In this document: positions 1 to 64,000 of the stretch, piece after piece
How positions within the stretch are numbered: the first letter of the stretch is position 1
How the letters are laid out: every line of letters starts with the position of its first letter
Origin: a virus
IMG/VR virus record: IMGVR_UViG_3300026292_000006
Location: 1 to 64,000 of that record
Length of the DNA: 64,000 nucleotides
Direction: 5' to 3' (one strand)
Notes under the pieces: model-generated
Database searches by the model: none
The model's input: only the letters and a program-made list of their open reading frames with translations
What the model was told of the DNA's origin: nothing
Translations under genes and position numbers: made by a program

Positions 1-2345
1 GTACCATCTGTATGTGTGTTACCGTTGTCAGTATCTACATCAAATACGCTGACACCAGCATCAGTTTGTATATCAAATTTCTTATTGTCTGCTCTGATAG
101 TAAGGTTGTCAGTGATCTCAGTTGCTAATTGAATATCAACTGTACCTTGTATGACTGTATTACCATTATCATAATCTACAGTAAACTTATCTACACCTGC
201 GTTAGTCTGTATATTAAATGACTTATTATCTGCTCTAAAGATTACATTGTTATTAATTTCTGATTGACCTGCAATGGTAGTAGTGCCACCAATGTGGACA
301 TTCTCACTTACACCTACACCACCTGTTACGACCAGAGTCCCCGAAGTGGTCGAGGTAGACCCTGTATTAGTTGTGAGCCTGAGGTTACCAGCGATGATAG
401 CAGCATCAGTACCAGCATATACTTCAGACGTGTTGGTCGCATTGTAGATGAACCTATAACCACCAGTGCCCGACCACAGGTTAGCATCAGCATAATCTTC
501 GTCCCAACCGAAGAATCCGAATCTTTCTTGCGAATCATAATATCTAAATTCTATACCACGATCCTTATTATCGTCAACTGTTAGAGTATCTTCTCCACCT
601 AGTGTAATAATTGGGTCTTGGATAGTAGTTGTTACAGAGTTAACAGTAGTAGTTGTACCATCTACCTGTAAGTCACCACGAATTTGGACTAGACCTGTAA
701 CATCATCGTCATCATTAGGGTCTAATACCAACGTAGCATTAGTGGTTGACAGGGTATTATCCTGGAACCAATAGTCTTCTACATGGACTCTGTTGGAAAC
801 ATTAGTAGCAGAAATAGTGATATCATTATCAGCAGTAATGCTTAAAGTAGCATCACCAGCACCACTATTAGTAGATGCAATTCCTAGATTCCTTGCAAGT
901 CCAGCATTTTGAGTAAGATTGAAATTGAGATTACCATCACCAGTCTTATCAAGAGTCTGGTCAACAGTACCATCAAGTGTGATATCTGGGTCAGATATAT
1001 AAGTCCTTACATTAATATCAACTTCACCAGCACCACCATCACCAGTATTATTAGCACCGAAGAGAAGGTTGCCTGAAGTGTCGTTAATCTTCGCATAGTT
1101 TAAGTAATTAAAACCTCTATAACCAGTAACAGCAGTCAGCTCCTGGTCTAATTCAAAGTCTTCTTTGGTGTTACCATCTGCAAAGGAGACACGATTGTTT
1201 TGAAGTTGTAGATTATCTACACCTCTCTCTGCGATGGACACATGTCCACCTTCTATATTATTACCTGCGTCCCATAGAGATACATCAAAATCTTCCTGAC
1301 TGAATGAAGCAATACCTTTCTGTGGTGCAAGAGCACTACTTAGGTATCTCCACGAACCAGTGTCAGATGTGTCTGTATGGGAAGGTTCCCCGCCACCAGC
1401 TGAAATATCAGCAATTGCTTCATAGAGTTTATCCGCAGCGTTTTTAACTTTTGAGTACCTAGGATAAGTCGCTGCGTTATCATAAACAGCAACTGTGGTA
1501 CCTTGTTTAGCAGTAGCAATAGCAGAGGTCTGAGCATATGTCAGACGACCATATCTATCTACTGTAAAGTTTGTTGTGTTGACAGTCTCATCACCAGTAG
1601 TTGCAGAGATGAGAGGTGTATCTAGGTTACCTACGGGGTTATAGGTACCTACAACAACTGTAGTATCAGCAAGGTCGATGAATGGATTCTGTGATGCACC
1701 ATCACCATACTGTACAATAATTCTTTGACTACCACCCGTGATAGTTCTTGATACAATAGTACCTTCTGCTTGACGTGAAATCAAACCGAAGGAGGTCATT
1801 GAAGCTAGTGATGTTAGATCACTATCCAGTGGTTGTGCATCAGTAATACCATAAGCACCTAAGCTTGTAGGGTTTGTTGCATCAATAATACGACCACGAG
1901 AGTCAACTGTAACCTGACTGTATGTGCCTTGTGCATCTAGATCATTAGGATCGTAATGAGGTAGAGCAACAACATAATTCAACTCAGCAGTAATGGTTAA
2001 GTTAGCGGATCCATCGAACGTACCACTACCCGACATATCACCACCTAAGGCAATCTGTCGAGCATTTGCTAGTCTTGTTGCTGTAGCACTGTTACCAATA
2101 ACCGATGCAGTAATGGCACCTGCTTCAAAGTTACCGTCAGCGTCTCTCTTTACTAGGGTGTTTGCAGTGTTTGATTCAGTTTCGAGTGGTCTTTCATACT
2201 TGAGTGAGTTCCAAGCGGTTACACCATCTCCTATCTTCAAGCGAGAAGTATCGATTTCGATACCTAATTCTCCTTGAGCTAGAATCGGGTTGACGTTTGC
2301 CCACTGCTGAGCTCCATCACGTCTTAATTGTATTCTATTTGCCAT
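1..2345 (-). CDS. Tail fibre protein with Mtd-type N-terminal domain (3' end outside window)
   Basis: Reading the minus strand from the ATG at 2345 gives 781 codons without a stop, running off the left edge, so the C-terminal part is missing. Residues 1-50 (start MANRIQLRRDGAQQWANVNP, then LAQGELGIE and KIGDGVTAWNSL) match the N-terminal domain of Bordetella phage major tropism determinant and many phage tail fibres, which attaches the fibre to the virion. Next comes a fibre-type segment with NSATATRLANAR and GGDMSGSGTFDGSANLTI, then a long Thr/Ser/Asn/Asp-rich beta region with IQDPIITLGG and GIEFRYYDS, seen in cyanophage fibres. At the edge are two copies of an about 42-residue repeat (IRADNK.F.IQT.AGV..F.VD.DNGNT). 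Probable role: receptor recognition by a peripheral or tail fibre. The domain assignment is from memory of the family; the host receptor cannot be inferred. Confidence 0.85.
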   Translation of the reverse strand, partial: MANRIQLRRDGAQQWANVNPILAQGELGIEIDTSRLKIGDGVTAWNSLKYERPLETESNTANTLVKRDADGNFEAGAITASVIGNSATATRLANARQIALGGDMSGSGTFDGSANLTITAELNYVVALPHYDPNDLDAQGTYSQVTVDSRGRIIDATNPTSLGAYGITDAQPLDSDLTSLASMTSFGLISRQAEGTIVSRTITGGSQRIIVQYGDGASQNPFIDLADTTVVVGTYNPVGNLDTPLISATTGDETVNTTNFTVDRYGRLTYAQTSAIATAKQGTTVAVYDNAATYPRYSKVKNAADKLYEAIADISAGGGEPSHTDTSDTGSWRYLSSALAPQKGIASFSQEDFDVSLWDAGNNIEGGHVSIAERGVDNLQLQNNRVSFADGNTKEDFELDQELTAVTGYRGFNYLNYAKINDTSGNLLFGANNTGDGGAGEVDINVRTYISDPDITLDGTVDQTLDKTGDGNLNFNLTQNAGLARNLGIASTNSGAGDATLSITADNDITISATNVSNRVHVEDYWFQDNTLSTTNATLVLDPNDDDDVTGLVQIRGDLQVDGTTTTVNSVTTTIQDPIITLGGEDTLTVDDNKDRGIEFRYYDSQERFGFFGWDEDYADANLWSGTGGYRFIYNATNTSEVYAGTDAAIIAGNLRLTTNTGSTSTTSGTLVVTGGVGVSENVHIGGTTTIAGQSEINNNVIFRADNKSFNIQTNAGVDKFTVDYDNGNTVIQGTVDIQLATEITDNLTIRADNKKFDIQTDAGVSVFDVDTDNGNTHTDG

Positions 2346-2386
2346 TGCTTATAAGGATCCGAGCACTGCATACAGTATTACTGATT

Positions 2387-2394
2387 TATTTATG
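2387..2394 (-). promoter_or_regulatory. Late-promoter-like box CATAAATA
   Basis: On the minus strand the sequence reads CATAAATA, close to the T4 late promoter TATAAATA and the NATAAATA form reported for cyanophages. It overlaps the stop of the 72-residue gene and lies 41 bases before the tail-fibre ATG at 2345, longer than the usual 21-23 in this window. Confidence 0.55.
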
Positions 2395-2608
2395 CGTTGT
2401 CGTCAGTGCTTGGTTCCTCAGTTTTCTCTTCGGGGGGCTTCAGATACTCCAGAGTTTCGATAGCACCAAGCAGTTTCAACGCTTGTGATTCATTATCTTT
2501 AATCTTTTTAGCGAGTTGCTGATTCTCACTAATCAAGTTTTGATATCTTTCACGGAATTGACCAAGCAGTTCTTCTTGATCCATAGTTTCTTTCACGTCA
2601 GCTGGCAT
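2390..2608 (-). CDS. Small coiled-coil protein, 72 aa
   Basis: A 72-residue acidic protein (MPADVKETMDQEELLGQFRE...) whose middle, roughly residues 10-55, has heptad-like spacing of Leu/Ile and is probably a coiled coil; the C-terminus is rich in Pro, Glu and Asp. I chose the ATG at 2608 rather than the TTG at 2623 because GGAG stands 9 bases before the ATG, exactly where a ribosome binding site is expected, and the TTG lies inside that signal. It overlaps the end of the upstream 90-residue gene by 11 bases, so the two are probably translationally coupled. Position between the DUF4815-like protein and the tail fibre suggests a virion or assembly role (chaperone or minor structural protein), but I recognise no family. 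Confidence 0.7.
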   Translation of the reverse strand: MPADVKETMDQEELLGQFRERYQNLISENQQLAKKIKDNESQALKLLGAIETLEYLKPPEEKTEEPSTDDNA

Positions 2609-2870
2609 TGTTTTTTTCTCCAATTGCTAATTTAAGTAGTTCCTTGATGTCACTTATATCTGATTTTAACTCAGAAACCTCACTTTGTAAAGTGTCGAAC
2701 TTCGCTTGCTGTTTTTCACGCTTCGCATATGAAGCCATATATTGGTCATATTGCGTTTGGTTACAATTAACAATAGCGTTCGAATCAGGGTCCCTATACC
2801 AACCTTCCTTGCCATCGACAGGGATTAGGTCTTCTTTAAAGGGTTGGATGTTGTCTTCAGGTTTTGACAT
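2598..2870 (-). CDS. Small coiled-coil protein, 90 aa
   Basis: A 90-residue protein starting MSKPEDNIQPF. It has a short segment containing GKEGWYRDPDSNAIVNCN, then a Gln/Lys-rich stretch, and ends with a probable coiled coil (residues about 50-85, VSELKSDISDIKELLKLA). A TTG 9 bases upstream (2879) is in frame, but ATG at 2870 is the more likely start; no clear ribosome binding site is visible for either. A TATAAT-like element (2894-2899, minus strand) lies 24 bases upstream without a good -35. It is the first gene after the 2442-residue structural protein and overlaps the next gene. A role in tail-fibre assembly is plausible from position only. Confidence 0.7.
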   Translation of the reverse strand: MSKPEDNIQPFKEDLIPVDGKEGWYRDPDSNAIVNCNQTQYDQYMASYAKREKQQAKFDTLQSEVSELKSDISDIKELLKLAIGEKNNAS

Positions 2871-2929
2871 ACTTGACAAAGGGAATAATAATAATTATAA
2901 TCAACCATGTAGGGTTGCATGAGGGTTCT

Positions 2930-5900
2930 CTATGAAGCTAACGCTATAGCCCTCAGGTCAGCAATCAATGGTATTCTTGCTTGACTCCAAGACCTCATAA
3001 CAATTTTAATCTGGAAAGCATTAAAAGTTAACCCTCGCTTCTCATAAGAAATATCTTTCCATAGAGGCTCATCAGTAGCAGTATCATCATACTGTGCTGC
3101 ATTAGTCTTCACGGGGTCACCTATCAATGCCCAGTCAGTAGTTGATGGGTCAGCATTATCACCTGTCTTAAATGTGCGGAAATAAACTCGCACTTCAGTA
3201 GATGGGTGTCTAGTGATTTGATAATCAACTTTCAACGTCCTTGATTCAGAACCGAGGCGAGCGAGTCGAGTCACATAGACTGCATCATTTTGGTCACCCT
3301 GAGGTAGGGTGGATACATCCATAGTCCTGTCAATCTGAGATTGTTGTCCATAAGGAGCAGGACCACCAGGCCACCAGTTGATTCTATTGGTGGTTGTAAT
3401 TAATGATAATCTATCAAGGTCGATACATGGAGATACCGTATCCTTTTCAGTAGTCATATCTAATGACATTGTTAATGACTTGTTACCATCCAATTTATTC
3501 TGCTCATTAATCTTCGAGCAAATCAAATTAGGAATACTAAAGGTATTCAATTCATTAAGAACAACGTCTACATATTGACCATTGTTAATAAAGGAATTAC
3601 TATCACGTGGTTGTGATGCACCTTCTCCACCACCCGATCCAACGGATGTACCTGATGTAGTATTAACACGAGCAATAATCTCTGTCTCAGGTAATACCAT
3701 TGTAGAAATGGTAGGTGTTAGTGTTTCAAACTGTACGTTTTGTGATGCCCATACATCTGTACCACCACCTCTAATGCCATTAGTAGCAGCGAAGTCAGTT
3801 GATAGCATGTAACTATCAATCCAAGGACACTCAAGTTTAGTATGTACTTTATTAATTTCTGTTAGTGGGATGCCATCAAGGTTGTAACATTCAACTACAG
3901 TACCAGATGCATGCTCTACATCAGCAGTAGCATTTGCTCCTCTACCAGATGTGGCAACAGTAATTACCTGACCACTTGCAGAGATTGCTGAGTATTTAAT
4001 AATCTCCTCTCCAATCTTAAGGTATCCTGGATTCAAGTTACCAATAGATGTGCCACCAATGATAGCATGGAATTGAGAAGCATCTTGTAATTGAATAGAA
4101 GTTGCACCAGCAGACAGTGTTGATGTCAATGTAGTGCTTGGTACTTCTGATATTACACCAGTGATTTCAACGTTATTAGCACGTTGATGCATACCGTGGT
4201 TTCTCTGGAATATCACAATCTCCTTATCATCTTCTGGGAAAGAAGGTGCTTGAGTAGGATATGCAGTATATGAGTCACCACTATATCCGACGCTAGTAAT
4301 AGTTGCTGATGTGCCACCTGGCTCAGACAACGTATCAGATACGTCAAATGCTTTTGTAATATAATTAAGAGTCAGTGTCTGTGTACCTACATTATATGAA
4401 GTCACAGTACCTTGTGCAGCAGAAGTAGATCCTGTTACAACATCACCAGCTTCAAACGTCCCGTTGTAGATAGCAGACAATACAATCGTTGCTACAGACT
4501 GGGATGAAGCAAGACCTTGGAATGGGTCATTGTTAGCATCTAGGAAACCTGCTGCAAACTGGCCATCGATGTCAGTAACCGTTATTTTTTCTGGGTCTGA
4601 CACTGCATCAAACTCCTTAATGGTAGCAGATGCACCTGATGGACTCTGTGTTATTCTTGCACCTATAGTGAAGTTAAAATTCTGTCCCACAGGTAGAAGT
4701 AGAGTCTGTTTTGGTTTCAATGTTAGGACTGGATTCTCAATCAAGTTGTGAATTCCACCATTACCACGTCCTAATTCTGCGTTATTAAGTATCGCAGTAC
4801 CACTCATCTGAGTAAACTTAGCACGGTAAACCGTAAACTTCATATCCTCAAACTGGTCTGCTGTCCATGTAGATGCGTTTTGTGATTTGAATAACACACC
4901 TGCATATGGCTGCTCAGATATAGTCCTTGTTCCTGAGACATCGATGTCACCCATTCGGGATATCCATACGTTATACTCGTTGGAGTCAGACAATAATACA
5001 AAGCAATATTCTACAGAAGACTTGATGTATACTGGAGACCTAAATGTAAATCTTGATGGGATAGCAGCGTTGTCTGATAATTCTATTTGATCTGGATTGA
5101 TGGTTGTATCAGAGAAAGGTAGAATATCCTTAGTAGGATAACCATTCTCCATAGTCCTTATCTGCATAGAGATAGGAATGTTAGCATCCTTACTCTTGAA
5201 GAATACATCAATACCAGTTAGGAATACACCACCTTCCTCATCAACAATAAAGGATTGAGCAAGAGGGTCATACCAACCAATCTGTCTAACCTCTGACCTA
5301 GTAGTAATAACAGTCCTTTCATCAGAAACTGTATCTCTTACTAACTCAGCATTTCTAACAGCAAGGATATTTTCTCTAATAGTCCTCAGTGTACCTTGTG
5401 CTGTGTATGTGCCATCAGCAGATGATGTAACAGCACCTGGTGCCTTACTATTATCTTCTGCTGTTGTGAATCTAACTGTCCTAGTACCAGTTGCCCAACG
5501 TGGGTTGGAATCATTACCTGGGTTAGGAATAAAGAAACTACCTTGGACGTTACCAATATTATCAGTAAGAATACGACGGTCTTTAACCTTTCCACGAGCA
5601 CCAGATGTTTGACCAACCAATACTTCACCGACGTTTACATTACCATAGTAGTTTGGATTGACACTCTCAGCAGCAACTGTAGTATCAATATTAATATATC
5701 CAGTTTGTGATGCATAAGACTCTGCTAGAGTTGAAGTACCTGTCCCGTATGGGTCAGTTGCATACCCGTCATTTGCAGGAGCAATCTTAAGACGACATCC
5801 TGATACTTCTCCGATAACTGTCTCACCAACAACGAAAGGTGTCTCGTTAGTTTGTGGGTCAGCAGTAGAAGATTTGATTAATTCAACAACTTTAGGAGTA

Positions 5901-8900
5901 ATGTAATTAGATACATTAACACCATCGAAGAAGACATAGAATCTTGTGCGAGGCTTAAGTCTTTCAACGTTAAAGGAAACGTTACGAGACCTAATCCAAG
6001 GAATTACACTACGTGACAATTCAGTATCACCTAATGACTTACGGTCAATCTTAGGTACGACACGAGTCCTTACACCTTGACGTGCTTGGTTATTAACAAC
6101 CCTCCAAGTCCTTCTTTCATGTACGAAGAGTGGTTGTCTTCCTTGTCCGTGACCCAATCTACCGAGTCTACGACCACCTGCACTGAATGAACCTGACCTA
6201 TTTCTCCATCTACTTGTAGATTGTAGTGATTCACCTGTCCAGTTAGTCCTCCATGAACCCCACTGAATAGGAGCGAATCCATTTTGGTCAACCTGTAGGT
6301 CTCTACTTACAGCAGAGAAGTCACCTTCTACGTTTTCTACACGAGCTGGCAATCTCTTAATATCAACCCAGTCATCTGATGCTGGAGTTAAATCAATACG
6401 ACCAATGAAAGTAAACACGTTAAATGGGTTTACATTCTCTGTCCTAGATGCATATGGTTGTGTAATGATTGCCAAATCTTCATAAGGAAGAATGACCATA
6501 TTACCAGGAGTCTTAACTATATTACTTGAAGCAGATTCGTTAAGCTCAAGAGGGACATTGGTAGTATAATGTGATGGACGTAAGTGACCCATTCTGAAGT
6601 CCATAGAGCACTTGTAGTCAACACTGAGCACGTCACCAAGTGTGTGGTCAGTAAAGTCGTCTACAACATATCCATTCTTCAGACGGTCGAAACCGTTGTC
6701 ATCATATGTCTTAGTGTTTTCTGCTTGTACTTCAAGTAGAGATAGGGAAGTATAATACTCAACGTGAGATAGACGTGTCTCTAAGTCACCAATATCTTTC
6801 ATCGTATAACGACGAATAATCTCAGGTGTAATTAGAATATCTCTTTCTACATCATAGGTATAAGGTCTATACTCAATAGTTGCAAGAAGCATAGCATTTT
6901 GAATACCATCTGGAGGTGGTAGATCCTCTGAGGATACACCATTAACAATTTTCAGTTGGTTATCATGCGTTAAGAATAGTTTGTCTGCACGTGGGAGATA
7001 GTATGAATAGTCCATACGAATCTCAGTTGCTACCTTAGGAATATCAAAGATAGTGGATCCACCTACACCACCAGACGTATCGAATACTCTGGCCGCAAAG
7101 TCGAGCGAGGCACAATTTACATAGAAGGGAGCACTTATGGTACCAGTACCACTTGCTAACTCACCGACACCTGGACGGAAGTCCACCTGATCCCTGAGAT
7201 AGTTAATAGATCCATCAAGTTTATACTTAGGAATTTCCTTATATCCAATACCTGTGTATGACTGTGCTGAGAAGTAATCTCCAGATGATTCATGCACAAA
7301 GTAATCAAAAATGATCAGGAGCTTTCTAATAGGAGGAGTAAACGCTGGAAGTCTCTGTAAACGACACACATCATAGTAGTGTGCCTTCTGTCCTGCATCA
7401 AGCTCATACTGGGATGTGACTACTTTACTACCTTTGGCCACTGACCCTTCAGCGTCGTCGATAATTGCAGTCAATGGGTTACCATCATCATCAACTCCAT
7501 CTACACTTTCACCAGGAATGAAAGGTATCTCATTCAACTGGACAAAATGGAGTCTCAAAGTTGAGTTAATAAACTGTATAACCCTACCTCTAGCACCTGA
7601 TGTCTTACCTATTACAACTGACCCACTATCAAAGAAGGTCGCTTCGGTAAGCACACAGTAAGGTGCAAATGCTTCGCTATCGTCTTCAGATTCAAATACA
7701 GCATGAATCTTATAGACATCATTCAATGCGAATGAAATATCTTCGTCTTCAATACGTGTGCCATACAAGTTACCATAGGCAAGACCGTATTTTTGGACAT
7801 CATTATTCTCACGAGTTCTGATGACCTTCAATGCCCTCATCTTGGCAGCAGTCTTAATCTTCTTGGTAACAATATTCTTAGATACCAATGCAGTTAGTTT
7901 GACAGTAGATACGTTTGCTAAACCGTCAATAGTAACTGACTGTCTGTCAGCACCAAAGGTTACAGTCAAAGTGCCTAAGTCATTCAATGCATCTATGTTG
8001 AGGTTATCACCAACACTCCATGCACTTCCAGATTCTGCTACGATTGTAAGGATATAGTTTTCATCATCTAGTGTTGCAAACTGCTCAGACTCAGGTAGAG
8101 ATACAGTAACACCACCAGATACAACAGTCTTATTAGCGAATGTCCTATAGACAAAGAATGACTCGTCACTGATAGACTTCATAGAAGTACGTGGACAGTC
8201 AATAGACAATTCACCATTCTGGTAGTCCTTCTGGAATATAAAAGGACGCATCCTAATCACTGAGCTGTATTCGCTCGGAGCACCAGTTATACTACCCTTA
8301 GTCAGAGAATGATCAACTCTGGCCGTTTGGGTAAGGTAGTCGAAAATATTATACGATGATCCTGCATGTGAGTTACCAGGATATACCTTGATGTATTGTG
8401 GGTCTACTCTCTCAATACGAGTCGAGTTTTCACCCTCTCCAGAAGTGTTAGTATGGGTAATAACATCACCTGGACGTAGGTCTTCAGCATATTTACTACG
8501 GAAACCTACTAAGGTCTTAGTACCTGAAGTAACGTCTAAGGTGTGTGTTGACCCTTCTAATTCTTTAAGGTCGTTAAGTACCCAGTTAGCACCAAAGATA
8601 ATAGTGTTACCTGCGTTTCTACCACGACATGACCTAGTGTCAGTAAGGTTGAAAGTATGTGCAGCATCAAGTGTACCAACTACACGACCATCTCTTTCAA
8701 TAACTTCACCAGGAATAAATGTACCTGATACTTGCTCTAGTGAGCAATAGTTACCAGCACCAGCATCTGCAACAAATCCCTTTGCATTAGATGTCCTACC
8801 TTTGAGTAAATCACCAACTTGTACAGTAGTATTACCTGCTACAAAGTTAATAGCAGTCCACATCTGTGCATCAAAGATCCACATATCCCATGTGTCTGTG

Positions 8901-10258
8901 GTATCTTCTTGTAACTGGACAGTCCTACAACGACCAATCTGTCTACCTACAACAGAGTTAGTAGTGTTTAGTGTCCAATCATCATACAACTCAAGTGTTT
9001 GATATGCTTCTGATACACCCTCACCAGTTAGGTCGGGCCATCCATATACATCATATACCTTTACAAACTGTCCTAGACGGAATGCTAGGATAGCGTTATT
9101 TACTGATTCAAAATCTCTTGGTTTCTTAGCATCAACATATTGTGGTACTAAAAACTCAGTCCTATAACCCTTAACATATGCTCTACCTGGGCTAATTTCA
9201 AATGAAATTAAATCATCTGATGCAATGTTACCACCTGAGGTAGTTTGACCTGCACGGTAGACACCATTGTTGAAACCATCATCTAAATTTTCTCTTGCTG
9301 TGACGCTGAAGGTGTCGATAACGTAGTCGCCTGACTCTTCATATGTCCTTCTTGCGAGACTCTTCTCAAGCTCTGAATATGCTGTGTGAGTAACAAACTG
9401 CTCAACTTTTGAATTGTTGATACGGAGTAACTCAATGAAGTTCTTATCTGTTTCATCTGCGATTGGCTTTTTAGTGAGAGAAGTCTTAATTCTAAACCTG
9501 TGACCGCCTGGAGCAGAATAGTTAGATGTGCCAGCTGCGTTGTCATTAAGAGACGGATCATCCTCTGGCGTAACAATAGACTCGCTGACTTCCAATCCGA
9601 CCCTGTAGGAAGGATTGTTTGAATACTGTTCAAGGATAAGGTGAGACGACGGGACATCTACAAAGTGACCTCTGATAAAATATACACCCTGATTGATATA
9701 TGCAGTAGAAGCAACAGCAGTTGCATCAACAGGAAGTAATTGTGCAAATGGGGATCCAACCTCAATCAGTGTAGTTCCGAAAGTAATCTCATTTTCGGCC
9801 AATAACTGCTCATTGGGTTGAAATGTTTTGACGGTTGTGTCACTGGTAGTATCACCTGACTCAACATACTTAACATACAGAGTGACATAGCCACGTGAAG
9901 ACTCTGATGATGGAATTGAGTAAAGGACTTTTGCTTTAATACCAGTTGTAATACCTTCAATAAGTTGACCTGTGAGTTGATTTCTATAGGTCTCGATGTC
10001 TACACCAAGGAAAGATTGTTGTAATACAATCGCTTGCACCTGTAGGTCGTAACCAACCTGACCAGGAATAACCATAGCACCTTCTTTAAAGAAGTGCTGA
10101 CCAACAGACTCCAATTGATTCTGGAGAATCGACTGCATCGTGGTGAGTTCACGTGCTTGGATAGGGTATCCAGGTCGGAATAGCACCCTATAAAAGTTTT
10201 TATCCTTATCAAAGTCGTCAAAATAAGGACTAATGTTTAAATTAGTATTCTGTGGCAT
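2930..10258 (-). CDS. Large virion structural protein with DUF4815-like N-terminus, 2442 aa
   Basis: The N-terminus (NISPYFDDFDKDKNFYRVLF, then GYPIQARELTTMQSILQNQ) is the signature of the DUF4815 family, found in large baseplate or fibre-associated proteins of cyanophages and other marine myoviruses. The protein is predominantly beta and Gly/Ser/Thr/Asp-rich. It carries several copies of a short module of the form G-x-V-x-G-x-TSGARG (for example IGKTSGARGRV and VGQTSGARGKV), also present in the giant protein, gp8 and the 616-residue protein. An Arg-rich patch (about residues 1340-1400, RRLGRLGHGQGRQPL) breaks the acidic background. The C-terminal 150 residues (YFRTFKTGDNADPSTTDWAL, PLWKDISYEKRGL, FNAFQIKIVM) look like a separate beta-sandwich. 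The ATG follows the gp8 stop by 3 bases, so it is cotranscribed with gp8. Likely location: outer baseplate or long fibre, inferred from position and family. Confidence 0.85.
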   Translation of the reverse strand: MPQNTNLNISPYFDDFDKDKNFYRVLFRPGYPIQARELTTMQSILQNQLESVGQHFFKEGAMVIPGQVGYDLQVQAIVLQQSFLGVDIETYRNQLTGQLIEGITTGIKAKVLYSIPSSESSRGYVTLYVKYVESGDTTSDTTVKTFQPNEQLLAENEITFGTTLIEVGSPFAQLLPVDATAVASTAYINQGVYFIRGHFVDVPSSHLILEQYSNNPSYRVGLEVSESIVTPEDDPSLNDNAAGTSNYSAPGGHRFRIKTSLTKKPIADETDKNFIELLRINNSKVEQFVTHTAYSELEKSLARRTYEESGDYVIDTFSVTARENLDDGFNNGVYRAGQTTSGGNIASDDLISFEISPGRAYVKGYRTEFLVPQYVDAKKPRDFESVNNAILAFRLGQFVKVYDVYGWPDLTGEGVSEAYQTLELYDDWTLNTTNSVVGRQIGRCRTVQLQEDTTDTWDMWIFDAQMWTAINFVAGNTTVQVGDLLKGRTSNAKGFVADAGAGNYCSLEQVSGTFIPGEVIERDGRVVGTLDAAHTFNLTDTRSCRGRNAGNTIIFGANWVLNDLKELEGSTHTLDVTSGTKTLVGFRSKYAEDLRPGDVITHTNTSGEGENSTRIERVDPQYIKVYPGNSHAGSSYNIFDYLTQTARVDHSLTKGSITGAPSEYSSVIRMRPFIFQKDYQNGELSIDCPRTSMKSISDESFFVYRTFANKTVVSGGVTVSLPESEQFATLDDENYILTIVAESGSAWSVGDNLNIDALNDLGTLTVTFGADRQSVTIDGLANVSTVKLTALVSKNIVTKKIKTAAKMRALKVIRTRENNDVQKYGLAYGNLYGTRIEDEDISFALNDVYKIHAVFESEDDSEAFAPYCVLTEATFFDSGSVVIGKTSGARGRVIQFINSTLRLHFVQLNEIPFIPGESVDGVDDDGNPLTAIIDDAEGSVAKGSKVVTSQYELDAGQKAHYYDVCRLQRLPAFTPPIRKLLIIFDYFVHESSGDYFSAQSYTGIGYKEIPKYKLDGSINYLRDQVDFRPGVGELASGTGTISAPFYVNCASLDFAARVFDTSGGVGGSTIFDIPKVATEIRMDYSYYLPRADKLFLTHDNQLKIVNGVSSEDLPPPDGIQNAMLLATIEYRPYTYDVERDILITPEIIRRYTMKDIGDLETRLSHVEYYTSLSLLEVQAENTKTYDDNGFDRLKNGYVVDDFTDHTLGDVLSVDYKCSMDFRMGHLRPSHYTTNVPLELNESASSNIVKTPGNMVILPYEDLAIITQPYASRTENVNPFNVFTFIGRIDLTPASDDWVDIKRLPARVENVEGDFSAVSRDLQVDQNGFAPIQWGSWRTNWTGESLQSTSRWRNRSGSFSAGGRRLGRLGHGQGRQPLFVHERRTWRVVNNQARQGVRTRVVPKIDRKSLGDTELSRSVIPWIRSRNVSFNVERLKPRTRFYVFFDGVNVSNYITPKVVELIKSSTADPQTNETPFVVGETVIGEVSGCRLKIAPANDGYATDPYGTGTSTLAESYASQTGYINIDTTVAAESVNPNYYGNVNVGEVLVGQTSGARGKVKDRRILTDNIGNVQGSFFIPNPGNDSNPRWATGTRTVRFTTAEDNSKAPGAVTSSADGTYTAQGTLRTIRENILAVRNAELVRDTVSDERTVITTRSEVRQIGWYDPLAQSFIVDEEGGVFLTGIDVFFKSKDANIPISMQIRTMENGYPTKDILPFSDTTINPDQIELSDNAAIPSRFTFRSPVYIKSSVEYCFVLLSDSNEYNVWISRMGDIDVSGTRTISEQPYAGVLFKSQNASTWTADQFEDMKFTVYRAKFTQMSGTAILNNAELGRGNGGIHNLIENPVLTLKPKQTLLLPVGQNFNFTIGARITQSPSGASATIKEFDAVSDPEKITVTDIDGQFAAGFLDANNDPFQGLASSQSVATIVLSAIYNGTFEAGDVVTGSTSAAQGTVTSYNVGTQTLTLNYITKAFDVSDTLSEPGGTSATITSVGYSGDSYTAYPTQAPSFPEDDKEIVIFQRNHGMHQRANNVEITGVISEVPSTTLTSTLSAGATSIQLQDASQFHAIIGGTSIGNLNPGYLKIGEEIIKYSAISASGQVITVATSGRGANATADVEHASGTVVECYNLDGIPLTEINKVHTKLECPWIDSYMLSTDFAATNGIRGGGTDVWASQNVQFETLTPTISTMVLPETEIIARVNTTSGTSVGSGGGEGASQPRDSNSFINNGQYVDVVLNELNTFSIPNLICSKINEQNKLDGNKSLTMSLDMTTEKDTVSPCIDLDRLSLITTTNRINWWPGGPAPYGQQSQIDRTMDVSTLPQGDQNDAVYVTRLARLGSESRTLKVDYQITRHPSTEVRVYFRTFKTGDNADPSTTDWALIGDPVKTNAAQYDDTATDEPLWKDISYEKRGLTFNAFQIKIVMRSWSQARIPLIADLRAIALAS

Positions 10259-10261
10259 GTC

Positions 10262-11797
10262 TTAGAACTCGATTACGATTTTGATGTCTTCGATTTGGTC
10301 TCCTGCACGAGTAATCGCTCCTCGGTTATCTATGTAGATAACTTCGCCAGAGTTGGGGTCAACTTCTGCCTTAGCATAACCGTTGGTAAATGCCATACCC
10401 AAATCATATTCAGCATTGTTAATAACCCTTGTAGAGGATCCAGAAACAATAGGGAAGTTGATATCAGGGTCAGCAGATGCACCTGAGGTTGAACCCACAA
10501 CTGGGTTACCACCTTCAAACTCAATAAGGTTACCAGTGAATTCAGGGAACACACCGTCAATCCTATTTTGATAATACTTAAGCACCTTAGTGGTACTATT
10601 CCATGAAATAACCCGACCTCTAGCAGTCACTTGCTGACCACCAACAGTACGGGATTGAGTTACAATCTCATCAGTTTGGAAATTACCTGTAAACGTAGGA
10701 GGGAAAATAACTGCCTTCGTTGCAGATAACGTAAGCTCAGAAGTTAACTCCTGAGTGCCATACTTATTTGGGTTAATGACTAGACCAATACGACGATAGT
10801 CGTTATCAGTTGGGAAGTCACCACTACCCTCATCGTATGTAAACTTGGTGTTAATCATGACTCGGAAACCACCTAACTCGGTAGCTGGTTCTGCACCATG
10901 ACCTTGGACGGGAGGAATTACAACTTCGACGCTACCACCTGTTCCTGTGCCAGCTCCGATACCGTTAACCTCGTCAATAATAACTTTACCAAATGTATAA
11001 CCACTACCACCAGAGGTAACAGTAGCAGATACAATTCGACCACCATCAACAACAAGTGAAACTCTACCACCTACACCGTCTCCTTTAATGGGGACGTTTT
11101 CGTAAGTACCATTGTTATAACCTGCACCAGATGATGCAATAATAACTGTATCAATTTCTCCACCAACAGCGTCAGCAACAACAGCAGTGTCACTCAACAC
11201 AGGCATGTATTCATTAGAGAAGAATTTTAAGACCTGACCAACAGGGATCGTATACATATACTTCCAACGGTAACCATCAGCAGTTGTGATAATTGAAGTG
11301 GAGGTACCAGTAGGCTCAACAGTAGAAGGTTTACCATTAGGATCGCTAGGACTTGTCCCGTTGTAGATGCACTTATAAACTTGATAAGACGAGTTGACCA
11401 CGTAGAAGTCAGCGTCGTAGAGTTTAGTCGCACCCGATGATGCAGTTTTAGTCGAGGAGTAATCATGGCGATACATATCATAAACATAACCTAGTCCACC
11501 AGTGGTTTGCTCTGGGGGAATCCAGTCAGTACGACGAATAACTTGAATGGTGTCATTTGCTAACACTCTCTTCAAGGATATCATATCCGAATAGTCATCG
11601 GAAAATTCTTGGAATGAATCTACTGGGTCTGGAGGGGCATTTTCGTTGTCCCAAGGTTGGGGACGACCGATAAAGACGTAAAGACGATCCCGACTAGCAC
11701 CTGCCAATAGGTCAGATTGAGTCGCATCAGGACCTTCAAGAGCCTTCCTAAACCTCTCGGCAGTAAATATTCTAAATTGGTCGGTAAGTAATGCCAT
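10262..11797 (-). CDS. gp8: Baseplate wedge protein gp8, enlarged
   Basis: This is a homologue of T4 gp8, which forms a dimer in each baseplate wedge and binds gp7, gp6 and gp10. The N-terminal part aligns with T4 gp8: YVFIGRPQPWDNENAPPDP corresponds to the T4 segment with TFGRSEPW and APPYPTDS; RRTDWIPP to RRDWGD; DGYRWKYMYTIPVGQVLKFF to DGYVWEYLFEIPPDVSINR. The C-terminus SGEVIYIDNRGAITRAGDQI matches T4 SGEMIYMENRPPIIMAMDQT. At 511 residues it is about 180 longer than T4 gp8 (334); the extra length is in the middle, where GSGY and TSGA modules have been inserted (SGGSGYTFGKVIIDE, VGSTSGASADPD). A late-promoter-like box lies 22 bases before the ATG. The comparison is with T4 gp8 as I remember it, but the conserved order makes it secure. 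Confidence 0.92.
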   Translation of the reverse strand: MALLTDQFRIFTAERFRKALEGPDATQSDLLAGASRDRLYVFIGRPQPWDNENAPPDPVDSFQEFSDDYSDMISLKRVLANDTIQVIRRTDWIPPEQTTGGLGYVYDMYRHDYSSTKTASSGATKLYDADFYVVNSSYQVYKCIYNGTSPSDPNGKPSTVEPTGTSTSIITTADGYRWKYMYTIPVGQVLKFFSNEYMPVLSDTAVVADAVGGEIDTVIIASSGAGYNNGTYENVPIKGDGVGGRVSLVVDGGRIVSATVTSGGSGYTFGKVIIDEVNGIGAGTGTGGSVEVVIPPVQGHGAEPATELGGFRVMINTKFTYDEGSGDFPTDNDYRRIGLVINPNKYGTQELTSELTLSATKAVIFPPTFTGNFQTDEIVTQSRTVGGQQVTARGRVISWNSTTKVLKYYQNRIDGVFPEFTGNLIEFEGGNPVVGSTSGASADPDINFPIVSGSSTRVINNAEYDLGMAFTNGYAKAEVDPNSGEVIYIDNRGAITRAGDQIEDIKIVIEF

Positions 11798-11819
11798 TAC
11801 TATACAATTGCCTTCTTTT

Positions 11820-11827
11820 TATTTATG
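11820..11827 (-). promoter_or_regulatory. Late-promoter-like box CATAAATA before gp8
   Basis: Minus-strand CATAAATA in the 34-base gap between the 616-residue gene and gp8, ending 22 bases before the gp8 ATG. The same spacing recurs before gp25, the 496-residue gene and the 1190-residue gene, which supports a real late promoter. Confidence 0.65.
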
Positions 11828-11831
11828 GTAG

Positions 11832-13682
11832 TTAATCATCCTCATTTCTGAGGTACGTATTATATTCGATATAATCGATAGTTGCCTGAGCACCAGTCGA
11901 ATTTCCTCTTAATACTTCTCCCTTCTGGAACTTATAATTAGCACCGTTGGAAGTCAGTGATTCCATTGTTAAAACGATTTCAGTGCTACTACCACCCTGA
12001 GCTAATGTTAACCCAGTGGCAGTTACACCTGTTGTCAGACCTTGGAGTTGCTCTGTAGCATTAAATGCAGCAGAGGAAGTTTGATAGGTTGCTTGAATAG
12101 TTGCAGTAGATGTGTGGGTATCTCCGTCACCCAACGCACCAGCACCTTGTATGGTTGCAACTAAAGAATTCTGACTACCGTCATAGATTTGATCACCAAT
12201 TTGGAATAGAGTAGTATTCGTGCCACCAAGGGTCTCTTCAATACCATATAGGGATGATGCTATCCCTCCATCCAAACTAATTTGGTTTTCAAACTCTGTG
12301 CCAGTATTTATCAGGTCTGCTATACCATCTCCAACACCGTCTAATTCATCGTCATCTTCAAACTTTCTATTAAGAATCTGACTAAGTGGTACTGTAAAAG
12401 CAACAATATTGTCACCTTCAGATTCTACTAATGTATGAGGAGCAACACCAGTATCACTAGCACCAGCAGTACCTGCTACGAATGCAATGATTTTTGCTTT
12501 CTCATTTGACCTACCACCATCGATGAATGCTAATTCATCAACTTGGAATGTAAGATAAAGTGCTCTCTCACTTGGATCCCAGTCGTATACAATAGCGACT
12601 CGGTTTGATTCACTCTCTATAACTCTTCTAACTTTGTCAGTTACTTGGAAATCATATTGAGTTAAACCTGTATTTGGGTCATCCTGTAAGTTGTCTAGGA
12701 TGACTTTTTGGTCAAATCTAAAATTGATACCTCTGTCACAACCAGTAAAGGAGGTTGCAGTTTTACCAGTGTATCTAATAACTTCTCTACCTATCAGTAC
12801 CTTACCTGAACCTGGATAAGGATTGGTAGTTTCAACATGTATAGTTGATTGTCCTGATGTAGCATCCTCTAATAGACCTGTTAAACTATAATAGACAGAG
12901 TTAAGAGATTGTCTATTTCTAGCAGCTCTAATAAGGTTAGTATCTCTAGTAAAGATAACCTCTGGGTTAGCAGTATATCCACCACCACCTGATAAGAGGT
13001 CAATATTTGTAATAACACCTAGGTTAATAAATGCTTCGGCCGTTGCACCACTACCACCGCCTTTAATTATCTGAATAAGGGGAGGTGTCTCGAAGAATTC
13101 ACCTTCATTAGTTAGAGTAATAGAGGTAACTTTACCAAATCTATTAACACTAGCAACACCAGTAGCACCGTCTCCACCACCACCTGAGATGATGATATTT
13201 ACGTCTTCCTCAGTGTAATTTCTACCTTCTTCCTCAATGGCAATACCAGTTACCAGTCCAGTAACTGCCACAAGCTCACTACCAGACCCACCACCACCTT
13301 CAATACGAGCATCAGCATCAAAATACTGGTCGCCAGGAGTAGTAATCTGGACAAAATCTAATGCACCAGTCCCGTCATCTTTAAGATATACGTTGCCAGC
13401 AGCAGTTTTAGAGGAACCATCATCATCAATAACAAGACGTAACGGGTCATACCCTTCTCCTGGATCTAATACTTCTACAGCAACAATCTCTCCATTATTT
13501 GCAATGACTGCTCTTAGAACAGCATCACGAATTGGAGTACCACAGTTCTCCACACGAAGTCTAGGTGGGTCATTCTTATCATAACCTTCACCACCTGAAT
13601 TGACATATACATCTCTAACCCCAAAGATACTATTGAATATCGGGGTTATAGTTGCACCGCTACCTGGAACTGTTCTTGGCAT
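11832..13682 (-). CDS. GxGY-repeat virion structural protein, 616 aa
   Basis: A 616-residue beta-rich protein. Residues about 25-250 contain at least five tandem units of the type found in the giant protein: a Gly-x-Gly-Tyr turn (GGEGYDKNDPPRL, DPGEGYDPLRLVI, EEGRNYTEEDVNII, GGGGYTANPEVIF), each followed by a Gly-rich GGGGSGA or GGGGDGATG hairpin. Residues about 275-320 (GKVLIGREVIRYTGKTATSF) resemble the structural-protein motif with IGxExIxY also seen in the 2442- and 9580-residue proteins. The C-terminus (KGEVLRGNSTGAQATIDYIE) is a further copy of the TSGA module. The ATG is 1 base after the stop of the 496-residue gene; no separate promoter is visible, so the two are cotranscribed. Probably a baseplate or fibre-attachment component; no T4 counterpart recognised. 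Confidence 0.8.
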   Translation of the reverse strand: MPRTVPGSGATITPIFNSIFGVRDVYVNSGGEGYDKNDPPRLRVENCGTPIRDAVLRAVIANNGEIVAVEVLDPGEGYDPLRLVIDDDGSSKTAAGNVYLKDDGTGALDFVQITTPGDQYFDADARIEGGGGSGSELVAVTGLVTGIAIEEEGRNYTEEDVNIIISGGGGDGATGVASVNRFGKVTSITLTNEGEFFETPPLIQIIKGGGSGATAEAFINLGVITNIDLLSGGGGYTANPEVIFTRDTNLIRAARNRQSLNSVYYSLTGLLEDATSGQSTIHVETTNPYPGSGKVLIGREVIRYTGKTATSFTGCDRGINFRFDQKVILDNLQDDPNTGLTQYDFQVTDKVRRVIESESNRVAIVYDWDPSERALYLTFQVDELAFIDGGRSNEKAKIIAFVAGTAGASDTGVAPHTLVESEGDNIVAFTVPLSQILNRKFEDDDELDGVGDGIADLINTGTEFENQISLDGGIASSLYGIEETLGGTNTTLFQIGDQIYDGSQNSLVATIQGAGALGDGDTHTSTATIQATYQTSSAAFNATEQLQGLTTGVTATGLTLAQGGSSTEIVLTMESLTSNGANYKFQKGEVLRGNSTGAQATIDYIEYNTYLRNEDD

Positions 13683-13683
13683 A

Positions 13684-15174
13684 TTACACCACCACTAAGT
13701 TGCCTACCATGCCAGCATGGATTGTACATTGATAAACGTAAGTAGTACCAGCAGCCAGTGTTTGTGGGACTGTCCAGTACTGCACACCTGTTTGTGATCC
13801 AGTAATACCATCAGTAACAGCAGTACCACCATTGCTTTGTCTTATAGCAAATGGGTGACCTGCACCTGTCTGGTTATAGAATCTGTATGTGAAACCTCTA
13901 TACACATATATTGTTGGGTTACCTGTTGATGAATTAACTCCACCACCAGTAAATGTATATCCACCACCTGAACTACCAGAGATTGAGAATCCAATAGTAG
14001 GACCTTGAGTTACAACCCAGTTACCATTTTGCTCATCATATATGAGGTTATCATTCTCACTAGCAGAAGCTGGTAGAGGATTAACAACACTGAGAGTTAC
14101 AGTGTTTGATGTAACAGCAGTTGATATATGATTTGTTGCACCTACAACGTTAAGAGTTGAGGTTGCTAGAGCAGCAGTTGTTGTGCCAGTATCGCCAGCA
14201 ACTGTCCTGTATGCTTCTTGTACTACATTGGGGGAGTCATTAGTAATCGTAAGGTCACTTCCTGAAATAGCAGTACTAATACCAGACCCACCAAGAACAT
14301 TAATAGTAGTAGTTGCACTATCTGCGGTTTTGTTTCCTGAGTCACTTCCTATTACTCCGTAGGCATTTTGGTTTGTATCACCAAGTGCCCCTGTCATAGT
14401 TATGGTGAGGGTGTCTCCGACGATTGCAGTCGAGATATTAGTGCCTCCCGAAACTGTAAGGATATCAGTAGCAGCACTAGCAGTAGTACTGCCAGTGTCA
14501 GCAATGAATCCTTCAAAGAGGTTTTGAGTCGTGCCACCGCCTCCACCAGATGCAGTTTCATCATTTGCAGCATACCAATGTGAATTACTTGAAGACCATT
14601 TCAATACTTGTCCGTCGGAAGGTCCTCCACCGACAGTCATATCTACATCACTTAGGTGACCTATACTACTATTCTCACTAATTAAAGGTACCCAAGCACC
14701 ACCGTGTGCAAAGTATCCCTTTCCTTCAGTATGAGCATGGGCAAACATACCATGATGATTAGCTGCATCTGGTAAAGAAGCAACATCATCGAAATGATTA
14801 GACCACTTTAACTTACCGTCAGCACCATCGATGTATGTTAGAGCAGATCCTGTGCTACCAGCCCAGAATTTAATATGACCGCTACCATTTGGTTGAATAG
14901 TTATATCACCATTTGATGTTGATACAATATTATGTCCATTGACACTTAAATTTTCAGTAAGTGCATTAAGACCCCCTTCAGCAAATGCTGTGCCATTCCA
15001 TTTTAGGAATTGACCAGTCGAGGGAGAGCCGACATTGATTTGTAAGTTGGTGTCGTTGCCGAGAGCAGTGTATAGCTCGTCAATGATGCTATTAAGCTTA
15101 ATAGCACCATCTCTGAGACTGTCACCAGTCCCATCGTTTGCCGACGACCCAATATTTAGATTCTGCTTAGGCAT
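13684..15174 (-). CDS. Fibre-like virion protein with C-terminal cupredoxin-like domain, 496 aa
   Basis: The N-terminus (NIGSSANDGTGDSLRDGAIK, then LNSIIDELYTALG) is a cyanophage fibre or baseplate-appendage motif. Residues about 55-390 are Thr/Ser/Gly-rich with three related units (TQNLFEGFIADTGSTTASAA, NQNAYGVIGSDSGNKTADSA, VQEAYRTVAGDTGTTTAALA), each ending in a predicted beta hairpin with ISTA. The last 95 residues resemble a cupredoxin: His440 in GHPFAI, and C483-T-I-H486-A-G-M489-V-G-N-L-V-V-V at the very end. His, Cys, His and Met are the four type I copper ligands of plastocyanin and amicyanin, and the C-x2-H-x2-M spacing is that of amicyanin. Copper binding is inferred; similar ends may serve only as a fibre-tip fold. 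A late-promoter-like box stands 22 bases before the ATG. Confidence 0.8.
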   Translation of the reverse strand: MPKQNLNIGSSANDGTGDSLRDGAIKLNSIIDELYTALGNDTNLQINVGSPSTGQFLKWNGTAFAEGGLNALTENLSVNGHNIVSTSNGDITIQPNGSGHIKFWAGSTGSALTYIDGADGKLKWSNHFDDVASLPDAANHHGMFAHAHTEGKGYFAHGGAWVPLISENSSIGHLSDVDMTVGGGPSDGQVLKWSSSNSHWYAANDETASGGGGGTTQNLFEGFIADTGSTTASAATDILTVSGGTNISTAIVGDTLTITMTGALGDTNQNAYGVIGSDSGNKTADSATTTINVLGGSGISTAISGSDLTITNDSPNVVQEAYRTVAGDTGTTTAALATSTLNVVGATNHISTAVTSNTVTLSVVNPLPASASENDNLIYDEQNGNWVVTQGPTIGFSISGSSGGGYTFTGGGVNSSTGNPTIYVYRGFTYRFYNQTGAGHPFAIRQSNGGTAVTDGITGSQTGVQYWTVPQTLAAGTTYVYQCTIHAGMVGNLVVV

Positions 15175-15196
15175 GATAGGTAGTTTTCTACAGTTT

Positions 15197-15203
15197 TATT
15201 TAG
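15197..15203 (-). promoter_or_regulatory. Late-promoter-like box CTAAATA
   Basis: Minus-strand CTAAATA overlapping the stop codon of the 532-residue gene and ending 22 bases before the ATG of the 496-residue gene. Confidence 0.55.
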
Positions 15204-16798
15204 GTGCCATCAAAGGTTTGCTGCGTGGAATCCATAGTAGACTGAGTGCTATCAAATCTGTTAGCAAGTGATCCACCATCTCCACTACCAGTAACAGTTA
15301 GAATGGCATTTTGTGAGTCCAAAGGTGAGTTTTGTGCTGCGGTACCTCCAACAGGACCTGTTATACGACAACGATACCTGTATCCAGTCATGTATGCTAG
15401 GGCAGTGACCGCATAAGTGTTAGTCGTTGCACCTGTAACAGCAGCAAATGCATATCCTCCATCAGTAGACCTATACCATTGATAAGTCATAGGACCATTC
15501 TCAGGTAATATCTGAGAATTGATGGTAAATGTAGCAGTTTGATTGGCATTTACTGTTACATTCTGAGGTTGTAGAGTAATTTGAAGGGTAGAAGGAGCAG
15601 CTCCACCACCATCTCCACCATCTCCACTATCTTGCACAGGATTTGACCCGTTATTTGTGGGTGTATTGATGGTTTCTCTAGTCTCAAGTCCCATAATGAA
15701 TGGAAATTTGACCACACTAACGTCAGTTTGGTCTACAGTAAGGAAATATGCGTAAGTTCCGTTAGGATATTCGGGTGTTACACAAAATCTACCATTATGT
15801 CTGTCTAAATCTCCAGTTCCTTCGACATATTCCCAGTCCTGCATGAGTGATCCAGCAGGTGGATTGTCAGAATCATTACCATAATCGGGTCTTCCAGGTG
15901 CTTCAGTTGATTTTACTGAATAACCAGTCCTCATAACTCTTGTGCCACTCAAACTATCCCAAGAATGGTCATATGCATAGGGTCCATAGATGGGAAATCC
16001 ATCAAATGCTATCCCTACTATCTTAGAATGACCGTCTGGGTGACGAATATTGTTACCATTAAACTGAGTTGACCCATAATAATCGTTATATGCTGCCATA
16101 CTAGAGTTAGATTTCCAGCATGATAAGAAATCTGAGTCATGATAATGATACATTCCTTGCTCTTGTGTCTTACCACCGCAAGTATCTTCACCAAAATTGA
16201 TAAAACTCTGAGCAGATATACCAGCAGATACCCAATTGAATCCAGCTGGAGGGTTACCGTTAGGACCAGCAGATGGATTGAATATAGGTACACCATTACC
16301 AGATATACCAATAGCACCTAATGGTGTAGCATCACGACCATTTCTCTGATCATGATATGTGTATGTACCATTAGCACCAGTGTTGGTGTCTGCCATTATA
16401 ATATCAATTCTACTATCAGTTGCTAACCAAAATTCTCCGTCAATAGAAGTAAATGTAGTCCCTCTAAAAATATACTTTCTTTTTATATCTCCAAAATTAA
16501 AACAAACTTCATCACCAGGTTGGATGTTAGGTTGCACACCAGTGAAATTGTTAAGATCTGTGACACTGATATTAATGCTTCTAATAAACCCATCTTGAGT
16601 CCAAGTGTTGTCATCGAAGACCCTAGAGGTACCAAATGTACCACCACGATATAAGAAGCTATGATCCCAATCATGTGTAACAATGGTATTTGCATTATTA
16701 TCATTAGGGAACGTACCGCTATTCACGGGAGACGGAAGACAATCCGAGCTCACCGAGAGTTGTTGGGTACCTTGATTAATTGTTGCGGTAGCAGCCAT
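15200..16798 (-). CDS. YHYH-domain and Ig-like virion protein, 532 aa
   Basis: Residues about 200-375 form a YHYH domain: GMYHYH near residue 217, FDGFPIYGPYAYDHSWDSLS, then GRFCVTPEYPNGTYAYFLTV and FPFIMGL. A second copy with the same closing motifs is inside the giant protein. Residues about 395-505 are an Ig-like domain (ITLQPQNVTVNANQTATFTI, MTYQWYRSTDGG, YRYRCRITGPVGG), close to the Ig-like domain that ends the giant. The last 20 residues are Ser/Thr/Gln-rich (FDSTQSTMDSTQQTFDGT). Both domains are known from cyanophage structural proteins and Ig-like domains commonly decorate virion surfaces. The ATG is 8 bases after the giant's stop. Probably a surface-exposed tail component; biochemical activity of the YHYH domain is unknown to me. 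Confidence 0.82.
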   Translation of the reverse strand: MAATATINQGTQQLSVSSDCLPSPVNSGTFPNDNNANTIVTHDWDHSFLYRGGTFGTSRVFDDNTWTQDGFIRSINISVTDLNNFTGVQPNIQPGDEVCFNFGDIKRKYIFRGTTFTSIDGEFWLATDSRIDIIMADTNTGANGTYTYHDQRNGRDATPLGAIGISGNGVPIFNPSAGPNGNPPAGFNWVSAGISAQSFINFGEDTCGGKTQEQGMYHYHDSDFLSCWKSNSSMAAYNDYYGSTQFNGNNIRHPDGHSKIVGIAFDGFPIYGPYAYDHSWDSLSGTRVMRTGYSVKSTEAPGRPDYGNDSDNPPAGSLMQDWEYVEGTGDLDRHNGRFCVTPEYPNGTYAYFLTVDQTDVSVVKFPFIMGLETRETINTPTNNGSNPVQDSGDGGDGGGAAPSTLQITLQPQNVTVNANQTATFTINSQILPENGPMTYQWYRSTDGGYAFAAVTGATTNTYAVTALAYMTGYRYRCRITGPVGGTAAQNSPLDSQNAILTVTGSGDGGSLANRFDSTQSTMDSTQQTFDGT

Positions 16799-16803
16799 AG
16801 TCT

Positions 16804-16810
16804 TATTTAG
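16804..16810 (-). promoter_or_regulatory. Possible late-promoter-like box CTAAATA
   Basis: Minus-strand CTAAATA overlapping the stop of the giant gene. It ends only 5 bases before the ATG of the 532-residue gene, so a transcript from it would be nearly leaderless. It may be coincidental. Confidence 0.3.
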
Positions 16811-19800
16811 ATGTCATCAAAGATTTGTGTTGGACTGAAGTTGGAGATTACAGTTGCACCAGTCTGGACTGTTAGGACAGCAGATAGTGAGTAAACTGGG
16901 GTTGCACCAGATGCTGTGATAGCGACTCTGTATTCATCACCATCATCATTTTGTGCGGTATTACCTGTGTTATAAGTTGCTTGGTTAGCACCAATAATGT
17001 TGCTCCATGTTTGTGTGCCATACTCTTTCTTCTGCCACTGATAATTCATTGTCTCATCGTTAGTTACAGTAGAAACAACTGTGAATCCAGCAGTCTGACC
17101 TTGGTTAACAGTTACGTTAACTGGGTCTGTAGCGATTGCGATTGTGCCAGGAGTAACTCCACCACCCTCTTGTCCTTCTGGACCTTCGCCAGCGAGAACG
17201 TCAAATCCACCGTTGATAGGACTACCAATAGGAGGTGTCCAATCGTCTGGGACTTCGTTATCAATTGCAACAACAGGAGACTGGTAACCAGTACCAGCAG
17301 TCTTAACATCAACACGAGATACACCCATAAGTGCCTTCAAGCGAGCATCAAATCCAGAGGAGGAGATAACGTCAACGTTAGGACGTGAGGTGTAACCATC
17401 ACCAGGATTGGTTAGTACTGCGTTAGTAAGTTGACCAGATGTTATGTTAGCAAGAGCAGCAGCATTTCTACCCTTAACAGATCCAGTGTATTCAAATGTG
17501 ATTAAGGAGTTAGAAGACTCAATTAGAGCAACTTCTCTGGAGAATTCTTCACCCTCTATATCGAGGTTATCACCAGCTTCGATTGGTGGGACAACAGTTG
17601 CTGCGATAACGTCTGCGTCACTACCAATGTATGAGAAACCAACGAATGTTGCACCGAATCTTGGGACTTCAGCGAAGATGATACGTGAACCAACAATCTC
17701 GTATGCGATACCTGGTTCCTGAATAATACCGTTGAGTGAAACGATAATATTATTCTCAGGACGGATGACGTTAGAGGAAACACCCTCAGTCAATGTCAAG
17801 GAGTAGAATAGACCTTGACGCTTGAGGTTGAAGGAAGATCTCAATGAGTCAAACTCGAAGGAGATGTCATCTAACTGACGTAGTTTACCAACATAGTAAC
17901 CGATGTATTGTGAACCAATTACAGGTGGCTCAGTAAACTGAATCTTATCAGAGAATGCAACGTATGCATTAGTTGCACCTGGAGGTTGTAGAATACCATT
18001 AACAAATGCGAGTAAGTGACCAGCAGGGTCTGGGAAGTATGCTTCACCATTAGCAACAGTAAGGTCAAATGTAGTTTGGACTCCATCGAATCCTCTGAAG
18101 TACCTATTAACACGACCTTCAAGTGTGCGAGCAGATGAAACGGCACCACCCCATCCATCATCAGAGATGATACTCATATTATCTACGAATTCACCAACTG
18201 CATCTTCTACCCAAATAGTAGCAGTAATACCTTGTTGCTCGATAGCAACAACCTTAGCGTAAGATGAGAAATCAGTAGTTGTGTAACTAGAAACACCAGC
18301 ATAGATTGATGGGAAGTTAGACCCAACAACCAACTTACCAATGTTATTATTGGGGTCAGTTATCTCAGAGATAGGAGCACCAATTCCAACTGGAACTAGA
18401 TTACCAATCCAAAGTTTGTGAATACCATTATCAGGGTCATTAGTATACTTGGTTACAGTTGCATGGAATCCTGGATTCTTCTCTGTTGTACCTTGTAGGA
18501 GGATAACCTCATCACCAACGTTGAATGTGTCATTAACACCAGTATCAATAATAGCAGTGCCAAGGTTTAATTCGTAAACTGCACGACCGTGGACAAACTG
18601 GTTAAGTTGAATCTGTGTTCCACTGATACCCTTAACATCTAAGATGTAAGAAGTAACACTACCGTAAATAACGTCTCCAGGAACCCATGGATCCTTAATT
18701 GTTTCAACGTCAATTGTGATACGACCACCAGTGTTACCAGTTAGACTACCAGACTTATTAGCAAATTCAGAGATATAACCCTCAACAGAAGAATCTCTAT
18801 CGAAGAACCAGTCACCCTGATTAAAGCTTCCCATCTTAAGATTTGTGAAGAAGCGATCTGATGAACTGTCAACAGTAGCAGTAGTGCCACTTGTAGTACC
18901 TTCAAGGACATCATTCTGGTTAATTGCTCCTGAGATTGTATGAATCTTCAAGAAGGATGTGCCTGTCTCACTAACTGCACCTGCTTGTAATACAAATCCT
19001 TTATTGGTTACTGCACCCTGAACCACAACCTCTTCACCGTTAGTGAATGTCTGATAAACAGAGTTATTTTGTGACTGATTAGAAGTTACAAAGTGAGTAA
19101 AGATTTGTCTGATGTTTGCTGCATTCATTGTGATAGCAGATATCTCAGCAGAAGCATCAGATGTGCCTCCGAAGATAACATCAGCAGGGTTGAATCCACC
19201 TTGAATTGGAGTTACAGATGGGTCTGATGGATATGTAGGAGCAGTTCTATTAATACCACTACGTCTTTCAACAGCAAATATTTGAGCACCTGAGTTAGAA
19301 GTATCTAACTGGAAGGTTCTGAAACGTCCATCATGAATTGGTGATACACCAATCTCAAACCACTCAGCAGTAGCAGTCAAGCAATAGAAGTATGGTTGAG
19401 TTGCTAATCCTTGTAAGGATGTCTGAGATGCAGGGATGTAACTTAGTATGTCACCACGTCTAAAGTTGTTAGCACGATTGATACGGACTCTATATTCTGC
19501 TCTTTCAAATCCAACTTCAACTTCTGGAGTTAGTAGGACAAGTGCAGGGTCTGTATTCCAATCCTTACCTACTTCATACTTGTTGCTTAGGTTAACAACG
19601 TCAGTAGATGAGATGAATTGGATTCTTGCTTCAGTAGCAAATGTAGATCTTTCAAGAGCAAATTCAATTGGGTTGAGTGAAGAGTCAACCATAAATTCAA
19701 CAGCTTCCTGATTCCACTCGAATCTATCGGTTGGAATGTATACATCATAGTTTGCCCATACAGCATCAGATGTATGGAGATACATTACAGACTTGATATA

Positions 19801-22800
19801 CTCACGAATGCGAGTTAAGCAATACAAGATGTGAGATCTAGTTGTTGTTGGGAATGCAATAAATGTGCCTTCTCCATCAAACCATCCTTGAGATAGTTTA
19901 AATGCACCAGCATTACCACCAGTTACCAAGTCATATCTAACTGCCTTAAGGACATCGAGTGCGAAGTCAATAGTTAAGTTAGTAGTTGGATACTGTTGTT
20001 GTGTCTCAGTGAATGCTCTCTGTGATATAGATTGAGTGTTAAAGAGTAAGACATTAGCAACACGCTTCTGGTTAACCATTCCAGCACCAAGAGTATGAGT
20101 CATGATGTCGAATAAAGTCTCAGTTGCAGATGTGCAATCGTAACAAGTACCTGCTTGATATACTGTATTTCCGTTGTATGGGAATGTCTTAGTTACACTA
20201 GCAGTTAAGTAGTTAACATTATTCTCTGCTGCCTCTCTAATAGTATTGATAAAGATATCAGTTAGGGTGCTAAGAGCAGATGCAGATTCTGGGCAAGTTT
20301 GATTCCAGTTACCAACTTGTCCTGATCCACCATTATTAGCATCCCAAGTAACAGACAAGTCTCTAACAACAACATCAGGTGTATACTTGATAGGCCAACA
20401 GATTGGCATCTGATATGCACGTCCATTAACTATACCAGGATTCTGAATACCATCAGTAACAAACTGAATTAGAGAAGTAATTTCACTTTCAACATTAGAT
20501 GATTCTGTACCTGTATAGTTGTAATCAACAAGTCTTCCTCTCCAGTATTCTAGTTTTGTGCTAACTGGGTAAGCCCATGAGTTAACAGCAGTAATAGGTA
20601 AGACTCTATCATCTGCATAGTCAGTTGCACGTGGATAATAATGATTAGTTGCATTCTGGTCACTTGTGCAAGTGAATACAATTGACCTAGGAGCAAGAGT
20701 AATATTGTCATTCTGAGTCAATGTATGACCAACAACAGTAAGTGTTAGGTCACCTGTTACAGGATTATAGTAACCATCTGTAGGTGTTAGTTGTACTCCA
20801 CTATCAACAACAGTGATAGCATTTGAAGCACCAGATACCCATGTGTGTCTGTAGTCACCACCCTTGATAACAGCACCGTTGATAGCAGATACAAATGTAT
20901 GTGCATAACGGTTACCAACTCCACCAATACCAACGTTAATTGTAATAGTACCAGTCTGTTTCTTAACTCCACCAGTCTTAGCAGCCACGAAGGTATGGTC
21001 AGACTTATCAGGAGATTTACCCATGAATAAGTCGAATGTAGTTGCAGTGCAATTGCTGACTGCTAACCATTCATCGCTACCAGGATCAGTTGCTCTTGGA
21101 TATGCATGGATAGACTCATTGTCATCTCTATCACATGTCATATGAATTGCACCATCTTCCAACCAGACATAAGTATTTGCTTTCTCAATACCATTTGAAG
21201 TAGCAGATACAAACTTATGGTCGTAGTTACCACCACCAATCAATACTCCAGGTATTGCACTGACAAATGTATGTGCATACTGATTATTTGCAGCAGCAAC
21301 ACCAACGTCTAATGTAATCCAACCATTCTGTCTGTGGACACATCCTGCAACAGCAGAATCAAATGTATGAGTAAAGTCACCACCAACCTTAACAGCACCA
21401 GAGGTTGCAGATACAAATCTATGCTCTCCGAGGTAAGTAGCAGCACCAACATCGATAGTAATTTCAGAATCCTTCCAATGAATACCATCAGTAACAGCAC
21501 TTACAAAGGTGTGTGTATATTGACCACCACCTGATACAGCACCAACTGATGTACCACCAGCCCAGTTGTGGACTGAAGTATTAGAAGACTTACCAATGTT
21601 AATGGTAATAGTATGACCAGTTACAGAATGAATAGGAAGTGCAGTGTCATAATATGGATCCTTCTTATGAGTAATTCCGTTAGCAGATGCAGTTTGGAAT
21701 GTGTGAGCAGTTACGTTAGTTGAAGGAATAGTATCCAATACAACTACGTCAAATGTATTAGTAGTTACGTCACGAATCTGAATCCACTTACCGCTAATTG
21801 GGTCACTGCTACGTGGATAAGTATGGTCACTACCATTACTATCCTGCATACATCTGAATGTCAGTGAATTATCAGCAATCTTAATCCAATCATTTTCATT
21901 GTATCCATGACTTGCAACAGTCAGTCTCAAACGACCTGTATTTGGATTGTAATCAGCAGCAGTAACTGTAGACTGAGTAACTCCAGCAGCACGAGGATAT
22001 GTATGAGTAGTAGAGAAGTTGTCCTGAGCACACTTGAATGATAATCCATCATCAACAAGTTTGACGGAAGATGTTGCTCTATGAAGACCATTAGCAACTG
22101 CACTTGAGAATACATGAGTATGCTGACCACCACTGATTACACAGTTTTGTGCAGATGCAGTGAGGACAAAGTTATGTGCAGTAGTATCTGTAATAGCACC
22201 CTGTCCACCGTTAACGTTGAGTGTTATGGTTGTGCCAGTTACAGCAGTGATTGTTATTGCAGTGTCATAAACATAGTCACTACCACCAGTACCAGTTGCA
22301 GCTGATCCAGCAGCACGAGGATATGTCTTCTGAGTTGTGTTACCGTCACCATTGTAATCACAAGTGAATACTAAGGAATCTGCGACGAGTTTAACACTCT
22401 CATTAACCTGTAGATGATGGTCACCGATTGTCAAGACCAAATCACCACTTGTAGGACTGTAAGTAGCGTTAGTTACACTGAATGTTTCTTGAGGAGTGTT
22501 ACCAACATATACATCAAATGTATTGGTTGTTATATTCTCAACATCTACCCAAAGGTCTGCTAGTGGGTCACTAGGACGTGGGTATGTTTTGTTAGAAATA
22601 TTACCATCCATTCCACAGTTGAAGCTGATGCTATCAGGTGTGAAATGTACTCTGTCACCAATTACAAAACCGTGGTCTGGGACTGTAACAGTCATCATAC
22701 CAGTTACAGCATCATAAGTTGCACCTGTAATAGTATGTGCAGAAGCAGACCTGAATGGATGAGGACCTATATCCAGAGTCATTAGACCAGTGGTAGGCTC

Positions 22801-25800
22801 ATAAGTTGCATCACTTACGTTGTAAGGTGCAAGAGGAGTTGCTCCAACATTTACATCAAAGTTATTACCAGATACGTTGGAAATCTCAAGATACTTGTTA
22901 GATGCAGGGTCAGTGCTACGTGGATATGAGTGCTGAGTAGCATGTCCATCCATATCACAAGTGAAGATAATGGAGTTATCTGCTAACTTAATCATATCCC
23001 CATTACTGAATGGGTTGTTAGCAACAGTCAGTGTTAATACACCAGTAGTTGCAACGAATGATGCAGCAGTTGCAGTATACTTAGCATCTCCAGTATTCTC
23101 AATTACGATTGAATGGTCATATGCTCTGTCACGCTTTTGCTTAATGCTACTACCTACAGCAGACTGGAAGGCATGTGTATAAGCACCACCAGACTTGAAT
23201 GCTGCACGTTTGATAGCACCCTTATGAGCACGGATAAATGTATGAGCAGAAGTATTAGTAGAAGGAGTCTTATCGAGAACCTTAACACGGAATGTGTCAG
23301 TAGTTACGTTATCGATAGTTAACCATGTGCCAGATGAATAATCTGTAGGACGTGGATATACATGCTCAGTAGCATGTGAATCCTTATTACATGTAAAGAC
23401 TAAACTGTAATCCTCAAACTTAATTGCTTCACCGTTTGCCATACCATGATTCTCAACGGTAACAGTCATAAATCCTGTTGTGCCATTGTAAGAAATAGCA
23501 GTAGGTGTTACACCAGCATGCTTAATGAATGTATGAGCAGTTGTGTTGGTAGAAGGAGCACTACTTAAGATATTGAAGGAGATGCTACCTTGCTCAACAG
23601 CAGTAACTGTTACTGGAGTATTATATGCAGGGTCAGAAGTCCTTGGATATGCATGTAAAGTCTGATGATTATCTTGAGCACAAGTGAATACAAATCCTTC
23701 CTTAGCAATCCAAATCTTCTCACCAACCTCAACGTTATGAGGTCCTGTGATGACCTTCATCACACCTGTAGATGGGTTGTAATCAACATCTTGTGGGTCG
23801 TAACCTATGAATGGAGTCTTACCAACATTCACATCGAATGTATCAGTTGTTACATTCTTAAGTTTTAACCACTTACCAGATACAGGGTCAGAGGAGCGAG
23901 GATATGTATGGTCAGATGTATTACCATCAAAGTCGCAACGGAAGGTTAATCCATTATCATCAATCTTGATTAATGATCCATCATCAAGACCATGACCTGC
24001 AACAGTAAGAGTTAGATAACCAGTATCTCCATTATAAGAAGCATTGGTTGCAGTATGAGTATCAATAGTTGTGCGAGGATATGTATGGTTGCTACCGAAG
24101 CTGTCCTGAGCACATGTAAATGTTAGAGAACCATCTGCTAACTTGATATTCTGACCAGACTTAAGGTTATGAGCACCAATGTTAAGCTTTAACTTACCAG
24201 TATTAGGATCGTAATCTGCATCATTAACATTCTTAGTAGTATTAGCAGTTGTGCCAACGTTAATTCTAATAGTGTTAGCATCAACAACACTCAATTCTCT
24301 CCACTGTCTGCTAACTGGGTCAGATCCACGTGGATATGCTTTAGCAGATGAGTTACCATCCATTGTGCAAGTGAAGAGGATTGAATCATCCTCAATCATT
24401 ATCTTGTCACCAGCAGAGAAACTATGACCAGTAATTGTTAGGTCAAGGTTACCGTTAGATGGTGTATAAGATGCACCTGTTGGAGTATGGTGTGTTACAC
24501 CATTGCTGATAATCTTAAGAGACTCCTTATATGCAGGGTCAGTTACACGAGGATAAGTATGCTCAGTAGCATTACCATCCATTGAGCATGTAAATGTTAA
24601 TCCATCAGTAGCAAGTGAAACAGTATCATTTGCCTTCATAAAGGTTGCAAGAAGGACACTGTTTGTAGCAGCAGACTTAAATGTATGAGCAGTTGTGTTA
24701 GTAGATGGAGTGTTATTTAATACTTTAACATCAAATGTATCGTTAGTTCTAGCTAAGACTTTCAACCATCTATCGTTAGCTGGGTCAGTCTTTCTAGGAT
24801 AAGAGTGATAAGAAGCACCACTATCTTGCTGACATGTGAATGTGACAGCACCCTCATGAAGTTTGACATAGTTACCAATATGAATTCCATGATCTGCAGA
24901 AGTGATAGTCATCACACCTGTTGATGGATTATATGCAGCATCAGTAGGAGTGAGGTGAGTAGCAGATACAAACTTATGGTTATAATCACCACCTGTGTGG
25001 ATTGCACCAGAGTTAGCACTTACAAATGCATGAGCATAGTTACCACCAGCAATCACTGGAGTTAATCCAGCAGTACCAACGAAGATATGTTGTGTCTGGT
25101 TAGAAGACTTACCAACGTTAACACGAATCTTACCAGTCTGATGGTGAATACCATTAGCATCAGCAGATACAAATGTATGATTGTATACATCATTAACACC
25201 AGATATACCAACGTTAACATCTATAGTAGTTGCCTGAGCATTAGAAACTGTTAACCACTGGTCAAATGTTGGGTCAGTGACACGTGGATATGTGTGGTTA
25301 GTAGCGTTGTTATCCTTATCACATTTCAGTGTAATAGAATGAGGAGCAATCTTAATTCTGTCTCCATTAGACACACCATGAGATGCACCAAGAGTAATGG
25401 TCATTACACCTGTAGTTGGGATGTAATTTACATTAGTTGCTGTCTTTCTCTCACGAGTTACATCTTCAACCTTGATTGAATTCTGATAATATGGGTCAGC
25501 ACCAGCAGTGATTGCTAAATCACCAGAGTAGTTAGAACCAGATGCTCTAGGATATGTGTGGTTACTACCATGTCCATCCTGAGCACAAGTAAAGATTAGA
25601 GAATCATCGTCAATTCTGATTGAATCACCATCTCTCCATACAGCGTATGTGTGGACAGAAGATGCAGCAGCAGACTGGAATACGTGAGTTGTTACGTTAG
25701 TAGAAGGTACGTCAAATAAGACTTTAACATCAAATGTATTCGTTGTTACATTCTCAATAGGAATCCACTGACCAGATACAGGGTCAGTATTACGTGGATA

Positions 25801-28800
25801 TGGATGATCTGATGATTGACCATCTTGGTCGCAACGGAAGGTTACTGCATTATCATCAAGTTTAACTCTATCACCTTCAAGTAAACCATGACCATTAATA
25901 GTCAGAGTCATGATACCTGTTGTTGGGTTGTAACCAGCGTTAGTTGGAGTTAGAGCATTTTCAGCAACGAATGAATGGACGTGGTTTCCACCAGTCTGCA
26001 CACATCCACTAGCAGCAGATACAAATGTATGCTCAGTTGTATTAGAAGAAATACCAACCATCAATGTAACTGTGCCATCAGGTCTCTCAACACCAGAAGA
26101 CTTAGCAGATACAAATGTATGAGTAGAAGTGTCTTGAGACTTACCTACATGGACATCAAATGTATTTTGATTAACATTAGAAATAGGTAACCACTCATGA
26201 TGAGATGGGTCAGACATTCTAGGATATGCATGGTTGGTAGCATTACCATCCTTAGCACATGTAAATGTAATGGACTCAGGATCCATCTTAATCTTATCAT
26301 TTGCTTTCCAGATACCACCTTGAGAACCTGAGCTGAAGGTGTGGACTGTATCGTTAGTAATTGCATTATGTCCGAAGAAACGTCCAGTTGTGATATCAAA
26401 GTAATCACCTGTTACGTTATGGACAGTTACCCACTTACCGCTAATTGGGTCAGTGCTACGTGGATAGGTATGAGTTGTAGAATTATCATCCTTCTCACAT
26501 CTCCAAGTAACAGCACCATCTGTAAGCATGATTTTGTCTCCATCATGCAATCCATGACCTTGGACAAACAGGGTCATGACACTGGTTGTTACATCATAAC
26601 TTCCATCAGTAGCAGTCATAGTAGATGGAGCAGTAAACCCATGATTAGGTACTGTCAATGTCATTATACCCAACTGTGGGTTATAAGCTGCTGTAGTTAC
26701 TGTATGGAGAGATGTGCCAACTGAATGGACTGGAGTAGGTTTGTTATAAACTGGGTCAGCACCACTATTAAGAGTGTAGTTAGAACCAGATGCTCTAGGA
26801 TATGTGTGGTTAGTAGCATGGTCATCCTGAGCACAAGTAAATGTTAGAGAGTTAGTTTGTACTTTAACTGCATCACCACCCTTGATGATGTTTCCTCTAT
26901 GAATACTATTAGCAACAGCACTCTGGAATACATGAGTAGTTGTGTTTGTGCAAGGGACATTCTCTAGGACTTGAATACTGAAGTTAGTATTAGTGCAATT
27001 AAATACCTGAATCCACTTACCTGAAACAGGGTCAGTAGAGCGAGGATATGCATGGTCACTTGCTTGACCATCTTGGTCGCAACGGAATACTACTGCATTA
27101 TCAGAAATCTTAATGTAGTCACCATCTGAGAGGTAGTGAGTACCAGAAGTGATAGTCATCACACCAGTTGCTGTATCAAATGTAGCACCTGTAGGTGTAA
27201 TGCCAGTCTCAGGAATGAAGGTATGAGCAGACTGGTTAGTAGATGGGACAGAATTCAATACTTGGACATCAAATGTATCCTTAGTAACGTTAGTAACATC
27301 TAACCACTGAGTTGCAGCAGGGTCACCAACACGAGGGTAACGGTGCTCACTAAACCCACCGTCAAGGGTGCAATTGAAGTTGATAGAATTCTTAGCAATC
27401 ATAACTCTATCACCATTGCTGAATCCGTGGTCAACAATAGTAAGAGTCATAATACCCGTAGTTGGGTTATATGCAGCACTTGTATTATGATGTGTCTCAG
27501 GACCTTTCAACCAGTTGTTGCCCAGAGTCATCTTCATCAAACCTGTAGTAGGTGTGAAGTCAACAGCAGAAGGAGTTAAATTAACGCTAGTTGACATACC
27601 AACGTTAACATTAAATGTATTTGTTGTAGATCCAGTTACAGGTAACCATTGTCCAGCAACAGGGTCTGTAAGTCTTGGATATGAGTGCTCAGTTGCATTA
27701 CCATCCATGTCACATGTAAAGGTCAAGCTGTTAGGCTTAATCTTAACCATGTCACCATTACCAATATTATGTCCATTAGATGTGATGGTCATAATACCAG
27801 TAAGAGGATTATACTGAGCATTACTTACTGGATATCTGCTACGTCCACGTAAATCATGATTACCAATATGTAATACTAAGTCACCTGATAGAGGATCGTA
27901 ATCTGCATCTGTTGGTGTGAAATTAACCTGAGGTGTAGTACCAACATTAAGAGTAATACTATTAGAAGTTGTGCCAGTAATTGCAATAGGCTCATTATGT
28001 ACTGGGTCAGTTATCCTAGGATATGGGTGAATGGACTTATAGTTGTCCATTGCACATGTGAAGTTAAGAGAGTAAGGTGTAATCTTAACGTGTGTACCAG
28101 TGCTTAATTGGTGAGCACCAATAGTAAGAGTCAACTCACCAGTTGCTGAATTATAAGAAGCACCTGATGGTGTGAAATGTTTGATAGGAGACTCACCGAT
28201 ATTAACCTCGAATGAATCCTCAGTAGCATTCTCTACTGCCAACCACTTACCACTTGCAGGGTCAGTAGACCTTGGATATACGTGGTTAGTATAATGGTTA
28301 TCCATGTCACATGTGAATGTCATGGAGTTATCCTGAATCAGGATCTGGTCACCATTACCGAATCCATGCTTAGAAGCATGAATCTTAAGCATACCTGTTT
28401 TAGCGGTAAACTCAGCATCAGTTGCTACATGGTTAGTTGCCTCAACAAAGTTATGGTCACCAACATCAAGCATTAATTCTCCAGTTGCTTGGTCGTAGGT
28501 AGCATTAGAGACATCATATTCTCTCTTAGCAGTTTGACCAACTTGGACTTTAAAAGTATTGAGTGTTACTTCTTCAATTGCTAACCACTGGTCGCCAGCT
28601 GGATCCTTCTCTCTAGGATATCCATGATTAGACCCATGATTGTCCTGAGAGCATGTGAATACTAAAGATCCAGTATGAATCTTAACTTGGTCACCAGTAC
28701 TGAATCCATGTCCAGGAATAGTTACTTCAAGAATACCACTGTCAGGGTCATAGTCAGCATCAGTTGCAGTATGAGTTGTAGAATCAGCGAAGTTATGACT

Positions 28801-31800
28801 TGGTACTGTAACTGTCATTACACCCGAATGTGGGTTGTATGCAGCATCAGTAGGAGTGAATGGTAGAACTCCAACATCAATAATATCTACTGCTGTATTA
28901 CCAACAGGGTCACCAGAGCGAGGATATGAATGATTAGTAGCATTACCATCTTGTGTGCAACTAAAGATTAAGGAATTAGTCTTAAGTTGAATCTTAGTAT
29001 TATTAGTAAAGTCATGTGAACCAACATTCAATACTAGGTCACCAGTGCTTGCATCGTAATCAGCATGTGATACATCGTATGCAATCTTAGGTGTAGGTCC
29101 GACATTAACAACGAATGTATTAGTCTGTACTGGCTCTCCGTTTGGACGTGAGCTGGTAGTAACACCGAATCCAGCATAATCTGCATCAGCAAAGATACCA
29201 CTACCACCAGTTAAACCAGTGTTAGTCTGACCAGGTGTAGTTGCTTCACCAACAGGGGTGCCATCAATCCACATCTTAACACGTCCTGGACCAGTACCGA
29301 TGTCACCACCAACACGAATCTCAAATGATATTTCGTGGTCACCACCATCAAAGTAAGATGTTAGATTACTAATTTGTAGGTCAAGCATTGCAAGACCAGT
29401 ATCTGATGTATAAGAAGCACCACCAGAATATGAATTTGTTGCAGTACCTGCACGAAGTCTTAGATATGTGCCACTGTCTCTGATACCTAACCAAACACCA
29501 GAAGTTGCACTACCTGCTTCAAACAATGTGCAATCTACAGGAGAGGAACTTGGAAGTGTAGTTACAAGACGGAATACAGCATCTTCATCAGGTGTAATAC
29601 CAATACTACTATCTGAAGTGGAAATATTAGATTCACCGAAACTAAAGTCTCTAGTTAGGCTATTATTCATAGTGGTTGTAATACCACCACCTCCACCACC
29701 AGCACCTTGTCCAGTACCAGCTGGGTTAGAGATAAACAGTCTGTTAGTAGGCTTAGGTGTTGCGTCGTAGAATCTTTGATTTACTGAGTGACCAGCATTA
29801 TTAGTAATAATCTGATCCTTCATCGCACGGATTGCATATTCTTTTGCCTTATTAACAATCCATACAGACTCAGTTGCCTGAGATGTTACGTGTAGTAAGT
29901 TACCACCAGAGTTAACATAGAATTCTGTACCATACTGTAGGTAGTTGTTTCCACCATACTTAAGGTTGAATACCATTGCACGGAGGATATCAGTTACGTC
30001 ATGGACGCAGTTGATAGGACCACCAGGAATGTTTAACGACGGGAATTGTTTAGTGCCTTCTGCAACCGCTTGTTCAGCAATATAGCGTATGTTTCCATCA
30101 ATAGCATCTCCACAAAGTTTATAAACTTCTTCTCTAGGATTCTGCTCATAAGTTTCTACAGGTTTGAATTCTGGGTTACCCTCATCATGGTAGTCTCTAC
30201 CTAATGCATTACGCATTACAAGAGCACACATATCACGAAGTAGTTTAACTACAGTGATAGATGCTTCCCATTCACCTTCGATATGCTTAAGTGAGTTATC
30301 CTCTGTTTCGATATACAATGCAGCAGCATCGTATGTTTTCTCGTTACAGTCATACTGTATATCATGACTGATAGAATCAATCATGTCAAGTACGTCATCC
30401 TCACAGTTAACAGCCCCGCCAGGAATGTTGAGTCCTTCAAACTTAGAAAGGTCATTCATGACTCCAACAACTTCTTTAGCAATGACGTGCTTGTTACGTT
30501 GAATCATTTCAACAGCATCAAGGAATCTGTCATTTTGTGAGCGAGTTGCATAAGGGAATCCTTCATCCTCAATTACAATTGTGTCATCTCTATATGCAGT
30601 ATTAGTTGTGTATAGTGGTGAATAGTAATCCTCCTGAACTTGAGCAGGAACTCCAAACTCAGCAGCAACTTCACCTGGAGATAGAAGAAGGTTATTAAGT
30701 GCCTTCATGCAAAGCATCTTGGCAAACTCAATAGCGTCAAGCATAGGATTAATCTCATGCTCAACATGTAAAATGTTCTGGTTGGAATCTAGGTAGTTAT
30801 CGATGACATGTTGTGTCTGATAAGTACCACCTGTGCAAAGGTCATTAATTACAGCTGGGAGAATATGGTCTTTAATATCTCTCTCACAATATGGTTGACC
30901 ATATCCAGGCATTTCAAGGAAATCATAATTAGTAGAATTGATTGTCTGCTGATACTTGTTCTGAATATACTCAGCAGTTTCTTCTGCAATATAATCTCTA
31001 TTCTTCCAGATCAAGACACCTGAATCTCTAAACCTAACATCGTTAGGAGCAACAACTTCAAGTAAATCTCTACCTAATGCTTTAATATAATCCTGTACCG
31101 CAGTAGATGCAGGTGTAGAGAAGTTATTAGGTACTCTTAATTTACTTGTGTATGTACCAGCAAGATCTGAGCTTGTAGTTGTCAAGACTGTGATACAAAG
31201 GTCAACAACTTTATCCCATGTATACAATGCTTGAAGCACTTCTTCCTGAATGTGATCTAACTTACCTGAAGCAGTTAGATAAGTCCTTGCAGTATAAAGG
31301 GTATGATAGTTTCCACCTTCATGAAGGTCTTTAATGATAGCACCTAAGATGTAATCTTTAGTGTCTCTAATACATGTATTGGTACCACCGTAGAAATTAG
31401 AAGCAGGATCGTCACCTCTAATTGTAAAGTCACTAAACGTAGCCTTCATCATACCAACTGCTTCTTCAGCAATCCAAGGACCATTAAGGTCAAGGATATC
31501 TGCACAGTTTCTATATTCTTGACGACCTAAGTCAACATCTTCAATAATGATATCACGCTCATCATAATCAACTTTCTTAGCAGTAGCAGAAGAAGTATTC
31601 TGTCCAGTGTAAGTTGCATATACAGAAGTTGTAGATACAATAAATGGTGCTTCACCATCTAATCCTAGGACAATATTAAGTTCGTTAGGATCAAATTGAT
31701 TAGAAGGTGTAAATCCAGAAGAGTGGTCAGCAACACCTTTCTTAACGTAGAAGTTATCAATATGTCCAGTCCATCCACTTAAAGTCTGGAATGACATTCC

Positions 31801-34800
31801 AAGCCAGAATGGTGCATATTGGTAATCATTATTATCAGTCCAGTTAGCACCAACTTGAGCACCGTTAACATATGCCTGAGTAACGTTAGATGATCTAACA
31901 ATCTCAATATGATACCAAGTACCAGTTGTAGTGAATACGTTAGTAGAAGAGATACCTAAAGTTGTGCCATTATAAACTTTTAATTGTTGTCCATCAAAAC
32001 GGACATTAAGTCCAGAGTTAACATCAAGACGACGTAAATCAAACAGATATTGAGTACCAACGTTAACTCCTGGTCTAAACCAACCAGAGATAGTAAAGTC
32101 ACCTGTACCGAAGTTATAATCGTAACTATCAGCAGCAGCGATATATCCAGATGTAGGAATGTATATTGACTTAGTTCCTGTCAATTCTGGTTTCTTAACA
32201 ATCACAGACTGTGTTACAGCACCTTGGACTGTTAAGGTAGAATTGGTAATAATTTCATTTAACTGGAAGTTTCCAGTGATACCTGAGGTAAATATCCACT
32301 TAAGACCAGAGTTAGCACCAATAGAAGTAGCACTAGCACCAGATGTTACACCTTTAATTACATCACCAGTAGCAAACAATCCAGTGGACTTATCCTTATA
32401 TGCAAGTTTTGTAGTTCTTACAGTCTCACCATCTTGGAATGTACCATCTGTGATGCTTGCAAGTGCATTAACATTGGTAAGGTTACCAGCAGTCATTGCA
32501 GTAGTTGCAATACCAGCTAAGGTGTCAATATAGGTCTTAACGTTTGCACAGTTAGCAATATCCTGATTATTACCTGTACCGTAGTTTGCATCGTAACGAT
32601 GTGCAGGAGCAGTACCACCAGAGTAAGTAGTTGGGTCATTTAAGTTATATCCAATACCACTTAAATCCTTCCAATACATCAAGTTATTGATAGCACGTTT
32701 CGCCAATTCTGCTGCTTGTGTGAAAGCATGAACTGCTTCTGCTTCTTCACCAACAATACCGTTAGTTAGAGGCACACCAGCGTCATCGAAGAATTTCTTA
32801 GTGAATTCAACAATATTAAAGTTACCACCAGATCCAAGGTCGTTAGCAAGAGCATCAATCATATAACCAAGGTCACGACGACACTTCTCTTGGTGAGGTG
32901 AATATGTGCCTTCTGTTTCATCAGGCAATTCACCAAGGTTACCATTAGTAAGAGTAGTCTCTACAATATTCCATAAAGTAGTAACTGCTGCTTGGACATC
33001 AGAGCAATTGTTAGCATCGGTATTTGAAGCATTACTACCGTTTGTACCGTAATCATCGCCAGGTGAAGGGTCAGCAGTAATAGTAGTGTCTTGATATGCA
33101 GTCCAAGAGTCACCAGAGTTTACAGCACTGATTGTTCCTGAATACTGGTTAGCAAGAGCAGCATTCATTCTATCAGTCGCTTTTTCGTAAGCAAACTTAG
33201 TTTCTGCACTTTGGCCATTGATGTATGTGAAGGTGCCATTTACATCGAAGTACTGCTGACAGAACTTACGAGTATAGCGGTTACCACCTGCATACATGTC
33301 AATTGCTAATGCATCAACGAAATATTCAATATCTCTCTTACATTTTGCATCTGAAGGAATAGAAGAGCTAGGATACTGCGTCTTCATATCATCAAATGCC
33401 ATTCCAGCAATCATTGCTTTATTCTTCTGAATTAAGCGATATGCGTCTTTAAATCTACTCCAGTTGTTAGTAATAACATCTGAAGGGAAATAATAGTCAG
33501 GATAGTCAATTGCAATGCTTGCTTCGGCAAAATCGATGATTTCTTGCTTATTATTAGCAACGTTACGTTTTGCGTCTAAAAATCTGTTTCCAGCGATTCC
33601 GTGGAATGTAGAAACGGGGTTTCCATAATCTACGTCTTTAGAAACGATTCTATCGCCAACTTCGATATTTCCGTTAGCAAGATTGGTATAAGTGATTTCT
33701 GTAGTTCTTACTTCTTCAAAATCAAGGAAATCAGCGTTAATACGCTCTTCATCATTATAAAGCTCTGTAGGAGTAATAGAAGACTGTGAAATGTCATCTA
33801 GGATAACATTTGGATTTTCAAGACTTACAAGACGCTCAAACAGTAATCCGAAGAAAGTAGACCCTCTATTAATGATTAATTCGTCAACAACCTCAGAAGT
33901 GATAGGATCAACGTATGGAGAGATAAATGTAATCTGTCCAGCAATCTTAGAAGATGCAGAGTAGATATACTCGTTAAGTTTAAGATCAAAGATACCAGTC
34001 TCAAATTTAGCAGTACCTGAAGTCTTAGAAACAACTAGACGGTCATTTACAACACCATCGACAACGTTAGTCTCTTCAATGATAGCAGTGTCACCTTCAA
34101 GGTTAGTAACACTTTCACCGAATCTAAAGATAGTTTCAGTGTTAACTAGAGTTACAGATTCAACTAGAGCAGAGAAGATTTCACCTCTTACAATTTCTTC
34201 GTTAAGTTGGAAGGTACCAGGACCGACATTAATAACATCAATATGATTCAATCCTGAATCAATTACAGTACCAAAAGCATCAGAGAATACACCTTGGACT
34301 GTTTGTCCTAAAGTTGGGAAAATACCGTAGTTAGATCCACCACCAGAAGTGTAAAGTGCAATTCTGTAGATAGGTGTAGGAGTAACTCCTAAGATTCTAT
34401 AGTTAACTTTAGATGCTGGTTTAGGTGGCTCAGAGAATACTAAGTTAGGACCAACAACTTGATAAGATTCACCAGGTGCCTGAATAACACCGTTAAGTGT
34501 AATCATCAACTGATTCTGTTGGACAATTACTTGCTCACCTTCAACAGTAATTGGGAATTGCTTGTCTATACCATTAAACTGTGGTGAAATATCATCTAAT
34601 TTCTTAACAATAGAAGTTAAGATTTCCTCAGAAGATGTCAAACGCTTCTTACGGAAGAGAACCTCGGTATTGTTGTAATCAGTATAGATTGGTTGTGCAG
34701 CACCAAATGATGTGATTTGGTTTACATTACTATAGTTGTTAATGTTAACCTGTTTAGTAAACTCAGTACCAATCTTACGTCCAGATACGTCCTTACCACC

Positions 34801-37800
34801 AGTCAGTTGTAACTGACCAAACATGTTGAAACCTGCTGGGTGGTTATTCTCAAGGACTTGAGTTTTCCACTCAGTAATTGGTGTTTCAGACTTAACAACA
34901 TAAGAGAAATTCTGATAGAAGAAACTATCTTGAATCTTCTGGACAATCTCAGATGGTTTACCAATATCATCGATGAATCTACCTGGAGTTTCAGTTAGAG
35001 AACCAATATTCAATACACCACGAGCAATACTCAAGTTATCGATAATACCAGATGCTTTAGAGATAATACCAGTTACCTTTTCACCTGCTTTCCAATCACC
35101 AGTATAATCAACAATCTTAAGAATCTTAGGACCTATTTGCCAACCAGTATTTGTAGAAACAATACCTGTAGCAGTAGAAGTTTCAACAGTAGATCCTTGG
35201 AATACTTCTTCACCTTCAAGGAATCTGGAGGTTTCTACAACAGCAGTTGCTTTACCACCAAATACTTCAGTAAGAAGTGTCTGACGACCTTCACCTTGAG
35301 TTAGGAAGGTAATATAATCACCAGCTTGTGCTGATTGTAAAGTAAGACCAAATCTTATCTGGTCAGATTCAAGACCTGCTGCTTCACCAGCAATAGCATA
35401 GTAAACCTGTCCTTCAACCAAACTGGTTAAACCTGCGGTACTTGGTTTTGGTAATTCACCAACTGTAGTACCAATTGTATCTGCCCTAAACTGAACTTCG
35501 GCACCAGTTGTAATACCGTGCGGGAAGTTAAATTGTAGATAATTAAGGTCTAAGTTAACAACGTAGTTAAATTCTGATTTAAGAGTAACAGTTGGTTCAG
35601 AAGAGTAACCAGAACCAGGATTCTTAATGATAATCTCATTAAGACGATTATTCTTAACAACTGCTTCAGCAGAAGCACCAGATCCACCACCACCTGTGAT
35701 TACAACAGCAGGAGTTGAAGTATATCCAGAACCTGGATTTGTGATAGTAATCTGACTTAGAATTGAAGTATTAAAGAGTTGTAAGTTAACAGGGAATGTA
35801 ATCTCTGGTTTTAGAGTATAGTCATGAGAATAACCGAAACCAAATTCATTATTCTTCAGTCTCTTAATCTTACCAATATTAGTACCTGTTAAGAATACAG
35901 ATGCACCTGTGCCTTCTTCTGGAATAACAACATTAACTGCACCACCAGAACCTGCTAACTGACTACCCAATATACCAGGAATAGCATCAATATCAATAGA
36001 TGCAGTTGTATATCCTTTACCTGGGTCAGTTACAGCAACGTTGGTTAGTGTGCCAGATCCAACAGTATCATCAACTTCAACGGTAACAGTACACTTAGCA
36101 CCTTCACCATCTCCAGCGATAGGGACATCATAGTAAACACCTGGAGCATATTCAGTACCACCAGAGGTAATAACAACCTTCTCAATCTGTCTGAATGATG
36201 CAATGTCACTAATGATAGGTAACTTCTGATAGAAACCACCAGCAGATACCAGTTTAATACTATTGATAGGTCCAACTGCTCTTAGAGAAGTAGTTGAATA
36301 ATAGGAATATGGATTATCAAATTCGTCGTTAATTATTTCAGCTGATTGTCTCTCTGGCTCTTTAAGTAGAGGGAATTTGAATTCAGTATCACTTACAATC
36401 TCAGAGATTGCAAAGGTACCATCGAAAGGAGTTGTGATAACATCGATGAATGAATTCTCCCCAACAGGTGAATTAGCACCAACCCTAGATGGGTCAAAGT
36501 AGTAAGAGATATTAGTTACATCACCCAATACAGAGAATTTAACGAATGGGTAAGATCCACCACCAGAAGGAACACCAGGAGTACCAGACCTTTCAATGTT
36601 ATTGAAAGAGTATTCTAGTTTATACTGGTTATCTTGAGAGAATGATAGGTAATATCCGAAGTTAGTTGTATCAGAGATATCAAAGACATACTGATGACTT
36701 CTAGTAAATTCTAATGTAGGATGCTTCGCATATATGTTAATGTTACTAATAGCATTAGCATTAAATGCAGGATCATCTAGTGCAACTTCTCTAATACCAA
36801 ATGTAAATTCTCTAGTGCCAATTACTTGGTCAACAAAGAAACTACCATTGAATTGTAAACCTTGGAATCCTTCAGTGAATAGAATATCACCTACTTTAAA
36901 TCCATGAGCACTATTTGATGTGCAATAGATTTGATTAGTTCTGGCCGTTGCTGTGCGTATGAGGTCTTTTTCCAGACGAGCAGTAACAGTTATCTTCTTA
37001 ACTGATGCAAACCCAGAGATAACAACACTCTTCTCATCTTCAGCAACAGTAACGTTACCAGAGTTAAGACTTACAACGTCTTCTGGAATATAAGTTGATC
37101 CAGGATGAATCTCTTGAATTTGGACTGAATAATTATTACCTTGGTCATAAGGAAGATGTCTTGTATAAGTGGCAATGGATTCGCTAGTAGAAACGTGACT
37201 CCAAGTTACACCACCATCTGATGCATCTCCAGTATCATGAACAGGTGGTGTAGTGCCAGCAACTCCAGCACCACCCGATGCAACGGTATAAACGTTTAGT
37301 TTATGCCAAACTTTTTGTCCTTCAACATATAGAAGACCACTATCCCATTCAGGCATATCCATGCCAAGATACTGAGGACGTGGATAAGGATGCTGAGTTA
37401 AATCAATAGTAAACTTACCTGCATCATCAATGAATGCCCAGTTGATTACGCCATCACTCTGGACACCAGCAGTATGTTCTGGAGTAATAGTACCAGAAGT
37501 ACCAGCACCTTGTGCTTCGTAAATCTTCTTATCACTGTATACTCTATCACCCTGAGCATATGCTGTACCTGCTGCCCAAGGAGATTCAGGCTCTTCAGTA
37601 TTGAAATATGTACCAGCAATCTGGTTAACATCACCAACATCAGTCCTATAACGGTCTGTGTTATTGAATGTACCGTAAATCTTACCAACTTTATACTTGG
37701 TGCCAACACCAGGATTTAATAGAGTTCCTGTTGGAACTTCTACAATGGTGCCATATGCTTGAGTTACACCAGCTGTGTTGAATTGTTGGATAATAGAACC

Positions 37801-40800
37801 CTTAGTCAACTTAATATCTTGACTGAAGGTAAACTCCATTACATTATCAATCTTCTGATACAATGCATCACGCATGTAGAACTTACTGATTACATCAGCA
37901 GTAATGAGTAACTTCTTACCTTGTGGTGAAGGAATAGTAGAAGTCTTAGATGCATATTGATATTGTTTCTGCGTTAATGTGTATGTGCCAGGAATATAAG
38001 TGGAAGGTGCCTGAGACATATCCAATATCTGAAGACCACCAGGACCTGCTTCCCATAATGTAATAGCACCAGCACTGAGAGCAACCCATGTAGTTTGAGT
38101 TGAAATATCAGTTAGAGCAAAATTAGTATACTTATCAATTCCAGTAGCAGTATATGATCCACGACGACTGTGAAGTCTATCAAACTTAACTAAAGCAATA
38201 TCAGAATCAGATGTGGTTACTGGAAGTTGGTCAGAAGGCATTGTATATGCAGCAGTAGCATATGGTGCCTTATCATCAACTACAAGGTCATCAATCCAAC
38301 CAATGAATGAGTTACCAGCTACAGGTCCAGAATACTTACCAGCAATGGTCATATCCTGTAAACTAATATCAGATGTGCTCTGATAACTTACTTGTTGGTT
38401 ACCATTAATGAATACTTCATAACGGTATAAACCAAGTGACTCTTCTCTCTTCTGGAAGGTTACATGACACCAAGCAGCACCTGCAAATGCAGTCCAGTTA
38501 GTAGCAGAGGTAGAAACTGCAACCTCAACACTATTAACGTATAATACCCATTTCTCGAAGTTTGCACTATTTGAATCTCCATCAAGCTCAACTTGAATAG
38601 AATCTCCAGCAATAGGAGTTAAATCAAAGAATATTGGTTTGGTATTCTGTGCAGACTGTTGTGCAGTTGCTAGAGAGAACCAACCTTGGAAAGACCACTC
38701 AGGATTTTGAAGATTATAACCTGAAAGTTTAATTGGGCAAACTGCACTTAGTTTTAGTGCGGAAGTACCAAATCTGTAGAATGATGTATCTAATGATGCA
38801 TCAGGTACAGAATAAATGTTGAATGTTGCTGTATTCTGCTTAGTGTTATCAAAGTCAATATCACCAGCAGTATCAAAACGATATGATGCTAATTGGTCAG
38901 ATTGCTTACGATTAAGAGTAACAATGCAATCACCAGAGTTATCAACAACATGGTCTTTTGCTTGCCAACCAATGTTGACTGTATCATCAACTTTAGTTTC
39001 TGAGATAATACTACCATCATACTTCATGTAATGGATGATAGAATAACGCTGATTCTGACTCTCTACTACATCACTGATAAGAGTATAGTTGCCAAATACG
39101 TCAACACTAATACCAGCATGATTGATTGAATCAATACTACCAGAAACAGTAACAGTCTTAGTCCATTCCCATTGAGTATTAGCAGTTGCTAATGGGAATT
39201 TATTAATTTGAATGCTGTCAAACTTAGCAGCACCATTATCATAGATGTCCCAAATAAGGACAACATCTTGATATTCGTCAATAACGAAACGTGGATTTCT
39301 TACATATCCACCAGTAACAGGGACTTGACGAATCCAACTAATTTCAATGTTTGCACCATCATAATAGAAGACACCAAATAATACATCATTATTTTCTTTG
39401 TTGACACCGACAAACATAAAGTTGTCATCAGATATCCACTGAATTTGATGTAATTCCTCATCACCATCCTCAGATGCAATCTTACGTTTCTCAACTAAGT
39501 CTCCATCCAAGTCACACTGGATAACCCACATATCATTAGGATCTGGTGAGTTAGAATCAGTATAACCTGCAAGGTAGATATTCTTATCTTGGTCTAAGCA
39601 GATAGAAGTTACCCAATCTCTACGGGTGCTACCAGAGATACCTGCAATTGCTTTCTGCCATTTGAGGATACCATCAGGAGCATTAGCATTATTAAATCCA
39701 GACTCATATAGACCCATCCAAACATCAGGATTGAATGTAGCATTGTTGGGGTCATAATAATGTCCTGTGACATATATCATGTCATTCTCAAGACTTGAAT
39801 CAAGATGCATTCTTGCAAATTCAAGTTTCTTCTGACCTACGTTTTGAGGTATTAGAGTCCTTTCCCAAATGAGCTGACCTAGGTCATCAAACTTGGCAAG
39901 GAATGCTGCCATATCACCATCAGTCTCAGTGATACTACCGCAAATATAGGTATATCGGTCAGGTGATTGAATTGTATGATGTACATTAATTGTACCAGTT
40001 GCCTCATGGTATTCAGACAACCAATAACGAGTCTTTTTAAATTGCTGTGGATGTGATACTCTGATTTGAGGAGGATTATCTTCATCATAACCATTACCAG
40101 AGTTAATGATATTGACAGTTTCAACTTGACCTGTCATCTCACGTCTAATCTCTAGTTGAGCATCCTGTCCTTGAGGAGTGATAACCTCAAATGTTGGTGG
40201 AATATCTTCAACGTATCCACTACCTTCCTGAAGGACGTTAATTCTTTCAACACCTGCTACAACCTTAACACGGTAGACTTTATTGGTGTTATCAATGACA
40301 GGACGTGAGTTAACAATAACTTCATCTTGTTGACGAAGCTCATGTCCCTCTGATGTAGTAATATGACCATAGGGACGGTCACCAATCATCTCCTTATTAT
40401 AAGAAACGATTTGTTGACCCTTAACAGATTCAATAAGTGCAGATGCACCAAAACCACCAGTACCTTCGTTATCGAAGAATACGGTGTCATTTACCTGATA
40501 AGATTCACCTGGATTCTCAACTACGAATCCGTCGATTTGAGCGTTTTCAAATTGGGTGGTTGTTTCAACTTCGATGTCAACTCTGGATTCCGTTGATACA
40601 GAAGGAAAGTAATCGTATATCTGTAGCGTTGCCTCCTCCGACATTTCAAGAATTTCTTGTTGCTCATCAGCATCAATAATTCCATCATTATTGGAGTCTT
40701 GAATTTCAAAGATTAAAGGATATCCTTCTATCTCAGTAGTAAGGACATCTGCTTCTTGGTTAGGTTGACGGTCAACATCAATGTCAACTTCAGCAAATGG

Positions 40801-43800
40801 GTCTCTATAACGGACAACACCTGATGGGATATTCTCCTGAGTTGCAACTTGAGAGAAGTTCCAATCATCTGGTAGTGAGTTAAACTGAGGACCCATAATA
40901 TATGGGAATTGTGCTATACCTGCGTCACTACTGTCGATAGTGATAAAGTAGGCATATGTGCCCTCTGGATACTCAGGTGTTTTACAGAATCTACCGTTGT
41001 AATTGTCAAGGTCACCAGACTGGAAATCGTAATAATAGTCAGCAACAAACTGACCAGCAGGATAGGTACTAAGTGATGGACCATCTATACGAGCAGGGTT
41101 AGGATTAGTTGTTTCATCATATACAACATTAGTCTTTAACTTATATGAGGTACGCATCCTTCTGATACCACTATTCTGGTCAGTAGGATCGATATATCCA
41201 TAAGGACCATAAATTGGGTTACCATCATAAGCCCAACCTATAATAGGAGAGTGCTTATAGTTGGATGCTAATTCTTGGAATTGTTGTGTAACAGGATTGA
41301 GGAATACGTTATCTCCAACAACATATCTCAATTCTTTAGGATCTGATAAGTGAGCATACTCACCACCAAACTGGTTGTTATATCCAGTGAATACATAACC
41401 ACTTGCTATGTCATAATTGTCAGCAAGGTCAAATTCTAGGTTTCTATTCCACTGATATACAGTAGGTGTAAATGACGCTAATTGACCCACTGCTTCGAGT
41501 CTAACGGTGGTCATTCCTTGTGTATACCCAATACCCTTGTTGGTAATAGTTACACCTAATACACGACCTTTATCTTCTCCGATTGTGCCGATAGTTGCTC
41601 TAGCAATAGCACCAAATCCATCACCATTAATAATGACATTAGGAGCAGTTGTATAAGAATTACCAGAGTTAATAATAGCGATAGATACGATTCTACCGTT
41701 AATAACGATTGGTTGTGCTAAAGCATTCTCACCAGAGTTAACTCTAACAGAAGGTAGAGAAGTATATCCTGTACCTGGATTAATAATACTGATGCTAGAA
41801 ATAGCACCTCTAACGTTTGCAGTTGCTTCTGCTCCAGTACCTCCACCACCTGTGATAGAAACACTAGGTTGTGATGTATAACCAGATCCTGGTTGCTCAA
41901 CTAGAATTCTTGTTACTCTACCACCAGTAATAACTGCTTGAGCAGTAGCACCGATACCACCACCTCCAACAATGGATACTAGAGGTGATTCTGTGTAACC
42001 AGTACCTTCAGCAGTTACATCGAAACTTTGAAGACTACCATTAACTATAACTTCAGCAACAGCACCAGATCCACCACCACCTGTAATTTCAAGGTTTGGT
42101 TTAGCACCAGCGTCATATCCTTCACCTACTTCATCTACACTGATATTAGTGATAGGTCCAAACTGGACATACTCTTTAGACTTGTAAGACCAGATAGAAA
42201 CACCATTAACCCAAGCACCAATTGAGGTACCTGCTGCAACGTCTTTACGTTCGGAAATAGTCTGTACAAGTCGTGGGAAACGAAGAAGTTTCCTTTGGTT
42301 ACCAGGAATAAGTGCAGATCCTGTAAAAGGTCCTATTTTGTAGTTTGGAAGACCAGATGCTGCAACATAAACGTATTCATCGTTAAAGAAGGAATTTTGG
42401 ATGTTAGTAGTGAATTCACTAACAACTTTGTTGATTGAAGTAACAGTTGACTTACCTCTATTCAAATCAACGGAAAGTAGGATATTTCCTTGAGGAATAA
42501 TCTCTGTAGGAGTTGCAATCTCATATGAGAAGGAATATGCGTCCAAACGAGATGTAACGACAAATGTGCCATTATAAACAACTGGGTTTGCACCATAGAT
42601 GGTTACAGTGTCTTCAACGAGTAATCCATGTGGATTATCGCAAACAATAGTCGCAGTTTGGTTATTAACTCCTCCTGGGGTTACAGATGCAACTTGGATG
42701 AGTTTTTTAACGTTATATAACCAAGAACTCAATCTTTGGTCTTCTGCGGTCGATCCAAGGTTTGCAACCTTCAATTTATCGCCTTTTAGGTAATAACTAC
42801 CCGTATTATCCAATACAGTCGTTCCAGCTTCGGCAATACCCAAAATACGCAATTTACACTCTTGTGCAGTGCCTCTATTGGTATAAACGAAAATATCCGA
42901 GTAAATAATCGTACCAGGATCCCAATCTTCGACAAGTCCGTTTTTAGAGCGAGTACACTCGATAAATTGGTTTAAAGACTTCTCTTTATACTGAACTTGC
43001 TCATCATCGTTAAGAATGATGGTACCATTCCTCTCAGGCCATCCAATAGTCGAGTCAACGGTAATAATCTGCCCTGTAGTCGTTAATGGCTCTACAAGTT
43101 TGGTTTTGTAAGGAATTACGAAGGATCCTTCCAAAGTTTCTTCGGAAATCGCTAATTCGTAGATAACATCAGTACCTTCGATGATTGTGATGACATTTTC
43201 AATCAGAGCACTTGCATCTTTGACATTATTGTCTACTGGGTCGGTATATTGATTAACTTCAGAGTCAATTAGGTTTGAAGGGTCTCCAGAAATCAATTCT
43301 GCCCTTAAAACGGTATCTACAACCCAAGTAGCGTGAGATGGACTAATAATCTCATCTTTTGGATAGTAAATATCGACTTCTTCACCAAATAGGATTTTAA
43401 AGAGGTATTGAGTCGCTAATTTAGTACCTTTTGAGATATAGAAGTCAGTAATATTCTTAATTACCTGAACTGGGTCAATTGACGTAAAATCAATGTCAAT
43501 AGTCGGTAAATACTGTCTCCTAAACTTATCGAAGACTTCTTTGATGAATAAAGAGTCTAAATTGACAACTGTCTGTCCACTATTATGATTTGACTGCCTT
43601 AGAGCAGCTTCACCAGCATAAATCTCGTTATGGAGGTTATCATAAGCAACAGGACCTGAAACTCCTCTAGAACACTCCAAGAAAGCACTAGGAGCATATC
43701 CTATACCCTCTTCTAGGATATCAAAACCAGTAACTTGGTCAAATCCTACATCTACCGATGCTCTTGCCTTCTGAGGTTCAGCAATGTAGATTTTAGGTGG

Positions 43801-45549
43801 GAATTCAGTCGAATATCCAGTACCAAAGTTGGTAATGTTGATATCAGTGATTTCACCGTTAAAAATGGTGGCAGCAGCAGTAGCACCAGTACCGCCTACA
43901 GGTACACCGTAAGCATCCTTGCGATCATCAACAATATAGACAGATGGAGCATCAGTATAACCCTGACCACCTGTTAACATCTCAATATTAGTAACAGAAC
44001 CAGATGCAACAGTCACATCAAGGACTTGAGCACCAATTGGGTCGATTATCTGGACTCTAGGGACGGAAGTATAACCTTTACCACGATTAACTACGTTAAT
44101 CTCATATAGTTGACCATCTTGGTTAATTTTTGCTATTGCTTGAGCATTGATACCGTCACCAGGTGCTGGATCAATGTAAACAGTTGGTGGATTACTATAT
44201 CCGAGACCCATCTCGGTAACACCGATGCTACCGATGTTAACTCTACCCTCACTATCGATAGTAGGTGCTGAAATCTTCGCTCCACCTGGATTCTGGAAAG
44301 AAATCGCAGGAATAAAGTCATAACCACTACCACTATTAGTAATAGTGATAGAATCAATCATACCAGTGGTGTCGTCAACGGTAAGCGACAGCTTCGCAGG
44401 TGTCCCGTTGGAGTTTGTAGGGGGAGCACACACTGGAACGGGTGGATTATATGAGGTATAACCTTGACCACCGTCAATAAGGGTTATATCCTTAATTCCA
44501 CCAATCAAAGACCTTGCTGTAGCACCACCACCGCTAGTTGATAGGATAGTTACCTTAGGGTTGAAGTCAATACGATATTTGCTACCACCTTCCTTGGGAA
44601 TTAGTGCTGTAATCTGCCCTGAGTCGTCCACAGAAGCGATTGCAGAGGCACCTGACCCATATTGGGGTGCGATATACTCTACAGAGCGAATATGGATAGA
44701 ATCAGCAGCACCAATAGGATTATTGAAGACAACTCTGTCTTGGAAAACAGTATAATCAGTATATGGCTCCTGAAGACGATTATTCTTCTTAATAATCAAT
44801 CCAATTTCAGAAGTTGGAGTATATGGTTGTGTATTTACTCGTAATGGATAATTTTTAGTATTCTGCCACTCTTCATAAGGAATAGCATCTGTAGTTTGGA
44901 CTACTTGATCAGAATAACCAATCAAATAGGTAAGTTGAGTAAATTGACTATCGTCTGCACCTGTCCTCATTCTAGGAGGCTCAGTAAAACGAATATTTGA
45001 CCCTTCTATGAAATAATCAACATTAGGCACCTTCATGTCATTGTAAGTAATGACAATTAAGTGTTCAGCAGAAGGTGGAGCAACAGGAGTACCTAAGAAT
45101 GATAATGGGAAGATGGTTTCAGTGCCATCAAACAAATCAAAGGGGTTTTCTAGTTGTTGCTTCTTCTTATTAAACTGACTAAACGAAATACCTGGAGTAA
45201 TAATGACATCAGGACCACGAGTCACGTCTTCGTAGTAAATGACCTCATTATCAATCATTATTGACCCATTTCTGGGTTGGAATCCATCAATTCCCTCTAC
45301 TTCAATCTTTTTATCATAGACACCAATATCCTTCAGCAGTTTAGTACTACTAGACAACTCCGTTGAGCTATACTGGTCAAGATCTAGGTATCCTAAAAGG
45401 TTGTTTAGGATATCATACGGTCTACCCGTTTTTTCTTGAGACTTGTAATACTCAAACAAGAAATTGACAAGTTGTCTGTCTTCCTGCCGAATGAAATCGG
45501 GTAGTTGGTATTCTACCCTATCCGATACGTTAATATTCTTCGTAGGCAT
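16807..45549 (-). CDS. gp7: Giant baseplate protein, gp7-like core with massive insertions, 9580 aa
   Basis: A single uninterrupted frame, about 1 MDa. It lies between gp6 and the gp8 cluster, where T4 has gene 7 (1032 aa). Three segments resemble T4 gp7 in order: residues 15-60 (DFIRQEDRQLVNFLFEYYK), 702-733 (ISKGTKLATQYLFKILFGEE against T4 YSTKGIEASYKFLFKVLYNE), and about 3540-3575 (EWKTQVLENNHPAGFNMFG against T4 RWKSDVIRFVHPVGFGFI). Between and after them, by approximate residue: GxGY repeats 297-620 and 1135-1343; YHYH domain 1429-1553; EF-hand loop 1618-1629; propeller-like 1839-2224; LamG-like 2244-2454, 4462-4631 and 5294-5487; two CBM-like modules 2657-2784; helical modules 4069-5250 and near 8520; 27-copy Cys/His/YPR array 5491-8320; Ig-like 9469-9565. 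Several phage modules with FVNGILQPPG recur. Likely the baseplate wedge scaffold carrying a large surface appendage. Alignment is from memory of T4 gp7. Confidence 0.85.
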   Translation of the reverse strand: MPTKNINVSDRVEYQLPDFIRQEDRQLVNFLFEYYKSQEKTGRPYDILNNLLGYLDLDQYSSTELSSSTKLLKDIGVYDKKIEVEGIDGFQPRNGSIMIDNEVIYYEDVTRGPDVIITPGISFSQFNKKKQQLENPFDLFDGTETIFPLSFLGTPVAPPSAEHLIVITYNDMKVPNVDYFIEGSNIRFTEPPRMRTGADDSQFTQLTYLIGYSDQVVQTTDAIPYEEWQNTKNYPLRVNTQPYTPTSEIGLIIKKNNRLQEPYTDYTVFQDRVVFNNPIGAADSIHIRSVEYIAPQYGSGASAIASVDDSGQITALIPKEGGSKYRIDFNPKVTILSTSGGGATARSLIGGIKDITLIDGGQGYTSYNPPVPVCAPPTNSNGTPAKLSLTVDDTTGMIDSITITNSGSGYDFIPAISFQNPGGAKISAPTIDSEGRVNIGSIGVTEMGLGYSNPPTVYIDPAPGDGINAQAIAKINQDGQLYEINVVNRGKGYTSVPRVQIIDPIGAQVLDVTVASGSVTNIEMLTGGQGYTDAPSVYIVDDRKDAYGVPVGGTGATAAATIFNGEITDINITNFGTGYSTEFPPKIYIAEPQKARASVDVGFDQVTGFDILEEGIGYAPSAFLECSRGVSGPVAYDNLHNEIYAGEAALRQSNHNSGQTVVNLDSLFIKEVFDKFRRQYLPTIDIDFTSIDPVQVIKNITDFYISKGTKLATQYLFKILFGEEVDIYYPKDEIISPSHATWVVDTVLRAELISGDPSNLIDSEVNQYTDPVDNNVKDASALIENVITIIEGTDVIYELAISEETLEGSFVIPYKTKLVEPLTTTGQIITVDSTIGWPERNGTIILNDDEQVQYKEKSLNQFIECTRSKNGLVEDWDPGTIIYSDIFVYTNRGTAQECKLRILGIAEAGTTVLDNTGSYYLKGDKLKVANLGSTAEDQRLSSWLYNVKKLIQVASVTPGGVNNQTATIVCDNPHGLLVEDTVTIYGANPVVYNGTFVVTSRLDAYSFSYEIATPTEIIPQGNILLSVDLNRGKSTVTSINKVVSEFTTNIQNSFFNDEYVYVAASGLPNYKIGPFTGSALIPGNQRKLLRFPRLVQTISERKDVAAGTSIGAWVNGVSIWSYKSKEYVQFGPITNISVDEVGEGYDAGAKPNLEITGGGGSGAVAEVIVNGSLQSFDVTAEGTGYTESPLVSIVGGGGIGATAQAVITGGRVTRILVEQPGSGYTSQPSVSITGGGGTGAEATANVRGAISSISIINPGTGYTSLPSVRVNSGENALAQPIVINGRIVSIAIINSGNSYTTAPNVIINGDGFGAIARATIGTIGEDKGRVLGVTITNKGIGYTQGMTTVRLEAVGQLASFTPTVYQWNRNLEFDLADNYDIASGYVFTGYNNQFGGEYAHLSDPKELRYVVGDNVFLNPVTQQFQELASNYKHSPIIGWAYDGNPIYGPYGYIDPTDQNSGIRRMRTSYKLKTNVVYDETTNPNPARIDGPSLSTYPAGQFVADYYYDFQSGDLDNYNGRFCKTPEYPEGTYAYFITIDSSDAGIAQFPYIMGPQFNSLPDDWNFSQVATQENIPSGVVRYRDPFAEVDIDVDRQPNQEADVLTTEIEGYPLIFEIQDSNNDGIIDADEQQEILEMSEEATLQIYDYFPSVSTESRVDIEVETTTQFENAQIDGFVVENPGESYQVNDTVFFDNEGTGGFGASALIESVKGQQIVSYNKEMIGDRPYGHITTSEGHELRQQDEVIVNSRPVIDNTNKVYRVKVVAGVERINVLQEGSGYVEDIPPTFEVITPQGQDAQLEIRREMTGQVETVNIINSGNGYDEDNPPQIRVSHPQQFKKTRYWLSEYHEATGTINVHHTIQSPDRYTYICGSITETDGDMAAFLAKFDDLGQLIWERTLIPQNVGQKKLEFARMHLDSSLENDMIYVTGHYYDPNNATFNPDVWMGLYESGFNNANAPDGILKWQKAIAGISGSTRRDWVTSICLDQDKNIYLAGYTDSNSPDPNDMWVIQCDLDGDLVEKRKIASEDGDEELHQIQWISDDNFMFVGVNKENNDVLFGVFYYDGANIEISWIRQVPVTGGYVRNPRFVIDEYQDVVLIWDIYDNGAAKFDSIQINKFPLATANTQWEWTKTVTVSGSIDSINHAGISVDVFGNYTLISDVVESQNQRYSIIHYMKYDGSIISETKVDDTVNIGWQAKDHVVDNSGDCIVTLNRKQSDQLASYRFDTAGDIDFDNTKQNTATFNIYSVPDASLDTSFYRFGTSALKLSAVCPIKLSGYNLQNPEWSFQGWFSLATAQQSAQNTKPIFFDLTPIAGDSIQVELDGDSNSANFEKWVLYVNSVEVAVSTSATNWTAFAGAAWCHVTFQKREESLGLYRYEVFINGNQQVSYQSTSDISLQDMTIAGKYSGPVAGNSFIGWIDDLVVDDKAPYATAAYTMPSDQLPVTTSDSDIALVKFDRLHSRRGSYTATGIDKYTNFALTDISTQTTWVALSAGAITLWEAGPGGLQILDMSQAPSTYIPGTYTLTQKQYQYASKTSTIPSPQGKKLLITADVISKFYMRDALYQKIDNVMEFTFSQDIKLTKGSIIQQFNTAGVTQAYGTIVEVPTGTLLNPGVGTKYKVGKIYGTFNNTDRYRTDVGDVNQIAGTYFNTEEPESPWAAGTAYAQGDRVYSDKKIYEAQGAGTSGTITPEHTAGVQSDGVINWAFIDDAGKFTIDLTQHPYPRPQYLGMDMPEWDSGLLYVEGQKVWHKLNVYTVASGGAGVAGTTPPVHDTGDASDGGVTWSHVSTSESIATYTRHLPYDQGNNYSVQIQEIHPGSTYIPEDVVSLNSGNVTVAEDEKSVVISGFASVKKITVTARLEKDLIRTATARTNQIYCTSNSAHGFKVGDILFTEGFQGLQFNGSFFVDQVIGTREFTFGIREVALDDPAFNANAISNINIYAKHPTLEFTRSHQYVFDISDTTNFGYYLSFSQDNQYKLEYSFNNIERSGTPGVPSGGGSYPFVKFSVLGDVTNISYYFDPSRVGANSPVGENSFIDVITTPFDGTFAISEIVSDTEFKFPLLKEPERQSAEIINDEFDNPYSYYSTTSLRAVGPINSIKLVSAGGFYQKLPIISDIASFRQIEKVVITSGGTEYAPGVYYDVPIAGDGEGAKCTVTVEVDDTVGSGTLTNVAVTDPGKGYTTASIDIDAIPGILGSQLAGSGGAVNVVIPEEGTGASVFLTGTNIGKIKRLKNNEFGFGYSHDYTLKPEITFPVNLQLFNTSILSQITITNPGSGYTSTPAVVITGGGGSGASAEAVVKNNRLNEIIIKNPGSGYSSEPTVTLKSEFNYVVNLDLNYLQFNFPHGITTGAEVQFRADTIGTTVGELPKPSTAGLTSLVEGQVYYAIAGEAAGLESDQIRFGLTLQSAQAGDYITFLTQGEGRQTLLTEVFGGKATAVVETSRFLEGEEVFQGSTVETSTATGIVSTNTGWQIGPKILKIVDYTGDWKAGEKVTGIISKASGIIDNLSIARGVLNIGSLTETPGRFIDDIGKPSEIVQKIQDSFFYQNFSYVVKSETPITEWKTQVLENNHPAGFNMFGQLQLTGGKDVSGRKIGTEFTKQVNINNYSNVNQITSFGAAQPIYTDYNNTEVLFRKKRLTSSEEILTSIVKKLDDISPQFNGIDKQFPITVEGEQVIVQQNQLMITLNGVIQAPGESYQVVGPNLVFSEPPKPASKVNYRILGVTPTPIYRIALYTSGGGSNYGIFPTLGQTVQGVFSDAFGTVIDSGLNHIDVINVGPGTFQLNEEIVRGEIFSALVESVTLVNTETIFRFGESVTNLEGDTAIIEETNVVDGVVNDRLVVSKTSGTAKFETGIFDLKLNEYIYSASSKIAGQITFISPYVDPITSEVVDELIINRGSTFFGLLFERLVSLENPNVILDDISQSSITPTELYNDEERINADFLDFEEVRTTEITYTNLANGNIEVGDRIVSKDVDYGNPVSTFHGIAGNRFLDAKRNVANNKQEIIDFAEASIAIDYPDYYFPSDVITNNWSRFKDAYRLIQKNKAMIAGMAFDDMKTQYPSSSIPSDAKCKRDIEYFVDALAIDMYAGGNRYTRKFCQQYFDVNGTFTYINGQSAETKFAYEKATDRMNAALANQYSGTISAVNSGDSWTAYQDTTITADPSPGDDYGTNGSNASNTDANNCSDVQAAVTTLWNIVETTLTNGNLGELPDETEGTYSPHQEKCRRDLGYMIDALANDLGSGGNFNIVEFTKKFFDDAGVPLTNGIVGEEAEAVHAFTQAAELAKRAINNLMYWKDLSGIGYNLNDPTTYSGGTAPAHRYDANYGTGNNQDIANCANVKTYIDTLAGIATTAMTAGNLTNVNALASITDGTFQDGETVRTTKLAYKDKSTGLFATGDVIKGVTSGASATSIGANSGLKWIFTSGITGNFQLNEIITNSTLTVQGAVTQSVIVKKPELTGTKSIYIPTSGYIAAADSYDYNFGTGDFTISGWFRPGVNVGTQYLFDLRRLDVNSGLNVRFDGQQLKVYNGTTLGISSTNVFTTTGTWYHIEIVRSSNVTQAYVNGAQVGANWTDNNDYQYAPFWLGMSFQTLSGWTGHIDNFYVKKGVADHSSGFTPSNQFDPNELNIVLGLDGEAPFIVSTTSVYATYTGQNTSSATAKKVDYDERDIIIEDVDLGRQEYRNCADILDLNGPWIAEEAVGMMKATFSDFTIRGDDPASNFYGGTNTCIRDTKDYILGAIIKDLHEGGNYHTLYTARTYLTASGKLDHIQEEVLQALYTWDKVVDLCITVLTTTSSDLAGTYTSKLRVPNNFSTPASTAVQDYIKALGRDLLEVVAPNDVRFRDSGVLIWKNRDYIAEETAEYIQNKYQQTINSTNYDFLEMPGYGQPYCERDIKDHILPAVINDLCTGGTYQTQHVIDNYLDSNQNILHVEHEINPMLDAIEFAKMLCMKALNNLLLSPGEVAAEFGVPAQVQEDYYSPLYTTNTAYRDDTIVIEDEGFPYATRSQNDRFLDAVEMIQRNKHVIAKEVVGVMNDLSKFEGLNIPGGAVNCEDDVLDMIDSISHDIQYDCNEKTYDAAALYIETEDNSLKHIEGEWEASITVVKLLRDMCALVMRNALGRDYHDEGNPEFKPVETYEQNPREEVYKLCGDAIDGNIRYIAEQAVAEGTKQFPSLNIPGGPINCVHDVTDILRAMVFNLKYGGNNYLQYGTEFYVNSGGNLLHVTSQATESVWIVNKAKEYAIRAMKDQIITNNAGHSVNQRFYDATPKPTNRLFISNPAGTGQGAGGGGGGITTTMNNSLTRDFSFGESNISTSDSSIGITPDEDAVFRLVTTLPSSSPVDCTLFEAGSATSGVWLGIRDSGTYLRLRAGTATNSYSGGASYTSDTGLAMLDLQISNLTSYFDGGDHEISFEIRVGGDIGTGPGRVKMWIDGTPVGEATTPGQTNTGLTGGSGIFADADYAGFGVTTSSRPNGEPVQTNTFVVNVGPTPKIAYDVSHADYDASTGDLVLNVGSHDFTNNTKIQLKTNSLIFSCTQDGNATNHSYPRSGDPVGNTAVDIIDVGVLPFTPTDAAYNPHSGVMTVTVPSHNFADSTTHTATDADYDPDSGILEVTIPGHGFSTGDQVKIHTGSLVFTCSQDNHGSNHGYPREKDPAGDQWLAIEEVTLNTFKVQVGQTAKREYDVSNATYDQATGELMLDVGDHNFVEATNHVATDAEFTAKTGMLKIHASKHGFGNGDQILIQDNSMTFTCDMDNHYTNHVYPRSTDPASGKWLAVENATEDSFEVNIGESPIKHFTPSGASYNSATGELTLTIGAHQLSTGTHVKITPYSLNFTCAMDNYKSIHPYPRITDPVHNEPIAITGTTSNSITLNVGTTPQVNFTPTDADYDPLSGDLVLHIGNHDLRGRSRYPVSNAQYNPLTGIMTITSNGHNIGNGDMVKIKPNSLTFTCDMDGNATEHSYPRLTDPVAGQWLPVTGSTTNTFNVNVGMSTSVNLTPSAVDFTPTTGLMKMTLGNNWLKGPETHHNTSAAYNPTTGIMTLTIVDHGFSNGDRVMIAKNSINFNCTLDGGFSEHRYPRVGDPAATQWLDVTNVTKDTFDVQVLNSVPSTNQSAHTFIPETGITPTGATFDTATGVMTITSGTHYLSDGDYIKISDNAVVFRCDQDGQASDHAYPRSTDPVSGKWIQVFNCTNTNFSIQVLENVPCTNTTTHVFQSAVANSIHRGNIIKGGDAVKVQTNSLTFTCAQDDHATNHTYPRASGSNYTLNSGADPVYNKPTPVHSVGTSLHTVTTAAYNPQLGIMTLTVPNHGFTAPSTMTATDGSYDVTTSVMTLFVQGHGLHDGDKIMLTDGAVTWRCEKDDNSTTHTYPRSTDPISGKWVTVHNVTGDYFDITTGRFFGHNAITNDTVHTFSSGSQGGIWKANDKIKMDPESITFTCAKDGNATNHAYPRMSDPSHHEWLPISNVNQNTFDVHVGKSQDTSTHTFVSAKSSGVERPDGTVTLMVGISSNTTEHTFVSAASGCVQTGGNHVHSFVAENALTPTNAGYNPTTGIMTLTINGHGLLEGDRVKLDDNAVTFRCDQDGQSSDHPYPRNTDPVSGQWIPIENVTTNTFDVKVLFDVPSTNVTTHVFQSAAASSVHTYAVWRDGDSIRIDDDSLIFTCAQDGHGSNHTYPRASGSNYSGDLAITAGADPYYQNSIKVEDVTRERKTATNVNYIPTTGVMTITLGASHGVSNGDRIKIAPHSITLKCDKDNNATNHTYPRVTDPTFDQWLTVSNAQATTIDVNVGISGVNDVYNHTFVSADANGIHHQTGKIRVNVGKSSNQTQHIFVGTAGLTPVIAGGNYAHAFVSANSGAIHTGGDYNHKFVSATHLTPTDAAYNPSTGVMTITSADHGIHIGNYVKLHEGAVTFTCQQDSGASYHSYPRKTDPANDRWLKVLARTNDTFDVKVLNNTPSTNTTAHTFKSAATNSVLLATFMKANDTVSLATDGLTFTCSMDGNATEHTYPRVTDPAYKESLKIISNGVTHHTPTGASYTPSNGNLDLTITGHSFSAGDKIMIEDDSILFTCTMDGNSSAKAYPRGSDPVSRQWRELSVVDANTIRINVGTTANTTKNVNDADYDPNTGKLKLNIGAHNLKSGQNIKLADGSLTFTCAQDSFGSNHTYPRTTIDTHTATNASYNGDTGYLTLTVAGHGLDDGSLIKIDDNGLTFRCDFDGNTSDHTYPRSSDPVSGKWLKLKNVTTDTFDVNVGKTPFIGYDPQDVDYNPSTGVMKVITGPHNVEVGEKIWIAKEGFVFTCAQDNHQTLHAYPRTSDPAYNTPVTVTAVEQGSISFNILSSAPSTNTTAHTFIKHAGVTPTAISYNGTTGFMTVTVENHGMANGEAIKFEDYSLVFTCNKDSHATEHVYPRPTDYSSGTWLTIDNVTTDTFRVKVLDKTPSTNTSAHTFIRAHKGAIKRAAFKSGGAYTHAFQSAVGSSIKQKRDRAYDHSIVIENTGDAKYTATAASFVATTGVLTLTVANNPFSNGDMIKLADNSIIFTCDMDGHATQHSYPRSTDPASNKYLEISNVSGNNFDVNVGATPLAPYNVSDATYEPTTGLMTLDIGPHPFRSASAHTITGATYDAVTGMMTVTVPDHGFVIGDRVHFTPDSISFNCGMDGNISNKTYPRPSDPLADLWVDVENITTNTFDVYVGNTPQETFSVTNATYSPTSGDLVLTIGDHHLQVNESVKLVADSLVFTCDYNGDGNTTQKTYPRAAGSAATGTGGSDYVYDTAITITAVTGTTITLNVNGGQGAITDTTAHNFVLTASAQNCVISGGQHTHVFSSAVANGLHRATSSVKLVDDGLSFKCAQDNFSTTHTYPRAAGVTQSTVTAADYNPNTGRLRLTVASHGYNENDWIKIADNSLTFRCMQDSNGSDHTYPRSSDPISGKWIQIRDVTTNTFDVVVLDTIPSTNVTAHTFQTASANGITHKKDPYYDTALPIHSVTGHTITINIGKSSNTSVHNWAGGTSVGAVSGGGQYTHTFVSAVTDGIHWKDSEITIDVGAATYLGEHRFVSATSGAVKVGGDFTHTFDSAVAGCVHRQNGWITLDVGVAAANNQYAHTFVSAIPGVLIGGGNYDHKFVSATSNGIEKANTYVWLEDGAIHMTCDRDDNESIHAYPRATDPGSDEWLAVSNCTATTFDLFMGKSPDKSDHTFVAAKTGGVKKQTGTITINVGIGGVGNRYAHTFVSAINGAVIKGGDYRHTWVSGASNAITVVDSGVQLTPTDGYYNPVTGDLTLTVVGHTLTQNDNITLAPRSIVFTCTSDQNATNHYYPRATDYADDRVLPITAVNSWAYPVSTKLEYWRGRLVDYNYTGTESSNVESEITSLIQFVTDGIQNPGIVNGRAYQMPICWPIKYTPDVVVRDLSVTWDANNGGSGQVGNWNQTCPESASALSTLTDIFINTIREAAENNVNYLTASVTKTFPYNGNTVYQAGTCYDCTSATETLFDIMTHTLGAGMVNQKRVANVLLFNTQSISQRAFTETQQQYPTTNLTIDFALDVLKAVRYDLVTGGNAGAFKLSQGWFDGEGTFIAFPTTTRSHILYCLTRIREYIKSVMYLHTSDAVWANYDVYIPTDRFEWNQEAVEFMVDSSLNPIEFALERSTFATEARIQFISSTDVVNLSNKYEVGKDWNTDPALVLLTPEVEVGFERAEYRVRINRANNFRRGDILSYIPASQTSLQGLATQPYFYCLTATAEWFEIGVSPIHDGRFRTFQLDTSNSGAQIFAVERRSGINRTAPTYPSDPSVTPIQGGFNPADVIFGGTSDASAEISAITMNAANIRQIFTHFVTSNQSQNNSVYQTFTNGEEVVVQGAVTNKGFVLQAGAVSETGTSFLKIHTISGAINQNDVLEGTTSGTTATVDSSSDRFFTNLKMGSFNQGDWFFDRDSSVEGYISEFANKSGSLTGNTGGRITIDVETIKDPWVPGDVIYGSVTSYILDVKGISGTQIQLNQFVHGRAVYELNLGTAIIDTGVNDTFNVGDEVILLQGTTEKNPGFHATVTKYTNDPDNGIHKLWIGNLVPVGIGAPISEITDPNNNIGKLVVGSNFPSIYAGVSSYTTTDFSSYAKVVAIEQQGITATIWVEDAVGEFVDNMSIISDDGWGGAVSSARTLEGRVNRYFRGFDGVQTTFDLTVANGEAYFPDPAGHLLAFVNGILQPPGATNAYVAFSDKIQFTEPPVIGSQYIGYYVGKLRQLDDISFEFDSLRSSFNLKRQGLFYSLTLTEGVSSNVIRPENNIIVSLNGIIQEPGIAYEIVGSRIIFAEVPRFGATFVGFSYIGSDADVIAATVVPPIEAGDNLDIEGEEFSREVALIESSNSLITFEYTGSVKGRNAAALANITSGQLTNAVLTNPGDGYTSRPNVDVISSSGFDARLKALMGVSRVDVKTAGTGYQSPVVAIDNEVPDDWTPPIGSPINGGFDVLAGEGPEGQEGGGVTPGTIAIATDPVNVTVNQGQTAGFTVVSTVTNDETMNYQWQKKEYGTQTWSNIIGANQATYNTGNTAQNDDGDEYRVAITASGATPVYSLSAVLTVQTGATVISNFSPTQIFDDI
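20590..29080 (-). repeat. 27-copy Cys/His/Tyr-Pro-Arg protein repeat array inside the giant gene
   Basis: Each unit is 70-110 residues and follows the pattern Y-[DN]-P-x-[TS]-G-x-[ML]-x-[LI]-T, then H-[GN]-[LF]-x-x-G-D-x-[IV]-K, then F-x-C-x-x-D-x(5)-H-x-Y-P-R-x-x-DP, then W-[LI]-x-[IV]-x-x-[VC]-T-x-[DN]-[TS]-F-x-V-x-[VI]-G. I counted 27 copies of the C..D.....H.YPR core; Cys and the YPR triplet are present in all 27, and His in nearly all. Between units lie short links such as HTFVSAKSSGV and YTHAFQSAVGSS, more than 20 copies. Copies differ at many residues, so this is an old, diverged array rather than a recent tandem duplication or an assembly artefact. Confidence 0.9.
29800..33350 (-). 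repeat. Helical Cys-x-x-Asp / GGN module array inside the giant gene
   Basis: Six related modules of about 150-190 residues. Each has a first half of the type RF-x-DA-x3-I-x2-N-x3-IA-x-E, then C-x-x-D (CKRD, CRRD, CIRD, CERD, CEDD, CVHD), then a helix ending D-[LI]-x2-GGN-x2-T and a second helix with HI-x-x-E. Four of the six units lack neither the Cys nor the Asp; the GGN turn is altered in copy 4 (GGT) and copy 5. Two more diverged copies follow the YPR array (near 20170 and 19985). The predicted alpha-helical content contrasts with the beta-rich rest of the protein. LamG-like domain 2 interrupts the series between copies 2 and 3. Confidence 0.75.
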
Positions 45550-45554
45550 CTATC

Positions 45555-47633
45555 TTAGAAACAAGATTCGCTGACTGGATACGTGAATGCATCCGTTGGA
45601 TAATCAATGATATTTATACCCCCAATGTTACCGTAATTGTAACCATTAAAGTTGTTAGGATCGAAGTTGGGGATTGACACATCGTTGATTGTGTAGTCAA
45701 TTGGATTGACTGTTGGGTTAAAGATTGAGGGGTCAACACCTGGTGGGATTGTAAGTGATCCACCAGCTGGAAGTACCTGAATAGGTAATCTGGTAGTGCC
45801 ATCAGGGGTGCCCTGAATAGCAATAGGTCCGACACAGACCTGACCTGTTTTATAATCAACTGTTCCGACAGCTGGATTGAGGATTACCTCAGTCTCATCT
45901 CTCTTCGTCACTAGAATCAAGTTTCCTTTACCGTCATCTCTAATATTTACTGCAACTAATACAACATTGTCAGTATTAGTTGAAATTACTGGACTACTTA
46001 TCTGAGCATTTGTAGATCCGTCAGAAAGTGTCAAATTAACGAGGTCTTCAGTGTAACCAGTGGCATAAAAAGTACCAGATTTGACTACAGCGAAGGATGG
46101 AGCACAAGCATCGCCATCTTTATCACCTGCAAGGTCAGATGGGTCAAAAAGTGGGTTTCCAAAGTCTAAGCATTGGGTAAATACGTTACCAAAGGTGAAT
46201 TTATCGAGATTTTGACCTAAAGTCATCTGAGTAACGTTACCTGATATAGCAGTATCACTACTATCAATCATAGAACCGAATTTAGACCCATCTAAGCGAT
46301 TTCCAAATCTATTATTCTGTTGAGTAGTGTTAAATTGGTCAATTGCCTGTAAAACCTTAGTTGCGAGTTGAGCACCAGTCAAAGATGTCTCTCCACCATT
46401 GTAGTAAATGTAAGATTTCGGAATAAGGTAGAAACTTGTTGGGTCAATGATGACTGGCTCGATAGAAGCAACAGAATACTTCTTCAAATCGTTTTTAATC
46501 CTTGCCTTTGTACTAGCATTGAGTTTATTTCCCGTTTTTGGTCTAATTGCAATGTAAACCTTACCATATATGGGTGGAGATAGTTTCTCACCACCATAAG
46601 CGGTCACAGATGCTGCCTGAGGGTAGATTTCAGATACTATATGCTCATAGTCATTCTCAGTAACTGCTCTATTCTGGGTTGCATACGCTCTAGGTGCTCT
46701 AAACTTGACTGATAGACCAGTTTCACGCTCTTCACCGTCTTGAGAAGCGTCTTTAGTATGAATAGAGATGCCAGCAGGGGCAATTACCCTTCCATCAGAG
46801 TCAATTATGTTGCCGATGTAGTCAAAATTACGACATCCGTTAGCTTCAACACCATAAGTGGTAACATAGTTGATTGTGATGAATTCTCCATCAATCAATT
46901 TACGTCCTAAGACCCCATCTCCGAATAAAAGACGGTATCTAAGGTCATCTGTCTCCTCCAAATAGTAAATTCTGGAGGTTGCATTCAATGCTGTAGCATT
47001 TGATACCAAATTATAGGTATCAGTCTCTGAAGATTGAGCATTTGGACTGATATCTACGGTCAAAAGACCTGTATCAACGTTTTCAGCAGGGATAACGAAT
47101 TCTTGTTTCTTAGTATAGTCCACTGTATAGTGGAATGACATCAAATTACCTTGATATACCAAGACATTATCGAAAGTTGCTAGTCCAGTAGAGGTATCTA
47201 CAGGGACTTTAATGTCCTGAAGCACTGCAAAGGTAAAATTATCACTATCATTCTCTGCAACAAAGACATCACCCTTCTGAAGAGTAGCAAATTCGGGGAA
47301 TGTAGTACCATTTAAGGCAGTAGTTGTCTGAGCAATGATTTTAAGACACGCCCTAGGTGCCTTAATTGACCTTGGGGTGTAGTTTAACTGCTTTGCAATC
47401 CTTACAATGTTATCTCTAACAGTAGCAGTCTCTAAAAATGCCTCATTTAATGCCATATTAGCATTGAAGGCAGTGTAATAAGTGTTATAAGCGAGGATGT
47501 CAATCAAATAAGACGCAGAGCTTCCCTCAAAATCATAATCTGTAAACTCTTTTCGAGTCCTAAGATAGGATTTGATGGATTCTTTGATTTCAAAGAAGTC
47601 TAGCGACGTTAATTGTGATGGAATAGCTGACAT
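45555..47633 (-). CDS. gp6: Baseplate wedge protein gp6 (Baseplate_J family)
   Basis: A 692-residue homologue of T4 gp6 (660 residues), which dimerises to join neighbouring wedges into the baseplate ring. The N-terminus (LTSLDFFEIKESIKSYLRTR, then FTDYDFEGSSASYLIDILAY and NMALNEAFLETATVRDNIVR) is the conserved gp6 signature. The central part (GLSVKFRAPRAYATQNRAVTENDYEHI) and the following YGGEKLSPPIYGKVYIAIRP are the Baseplate_J region. The last about 70 residues are Pro/Asn/Gly/Ile-rich with many Asp and may contact the giant protein encoded next. The ATG follows the gp25 stop by 1 base; a late-promoter-like box for the giant lies inside the 3' end of this gene. Confidence 0.95.
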   Translation of the reverse strand: MSAIPSQLTSLDFFEIKESIKSYLRTRKEFTDYDFEGSSASYLIDILAYNTYYTAFNANMALNEAFLETATVRDNIVRIAKQLNYTPRSIKAPRACLKIIAQTTTALNGTTFPEFATLQKGDVFVAENDSDNFTFAVLQDIKVPVDTSTGLATFDNVLVYQGNLMSFHYTVDYTKKQEFVIPAENVDTGLLTVDISPNAQSSETDTYNLVSNATALNATSRIYYLEETDDLRYRLLFGDGVLGRKLIDGEFITINYVTTYGVEANGCRNFDYIGNIIDSDGRVIAPAGISIHTKDASQDGEERETGLSVKFRAPRAYATQNRAVTENDYEHIVSEIYPQAASVTAYGGEKLSPPIYGKVYIAIRPKTGNKLNASTKARIKNDLKKYSVASIEPVIIDPTSFYLIPKSYIYYNGGETSLTGAQLATKVLQAIDQFNTTQQNNRFGNRLDGSKFGSMIDSSDTAISGNVTQMTLGQNLDKFTFGNVFTQCLDFGNPLFDPSDLAGDKDGDACAPSFAVVKSGTFYATGYTEDLVNLTLSDGSTNAQISSPVISTNTDNVVLVAVNIRDDGKGNLILVTKRDETEVILNPAVGTVDYKTGQVCVGPIAIQGTPDGTTRLPIQVLPAGGSLTIPPGVDPSIFNPTVNPIDYTINDVSIPNFDPNNFNGYNYGNIGGINIIDYPTDAFTYPVSESCF
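45611..45618 (-). promoter_or_regulatory. Late promoter TATAAATA for the giant gene
   Basis: Minus-strand TATAAATA, identical to the T4 late consensus, inside the 3' end of gp6 and 61 bases before the giant's ATG at 45549. Confidence 0.6.
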
Positions 47634-47634
47634 T

Positions 47635-48048
47635 TTACGCTCTTTCTAGTAGAAAGTCTACTGTTTGTGTTTGGGACTCACCTACAATCGTATAGTCAAT
47701 AGAAACGAATGCTGCATTCGTATCTGATTCATCTCGAATATTTACATTAGTAACCTCAATTCGTGGTTCTAGTCTTTGGAGACAATTCATTATCTCTCCT
47801 TTGATGGAATCCACTGAGAATGGATCCCATGGTTCGAATAATAGTGCTTTGACACGAGATCCGATATTCTGCTGAAATGGTCTCTCTCCAAATTCGGTAA
47901 GAATTAGATTACGCACCGATTGCTTTATAGCATTTACATTTTTTACCACGCCAATATCTCCAGTCGAAGGGTTAGCATTAAAGGATATTGCTAAGTCTTT
48001 GAATCCTCTGGAGACATATTTTTCAGATCTGAATCTGTATGATGGCAT
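47635..48048 (-). CDS. gp25: Baseplate wedge protein gp25 (GPW/gp25 family)
   Basis: A 137-residue protein of the GPW/gp25 family, close to T4 gp25 (132 residues), which sits at the inner baseplate with gp6 and gp53 and initiates sheath polymerisation. Diagnostic segments are KQSVRNLILTEFGERPFQQN, IGSRVKALLFEPWDPFSVD and the beta strand pair EVTNVNIRDESDTNAAFVSI with DYTIVG. It is followed after 1 base by gp6. A GATAAATA box lies 21 bases before the ATG. No strong ribosome binding site is visible; a 51-codon frame overlaps its first 58 bases. Confidence 0.95.
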   Translation of the reverse strand: MPSYRFRSEKYVSRGFKDLAISFNANPSTGDIGVVKNVNAIKQSVRNLILTEFGERPFQQNIGSRVKALLFEPWDPFSVDSIKGEIMNCLQRLEPRIEVTNVNIRDESDTNAAFVSIDYTIVGESQTQTVDFLLERA

Positions 48049-48146
48049 TCTTGTAATTTGCTATGAAAATATTTATCACATCTAGGGTCGGTTATTAACA
48101 CCATACCTTGATCTATAACAAATTGGGCAATATCTACTCTTACCAT
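47991..48146 (-). CDS. Possible small protein overlapping gp25, 51 aa
   Basis: An open frame from ATG 48146 (MVRVDIAQFVIDQGMVLITD...) ending 58 bases inside gp25 in another phase. It has two His-rich/Cys positions near the end (ECHHTDSD). The frame stays open upstream to a GTG at 48227, but there it overlaps the 49-residue basic gene, so the shorter form is preferred. A CTAAATA box at 48149-48155 is too close to serve this ATG. The protein-like N-terminal half favours a real gene; the long overlap with gp25 and the absent ribosome binding site argue against it. Confidence 0.4.
   Translation of the reverse strand: MVRVDIAQFVIDQGMVLITDPRCDKYFHSKLQECHHTDSDLKNMSPEDSKT
48070..48077 (-). promoter_or_regulatory. 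Late-promoter-like box GATAAATA before gp25
   Basis: Minus-strand GATAAATA ending 21 bases before the gp25 ATG at 48048, the same spacing as before gp8 and the 496-residue gene. Confidence 0.65.
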
Positions 48147-48156
48147 TTTATTTAGC

Positions 48157-48306
48157 TCACTTTCCTTGACCTTTGTATGCTTTCTTCTTGCCATTCCTAG
48201 AAGTTGCTGCATATTTGGTGTTTGCACTCCTCCCTTGACGAGTTTTCTTCGGGTTAGGAATCACATATGACCCAGTACCCCATGCTCCAGTTGTTGATTT
48301 TGCCAT
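48157..48306 (-). CDS. Small basic protein, 49 aa
   Basis: Reading from ATG 48306 gives a 49-residue protein (MAKSTTGAWGTGSYVIPNPK, followed by a Lys/Arg/Gln-rich tail ending KAYKGQGK). It has about 13 Lys/Arg and a single Glu/Asp-poor sequence, so it is strongly basic with predicted pI above 10. I recall similar short basic proteins with a TTGAWGTGSY start in T4-like cyanophages, but no function. It lies between the PAAR-like gene and gp25, inside the late operon, so a minor virion or nucleic-acid-binding protein is possible. No clear ribosome binding site precedes it. Confidence 0.7.
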   Translation of the reverse strand: MAKSTTGAWGTGSYVIPNPKKTRQGRSANTKYAATSRNGKKKAYKGQGK

Positions 48307-48321
48307 AATTAAATTAATTTA

Positions 48322-48855
48322 CTAAGATGCTAACACAGTTGGGTGCCCCCAGGCAACCACTGATGAACAAGGGTAACTAAATCCAGGGAATCCCACCCCT
48401 AGTGGATCCAGAATCCTTGCAATTGGTCTCTTGAGTGCAAAAACGGTTATCGTTGTTGCCATCAAAGTCCTTATATGTCCAATACCACCCATGTCTTCTA
48501 TAGTTAGGATAGAACACGGAATGGGTGTGGGAATAGGACACATCGCTTTACCGCACGGACAAATGTATACTACTATATTTGTACACACAGAAATGTGCGG
48601 AATGAACGTATCTCCCATCAAACTGATAGGAATCCCATTCACAAGCACAGTCGCCCGCAATGGGGTGATTGGCATCATGGGAATGAGAGGCATCGGAGGC
48701 CACCAACACGTGAAATTCTTAATAGTAATACTATAAGGTATTGGTGGAGTACCACATGCCTGTACAGAGTGGACAGTAGAAGGCAAGCAGAGTCCATGAC
48801 CACTACAAGGTAGTCCGTTAAGGGATGATACTGGTCGTAGGAAACCGTATGCCAT
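48322..48855 (-). CDS. PAAR-like spike-tip protein, 177 aa
   Basis: A 177-residue protein rich in Pro, Ile, Gly and Cys. It contains repeated turns of the PAAR type (TVLVNGIPISLMGDTFIPH, and AWGHPTVLAS at the end) and hydrophobic Pro-rich runs (WWPPMPLIPMMPITPL). PAAR proteins cap the membrane-piercing spike of contractile tails; T4 gp5.4 is 97 residues, so this one is longer. There are 9 Cys and several His that could hold the metal typical of spike tips. It begins with a TAATG overlap with the stop of the 1190-residue gene and has GAGGA 9 bases before its ATG. Position next to gp25 and the 1190-residue gene fits the central spike. The PAAR call rests on weak motifs. Confidence 0.6.
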   Translation of the reverse strand: MAYGFLRPVSSLNGLPCSGHGLCLPSTVHSVQACGTPPIPYSITIKNFTCWWPPMPLIPMMPITPLRATVLVNGIPISLMGDTFIPHISVCTNIVVYICPCGKAMCPIPTPIPCSILTIEDMGGIGHIRTLMATTITVFALKRPIARILDPLGVGFPGFSYPCSSVVAWGHPTVLAS

Positions 48856-51800
48856 TACTTAAAGTCCTCATTCAGTGTAGTACCGTCAGTCCAAGAGTCT
48901 TGCTCACTACATTCATCGAAATATGGATTACCATAATTCCGTATAGCTCTATCTAGTGCTTCAATACTACCTGTTAGATTATTCCGCACAGTCATTGTAC
49001 CATTATAGGGTCCCAGTAGCATTCTTGCATTGGTACCACTACCACTAATACGGTTAGGGTTAACCGCAATTGACGCATCCATACATTTGTCTAGTGCAGC
49101 ACATGAATCAAAGAGCTCTGATGTCTGACACCATGTGTTTCCTGCTAGACCGTTTCCGTTACTATCATATCCACAGTACACATCTAACGGTCCGTCTGCT
49201 GCATTCACACCACGTACGTAACTGTCCCAACACTCGTTAGGTGGTATAGTCCCATTAGTGGGTGTAGCAACGGTAATTGCTGTATAGTCCACACTGTGAG
49301 GTGTGCCAGCTGGGTCACCTGCTGTGGGATGTCCCAACCATGTCTGTACCGCAGCACTACTACTGATATTGGTACCCGCCCATATCTGCAATTGCTCTAA
49401 TTCTGTAAACCCTGCACGGTTATAGTCCCAAGTATTCTCATCTAATCCCACAGGTACGAATATAATGTCCGCACTATTGTTAGGGTCACGGTAACATCTT
49501 CCCTTAATAGAGCCTCGCTTGCAATTCCACATGCGTTTACCTGCATTATTTGGTGCGTCTCTGCGTTGCATCATAAAAGGTTTGGGTAAAGTCTTCATAT
49601 AATCCATAAAGTTACCGCCTTGAGATCCAGTAACCTTACCTTCACACTCAATAGACACTCTATATGACGCAAGGTCGTCGTGAGATGCACAGTATTTGTA
49701 AGGTAACCACCCAAATGCCTTCTGCTCACCGTCATCACCCACGTCAAGATACGCACATGGGATGTCAAACCACCTCTGAATGTTGTAAAGTTTGGGTTGA
49801 CCCGACTTAATACACCTATCCTTACCGAAAGGACCGTATAAGTGCGACTGATTCTCAACATATTGGTCAGTCTGCTGTGCAGCTTGCTGTGCGAAAGGCA
49901 TTACTTCCTTCTCAAACTGTGCAATTCCTGGATTTAAAGAGCTCACTACCTCAAATTGCTCCCTACCAGGTAGTGATGATGCGACTTGACCTACACCAGG
50001 ACCTATTTCGATACACCCAGCAGGTAGATTCATACAGTATGAGGTAGTATCATCTATTAATTCTGCTGCACGGATGTAACTATCAGGCACATCTACTGCT
50101 CTACCCGACTTAATAAGCTCAAATGATGAGTCAATATACTGTCTATTGCTTCCTTCCTCTTCCATTCCTTGCACACCACCCTCTATACCACCTCCAATAC
50201 CGTCGGTTAACTCTTTACCTGTGTCACCAAATGCCTGTGGGTCGGGTGCTCCGTCCTCTTTTTGTAGATCCCACTTGATATGCTCAGGTTCAACTACCAT
50301 TATCTTAGGTAAATCTGCCTGTGAATACCCTGCACCACCATCTACTACCCTTACTGCCTTGATTACACCTAGTGCATTCAACTCAGCTATCTCTAGGGTT
50401 GCTTTACGCATCTTCAAACGGTCTTTATTCTTATCCTGAGGGAGTGGAATTGCACCTGTATGGACACCAAAGGTCGATTGGGTGTCTCTAACTTGATCAT
50501 GGACGGTCTGAGAGGACTCTGGTGTCTTAAATGTCTTCTTCCAGTCCTCATCCATAGAGACTGAATCACCCATAAACTTAGCAGTATCGTTAGGAGAGAA
50601 GTCTTCCATCTCTCTAGGGTGGACTATAGAGATTGTAGGTTGGACAAAACCCCTACCACCATTAATAATATTGACCGCAGCGACACTTCCATCGTTATCT
50701 ATGACTGCTTCTAGCTTTGCTTCATCTAATGTCCTAAACGGAATGAGTGCTTTTGGGTTTATTTGGACTTTCCAGTAAGAAACCTTCTTGGGAAATTCAT
50801 ATACACCAGTAAAAGCGACCTTATTTGCTATTCCGTAACCTGCTAACACCTCAATTTCACCACCATCACTACTTGTAAACGCTTGTTGGTAAGTAAAATC
50901 CTGTCCAACCGCACCAAATTGAGTAAATTCCATTACTCCGCACTTCAATTGGTCTCCAAAATAGTAAACTGAGACAATATCCCACCCATTTATCTGGTCT
51001 CCGCTATTCCAATCACCAGTACGGGTAGTATAACGGAAGAAAATACGCTTACTTTCGGTGTCAATAGTGAAAAATGACTCCTTTACACCGACTGAGCTCT
51101 GGTCTGAGATGGTAATACGGGATTTTGTAGTCTCCCATGAGTCTTCACGTATCTCATAGAAGTGAGAATGGTAGGTCCACACTGGAGCACACTGTGGACA
51201 ACCCTCTGGGTCAGTGGTATTAGGGCAACACTTAGCATTACTGATGATATACTGTGAGGAAAATATAGGTCCATTCCACGGATACGACGTATCATACAGA
51301 TAATAGAGGAATTGTGAGTCATAGGAGTCCTCAAAACCGAGGAATCTAGGCACTGCTGCCTTAACAGCACCGCTTAAACCATATGACCACTCGAAAAATG
51401 CATCATTTGATAGTGCTTCTACGTTATCTGGGTTACCCCAACCGTTAACACAGGGTGGTCCTTCAACATTATTACCACTACTGTCACGCATCTGACGATA
51501 CATGAACTCAGACCATCCACCATCAGCTTCATCATAGTCCTGTTGAGCATCATTAGTATAGGCATACCAACCAGACTTATTAATACACTGCCCAGTAGGA
51601 CCTTTCTTACCAATATCAATGACTGTTTTGTTGGGTTGGTCTGGTATATCAGTCTTAAATACCCAAGCAAGGATACCCAGATATGAATATTCCTTGTCTA
51701 AAGCGTTTAGAGGGGCAACTGGTGAGTTGTCAGCGAGGTTTACTTCCTCACTTGGGTCTATACAATAGAAATGATCTGGGTCAGGATGCAAATATTCGTA

Positions 51801-52427
51801 TAAAGGGACTGGTGTTTCGCCTGGACCACAGTATGCTTGAGCATGTGCCTCTGTAGCAAACCCATATCCTAGTAAATTACACTCCTCATACTTGTTTCTA
51901 CCACAACCTGTGCCATTTAATCCAGTAGGAACGTTACTACCAGCACATAGTTGGGTATCATCAGGCCAATAAGAATACCATTGCTTGATAGGTACAGCAT
52001 TCTCTACTGCCTTTTTACTTAACCAAAAGACAGGGGCACCACTTCTAGGCTCTTTATTATATCCACTCGCTGCTTTCTTCCAAGATTCATTCTCGCAACC
52101 CATATCCTGTCTTTGTATCTCAGGAGTATTGGTATACTTGTGGTCGTCCTTAGACCCTCTGTAATGCCTGTATATGGCAGTCCTAGAAGCACCTAGGATA
52201 GTTGGGTCATCATCGCCTAGGTAATGAACTATATCCTTACCCAATGGCATACTTCCTGGACCATGACCCTCGAAAGTAATATTATAGTCTTGTCCAGTAC
52301 CTACCCCAGGGTAGTCTCCATGTGAACGATAGTCTCCGTTAGGTGGACGCTTAAACGTCTGCACAAAGTTACCATTCTCAGTAGGGTTGGGAAAACTTCT
52401 ACCAGTCTCCTGGACGTATGCGGGCAT
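48855..52427 (-). CDS. Cys-rich virion structural protein, 1190 aa
   Basis: A large late protein I do not recognise from T4. It contains about 27 Cys, unusual for a phage protein. Near residue 220 is a segment of the DUF5648 type (VPLYEYLHPDPDHFYCIDP, then YSYLGILAWVF). Near residues 395-412 is a knuckle-like CC-x8-C-x2-C (AKCCPNTTDPEGCPQCAPVW). Two GxGY modules occur (INGGRGFVQPTISIVHPRE and VDGGAGYSQADLPKIMVVEP), shared with the baseplate proteins downstream. The last third has further Cys pairs (WCQTSELFDSCAALDKC). The ATG follows the stop of the 95-residue gene directly, and a CTAAATA box lies 23 bases before it. Position between the peptidase and the PAAR-like gene suggests a baseplate hub or spike component, possibly taking the place of gp5 or gp27. 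Confidence 0.75.
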   Translation of the reverse strand: MPAYVQETGRSFPNPTENGNFVQTFKRPPNGDYRSHGDYPGVGTGQDYNITFEGHGPGSMPLGKDIVHYLGDDDPTILGASRTAIYRHYRGSKDDHKYTNTPEIQRQDMGCENESWKKAASGYNKEPRSGAPVFWLSKKAVENAVPIKQWYSYWPDDTQLCAGSNVPTGLNGTGCGRNKYEECNLLGYGFATEAHAQAYCGPGETPVPLYEYLHPDPDHFYCIDPSEEVNLADNSPVAPLNALDKEYSYLGILAWVFKTDIPDQPNKTVIDIGKKGPTGQCINKSGWYAYTNDAQQDYDEADGGWSEFMYRQMRDSSGNNVEGPPCVNGWGNPDNVEALSNDAFFEWSYGLSGAVKAAVPRFLGFEDSYDSQFLYYLYDTSYPWNGPIFSSQYIISNAKCCPNTTDPEGCPQCAPVWTYHSHFYEIREDSWETTKSRITISDQSSVGVKESFFTIDTESKRIFFRYTTRTGDWNSGDQINGWDIVSVYYFGDQLKCGVMEFTQFGAVGQDFTYQQAFTSSDGGEIEVLAGYGIANKVAFTGVYEFPKKVSYWKVQINPKALIPFRTLDEAKLEAVIDNDGSVAAVNIINGGRGFVQPTISIVHPREMEDFSPNDTAKFMGDSVSMDEDWKKTFKTPESSQTVHDQVRDTQSTFGVHTGAIPLPQDKNKDRLKMRKATLEIAELNALGVIKAVRVVDGGAGYSQADLPKIMVVEPEHIKWDLQKEDGAPDPQAFGDTGKELTDGIGGGIEGGVQGMEEEGSNRQYIDSSFELIKSGRAVDVPDSYIRAAELIDDTTSYCMNLPAGCIEIGPGVGQVASSLPGREQFEVVSSLNPGIAQFEKEVMPFAQQAAQQTDQYVENQSHLYGPFGKDRCIKSGQPKLYNIQRWFDIPCAYLDVGDDGEQKAFGWLPYKYCASHDDLASYRVSIECEGKVTGSQGGNFMDYMKTLPKPFMMQRRDAPNNAGKRMWNCKRGSIKGRCYRDPNNSADIIFVPVGLDENTWDYNRAGFTELEQLQIWAGTNISSSAAVQTWLGHPTAGDPAGTPHSVDYTAITVATPTNGTIPPNECWDSYVRGVNAADGPLDVYCGYDSNGNGLAGNTWCQTSELFDSCAALDKCMDASIAVNPNRISGSGTNARMLLGPYNGTMTVRNNLTGSIEALDRAIRNYGNPYFDECSEQDSWTDGTTLNEDFK

Positions 52428-52715
52428 CTATTGGGACTTCTCTTCTAAGGTATTTAGTCTCTCAAACAGATTATCCAGCAATTGCTTTAGGTTAGAATAT
52501 TGGTCGTCACCTGGAATTTTATACTTAATCATATCAGCACCAGGAGGAGGGATTTTTTGCAACGCCAATTCCAGGAACTCTACTCTCTTAGTAAGAGTCT
52601 TAATTGCTTCTGATTGTTTTTGAAATGCCCAGTTAATGAATTCTGCATCGCTCTCAAACTGAGGTATCTCTGGTTCTATTGTTTCGGTTACGTCACCATG
52701 CACGTATTTTCCCAT
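52428..52715 (-). CDS. Small coiled-coil late protein, 95 aa
   Basis: A 95-residue protein beginning MGKYVHGDVTETIEPEIPQF. Residues about 28-52 (FQKQSEAIKTLTKRVEFLEL) and 72-95 (YSNLKQLLDNLFERLNTLEE) have coiled-coil heptads, separated by a Pro/Gly hinge (QKIPPPGADMIKYKIPGDD). It ends immediately before the ATG of the 1190-residue protein, so it is probably cotranslated and could be a partner or chaperone of it. No family recognised. Confidence 0.75.
   Translation of the reverse strand: MGKYVHGDVTETIEPEIPQFESDAEFINWAFQKQSEAIKTLTKRVEFLELALQKIPPPGADMIKYKIPGDDQYSNLKQLLDNLFERLNTLEEKSQ
52451..52457 (-). promoter_or_regulatory. Late-promoter-like box CTAAATA before the 1190-aa gene
   Basis: Minus-strand CTAAATA within the end of the 95-residue gene, 23 bases before the ATG at 52427. 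Confidence 0.55.
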
Positions 52716-52808
52716 AATGCCACTCGCTATTTTTTTCCAGACGCTAATTTTTTATAAGACTAATAATGTTAATAATCACTAATAGCGTTAAACAAATCTG
52801 ATTGTATC

Positions 52809-52997
52809 TCATTCATTCACACGGGATAAACAAAGAGACCCATCTGTCTCCTCTGTATATTCTAACACATCACCAACTTCCCAGTCAAACTCTGAAAGTA
52901 ATTCGTCAGGTAATTGTAGATATATCTCACCATATTCATCCTCATGTATTTCTAAGGTGTATCTTTTAGACATAATAGTTACATTTTCTTCACTCAT
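52809..52997 (-). CDS. AbrB/MazE-like small protein, 62 aa
   Basis: The segment from about residue 12 (YTLEIHEDEYGEIYLQLPDE, LLSEFDWEVGDVLEYTEETD) has the strand order and the LP-x-ELL...W-x-VGD-x-L pattern of the SpoVT/AbrB swapped-hairpin fold used by transcription factors and antitoxins. It is very acidic, which would be odd for a DNA binder, so a protein-binding role is also possible. The ATG at 52997 follows the stop of the peptidase gene by 5 bases; an internal ATG (52973) giving 54 residues is an alternative, and GAAGA stands upstream of it. No toxin partner lies nearby. Confidence 0.65.
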   Translation of the reverse strand: MSEENVTIMSKRYTLEIHEDEYGEIYLQLPDELLSEFDWEVGDVLEYTEETDGSLCLSRVNE

Positions 52998-53002
52998 CTG
53001 CT

Positions 53003-53488
53003 TTATGTAGTGCTCTCACGAATTACACCTACACAAGATGTCTGATATAACATACAAGAAGGATGTGTAAGGTCATCTATTCTACTTTCCTCTTGCCATA
53101 CCTGATGAAGAATAAACTTATTACCAAGATACATTGCACCATGATTGGGTGACCTATCCTTCAGTTTCACTGAGTAACCACCTCCCAATGCCTCGCTGTA
53201 TATCTTATAGAGGAGTAGGTCATTCTTCTGTATAACTGAGAAGTCTAATGGCTCACCCCACTGAGGTTTTGTAATCCATACCCCATTCTCTTCTGCTACC
53301 GCCTCATCCTTGAAAGACGTATACAGTCCTGCGAAACTCTTCAAGTCCCTGTCCAATTCCATCTTGACATACTTCTGTATAACCTCGTAGCACCCTGGAT
53401 AACGTCTACCAGGCCACGGGCGACCTATCAAGTCTTTATACTTTTCTTCTAGGTCTTGTTTTTCTTTCAACCTCTGGGGACTCGACAT
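53003..53488 (-). CDS. NlpC/P60-type tail peptidase, 161 aa
   Basis: A cysteine peptidase of the NlpC/P60 family, like lambda tail protein K and other phage tail hydrolases that cut peptide cross-links in peptidoglycan during infection. The catalytic Cys is in GRPWPGRRYPGCYEVI (Cys33); the His is in SPNHGAMYLG (His116); the third polar residue is His128 in ILHQVW. The block IQKNDLLLYKI before the His is the usual strand with Asp-Leu. A short helical N-terminus precedes the domain and the C-terminal end (CVGVIR) is the last strand. Its place at the head of the late tail cluster suggests a virion-associated enzyme rather than a lysin. No ribosome binding site is clear before the ATG at 53488. 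No holin is visible nearby. Confidence 0.8.
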   Translation of the reverse strand: MSSPQRLKEKQDLEEKYKDLIGRPWPGRRYPGCYEVIQKYVKMELDRDLKSFAGLYTSFKDEAVAEENGVWITKPQWGEPLDFSVIQKNDLLLYKIYSEALGGGYSVKLKDRSPNHGAMYLGNKFILHQVWQEESRIDDLTHPSCMLYQTSCVGVIRESTT

Positions 53489-53566
53489 ACTGGGGGAATT
53501 TTTTTACTGGGAAATATTTTTCTATCGGCAGGATACTGTTGTAGGTTAACGATAGGGAAGTTATTA

Positions 53567-53596
53567 ATATAGGGACGGAAATAACTGTCCCTATAT
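53567..53596 (-). terminator. Hairpin with 10-bp perfect stem, possible terminator
   Basis: ATATAGGGAC and GTCCCTATAT flank a 10-base loop. On the minus strand the downstream side reads TAATAACTT, not a clean T-run. It separates the 63-residue gene from the late tail cluster, so it could end early transcription or be a regulatory site. Confidence 0.5.
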
Positions 53597-53626
53597 GTTA
53601 TTAACTGTTATGCTACTATGTATTAA

Positions 53627-53818
53627 TTACTCCACATATTGCACATCATAACATAACCCTTCCGCTATGTAATAATCACATAATTGTTGATACTGTAACA
53701 GGGTATCATTTAACCCCGTATCTATCAACAACTGTGCCATTTCGATTGTATCATTTAGTCCTAGTAATCCTTTATCGTAATTATCAAGAATAGATGCAAT
53801 CTTTCCTGGAATTGTCAT
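53627..53818 (-). CDS. Small conserved-type phage protein, 63 aa
   Basis: A 63-residue acidic protein (MTIPGKIASILDNYDKGLLG, LNDTIEMAQLLIDTGLNDTL). The pattern of a short helix, then D/E-TIE-x-x-Q-x-LIDTG, then LLQYQQLCDYYIAEGL resembles a widespread small phage family with a GELDEE...LFQELVDSG core (DUF7417-like), whose function is not known. It starts with a TAATG overlap with the upstream 57-residue gene. The likeness is weak and from memory. Confidence 0.65.
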   Translation of the reverse strand: MTIPGKIASILDNYDKGLLGLNDTIEMAQLLIDTGLNDTLLQYQQLCDYYIAEGLCYDVQYVE

Positions 53819-53991
53819 TAGTTTCCCTCCGTTAATCGTGTTGCATCAAGTAATGCTAACTTCTCAGATTTAAAGGGTCCATACTTACTACAATTAGGGT
53901 AATTATACGACCAAAAGTGTTTCCTACCTCTTTCCCACAGTTTAACATCTACAGGGGGAAATTGTGATTGAATTGTTGTTACTTTAGTCAT
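53818..53991 (-). CDS. Hypothetical small protein, 57 aa
   Basis: A 57-residue protein (MTKVTTIQSQFPPVDVKLWE, RGRKHFWSYNYPNCSKYGPF). The TTG at 54006 is in frame but the ATG at 53991 is the better start. Aromatic and basic residues cluster in the middle (KHFWSYNYPNC). I recognise no family. Its stop overlaps the ATG of the next gene. Confidence 0.55.
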   Translation of the reverse strand: MTKVTTIQSQFPPVDVKLWERGRKHFWSYNYPNCSKYGPFKSEKLALLDATRLTEGN

Positions 53992-54061
53992 AGCAATAAA
54001 GGGCAAGAAAGGGCAAAGAATAGGGGGGCGATTAGGGGCATGTAGTTAACACATAGTGTGG

Positions 54062-54163
54062 TTAATCCTCATTGATTGTTTCATCTGTGGTGGTGTAATC
54101 GTCCTCGAATAACATATCATCAACCCAATCAGATTGCAAGGGGTTGTAGTTAGTTTCGTCCAC
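54062..54163 (-). CDS. Acidic microprotein with GTG start, 33 aa
   Basis: A very acidic 33-residue protein (MDETNYNPLQSDWVDDMLFE...ETINED; 12 Asp/Glu, no Lys/Arg). The start is the GTG at 54163: GGAGG stands 9 bases before it, the strongest ribosome binding site in this part of the window. The frame also stays open to an ATG at 54244, giving 60 residues, but that would overlap the upstream gene by 95 bases and has no ribosome binding site. It overlaps the end of the strongly basic 64-residue gene by 14 bases, so the pair is probably coupled, and the opposite charges suggest that the two products could bind each other. Confidence 0.6.
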   Translation of the reverse strand: MDETNYNPLQSDWVDDMLFEDDYTTTDETINED

Positions 54164-54344
54164 TGTGATTGTCCTCCGTATGTGTTTTAAACTGTGTGCG
54201 GGGTTTGTTATACTTTTCCACAGGACTTGTGGAATCGTTAACATTTTGTTGCTTGTAATTAGACTTCGATTGTTTACGTTTTTCCCTTAAAGATTTCGCT
54301 TTATGTGATGAATAAGGGTCATTACGTTTGTAAGTCCTTCCCAT
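54150..54344 (-). CDS. Strongly basic small protein, 64 aa
   Basis: A 64-residue Lys/Arg/Ser/Asn-rich protein (MGRTYKRNDPYSSHKAKSLR, EKRKQSKSNYKQQN), about 19 basic residues, with no hydrophobic core. Similar short basic proteins starting MGRTYKR are common in T4-like cyanophages; their role is unknown, but nucleic acid binding or attack on a host protein early in infection is plausible. It lies directly behind a strong sigma-70-type promoter (54366-54394), so it is probably an immediate early gene. It is followed by the acidic 33-residue gene. Confidence 0.7.
   Translation of the reverse strand: MGRTYKRNDPYSSHKAKSLREKRKQSKSNYKQQNVNDSTSPVEKYNKPRTQFKTHTEDNHSGRN
54214..54234. repeat. Short inverted repeat containing TTTTCCACA
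   Basis: TTCCACA (54216-54222) and TGTGGAA (54228-54234) flank 5 bases. With the two leading T the left arm reads TTTTCCACA, the same 9-mer as in the pair at 54543-54586. It lies in the coding frame of the 64-residue gene. Confidence 0.6.
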
Positions 54345-54365
54345 TGGAATTGTGCTAACAATGTA

Positions 54366-54394
54366 ATAATAACCGAAAACGATTGCAATGTCAA
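54366..54394 (-). promoter_or_regulatory. Strong sigma-70-type early promoter
   Basis: On the minus strand TTGACA (54389-54394), a 17-base spacer and TATTAT (54366-54371). The start would be near 54359, 15 bases before the ATG of the 64-residue gene. This matches the host housekeeping sigma pattern, as expected for early genes read before late sigma factors appear. Confidence 0.8.
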
Positions 54395-54469
54395 GGTATT
54401 AGTGGGTTTTGACATATTTCGTTAGGTTGTTGACAAAAAAATCTCGGTATGTTACGCTCTTAGATAACA

Positions 54470-54592
54470 CTAACTAGAGTCTATATTACAGTCTTTAAAT
54501 AACACTCTAATACATTTATTTGCATATTTAAAATATACACTATTTTCCACAAGTATGTCCGCTAATTGTGAATTACCTGTGGAAAACTTCAT
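54470..54592 (-). CDS. Possible small protein, 40 aa
   Basis: An open frame from ATG 54592 (MKFSTGNSQLADILVENSVY...) to TAG at 54470. The composition is protein-like (no low-complexity run) and it follows the 109-residue gene with a 42-base gap, but there is no ribosome binding site. Both arms of the TTTTCCACA inverted repeat lie inside it, so the region may be regulatory instead of coding. Confidence 0.4.
   Translation of the reverse strand: MKFSTGNSQLADILVENSVYFKYANKCIRVLFKDCNIDSS
54543..54586. repeat. Inverted pair of TTTTCCACA (DnaA-box-like)
   Basis: TTTTCCACA at 54543-54551 and its exact complement TGTGGAAAA at 54578-54586, 26 bases apart. TTTTCCACA differs by one base from the E. coli DnaA box TTATCCACA and is, as I recall, the cyanobacterial consensus. 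A third copy is at 54214-54222. Confidence 0.55.
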
Positions 54593-54634
54593 TGAATTGT
54601 TGTTAATTAGTGAATGAATTAGCATTGTTTGTTA

Positions 54635-54964
54635 TTACCTCATATACAAATATCCACCTGCCCAATCACATTTAGCGAAGCAATCGTTAGGGTTAGTTAA
54701 TAAGTTATATCTTACATGTTTAGCAGGTTTGTTATAACTTGCTGCTTTATATACATCACCATTCTTTACATCTACAAAGCAATGTACTGAATTATCAAAT
54801 GTTAATTTGTAATACTTTCTTCCCTTGCTTACTTTACATTTAATCTCTCTACTTCCATATGCATTCTTATAACTATCATCTACACAATTTGCAAGAATAT
54901 ATACATTTTCTTCTATAGTCTGTGTGTCATTAATGTTAGAAACGATTGTTGATAATTTGGGCAT
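54635..54964 (-). CDS. Conserved-type phage hypothetical protein, 109 aa
   Basis: A 109-residue protein with the order KGRKYYKLTF, VHCFVDVKNGDVYKAASYNK, PAKHVRYNLLTN, DWAGGYLYMR. I recall this closing pattern (CFVD..GDVYKAASW..P...VRYNL) from many marine phages, always as a hypothetical protein. Predicted beta-rich after a short helical N-terminus; no catalytic residues are obvious. The ATG at 54964 has no clear ribosome binding site. Confidence 0.8.
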   Translation of the reverse strand: MPKLSTIVSNINDTQTIEENVYILANCVDDSYKNAYGSREIKCKVSKGRKYYKLTFDNSVHCFVDVKNGDVYKAASYNKPAKHVRYNLLTNPNDCFAKCDWAGGYLYMR

Positions 54965-55022
54965 AGTTGTTAGTTAATAAAAAAAATAGCGTGGGTAGTT
55001 GTTAATTAAGGGGAGATATTGT

Positions 55023-55172
55023 TTAATCGTTGAGTATACTTAATTTCCTGGATCTTGGGGCATTGTATACACTTTGGGGTTGTAATTTGATTGGATTAGT
55101 GTTAATTACTGTCTGATAGATTCTCAGCAATGTATCACTATTCATTGTATCCTTAGTTGTTAGTGAAAGCAT
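55023..55172 (-). CDS. Hypothetical small protein, 49 aa
   Basis: ATG at 55172 with GAGG 9 bases upstream, then 49 codons (MLSLTTKDTMNSDTLLRIYQ, TVINTNPIKLQPQSVYNAPR) to TAA at 55023. Short helical N-terminal half, basic C-terminal half. The good ribosome binding site supports it; no family recognised. A terminator stands upstream of it, so it must have its own promoter or depend on read-through. Confidence 0.55.
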   Translation of the reverse strand: MLSLTTKDTMNSDTLLRIYQTVINTNPIKLQPQSVYNAPRSRKLSILND

Positions 55173-55226
55173 TGAAATTAACCTCGTAATGTGTTATTTA
55201 GTAGTGATACCAGTAGGTATAAAGAA

Positions 55227-55247
55227 AGAGGGGAGATTATCCCCTCT
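55227..55247 (-). terminator. Intrinsic terminator after the 36-aa gene
   Basis: AGAGGGGA and TCCCCTCT form a perfect 8-bp stem with a 5-base loop. On the minus strand it is followed by TTCTTTATA. It begins 10 bases after the stop of the 36-residue gene. Confidence 0.85.
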
Positions 55248-55256
55248 AAGTGTCAT

Positions 55257-55367
55257 TTATGATGCTGATAGGTAAGCATCAATTACTGCTAGTAATTCGT
55301 TGCCTGATTGACATTTAGCGAGATCTTCAGATAGAAAACGCAAAGCAACATTCACTGAGTTTGACAT
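55257..55367 (-). CDS. Small protein, 36 aa
   Basis: ATG 55367 to TAA 55257, 36 residues (MSNSVNVALRFLSEDLAKCQ, SGNELLAVIDAYLSAS), a predicted pair of amphipathic helices. The pattern (V..AL.FL...L....GNELL.VID) resembles short phage proteins of unknown role. An intrinsic terminator follows 10 bases after the stop, which supports a real transcribed gene. Confidence 0.6.
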   Translation of the reverse strand: MSNSVNVALRFLSEDLAKCQSGNELLAVIDAYLSAS

Positions 55368-55431
55368 AATTAAGGCAACAAATAAAGGACGTTGAATAAC
55401 AGTTTAGCGTCATGTTTAGGACGATTGAGTG

Positions 55432-55821
55432 TTAGTCTAACTCAACATTCATACCTGAGAAAAATGGCATTGTGCCCATTTTGTTTCCACTTAGATACCA
55501 TGTCCAGTCTTTTTGAAACACTCGGCAACCGTAAGAAACCTCGTCTAGCAATGCATTTAGACGTGATTTAGTTGTATTTGATTGCCATCCACCGTCAAAG
55601 ATTTGCACAAATGTGTCACCCACTCTAGCAATTAGATTGCCATGTAAGTATACATTAGCAATGCGATCTTCCCAAGTCACTTGTGTATTTGCTTTCGAGA
55701 AGTTTGTGTTACTTCTGATTGCTGAATTCATTTGTGATTCGATTTTACGCATGTTTGAAAAGAGTTGTTTGTAAGAATGAAAATCGGTTGGTTTCCCTCC
55801 GATGTCTTTATTATAGTGCAT
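55432..55821 (-). CDS. Conserved-type phage hypothetical protein, 129 aa
   Basis: A 129-residue protein (MHYNKDIGGKPTDFHSYKQL). The second half, VYLHGNLIARVGDTFVQIFD, GGWQSNTTKSRLNALL and CRVFQKDWTWYLSG, is a pattern I recall from many phage genomes as a hypothetical protein. A GTG at 55866 is in frame, but the ATG at 55821 is preferred: AGGA stands 7 bases before it and the longer form would overlap the helicase gene's stop. Predicted beta-rich with Trp-rich end. Function unknown. Confidence 0.8.
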   Translation of the reverse strand: MHYNKDIGGKPTDFHSYKQLFSNMRKIESQMNSAIRSNTNFSKANTQVTWEDRIANVYLHGNLIARVGDTFVQIFDGGWQSNTTKSRLNALLDEVSYGCRVFQKDWTWYLSGNKMGTMPFFSGMNVELD

Positions 55822-55859
55822 TTCCGTGTCCTGTGCGGGAATAGTGGACACTTTGCGGA

Positions 55860-57080
55860 CTAGCACACCGCATGCGTGTGTGTGCCATCTATGAATATAT
55901 CATTAACTATTCTTTCGATTCTTTTATAACACTTAGTGCCATAAGATTTGTGAATAGGAATAACACAATAACCAGTGGATTTGCGATACAAACTAACATT
56001 GCCAGCAGGAAGATTGCCTTCTTTAATGTTAATGGAATCTTGCTTATTAAGTCTAATAACTCTACCAATACTTTGTGCCATTTCGATGACGTTAAGGTTT
56101 CGCAAGAATAAAGTATGAGTGAGTCCACTAACATTAATGCCTTCTGATAAAATCGAGTAATGAAATATGACGAATTTCTTGTTATCGTCTTCACCCCATT
56201 GTTTGAGAGTTTCAAAGAATGTCGTGCGATTGACTTTAGTTTTGTTAACATAAGCACCAAATTTACTTGTAATGTGTAATACTTCATACCCACGAGTTTC
56301 TAACTCTTTGAGTAGAGAAGTATGTCCTAACATGTTATTTAAAATCCTGGAAGATGGGACACTAATTAACACTTTAGGTGTATCAGTTGTTGTTATTGAA
56401 TCAATGTAATTTTCAACTGTTAATGCATGATGGACATATGCATTTACCTTATTAAAATGTGTATTAACCTCAAATGGCACTATAGTTGGTGGTAGAATAC
56501 TTCCATTGTTAATTAACTCTGGAGCAGGCACATTCTCAATAATATTACCATAAACTCCACTGTTATTCATCCCTCTATGATGTTTATAACTCACTCTAGG
56601 TGTTGCTGTAAAGTAATAACAACGTGATGCAATTTGACTTGCTGCTGCTACACTAATAAAGAAAGATTTACATGTTGAGTTATGTGCTTCATCGAAATAT
56701 ATGTTATCAATGTTAATACCACTCTCAATGATTTGCTTCAAAGAGTGATAAGTTGTAAACAGTAATTTGCTTCCTTCGTTGTTACTAACCCACTCTTCAA
56801 TCTCATGTGGTTTAGTAGAACTATCGTAAGAAGTGCGTCCGCTATGTATATGAAATATATTAATATTATCGTCTAATTGTTGTATAAAATCATCACATAA
56901 TTGCTGTGCTAATAGTATACGAGGTGCAACAATTACAGTGGTGTTGTTATCAAGATTTGCCTTGCAATCTTGAATCATAATGAAAGTTTTACCACCACCA
57001 GTAGGCACTACAATTTGACCTTTATTAGAGGTTTTCATTGATTCAAGTGCTCTTGCTTGATGTGGTCTTAACTTAATCAT
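55860..57080 (-). CDS. SF2 DEAH-box helicase, UvsW/RadD-like, 406 aa
   Basis: An ATP-dependent superfamily 2 helicase. From ATG 57080: Q-type start LRPHQ (4-8), Walker A PTGGGKT (26-32), DEAH (130-133), motif III TATP (158-161), motif V (SEGINVSG near 290) and motif VI QSIGRVIRL near 315, so all core motifs are intact. The layout is that of T4 UvsW, which unwinds branched DNA and R-loops and switches origin-dependent to recombination-dependent replication; a RadD-like repair helicase is also possible. The ATG at 57113 would add 11 residues, but 57080 overlaps the upstream stop in the usual phage manner and gives the canonical MIKLRPHQ start. The C-terminus is basic with Cys residues near the end (YCVIP, CYKRIERIVND). 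Confidence 0.88.
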   Translation of the reverse strand: MIKLRPHQARALESMKTSNKGQIVVPTGGGKTFIMIQDCKANLDNNTTVIVAPRILLAQQLCDDFIQQLDDNINIFHIHSGRTSYDSSTKPHEIEEWVSNNEGSKLLFTTYHSLKQIIESGINIDNIYFDEAHNSTCKSFFISVAAASQIASRCYYFTATPRVSYKHHRGMNNSGVYGNIIENVPAPELINNGSILPPTIVPFEVNTHFNKVNAYVHHALTVENYIDSITTTDTPKVLISVPSSRILNNMLGHTSLLKELETRGYEVLHITSKFGAYVNKTKVNRTTFFETLKQWGEDDNKKFVIFHYSILSEGINVSGLTHTLFLRNLNVIEMAQSIGRVIRLNKQDSINIKEGNLPAGNVSLYRKSTGYCVIPIHKSYGTKCYKRIERIVNDIFIDGTHTHAVC

Positions 57081-57264
57081 TATTAAATGGAATAAATGGG
57101 TTAATAGTAACATTATAACCTATTACATCAGCATTTACACCACATTCATACCAGTTTACAGATTGGATGTGCTCTTGAATTGCTTCACATAATTGCACTG
57201 GATTTGGTGCATTCTCTTTGTTGCATTTAATTCTACATTCAAAGATAAACTCTTGATTATTCAT
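57073..57264 (-). CDS. Hypothetical small protein, 63 aa
   Basis: A 63-residue protein (MNNQEFIFECRIKCNKENAP, NPVQLCEAIQEHIQSVNWYE) with a beta-alpha-beta pattern and three Cys. It overlaps the helicase start by 8 bases and the upstream 73-residue gene by 8, so it sits in a coupled chain. No family recognised. Confidence 0.65.
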   Translation of the reverse strand: MNNQEFIFECRIKCNKENAPNPVQLCEAIQEHIQSVNWYECGVNADVIGYNVTINPFIPFNND

Positions 57265-57478
57265 AATTTGAGTCCTCTGGTTTAATGTTTATTTGAAATG
57301 AAAAACTACCGTAGTCATCAAATAGACCACAATTAGAAATAGTATCAAATACAATTTCTGATACTGTTTGTAAATCCTCTGGTAGGATGTTGCCATTTAG
57401 ATTAATAGTGCCATCATCATTGTAGTTGATTTCACCATTGAATCCTTCGGGCATTAAATCGTTAGCATTAGTTGGCAT
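57257..57478 (-). CDS. Hypothetical acidic protein, 73 aa
   Basis: A 73-residue acidic protein (MPTNANDLMPEGFNGEINYN, DDGTINLNGNILPEDLQTVS) ending FSFQINIKPEDSNYE. Overlaps the next gene by 8 bases. Its pattern (strand, helix, strands) resembles its 63-residue neighbour, so the two could be paralogues or partners. Function unknown. Confidence 0.65.
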   Translation of the reverse strand: MPTNANDLMPEGFNGEINYNDDGTINLNGNILPEDLQTVSEIVFDTISNCGLFDDYGSFSFQINIKPEDSNYE

Positions 57479-57480
57479 GA

Positions 57481-57657
57481 TTAGGCAATTTCAAATGATT
57501 GTGTTTTGTCCCATAAGTCAATGTAATCTGTTAACCAGTCACGTTGCTCTATGGTGAGTTGTTGATAGTAACCATGTAGTAAATCATCAGCACTTAGAAA
57601 CTCTAAGTCTTGTGATTTACACCATGTTTCTAATAGGTCGGAGAGTGAGTTTAGCAT
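57481..57657 (-). CDS. Small protein, 58 aa
   Basis: ATG 57657 to TAA 57481: MLNSLSDLLETWCKSQDLEF, LSADDLLHGYYQQLTIEQRD, WLTDYIDLWDKTQSFEIA. A helical, acidic protein with the E-Q-R-x-WL-x-x-Y-I-x-x-WD end seen in short cyanophage proteins. It is 2 bases before the ATG of the 73-residue gene in transcription order. No clear ribosome binding site. Function unknown. Confidence 0.7.
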   Translation of the reverse strand: MLNSLSDLLETWCKSQDLEFLSADDLLHGYYQQLTIEQRDWLTDYIDLWDKTQSFEIA

Positions 57658-57672
57658 GATAATTAATAAGAA

Positions 57673-57849
57673 TTAAGCGAATAAAGGTCTCATGTAATCT
57701 TTGAATTCTTCTCTCATACTGTCTGCAAGTATGCGAAGTTGATTCTCATTTGAGTTGTTGCCACTTGCAACCAATTCATCGTAACATGCCTGAGATATGC
57801 CTTTATCTGTTAGGTCATATTCGTGAAGTGAAACATGCTTGAAAAACAT
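57673..57849 (-). CDS. Small protein, 58 aa
   Basis: ATG 57849 to TAA 57673: MFFKHVSLHEYDLTDKGISQ, ACYDELVASGNNSNENQLRI, LADSMREEFKDYMRPLFA. AAGGA lies 10 bases before the ATG and a TATAAT box 35 bases before it, so this looks like the first gene of the unit that runs through the helicase. Helical; no family recognised. Confidence 0.7.
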   Translation of the reverse strand: MFFKHVSLHEYDLTDKGISQACYDELVASGNNSNENQLRILADSMREEFKDYMRPLFA

Positions 57850-57883
57850 AATTAAAAAGTCCTTGTGAATTGCTTATACATCT

Positions 57884-57889
57884 ATTATA
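57884..57889 (-). promoter_or_regulatory. TATAAT box of a probable early promoter
   Basis: Minus-strand TATAAT followed by AGATG, directly after a terminator. No good -35 is present at 16-18 bases, so a phage-modified or activator-dependent promoter is possible. The same TATAATAGA core occurs at 58718 and 60030. Confidence 0.5.
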
Positions 57890-57899
57890 ACCATAAAAA

Positions 57900-57922
57900 A
57901 CACCCTACGGTCGGTAGGGTGT
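57900..57922 (-). terminator. Intrinsic terminator after the 102-aa gene
   Basis: ACACCCTAC and GTAGGGTGT form a perfect 9-bp stem with a 5-base loop; on the minus strand it runs into TTTTTT. It begins 10 bases after the stop of the 102-residue gene. Confidence 0.93.
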
Positions 57923-57931
57923 GCCACTTTG

Positions 57932-58240
57932 TCAAGTGGTTTGGTTGAAATGTGTGTTGTAGGAATTCTTACAATATGTTACAACTTGCTGTGCATAGGG
58001 TTGTAACTTCTTAATGTCATCAATTAGTGCATTGATTTCATAAGTGTGAATTTCCCATCTTAATTTGAAGTCTGATTTATAGTCTTCAAATTTCAACAGT
58101 GTAGATGGTCTCACTGTTTCAGTAATCACAACTTCTAAAGGTTTTGTTGATGTTGGATTTACTGGACTTGCTTTCTTTGCAGTTGGTTTACGAGTCCTTC
58201 TCTTGCGAGTGGTTGTCGTAGATGCTGCTCTAGTTGGCAT
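57932..58240 (-). CDS. Protein with basic Thr/Lys/Arg N-terminus, 102 aa
   Basis: Residues 1-32 (MPTRAASTTTTRKRRTRKPT...) are a disordered basic tail with Ala/Lys/Pro repeats like a histone or nucleoid-protein tail. Residues 45-100 (LKFEDYKSDFKLRWEIHTYE, INALIDDIKKLQPYAQQV) are a short helical domain with HTYEIN. The gene lies between a structured leader (58264-58363) and a terminator, so it is its own transcription unit. The reading frame stays open for about 46 codons upstream without a start codon. It may be a small DNA-binding protein; no family recognised. Confidence 0.7.
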   Translation of the reverse strand: MPTRAASTTTTRKRRTRKPTAKKASPVNPTSTKPLEVVITETVRPSTLLKFEDYKSDFKLRWEIHTYEINALIDDIKKLQPYAQQVVTYCKNSYNTHFNQTT

Positions 58241-58263
58241 GTAGTCTGTTGTAAAGGACGAGA

Positions 58264-58363
58264 GGAAACAAAACGCACCTTGAATGCTTAAGTTCGATTT
58301 AAAAGCGTTTTCTGGTGTGGTATCCGCTACCTTGAAAGTCTTAAATCGAGGTGGTTTGTTTCC
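58264..58363 (-). promoter_or_regulatory. Structured leader before the 102-aa gene
   Basis: On the plus strand GGAAACAAAACGCACC (58264-58279) pairs imperfectly with GGTGGTTTGTTTCC (58350-58363), and TCGATTTAA (58294-58302) pairs perfectly with TTAAATCGA (58341-58349). The two halves also carry a direct repeat of about 21 bases sharing TCGA, TTAAG and TTCAAGGT on the minus strand. This could fold as a long stem in the 5' leader or act as a protein-binding site. Confidence 0.5.
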
Positions 58364-58384
58364 CCACTATCAATATACATGAAA

Positions 58385-58404
58385 AAACCCCCATTTGGGG
58401 GTTT
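58385..58404 (-). terminator. Intrinsic terminator after the 84-aa gene
   Basis: AAACCCCC and GGGGGTTT form an 8-bp stem with a 4-base loop. On the minus strand it ends in TTTTTT. It is 34 bases after the stop of the 84-residue gene. Confidence 0.92.
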
Positions 58405-58437
58405 AGTGGTCACTTTGTGGATTGTCCACTGATTGTT

Positions 58438-58692
58438 TCAATTCATTACGAAATCAAAGTCATTTATTAAAATGTCTCTGACTCTCTCTCTGTCTAGTGA
58501 ATCACCATCACCCCAAGTATAAAAAGATCCTGCGGATGCTTTCATTAATCTATCGTTATACACTTTGCATGCTTGATAGATTTCACCCTTAGTGACCATC
58601 CTATTATCCTTAACAAGTGGATATAGGACATCATCAGGACATCCGTAGAATGAGAAAACGTAATCGATGAATTGCTTTAATACTGGATTCAT
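58438..58692 (-). CDS. Hypothetical protein, 84 aa
   Basis: An 84-residue protein (MNPVLKQFIDYVFSFYGCPD, DVLYPLVKDNRMVTKGEIYQ, ACKVYNDRLM) with Asp/Gly-rich WGDGDSLDRERVRDIL near the end. The last segment resembles part of a phage protein family of unknown function that ends RExVRDIL. It has its own TATAAT box and terminator, so it is a single-gene transcription unit. Confidence 0.75.
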   Translation of the reverse strand: MNPVLKQFIDYVFSFYGCPDDVLYPLVKDNRMVTKGEIYQACKVYNDRLMKASAGSFYTWGDGDSLDRERVRDILINDFDFVMN

Positions 58693-58717
58693 TTAGAGTT
58701 TTTGTGTTGTTATCTCT

Positions 58718-58723
58718 ATTATA
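58718..58723 (-). promoter_or_regulatory. TATAAT box before the 84-aa gene
   Basis: Minus-strand TATAAT followed by AGAGA, 25 bases before the ATG at 58692. No TTGACA at the usual distance. Confidence 0.5.
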
Positions 58724-58764
58724 AAGGATATTCTAAGGTAATATTATTATCTTGTGCCACTAAT

Positions 58765-59142
58765 TCAACTGGTTTTATTAATCTCGTCTTGTGCTGCTAG
58801 AATGCGTTGTGTTACCTCTTCATTAATATATCCTTCAATAAATATCTTACATTCTGCTAGTGTGTCATATGTGTCTATTCTTTCATATGTCCACAATGTC
58901 TTATTTTGAAATTTATACAAATGCTTATTATCTACTCTAGTTTGATAATACCTTTTCATACCTTCTATATTATTTAATTTACAAGGTAGTCTTTGATTTA
59001 ACTCAAATTTAGTATTATTTTCAGTAATAGTATATGCTGGAAGTTGTATACTATCCACAACAATGTTATCATCACTAATGAATATATTTTCGTGATGATA
59101 ACTAAATTCGTTGTTAATAACAGTGCTAGTTATTGATGCCAT
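58765..59142 (-). CDS. Hypothetical protein, 125 aa
   Basis: A 125-residue beta-alpha protein (MASITSTVINNEFSYHHENI, FISDDNIVVDSIQLPAYTIT). Residues about 20-115 share their plan with the 107-residue protein upstream: a FIS-x-D-x-I start, strands with ITENNTKF, an aromatic strand (LWTYERIDTYDTLAECK against WDYAQVSEFDTVADAKQ) and a final helix with INEE. The two are probably paralogues. It overlaps the upstream gene by 17 bases. No known family. Confidence 0.7.
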   Translation of the reverse strand: MASITSTVINNEFSYHHENIFISDDNIVVDSIQLPAYTITENNTKFELNQRLPCKLNNIEGMKRYYQTRVDNKHLYKFQNKTLWTYERIDTYDTLAECKIFIEGYINEEVTQRILAAQDEINKTS

Positions 59143-59449
59143 GAGTTAACATTATTTGTGTGTCTAATCTATTAATATGCTCAAATATCCATTGCTTTGC
59201 ATCTGCTACTGTATCAAATTCACTAACTTGAGCATAATCCCATTTATCAATATTATTATATTTAATACGATGTCTTTGTGATACTTTATAAGTGGTATTA
59301 TCTTTATTTGTAATAACAAATGCTGATAATCTCTTGTCACCATCCCATATGCTGTCATATGTAATGAATACATCTTCAACATATCCTGATACATGATTTC
59401 TCCGTTGAGAATCACATATATCTAATAATTGTAATGTATTCATTGACAT
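59126..59449 (-). CDS. Hypothetical protein, 107 aa
   Basis: A 107-residue protein (MSMNTLQLLDICDSQRRNHV, SGYVEDVFITYDSIWDGDKR) with the D-[ST]-VADAKQWIFEHI helix that its 125-residue neighbour shares in diverged form. The second Met (59443) forms an ATGA overlap with the stop of the 60-residue gene and is a good alternative start. Function unknown. Confidence 0.7.
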   Translation of the reverse strand: MSMNTLQLLDICDSQRRNHVSGYVEDVFITYDSIWDGDKRLSAFVITNKDNTTYKVSQRHRIKYNNIDKWDYAQVSEFDTVADAKQWIFEHINRLDTQIMLTHGINN

Positions 59450-59622
59450 AATTCTTCAAAACGTCTTTGTGCTTCCTCTGCTATTACTGGTAAATAACCT
59501 CTTTCACTAGATTGGTCTAGTGCATCTAATTGGTCAAATGTTAGACCATGCTCTTTAGCAAAATCAGTCCATGCTTCATCATAGCATGTTTCAAGTAGTG
59601 TTTCATGATGTAGTGATGACAT
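59440..59622 (-). CDS. Small acidic helical protein, 60 aa
   Basis: A 60-residue protein (MSSLHHETLLETCYDEAWTD, FAKEHGLTFDQLDALDQSSE) that is almost all helix with many Glu/Asp. It overlaps the 107-residue gene by an ATGA junction and follows the 70-residue gene by 4 bases. No family recognised. Confidence 0.7.
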   Translation of the reverse strand: MSSLHHETLLETCYDEAWTDFAKEHGLTFDQLDALDQSSERGYLPVIAEEAQRRFEELCQ

Positions 59623-59626
59623 TTAA

Positions 59627-59839
59627 TTAATCTCCAAGAATAGTGTGATTGTAACCCATACGAGATGCAACTTTGTTGTATACATCATTAACAATATAAT
59701 CCTCTATATTGTTGGATAATCCGTATTCATTATCCTTTGAGTATTTTTGGACATTTTCAGACATGTTATCATATTTATCTTTAACATATCCGAATAATGC
59801 CATAAACTCTGCATTTTCAAATGTAATAGTAACTGACAT
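59627..59839 (-). CDS. Hypothetical protein, 70 aa
   Basis: A 70-residue protein (MSVTITFENAEFMALFGYVK, DKYDNMSENVQKYSKDNEYG) with a strand, a helix, and a C-terminal helix near IVNDVYNKVASRM. Its ATG directly follows the stop of the 151-residue gene. No family recognised. Confidence 0.7.
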   Translation of the reverse strand: MSVTITFENAEFMALFGYVKDKYDNMSENVQKYSKDNEYGLSNNIEDYIVNDVYNKVASRMGYNHTILGD

Positions 59840-60295
59840 TTAATTACCTCTGTCAATTACTTTATCCCACACTGCTGAAAACTGGTCATGTGTGGTATCA
59901 CCATCCTCTACGAGTCTGGTATCGATATCCAGTGCTGCTGCACTGCTGAAGACTTGAGCAATCAAGTCAAAATCTTCTTTGGTGAGTGTGTTTGAAGTCA
60001 TTTTAAGGTTGAATTGCTTTGACTCTTCTATTATATCCGAAAATCGACCGTATGGTGACCAAGGTGGACACTTTGGAAACCGTCTCATTATTTCTGCTTC
60101 AACCTTCACCAGTAAATCGTGGTCATTCTCATTCCATAAGCACCCCTTAGGGACGTTACAGTCCCCTCTTTCCTCATAAGGTTTATACATCCTCTTGATG
60201 CTTAACCATCCTCTGATTGCCTTTAATTGGTCTTTGTTGAGATCCACATTATAATCGGTTGCCTTTAGGTATTTTACCACCACTGAAGTATGCAT
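59840..60295 (-). CDS. Hypothetical protein, 151 aa, possibly with an internal start
   Basis: One frame to TAA at 59840; starts are GTG 60316, ATG 60295 and GTG near 60283, all overlapping the upstream 79-residue gene, so the N-terminus is uncertain. Residues of the first part (DQLKAIRGWLSIKRMYKPYE, then EAEIMRRFPKCPPWSPYGRF) are basic and aromatic; the last 53 (MTSNTLTKEDFDLIAQVFSS...) are acidic and helical and begin at an in-frame ATG at 60001. A TATAAT box at 60030-60035 lies 28 bases before that ATG, so the acidic half may also be made alone. No family recognised. Confidence 0.6.
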   Translation of the reverse strand: MHTSVVVKYLKATDYNVDLNKDQLKAIRGWLSIKRMYKPYEERGDCNVPKGCLWNENDHDLLVKVEAEIMRRFPKCPPWSPYGRFSDIIEESKQFNLKMTSNTLTKEDFDLIAQVFSSAAALDIDTRLVEDGDTTHDQFSAVWDKVIDRGN

Positions 60296-60488
60296 GCAAC
60301 TTTGTTGCCTTCTCACTATATTTGTTGTGAAATCTTACATACTCTTGTAATTCTTGTTGAAATTCAGTATAAATTTGCTCTGGTGATGCATCCGAGGTCA
60401 TATAATCTGCAATTAAATCTTTAATTGTATTTCTACGATTGAATGCGATTGTATCACCTTCATTTAGTTTATATTTGTGAAATTGCAT
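60249..60488 (-). CDS. Hypothetical protein, 79 aa
   Basis: A 79-residue protein (MQFHKYKLNEGDTIAFNRRN, TIKDLIADYMTSDASPEQIY) with two helices and a basic end. It begins with a TAATG overlap with the 212-residue oxygenase-like gene, so it is coupled to it. No family recognised. Confidence 0.7.
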   Translation of the reverse strand: MQFHKYKLNEGDTIAFNRRNTIKDLIADYMTSDASPEQIYTEFQQELQEYVRFHNKYSEKATKLHAYFSGGKIPKGNRL

Positions 60489-61126
60489 TAGTTACTAGGT
60501 GTAATGTTTGCTGTTAATGTAATTCTCTCATTCTTAGGGTTAGTATCATAACCATGAGTCAAATTAGCAGGAAATATAATAATATCACCTTCATTAATTT
60601 CAAATGTTGCTTCAGTCATATTATATGGTGTTAACTCTGTGCTATCAATTTGAATGATAGGATAATGTGCTGAAGCAATATTACGTCTCCATTTAATATA
60701 ACTATGGTCTTCCTTATTGTAGTTAATAAAATAACACAAACTAAACAAACAGTTACTAACTTCATGTGGTGCATAAATTGCACCTTCAGATGCTAACTCA
60801 AGGTAACTATCATTAATTGAGAAATTAGACTTATACTTCATACTATTATTATTATGCTTATCAACTGCATCTATAATAGTTCTGTGTAACTCAGGGATTG
60901 CATTTACACATTCATTATTATTACCTACTTGCACAACATTATGACAAATAGATTCTCTACCATGTTTTTCAAGTATCTTACTTTCATTCATCCATAATAG
61001 AATTTGCTCTTTCAATTCTTTATGATTAGGACATGTATATTTCGTTACTGGTGTAGGAAATAGTCCATAAGTTTCATGTTGAATCTTATCAAGTAGTGTA
61101 TCAGATAGTGGGTGATTGTTATTCAT
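60488..61126 (-). CDS. 2-oxoglutarate/Fe(II) oxygenase-like protein, 212 aa
   Basis: The C-terminal end FEINEGDIIIFPANLTHGYD followed by NERITLTANI matches the second half of the double-stranded beta helix of 2OG-Fe(II) oxygenases found in cyanophages (the 2OG-FeII_Oxy_5 type): His191 as an iron ligand and Arg201 as the 2OG-binding residue. The N-terminal FPTPVTKY...LKEQILLWMN also fits. The first iron motif is unclear: the best candidate is His121-Glu-Val123, which lacks the usual Asp. If that is right the enzyme may be inactive or use another residue. It overlaps the next oxygenase gene by 4 bases. The substrate is unknown. Confidence 0.7.
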   Translation of the reverse strand: MNNNHPLSDTLLDKIQHETYGLFPTPVTKYTCPNHKELKEQILLWMNESKILEKHGRESICHNVVQVGNNNECVNAIPELHRTIIDAVDKHNNNSMKYKSNFSINDSYLELASEGAIYAPHEVSNCLFSLCYFINYNKEDHSYIKWRRNIASAHYPIIQIDSTELTPYNMTEATFEINEGDIIIFPANLTHGYDTNPKNERITLTANITPSN

Positions 61127-61731
61127 GTCAGTGGTGTAATAAATGGTGAGTATAACTCTTGAATTGGTTTTAATGGATAAACTGCACCTAAACTAACTCT
61201 ATATCCTTCGGTTGGTGCTTCACCTCTATGATATTCTGCACTATTAAATATTACCATCCTTCCTTCCTTAAATGATATTCTTTCAACATCATTGCCCTCT
61301 TCATTAACAATAACTGTATCCCCACTATTTCCATGTGCCATGTATATAATTGTGAGATAATCTTTACTATCAGCATCGCAATGGTTACATCCATTTTGTC
61401 CTGGTAATTGTCCATTAAGTAATATTCTGTGGCAATGATTTATGTTTAATTCTTTACATATATCATTGTAAATACATCTATTAAAATAATCAACAAACCA
61501 ATAGTATGGTAAATCTTGGAACTTGTCATCCAAGTATAACATAGTACCAAAGAATCGTGCTTTATCAAAATCAGCATAAGGTGAGTTAGTATACTTTACA
61601 GGCATACTCTCAGTGTCCTTAGATACTATGTCAACTAACCAAGGTGGAAAGTAATCATCAATAACTTTAACTAATTCGTTAGTCACTTGCTCTCCATTGT
61701 TTATAGGAATTACGTTGTGCATCTTGTGCAT
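61123..61731 (-). CDS. 2-oxoglutarate/Fe(II) oxygenase, prolyl-hydroxylase-like, 202 aa
   Basis: A complete set of ligands is visible: HCD (His117, Asp119), the distal His168 in AEYHRG and Arg178 in GYRVSLGAVY, the 2OG-binding residue. The fold pattern LLNGQLPGQNGCNHCDADSK then LTIIYMAHG is that of the P4H-like oxygenases common in T4-like cyanophages, which hydroxylate protein or other substrates. The start is uncertain: ATG 61731 or 61722 overlaps the upstream gene by 44-53 bases; a GTG at 61686 has GGAG close before it and overlaps by only 8. It forms a pair with the 212-residue protein. Substrate unknown; modification of host or virion protein is a guess. Confidence 0.85.
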   Translation of the reverse strand: MHKMHNVIPINNGEQVTNELVKVIDDYFPPWLVDIVSKDTESMPVKYTNSPYADFDKARFFGTMLYLDDKFQDLPYYWFVDYFNRCIYNDICKELNINHCHRILLNGQLPGQNGCNHCDADSKDYLTIIYMAHGNSGDTVIVNEEGNDVERISFKEGRMVIFNSAEYHRGEAPTEGYRVSLGAVYPLKPIQELYSPFITPLT

Positions 61732-61888
61732 CCTTGAGTATCTTCTTTAGATCCTCACATGCTTCAATTCTCTCACTTATATTGTCATTTAATGCATCAG
61801 CATTACCTGCAATTTGATTGGTTAATTCAATAACCTTTTGAAGTGCCTTTGCTGCCTCTTCTCCCTTCTTAGTAGGATCCTGTGCCAT
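61679..61888 (-). CDS. Coiled-coil protein, 69 aa
   Basis: From ATG 61888 (MAQDPTKKGEEAAKALQKVI, ELTNQIAGNADALNDNISER) the whole chain is helical, with heptad spacing over about 55 residues and an Ala/Asp/Glu/Lys composition. The frame extends upstream to 61954 on an unlikely start. It overlaps the oxygenase at its 3' end and the 111-residue gene at its 5' end. Function unknown. Confidence 0.65.
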   Translation of the reverse strand: MAQDPTKKGEEAAKALQKVIELTNQIAGNADALNDNISERIEACEDLKKILKDAQDAQRNSYKQWRASD

Positions 61889-62204
61889 GATTAAATTTCT
61901 CTGTGATAAACGTCTTATCATATTTGGGGGCACCAACGAGCAATGAATGGGCATCTTTGAGCACTTTTAAGCGTGACTCGTGATGTGTTTCCAAATCATT
62001 TAGTGCTGTCTTCACTGCATCAACAAACTCACCTGCTGTGAGAGTTTGTGACTCAACATACTCTTCCAATACATCTTTAACTGCTGCTACACAACAATTA
62101 ATATCTGCTCTGTGGTCTGCTAGTGACTTGCTAGTCTCTTCATTTAGTGGTGAAGTTTGGTATGATGCTGCACTATCTTGTAGTGTCTCACTGCTGTAGG
62201 TCAT
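61869..62204 (-). CDS. Helical protein, 111 aa
   Basis: A 111-residue protein (MTYSSETLQDSAASYQTSPL, NEETSKSLADHRADINCCVA) that is helical from about residue 25 to 85, with CC in the first helix and a basic-free acidic surface. It starts with an ATGA overlap with the 67-residue gene. No family recognised. Confidence 0.65.
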   Translation of the reverse strand: MTYSSETLQDSAASYQTSPLNEETSKSLADHRADINCCVAAVKDVLEEYVESQTLTAGEFVDAVKTALNDLETHHESRLKVLKDAHSLLVGAPKYDKTFITEKFNHGTGSY

Positions 62205-62404
62205 AGTTCTTTATACTCCCAATTTGGGTCATCTTTTACATTAATCCAAAACCAAAAGTCTGGATTGTCTGGTGCTGATAGAAATATCTTATCAGACCTC
62301 TTGTGCTCTAAGGTAACAATATTTCTACTGTTTAAGTAGGTTGAAAACGTTAGTTTACTCTGCTTAGATATAGGTGTAACCCATACCTTACGTCTTAATG
62401 TCAT
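62201..62404 (-). CDS. Basic small protein, 67 aa
   Basis: A 67-residue protein (MTLRRKVWVTPISKQSKLTF, STYLNSRNIVTLEHKRSDKI) ending with the Trp-rich DFWFWINVKDDPNWEYKEL. Predicted as a small beta sheet. It overlaps the methyltransferase gene by 17 bases and the 111-residue gene by an ATGA junction, so it belongs to the methyltransferase unit. No family recognised. Confidence 0.65.
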   Translation of the reverse strand: MTLRRKVWVTPISKQSKLTFSTYLNSRNIVTLEHKRSDKIFLSAPDNPDFWFWINVKDDPNWEYKEL

Positions 62405-63239
62405 TTAATCTAGTAAGTAGATTGTCTTGAAGTGGTGCAACTCTATCTTTACACATATCATAATATGTATCATCAATTTCAAATCCAATGAAGTGTCTGT
62501 TTTCTTCTATTGATATTTGTGCTGTTGTGCCACTACCCATGAATGGATCCAATACTACATCACCTTCATTTGTCCATGTTTGAATGTGACCTCTTGCCAA
62601 TTCTTCTGGCATCGTAGCAGGATGTTTATAGGCATTCTTATTTGATTGTCCAAATCCTCCACTGTTGTTAATTCTCCAGATATTATTACGAGCACCAAAC
62701 TCTCGTATGGGATTCGTCTTCTTATCTCTTACAACTAACTTACCATCTTTACCACGTCCTCTTGCATTACCCCATGATGTAACACCTGCCCACTTATTTG
62801 GTTTATCACAAATAATATTAGTAGTCTTTGGTTTACCCTTAGATAATATAAAACAATATTCAAATGCTTGACTATATCTAACAGACTTAGGACCACTAGC
62901 AAATGCTATACCAGTCTTCTCATATATCATTGTATCATGTAATCTCAAACCACATACATCTTTAAAATGTAATGCTTGTCTGAATGATGTGCCTGACTCA
63001 CTACCATTTATAGTAGCATCATTAACATTCCACATAATAACACCACCAGGTTTTAGGACTCTCTCCAGTTGTGCTGCAACTGAATAGAATATATCCATTG
63101 ACCATTTACTGCTATCATTATATGTCCTAAGGTCATCATATGGTGGTGATGTCACAACCAAATCGACCGACTCCTCATCCATTTGTTGCATACCTGCAAC
63201 ACAATTTACATGATATGTTTTATCTAACTCTAATCCCAT
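62388..63239 (-). CDS. Beta-class DNA methyltransferase (m4C or m6A), 283 aa
   Basis: A DNA methyltransferase that transfers methyl from AdoMet to an exocyclic amine. Catalytic motif IV TSPPYDDLRTY is at residues 30-40, near the N-terminus, and AdoMet motif I DPFMGSGTT at 231-239, near the C-terminus; this order is the beta class. SPPY points to N4-cytosine, although N6-adenine cannot be excluded. Between them are VLKPGGVIMWNVND and the probable target recognition region. I start at ATG 63239, though ATG 63245 is possible; the in-frame TTG at 63260 lies upstream of the expected transcription start. It has a perfect consensus promoter overlapping the end of the neighbouring nuclease-like gene. 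Role: self-protection of phage DNA or part of a restriction-modification-like pair. Confidence 0.88.
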   Translation of the reverse strand: MGLELDKTYHVNCVAGMQQMDEESVDLVVTSPPYDDLRTYNDSSKWSMDIFYSVAAQLERVLKPGGVIMWNVNDATINGSESGTSFRQALHFKDVCGLRLHDTMIYEKTGIAFASGPKSVRYSQAFEYCFILSKGKPKTTNIICDKPNKWAGVTSWGNARGRGKDGKLVVRDKKTNPIREFGARNNIWRINNSGGFGQSNKNAYKHPATMPEELARGHIQTWTNEGDVVLDPFMGSGTTAQISIEENRHFIGFEIDDTYYDMCKDRVAPLQDNLLTRLNDIKT

Positions 63240-63262
63240 GTACATTAAAAGAGGATACAAGT

Positions 63263-63291
63263 ATTATAAACTCATATCCTCCTATTGTCAA
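63263..63291 (-). promoter_or_regulatory. Perfect sigma-70 consensus promoter for the methyltransferase
   Basis: Minus-strand TTGACA (63286-63291), a 17-base spacer and TATAAT (63263-63268). The start is expected near 63256, 11-17 bases before the ATG. It overlaps the last codons of the nuclease-like gene. Confidence 0.9.
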
Positions 63292-63881
63292 GCACTTATG
63301 TATGTGCGTGTTGGTAATGGTAGGAAGTGTAACTTCTTCTGTGCAGGTTTTACAATACCATACTGAGATAGAATGCAATCCTCCTCACCTATCATTAACT
63401 CAAGTGTGCTGAATGAGTCCTTACGTCCCTTAGAAGACTTCCAAACATTTGATTCAGTCAAATCTGTGTCAATAACAACCATGCCGAAAGAATCGATTTG
63501 ATTGTCCTTAAAGGTGTATTTGATTGACCATACAATATTGGTCTTTGCACCACCGAAGTGTGATGTCTTGTTACCTGTTGCAAATGATGCCTTAGACTCA
63601 CCACCCATGAGTTTAAACTCTACTGGTGTGTCTCTGATAACATAATCATAACCTGATACTTCCTCACGTCTTCCATCAATTTCAAGTTTCTCAATACCTG
63701 ACTCAATTACTTCATTAACAATGTATTGAAATAACTTTGTGAAGTCTGCTGTATTCATCTGCTCTTTAATATCTTGAAGAGTCTTACCATAAATACGAAA
63801 CTCATCCTTGATATAACGATTTACTTCTTTAATAGTAAATTCTGTGAGTCTATCTAGGTCTTGTGTTAATACTGTTGTCAT
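63288..63881 (-). CDS. PD-(D/E)xK nuclease-like protein beside the methyltransferase, 197 aa
   Basis: A 197-residue protein, the usual size of a type II restriction enzyme. The segment EVSGYDYVIRDTPVEFKLMG fits the PD-(D/E)xK core: Asp79, then Glu88-Phe-Lys90 on the next strand. A helical N-terminus (about 1-60) and further strands (TNIVWSIKYTFKD, DSFGMVVIDTDL) follow. It is encoded directly upstream of the methyltransferase with the same orientation, and the methyltransferase has its own promoter, the arrangement expected when protection must not lag behind cleavage. I do not recognise the exact family; it may instead be a general phage nuclease or an inactive relative. An upstream TATTAT box (63909-63914) with weak -35 TTGTGT may be its promoter. 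Confidence 0.6.
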   Translation of the reverse strand: MTTVLTQDLDRLTEFTIKEVNRYIKDEFRIYGKTLQDIKEQMNTADFTKLFQYIVNEVIESGIEKLEIDGRREEVSGYDYVIRDTPVEFKLMGGESKASFATGNKTSHFGGAKTNIVWSIKYTFKDNQIDSFGMVVIDTDLTESNVWKSSKGRKDSFSTLELMIGEEDCILSQYGIVKPAQKKLHFLPLPTRTYISA

Positions 63882-64000
63882 TTGTAGATGTATTTGTTTG
63901 ACTCTTTAATAATACATCATTTTCTACGCCACACAACGCATCGTGTGACACTTCCTTAACTGGCACACTGCCCCAATGTCGAATCACCCCTGATATAATA
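63882..64000. other. Right-edge intergenic segment with an imperfect palindrome
   Basis: The last 119 bases hold a possible promoter (TATTAT 63909-63914, TTGTGT 63931-63936, minus strand) and an imperfect palindrome GTGTGACACTT-CCTT-AACTGGCACAC (63943-63968, 9 of 11 pairs). No ATG-started frame is complete here; a start-less minus-strand frame stays open from the edge for about 48 codons and may be the end of a gene lying outside. Confidence 0.4.

Follow-up and report, generated by a model that had tools for sequence, protein, structure and literature searches.

A candidate type II restriction-modification gene pair in T4-like cyanophages

The window analysed here, comprising 64,000 of the 79,967 bases of a virus record, carries a nuclease-like gene directly upstream of a DNA methyltransferase (MTase) gene. 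The closest isolate to the record is the Prochlorococcus T4-like phage P-TIM40 (20-kb query: 42% covered, 75% identity). We consider it probable, at roughly 78%, that the two genes are the halves of a type II restriction-modification (R-M) cassette that T4-like cyanophages carry. Type II R-M is the simplest reading because the nuclease has a predicted fold like that of restriction endonucleases (REases), the linkage of the genes is of the cognate style, and a fast-evolving nuclease stands beside a conserved MTase. Computational support for this reading comes from the gene pair itself, the catalytic triad, the fold, conservation, co-occurrence and selection.

Organisation of the locus

Both open reading frames (ORFs) of the original prediction lie side by side on the minus strand where it had placed them, and we list them with their promoter and a small neighbouring ORF:

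63288..63881, minus strand: putative restriction endonuclease of the PD-(D/E)xK type, 197 residues, with D79, E88 and K90 and FATGN at residues 100-104
63263..63291, minus strand: TTGACA-N17-TATAAT, a sigma-70-type promoter serving the MTase alone, 12/12 consensus, starting at the nuclease stop codon
62388..63239, minus strand: beta-class DNA amino-methyltransferase, 283 residues from ATG (PF01555, phrog_67)
62201..62404, minus strand: 67-residue ORF (phrog_1653), overlapping the 3' end of the MTase gene

The nuclease ORF lies 48 nt upstream of the MTase when the latter is read from its ATG. An alternative MTase frame (62388-63260) begins at a TTG; we prefer the ATG at 63239 because TTG 63260 would precede the point where transcription is expected to begin (63263 is the last base of the -10 box) and because the alignment with the P-TIM40 homologue begins at that ATG. 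The 67-residue ORF adjoins the pair in many relatives, not in all, and is not a required part; we rejected it as a controller protein since it has no Pfam match and is not always adjacent. A second beta-class MTase gene (64095-65033, minus strand, in G000) resides just beyond the end of the window, 213 nt upstream of the nuclease. The same gene immediately precedes the nuclease in L006-L011 and L095/L096, and in L003 and L074 it stands at a distance of 2-4 kb. With an MTase on either side, the nuclease might recognise an asymmetric target, or the second MTase gene might be independent of it. Elsewhere in the window, the overlapping ORFs 60488-61126 and 61123-61731 (both minus strand) have sub-threshold Pfam matches to 2OG-Fe(II) oxygenases, and in PHROGs one of them falls under phrog_274 ('DNA endonuclease V'), the other under phrog_81 (2OG-Fe(II) oxygenase).

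The MTase matches Pfam N6_N4_Mtase (PF01555) with an E-value of 2e-41 (142.8 bits, cut-off 26.7) and phrog_67 with 4e-62. Its motif IV (TSPPY, residues 30-34) precedes motif I (DPFMGSGTT, residues 231-239), the circularly permuted order of beta-class enzymes, so that motif order and Pfam score both bear out the predicted class. The protein is 72% identical to the 'DNA methyl transferase' of P-TIM40, and its best PDB relatives are the N4-cytosine MTases 8s9m/8s9n. Together with the TSPPY motif, these relatives suggest N4-cytosine as the modified base; the S-MbCM25 homologue is labelled N6A in GenBank. The best PADLOC match is the 'orphan methyltransferase' model, which favours an alternative explanation, namely that the MTase is an orphan shield against host restriction and the nuclease a long-standing neighbour that does something else (resolving Holliday junctions, repair or degrading host DNA without specificity).

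The perfect promoter claimed for the MTase alone is present at 63291-63263 with 12/12 matches, a score that never came up when the 150-nt promoter region was shuffled 2000 times by mononucleotide. As predicted, the nuclease has only a weak one: its best upstream match is 8/12, which is ordinary (p 0.7). The MTase promoter recurs at the same position after the nuclease stop codon in L006 and L007 (12/12) and in L012 and L024 (11/12), and judging from its sequence it would allow independent expression of the MTase in these four and in the window. Most other lineages lack this private promoter, and their MTase and nuclease genes overlap, which implies co-transcription of the MTase with the nuclease. 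The proposed early methylation therefore finds backing in the four relatives and none in most lineages, and as a regulatory argument it applies to one sub-clade. The window holds one other perfect TTGACA-N17-TATAAT, at 2873-2901 on the plus strand, overlapped by a near-perfect copy from 2864.

The nuclease and its predicted fold

Among the families searched, the 197-residue protein matches phrog_11812 (unknown function) alone, and we found no credible sequence match in Pfam, NCBIfam, PADLOC or the PDB. GalU gave weak matches only, which we put down to chance. Members of the PD-(D/E)xK superfamily share very low sequence similarity. The absence of a profile match speaks against membership in a named REase family, not against a PD-(D/E)xK fold. 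We aligned 35 diverse homologues with 22-80% identity, in which 19 positions are invariant, including D79, E88, K90 and FATGN at 100-104, giving the pattern G77-D79...E88-x-K90...F100-N104. The proposed PD-(D/E)xK core thus persists in relatives down to 22% identity. The intact triad in every diverse homologue also argues against an inactive or degenerate nuclease.

AlphaFold2 modelling on the 35-member alignment reached a pLDDT of 89.4. In the model, D79 is located just before the strand 80-82, and E88 and K90 lie within the strand 85-93, so that the motif occupies neighbouring strands of the core as it does in the PD-(D/E)xK superfamily. In a Foldseek search of the PDB with this model, EcoRV filled nearly all of the first 30 places (probability 0.97-0.98, E 1e-3 to 4e-3), and NaeI, 3ndh (a restriction endonuclease that we take to be ThaI), BglI, Eco15I and PvuII came further down, with Hjc resolvases low in the list. 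The structure models cover nuclease types I and II; the subfamily II nuclease, 26% identical to the window subfamily, was modelled separately (pLDDT 85) and matched NaeI (probability 0.96-0.99), NhoI, 3ndh, DpnI, PvuII and EcoRV, with flavoproteins scattered among the matches at probabilities of at most 0.25. A nuclease fold had been set beforehand as a point on which the original prediction could fail, and two separately folded subfamilies both led to type II REases, with EcoRV, NaeI, BglI and PvuII among them. The TM-scores are about 0.4 and the E-values about 1e-3, and nearly all credible matches are type II REases; it is this agreement, not any single score, that leads us to place the nuclease in the type II REase fold as a distant relative.

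The fold matches bear on two alternatives as well. The low-ranking Hjc resolvases are what a resolvase beside an orphan MTase might give, but the top matches are type II REases, not resolvases. DpnI, NhoI and Eco15I act on methylated DNA, and their presence among the matches is consistent with a modification-dependent nuclease (type IIM/IV-like) that would cut methylated DNA, e.g., DNA methylated by the host or, during packaging, phage concatemers. However, these three rank below EcoRV and NaeI, the 197-residue protein has no extra reader domain, and with an active-looking MTase as its neighbour such an enzyme would attack the phage's own DNA if the two had the same specificity. We regard modification dependence as very improbable.

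Linkage, exchange and divergence of the two genes

Among 50,697 phage records, nuclease type I/II and the MTase (at least 60% identity) were each found in 17, and these are the identical 17 records, representing about six lineages only and hence not 17 independent events. They include P-TIM40, syn9, Syn10, S-H35, S-RIM4, MS29 and S-MbCM6/25, and the nuclease stands immediately upstream of the MTase in every lineage that we opened (one representative each). In IMG/VR, nuclease homologues occur in 78 viral contigs, in 50 of which the MTase is adjacent (one with a 588-nt gap). The two genes had been expected to co-occur in other phages, and both collections agree with this. The 28 non-adjacent contigs come from clades in which the MTase, on contigs of sufficient length, lies 6-7 kb upstream, as four of them show; in the other 24 type I/II contigs, mostly short fragments, no MTase was found. 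Separate, closely linked genes for a REase-like protein and an MTase are the arrangement expected of a type II R-M system.

A scan of 84,980 bacterial and archaeal genomes, which requires an exact short motif and is not exhaustive, yielded four contigs. One of them, of phage size (L120, NZ_RMVE01000006.1; 188,235 bases) and filed as Nonlabens xiamenensis, carries a nuclease and an MTase 98-100% identical to those of P-TIM40, and with its P-TIM40-like genes it looks like a phage genome within a bacterial assembly. The remaining contigs are two in which the genes of the pair are arranged as in the phages, and one 3-kb fragment. This exact-motif scan of the 84,980 genomes revealed no cellular origin, and the plasmid collection gave no match.

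Starting from the MTase, we found 568 relatives and examined the best 80 for the upstream gene. Among these 80, it is usually nuclease type I or II, or one of three more D...ExK families, designated here types III, IV and V. Type III is homologous to types I/II, and types IV and V are homologous to each other (hhalign probability 98% in both cases). A GD...E(I/L)K core is common to types IV/V and I-III, as is a T-H-(S/A/T) motif, but the profile comparison between the two groups is not significant (probability 4-5%), and we therefore claim no common ancestry for them. Separate nuclease-based scans, in which some of the remaining loci are truncated, placed the MTase next to the nuclease in 15/16 type III, 13/21 type IV and 13/32 type V loci. 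The more distant MTases adjoin other genes, e.g., for a UvsW-like helicase or a ParB-like protein (names read from sequence), and are probably orphans. In the complete genome of Synechococcus phage DSL-LC02, a ParB-like gene comes after a type V nuclease and no PF01555 MTase was found; this phage may shield its DNA by other means.

Several of these observations would suit an orphan shield: MTases of the same family beside UvsW-like or ParB-like genes, the occasional 6-7 kb separation, and the type V nuclease of DSL-LC02 without an MTase. Against it stand the strict co-occurrence in isolate records, the recurrence of the MTase beside nucleases of several families, and the four cases on sufficiently long contigs, in which even the unlinked genes share a genome. 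We consider the orphan shield unlikely, and prefer a cognate pair.

The two partners diverge at different rates. Mean identity across 39 loci is 78% for the MTase and 47% for the nuclease, and between subfamilies I and II it is about 70% and about 26%, respectively; the nuclease evolves faster than the MTase. Their distances correlate (Mantel r 0.81, 0/5000 permutations), to which shared phage ancestry contributes. Judged by dN/dS ratios of 0.07-0.28 for the nuclease and mostly <0.2 for the MTase, both genes are under purifying selection. The nuclease ratios are a second point against a degenerate enzyme, an explanation to which we give hardly any weight.

Proposed function and relation to known systems

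Under the R-M reading, the 197-residue PD-(D/E)xK endonuclease, probably a homodimer with an EcoRV/PvuII-like fold, would cut a specific unmethylated site, and the adjacent beta-class MTase would protect newly synthesised phage DNA by methylating that very site. Cleavage, sequence specificity, a shared target, dimerisation and the biological target are the parts that we infer. The likely use would be breaking unmethylated DNA in the infected cell, so that either the host chromosome or a co-infecting phage may be degraded.

T4 distinguishes self from host by hydroxymethylcytosine (HMC). The cassette would replace the HMC-DNA/endonuclease II-IV discrimination of T4, which the carrier phages appear to lack. 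No gene of the thymidylate-synthase Pfam family, which also covers dCMP hydroxymethylase, was found in six complete pair-carrying cyanophages, two large contigs and the window's own contig, and this makes a methylation-based substitute for HMC plausible as far as gene content can tell. More tentatively, it is conceivable that T4-like cyanophages use site-specific methylation and a cognate REase as a self/non-self signal for host-chromosome degradation and nucleotide recycling, with the MTase as a fixed core and its nuclease partner exchanged between at least two lineages (I-III and IV-V) that cannot be shown to be related in sequence.

The window MTase corresponds to the cyanophage MTase T4-GC_65 (phrog_67), which is annotated alone; its neighbour, T4-GC_899 or syn9 gp61, is annotated as a hypothetical protein. 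Marine cyanophage MTases are generally annotated in this way, and the usual reading would be an orphan shield against host restriction, with the putative cutter next to a known MTase left unrecognised in many related phages. If the neighbour is the cognate nuclease, these abundant phages are equipped for attack, and with isolates such as P-TIM40, syn9 and S-MbCM25 one could test directly how host DNA is broken down, nucleotides are recycled and superinfection is excluded in Prochlorococcus and Synechococcus. The nucleases would also be candidate restriction enzymes without a Pfam match. We found no description of them as REases in the open-access literature; some may already be in REBASE as predicted REases.

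Among type II REases, the EcoRV/PvuII/NaeI branch resembles the window nuclease in predicted fold, D...(D/E)xK motif, length of about 200 residues and MTase neighbour, whereas the latter has no significant sequence similarity to solved or Pfam families and is carried by lytic phages. Chloroviruses such as PBCV-1 likewise have adjacent virus-encoded REase and MTase genes, and their REases are credited with rapid host DNA degradation (PMC7019647). However, PBCV-1 is a eukaryotic algal virus that packages the REase in its virion. The GATC R-M system of marseilleviruses (melbournevirus mel_015/mel_016) is also a virus-encoded REase-MTase pair, but of giant viruses of amoebae; these leave the DNA of the host undegraded, and co-infecting viruses have been suggested as the target (PMC7253447). 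In jumbo phages, Mom domains are fused to REase-fold nucleases, and it was proposed that the modification shields phage DNA and leaves host or superinfecting DNA open to the nuclease (PMC7824862). Unlike these fusions, in which Mom adds an acyl-derived group, the cyanophage methyltransferase and nuclease are encoded by separate genes.
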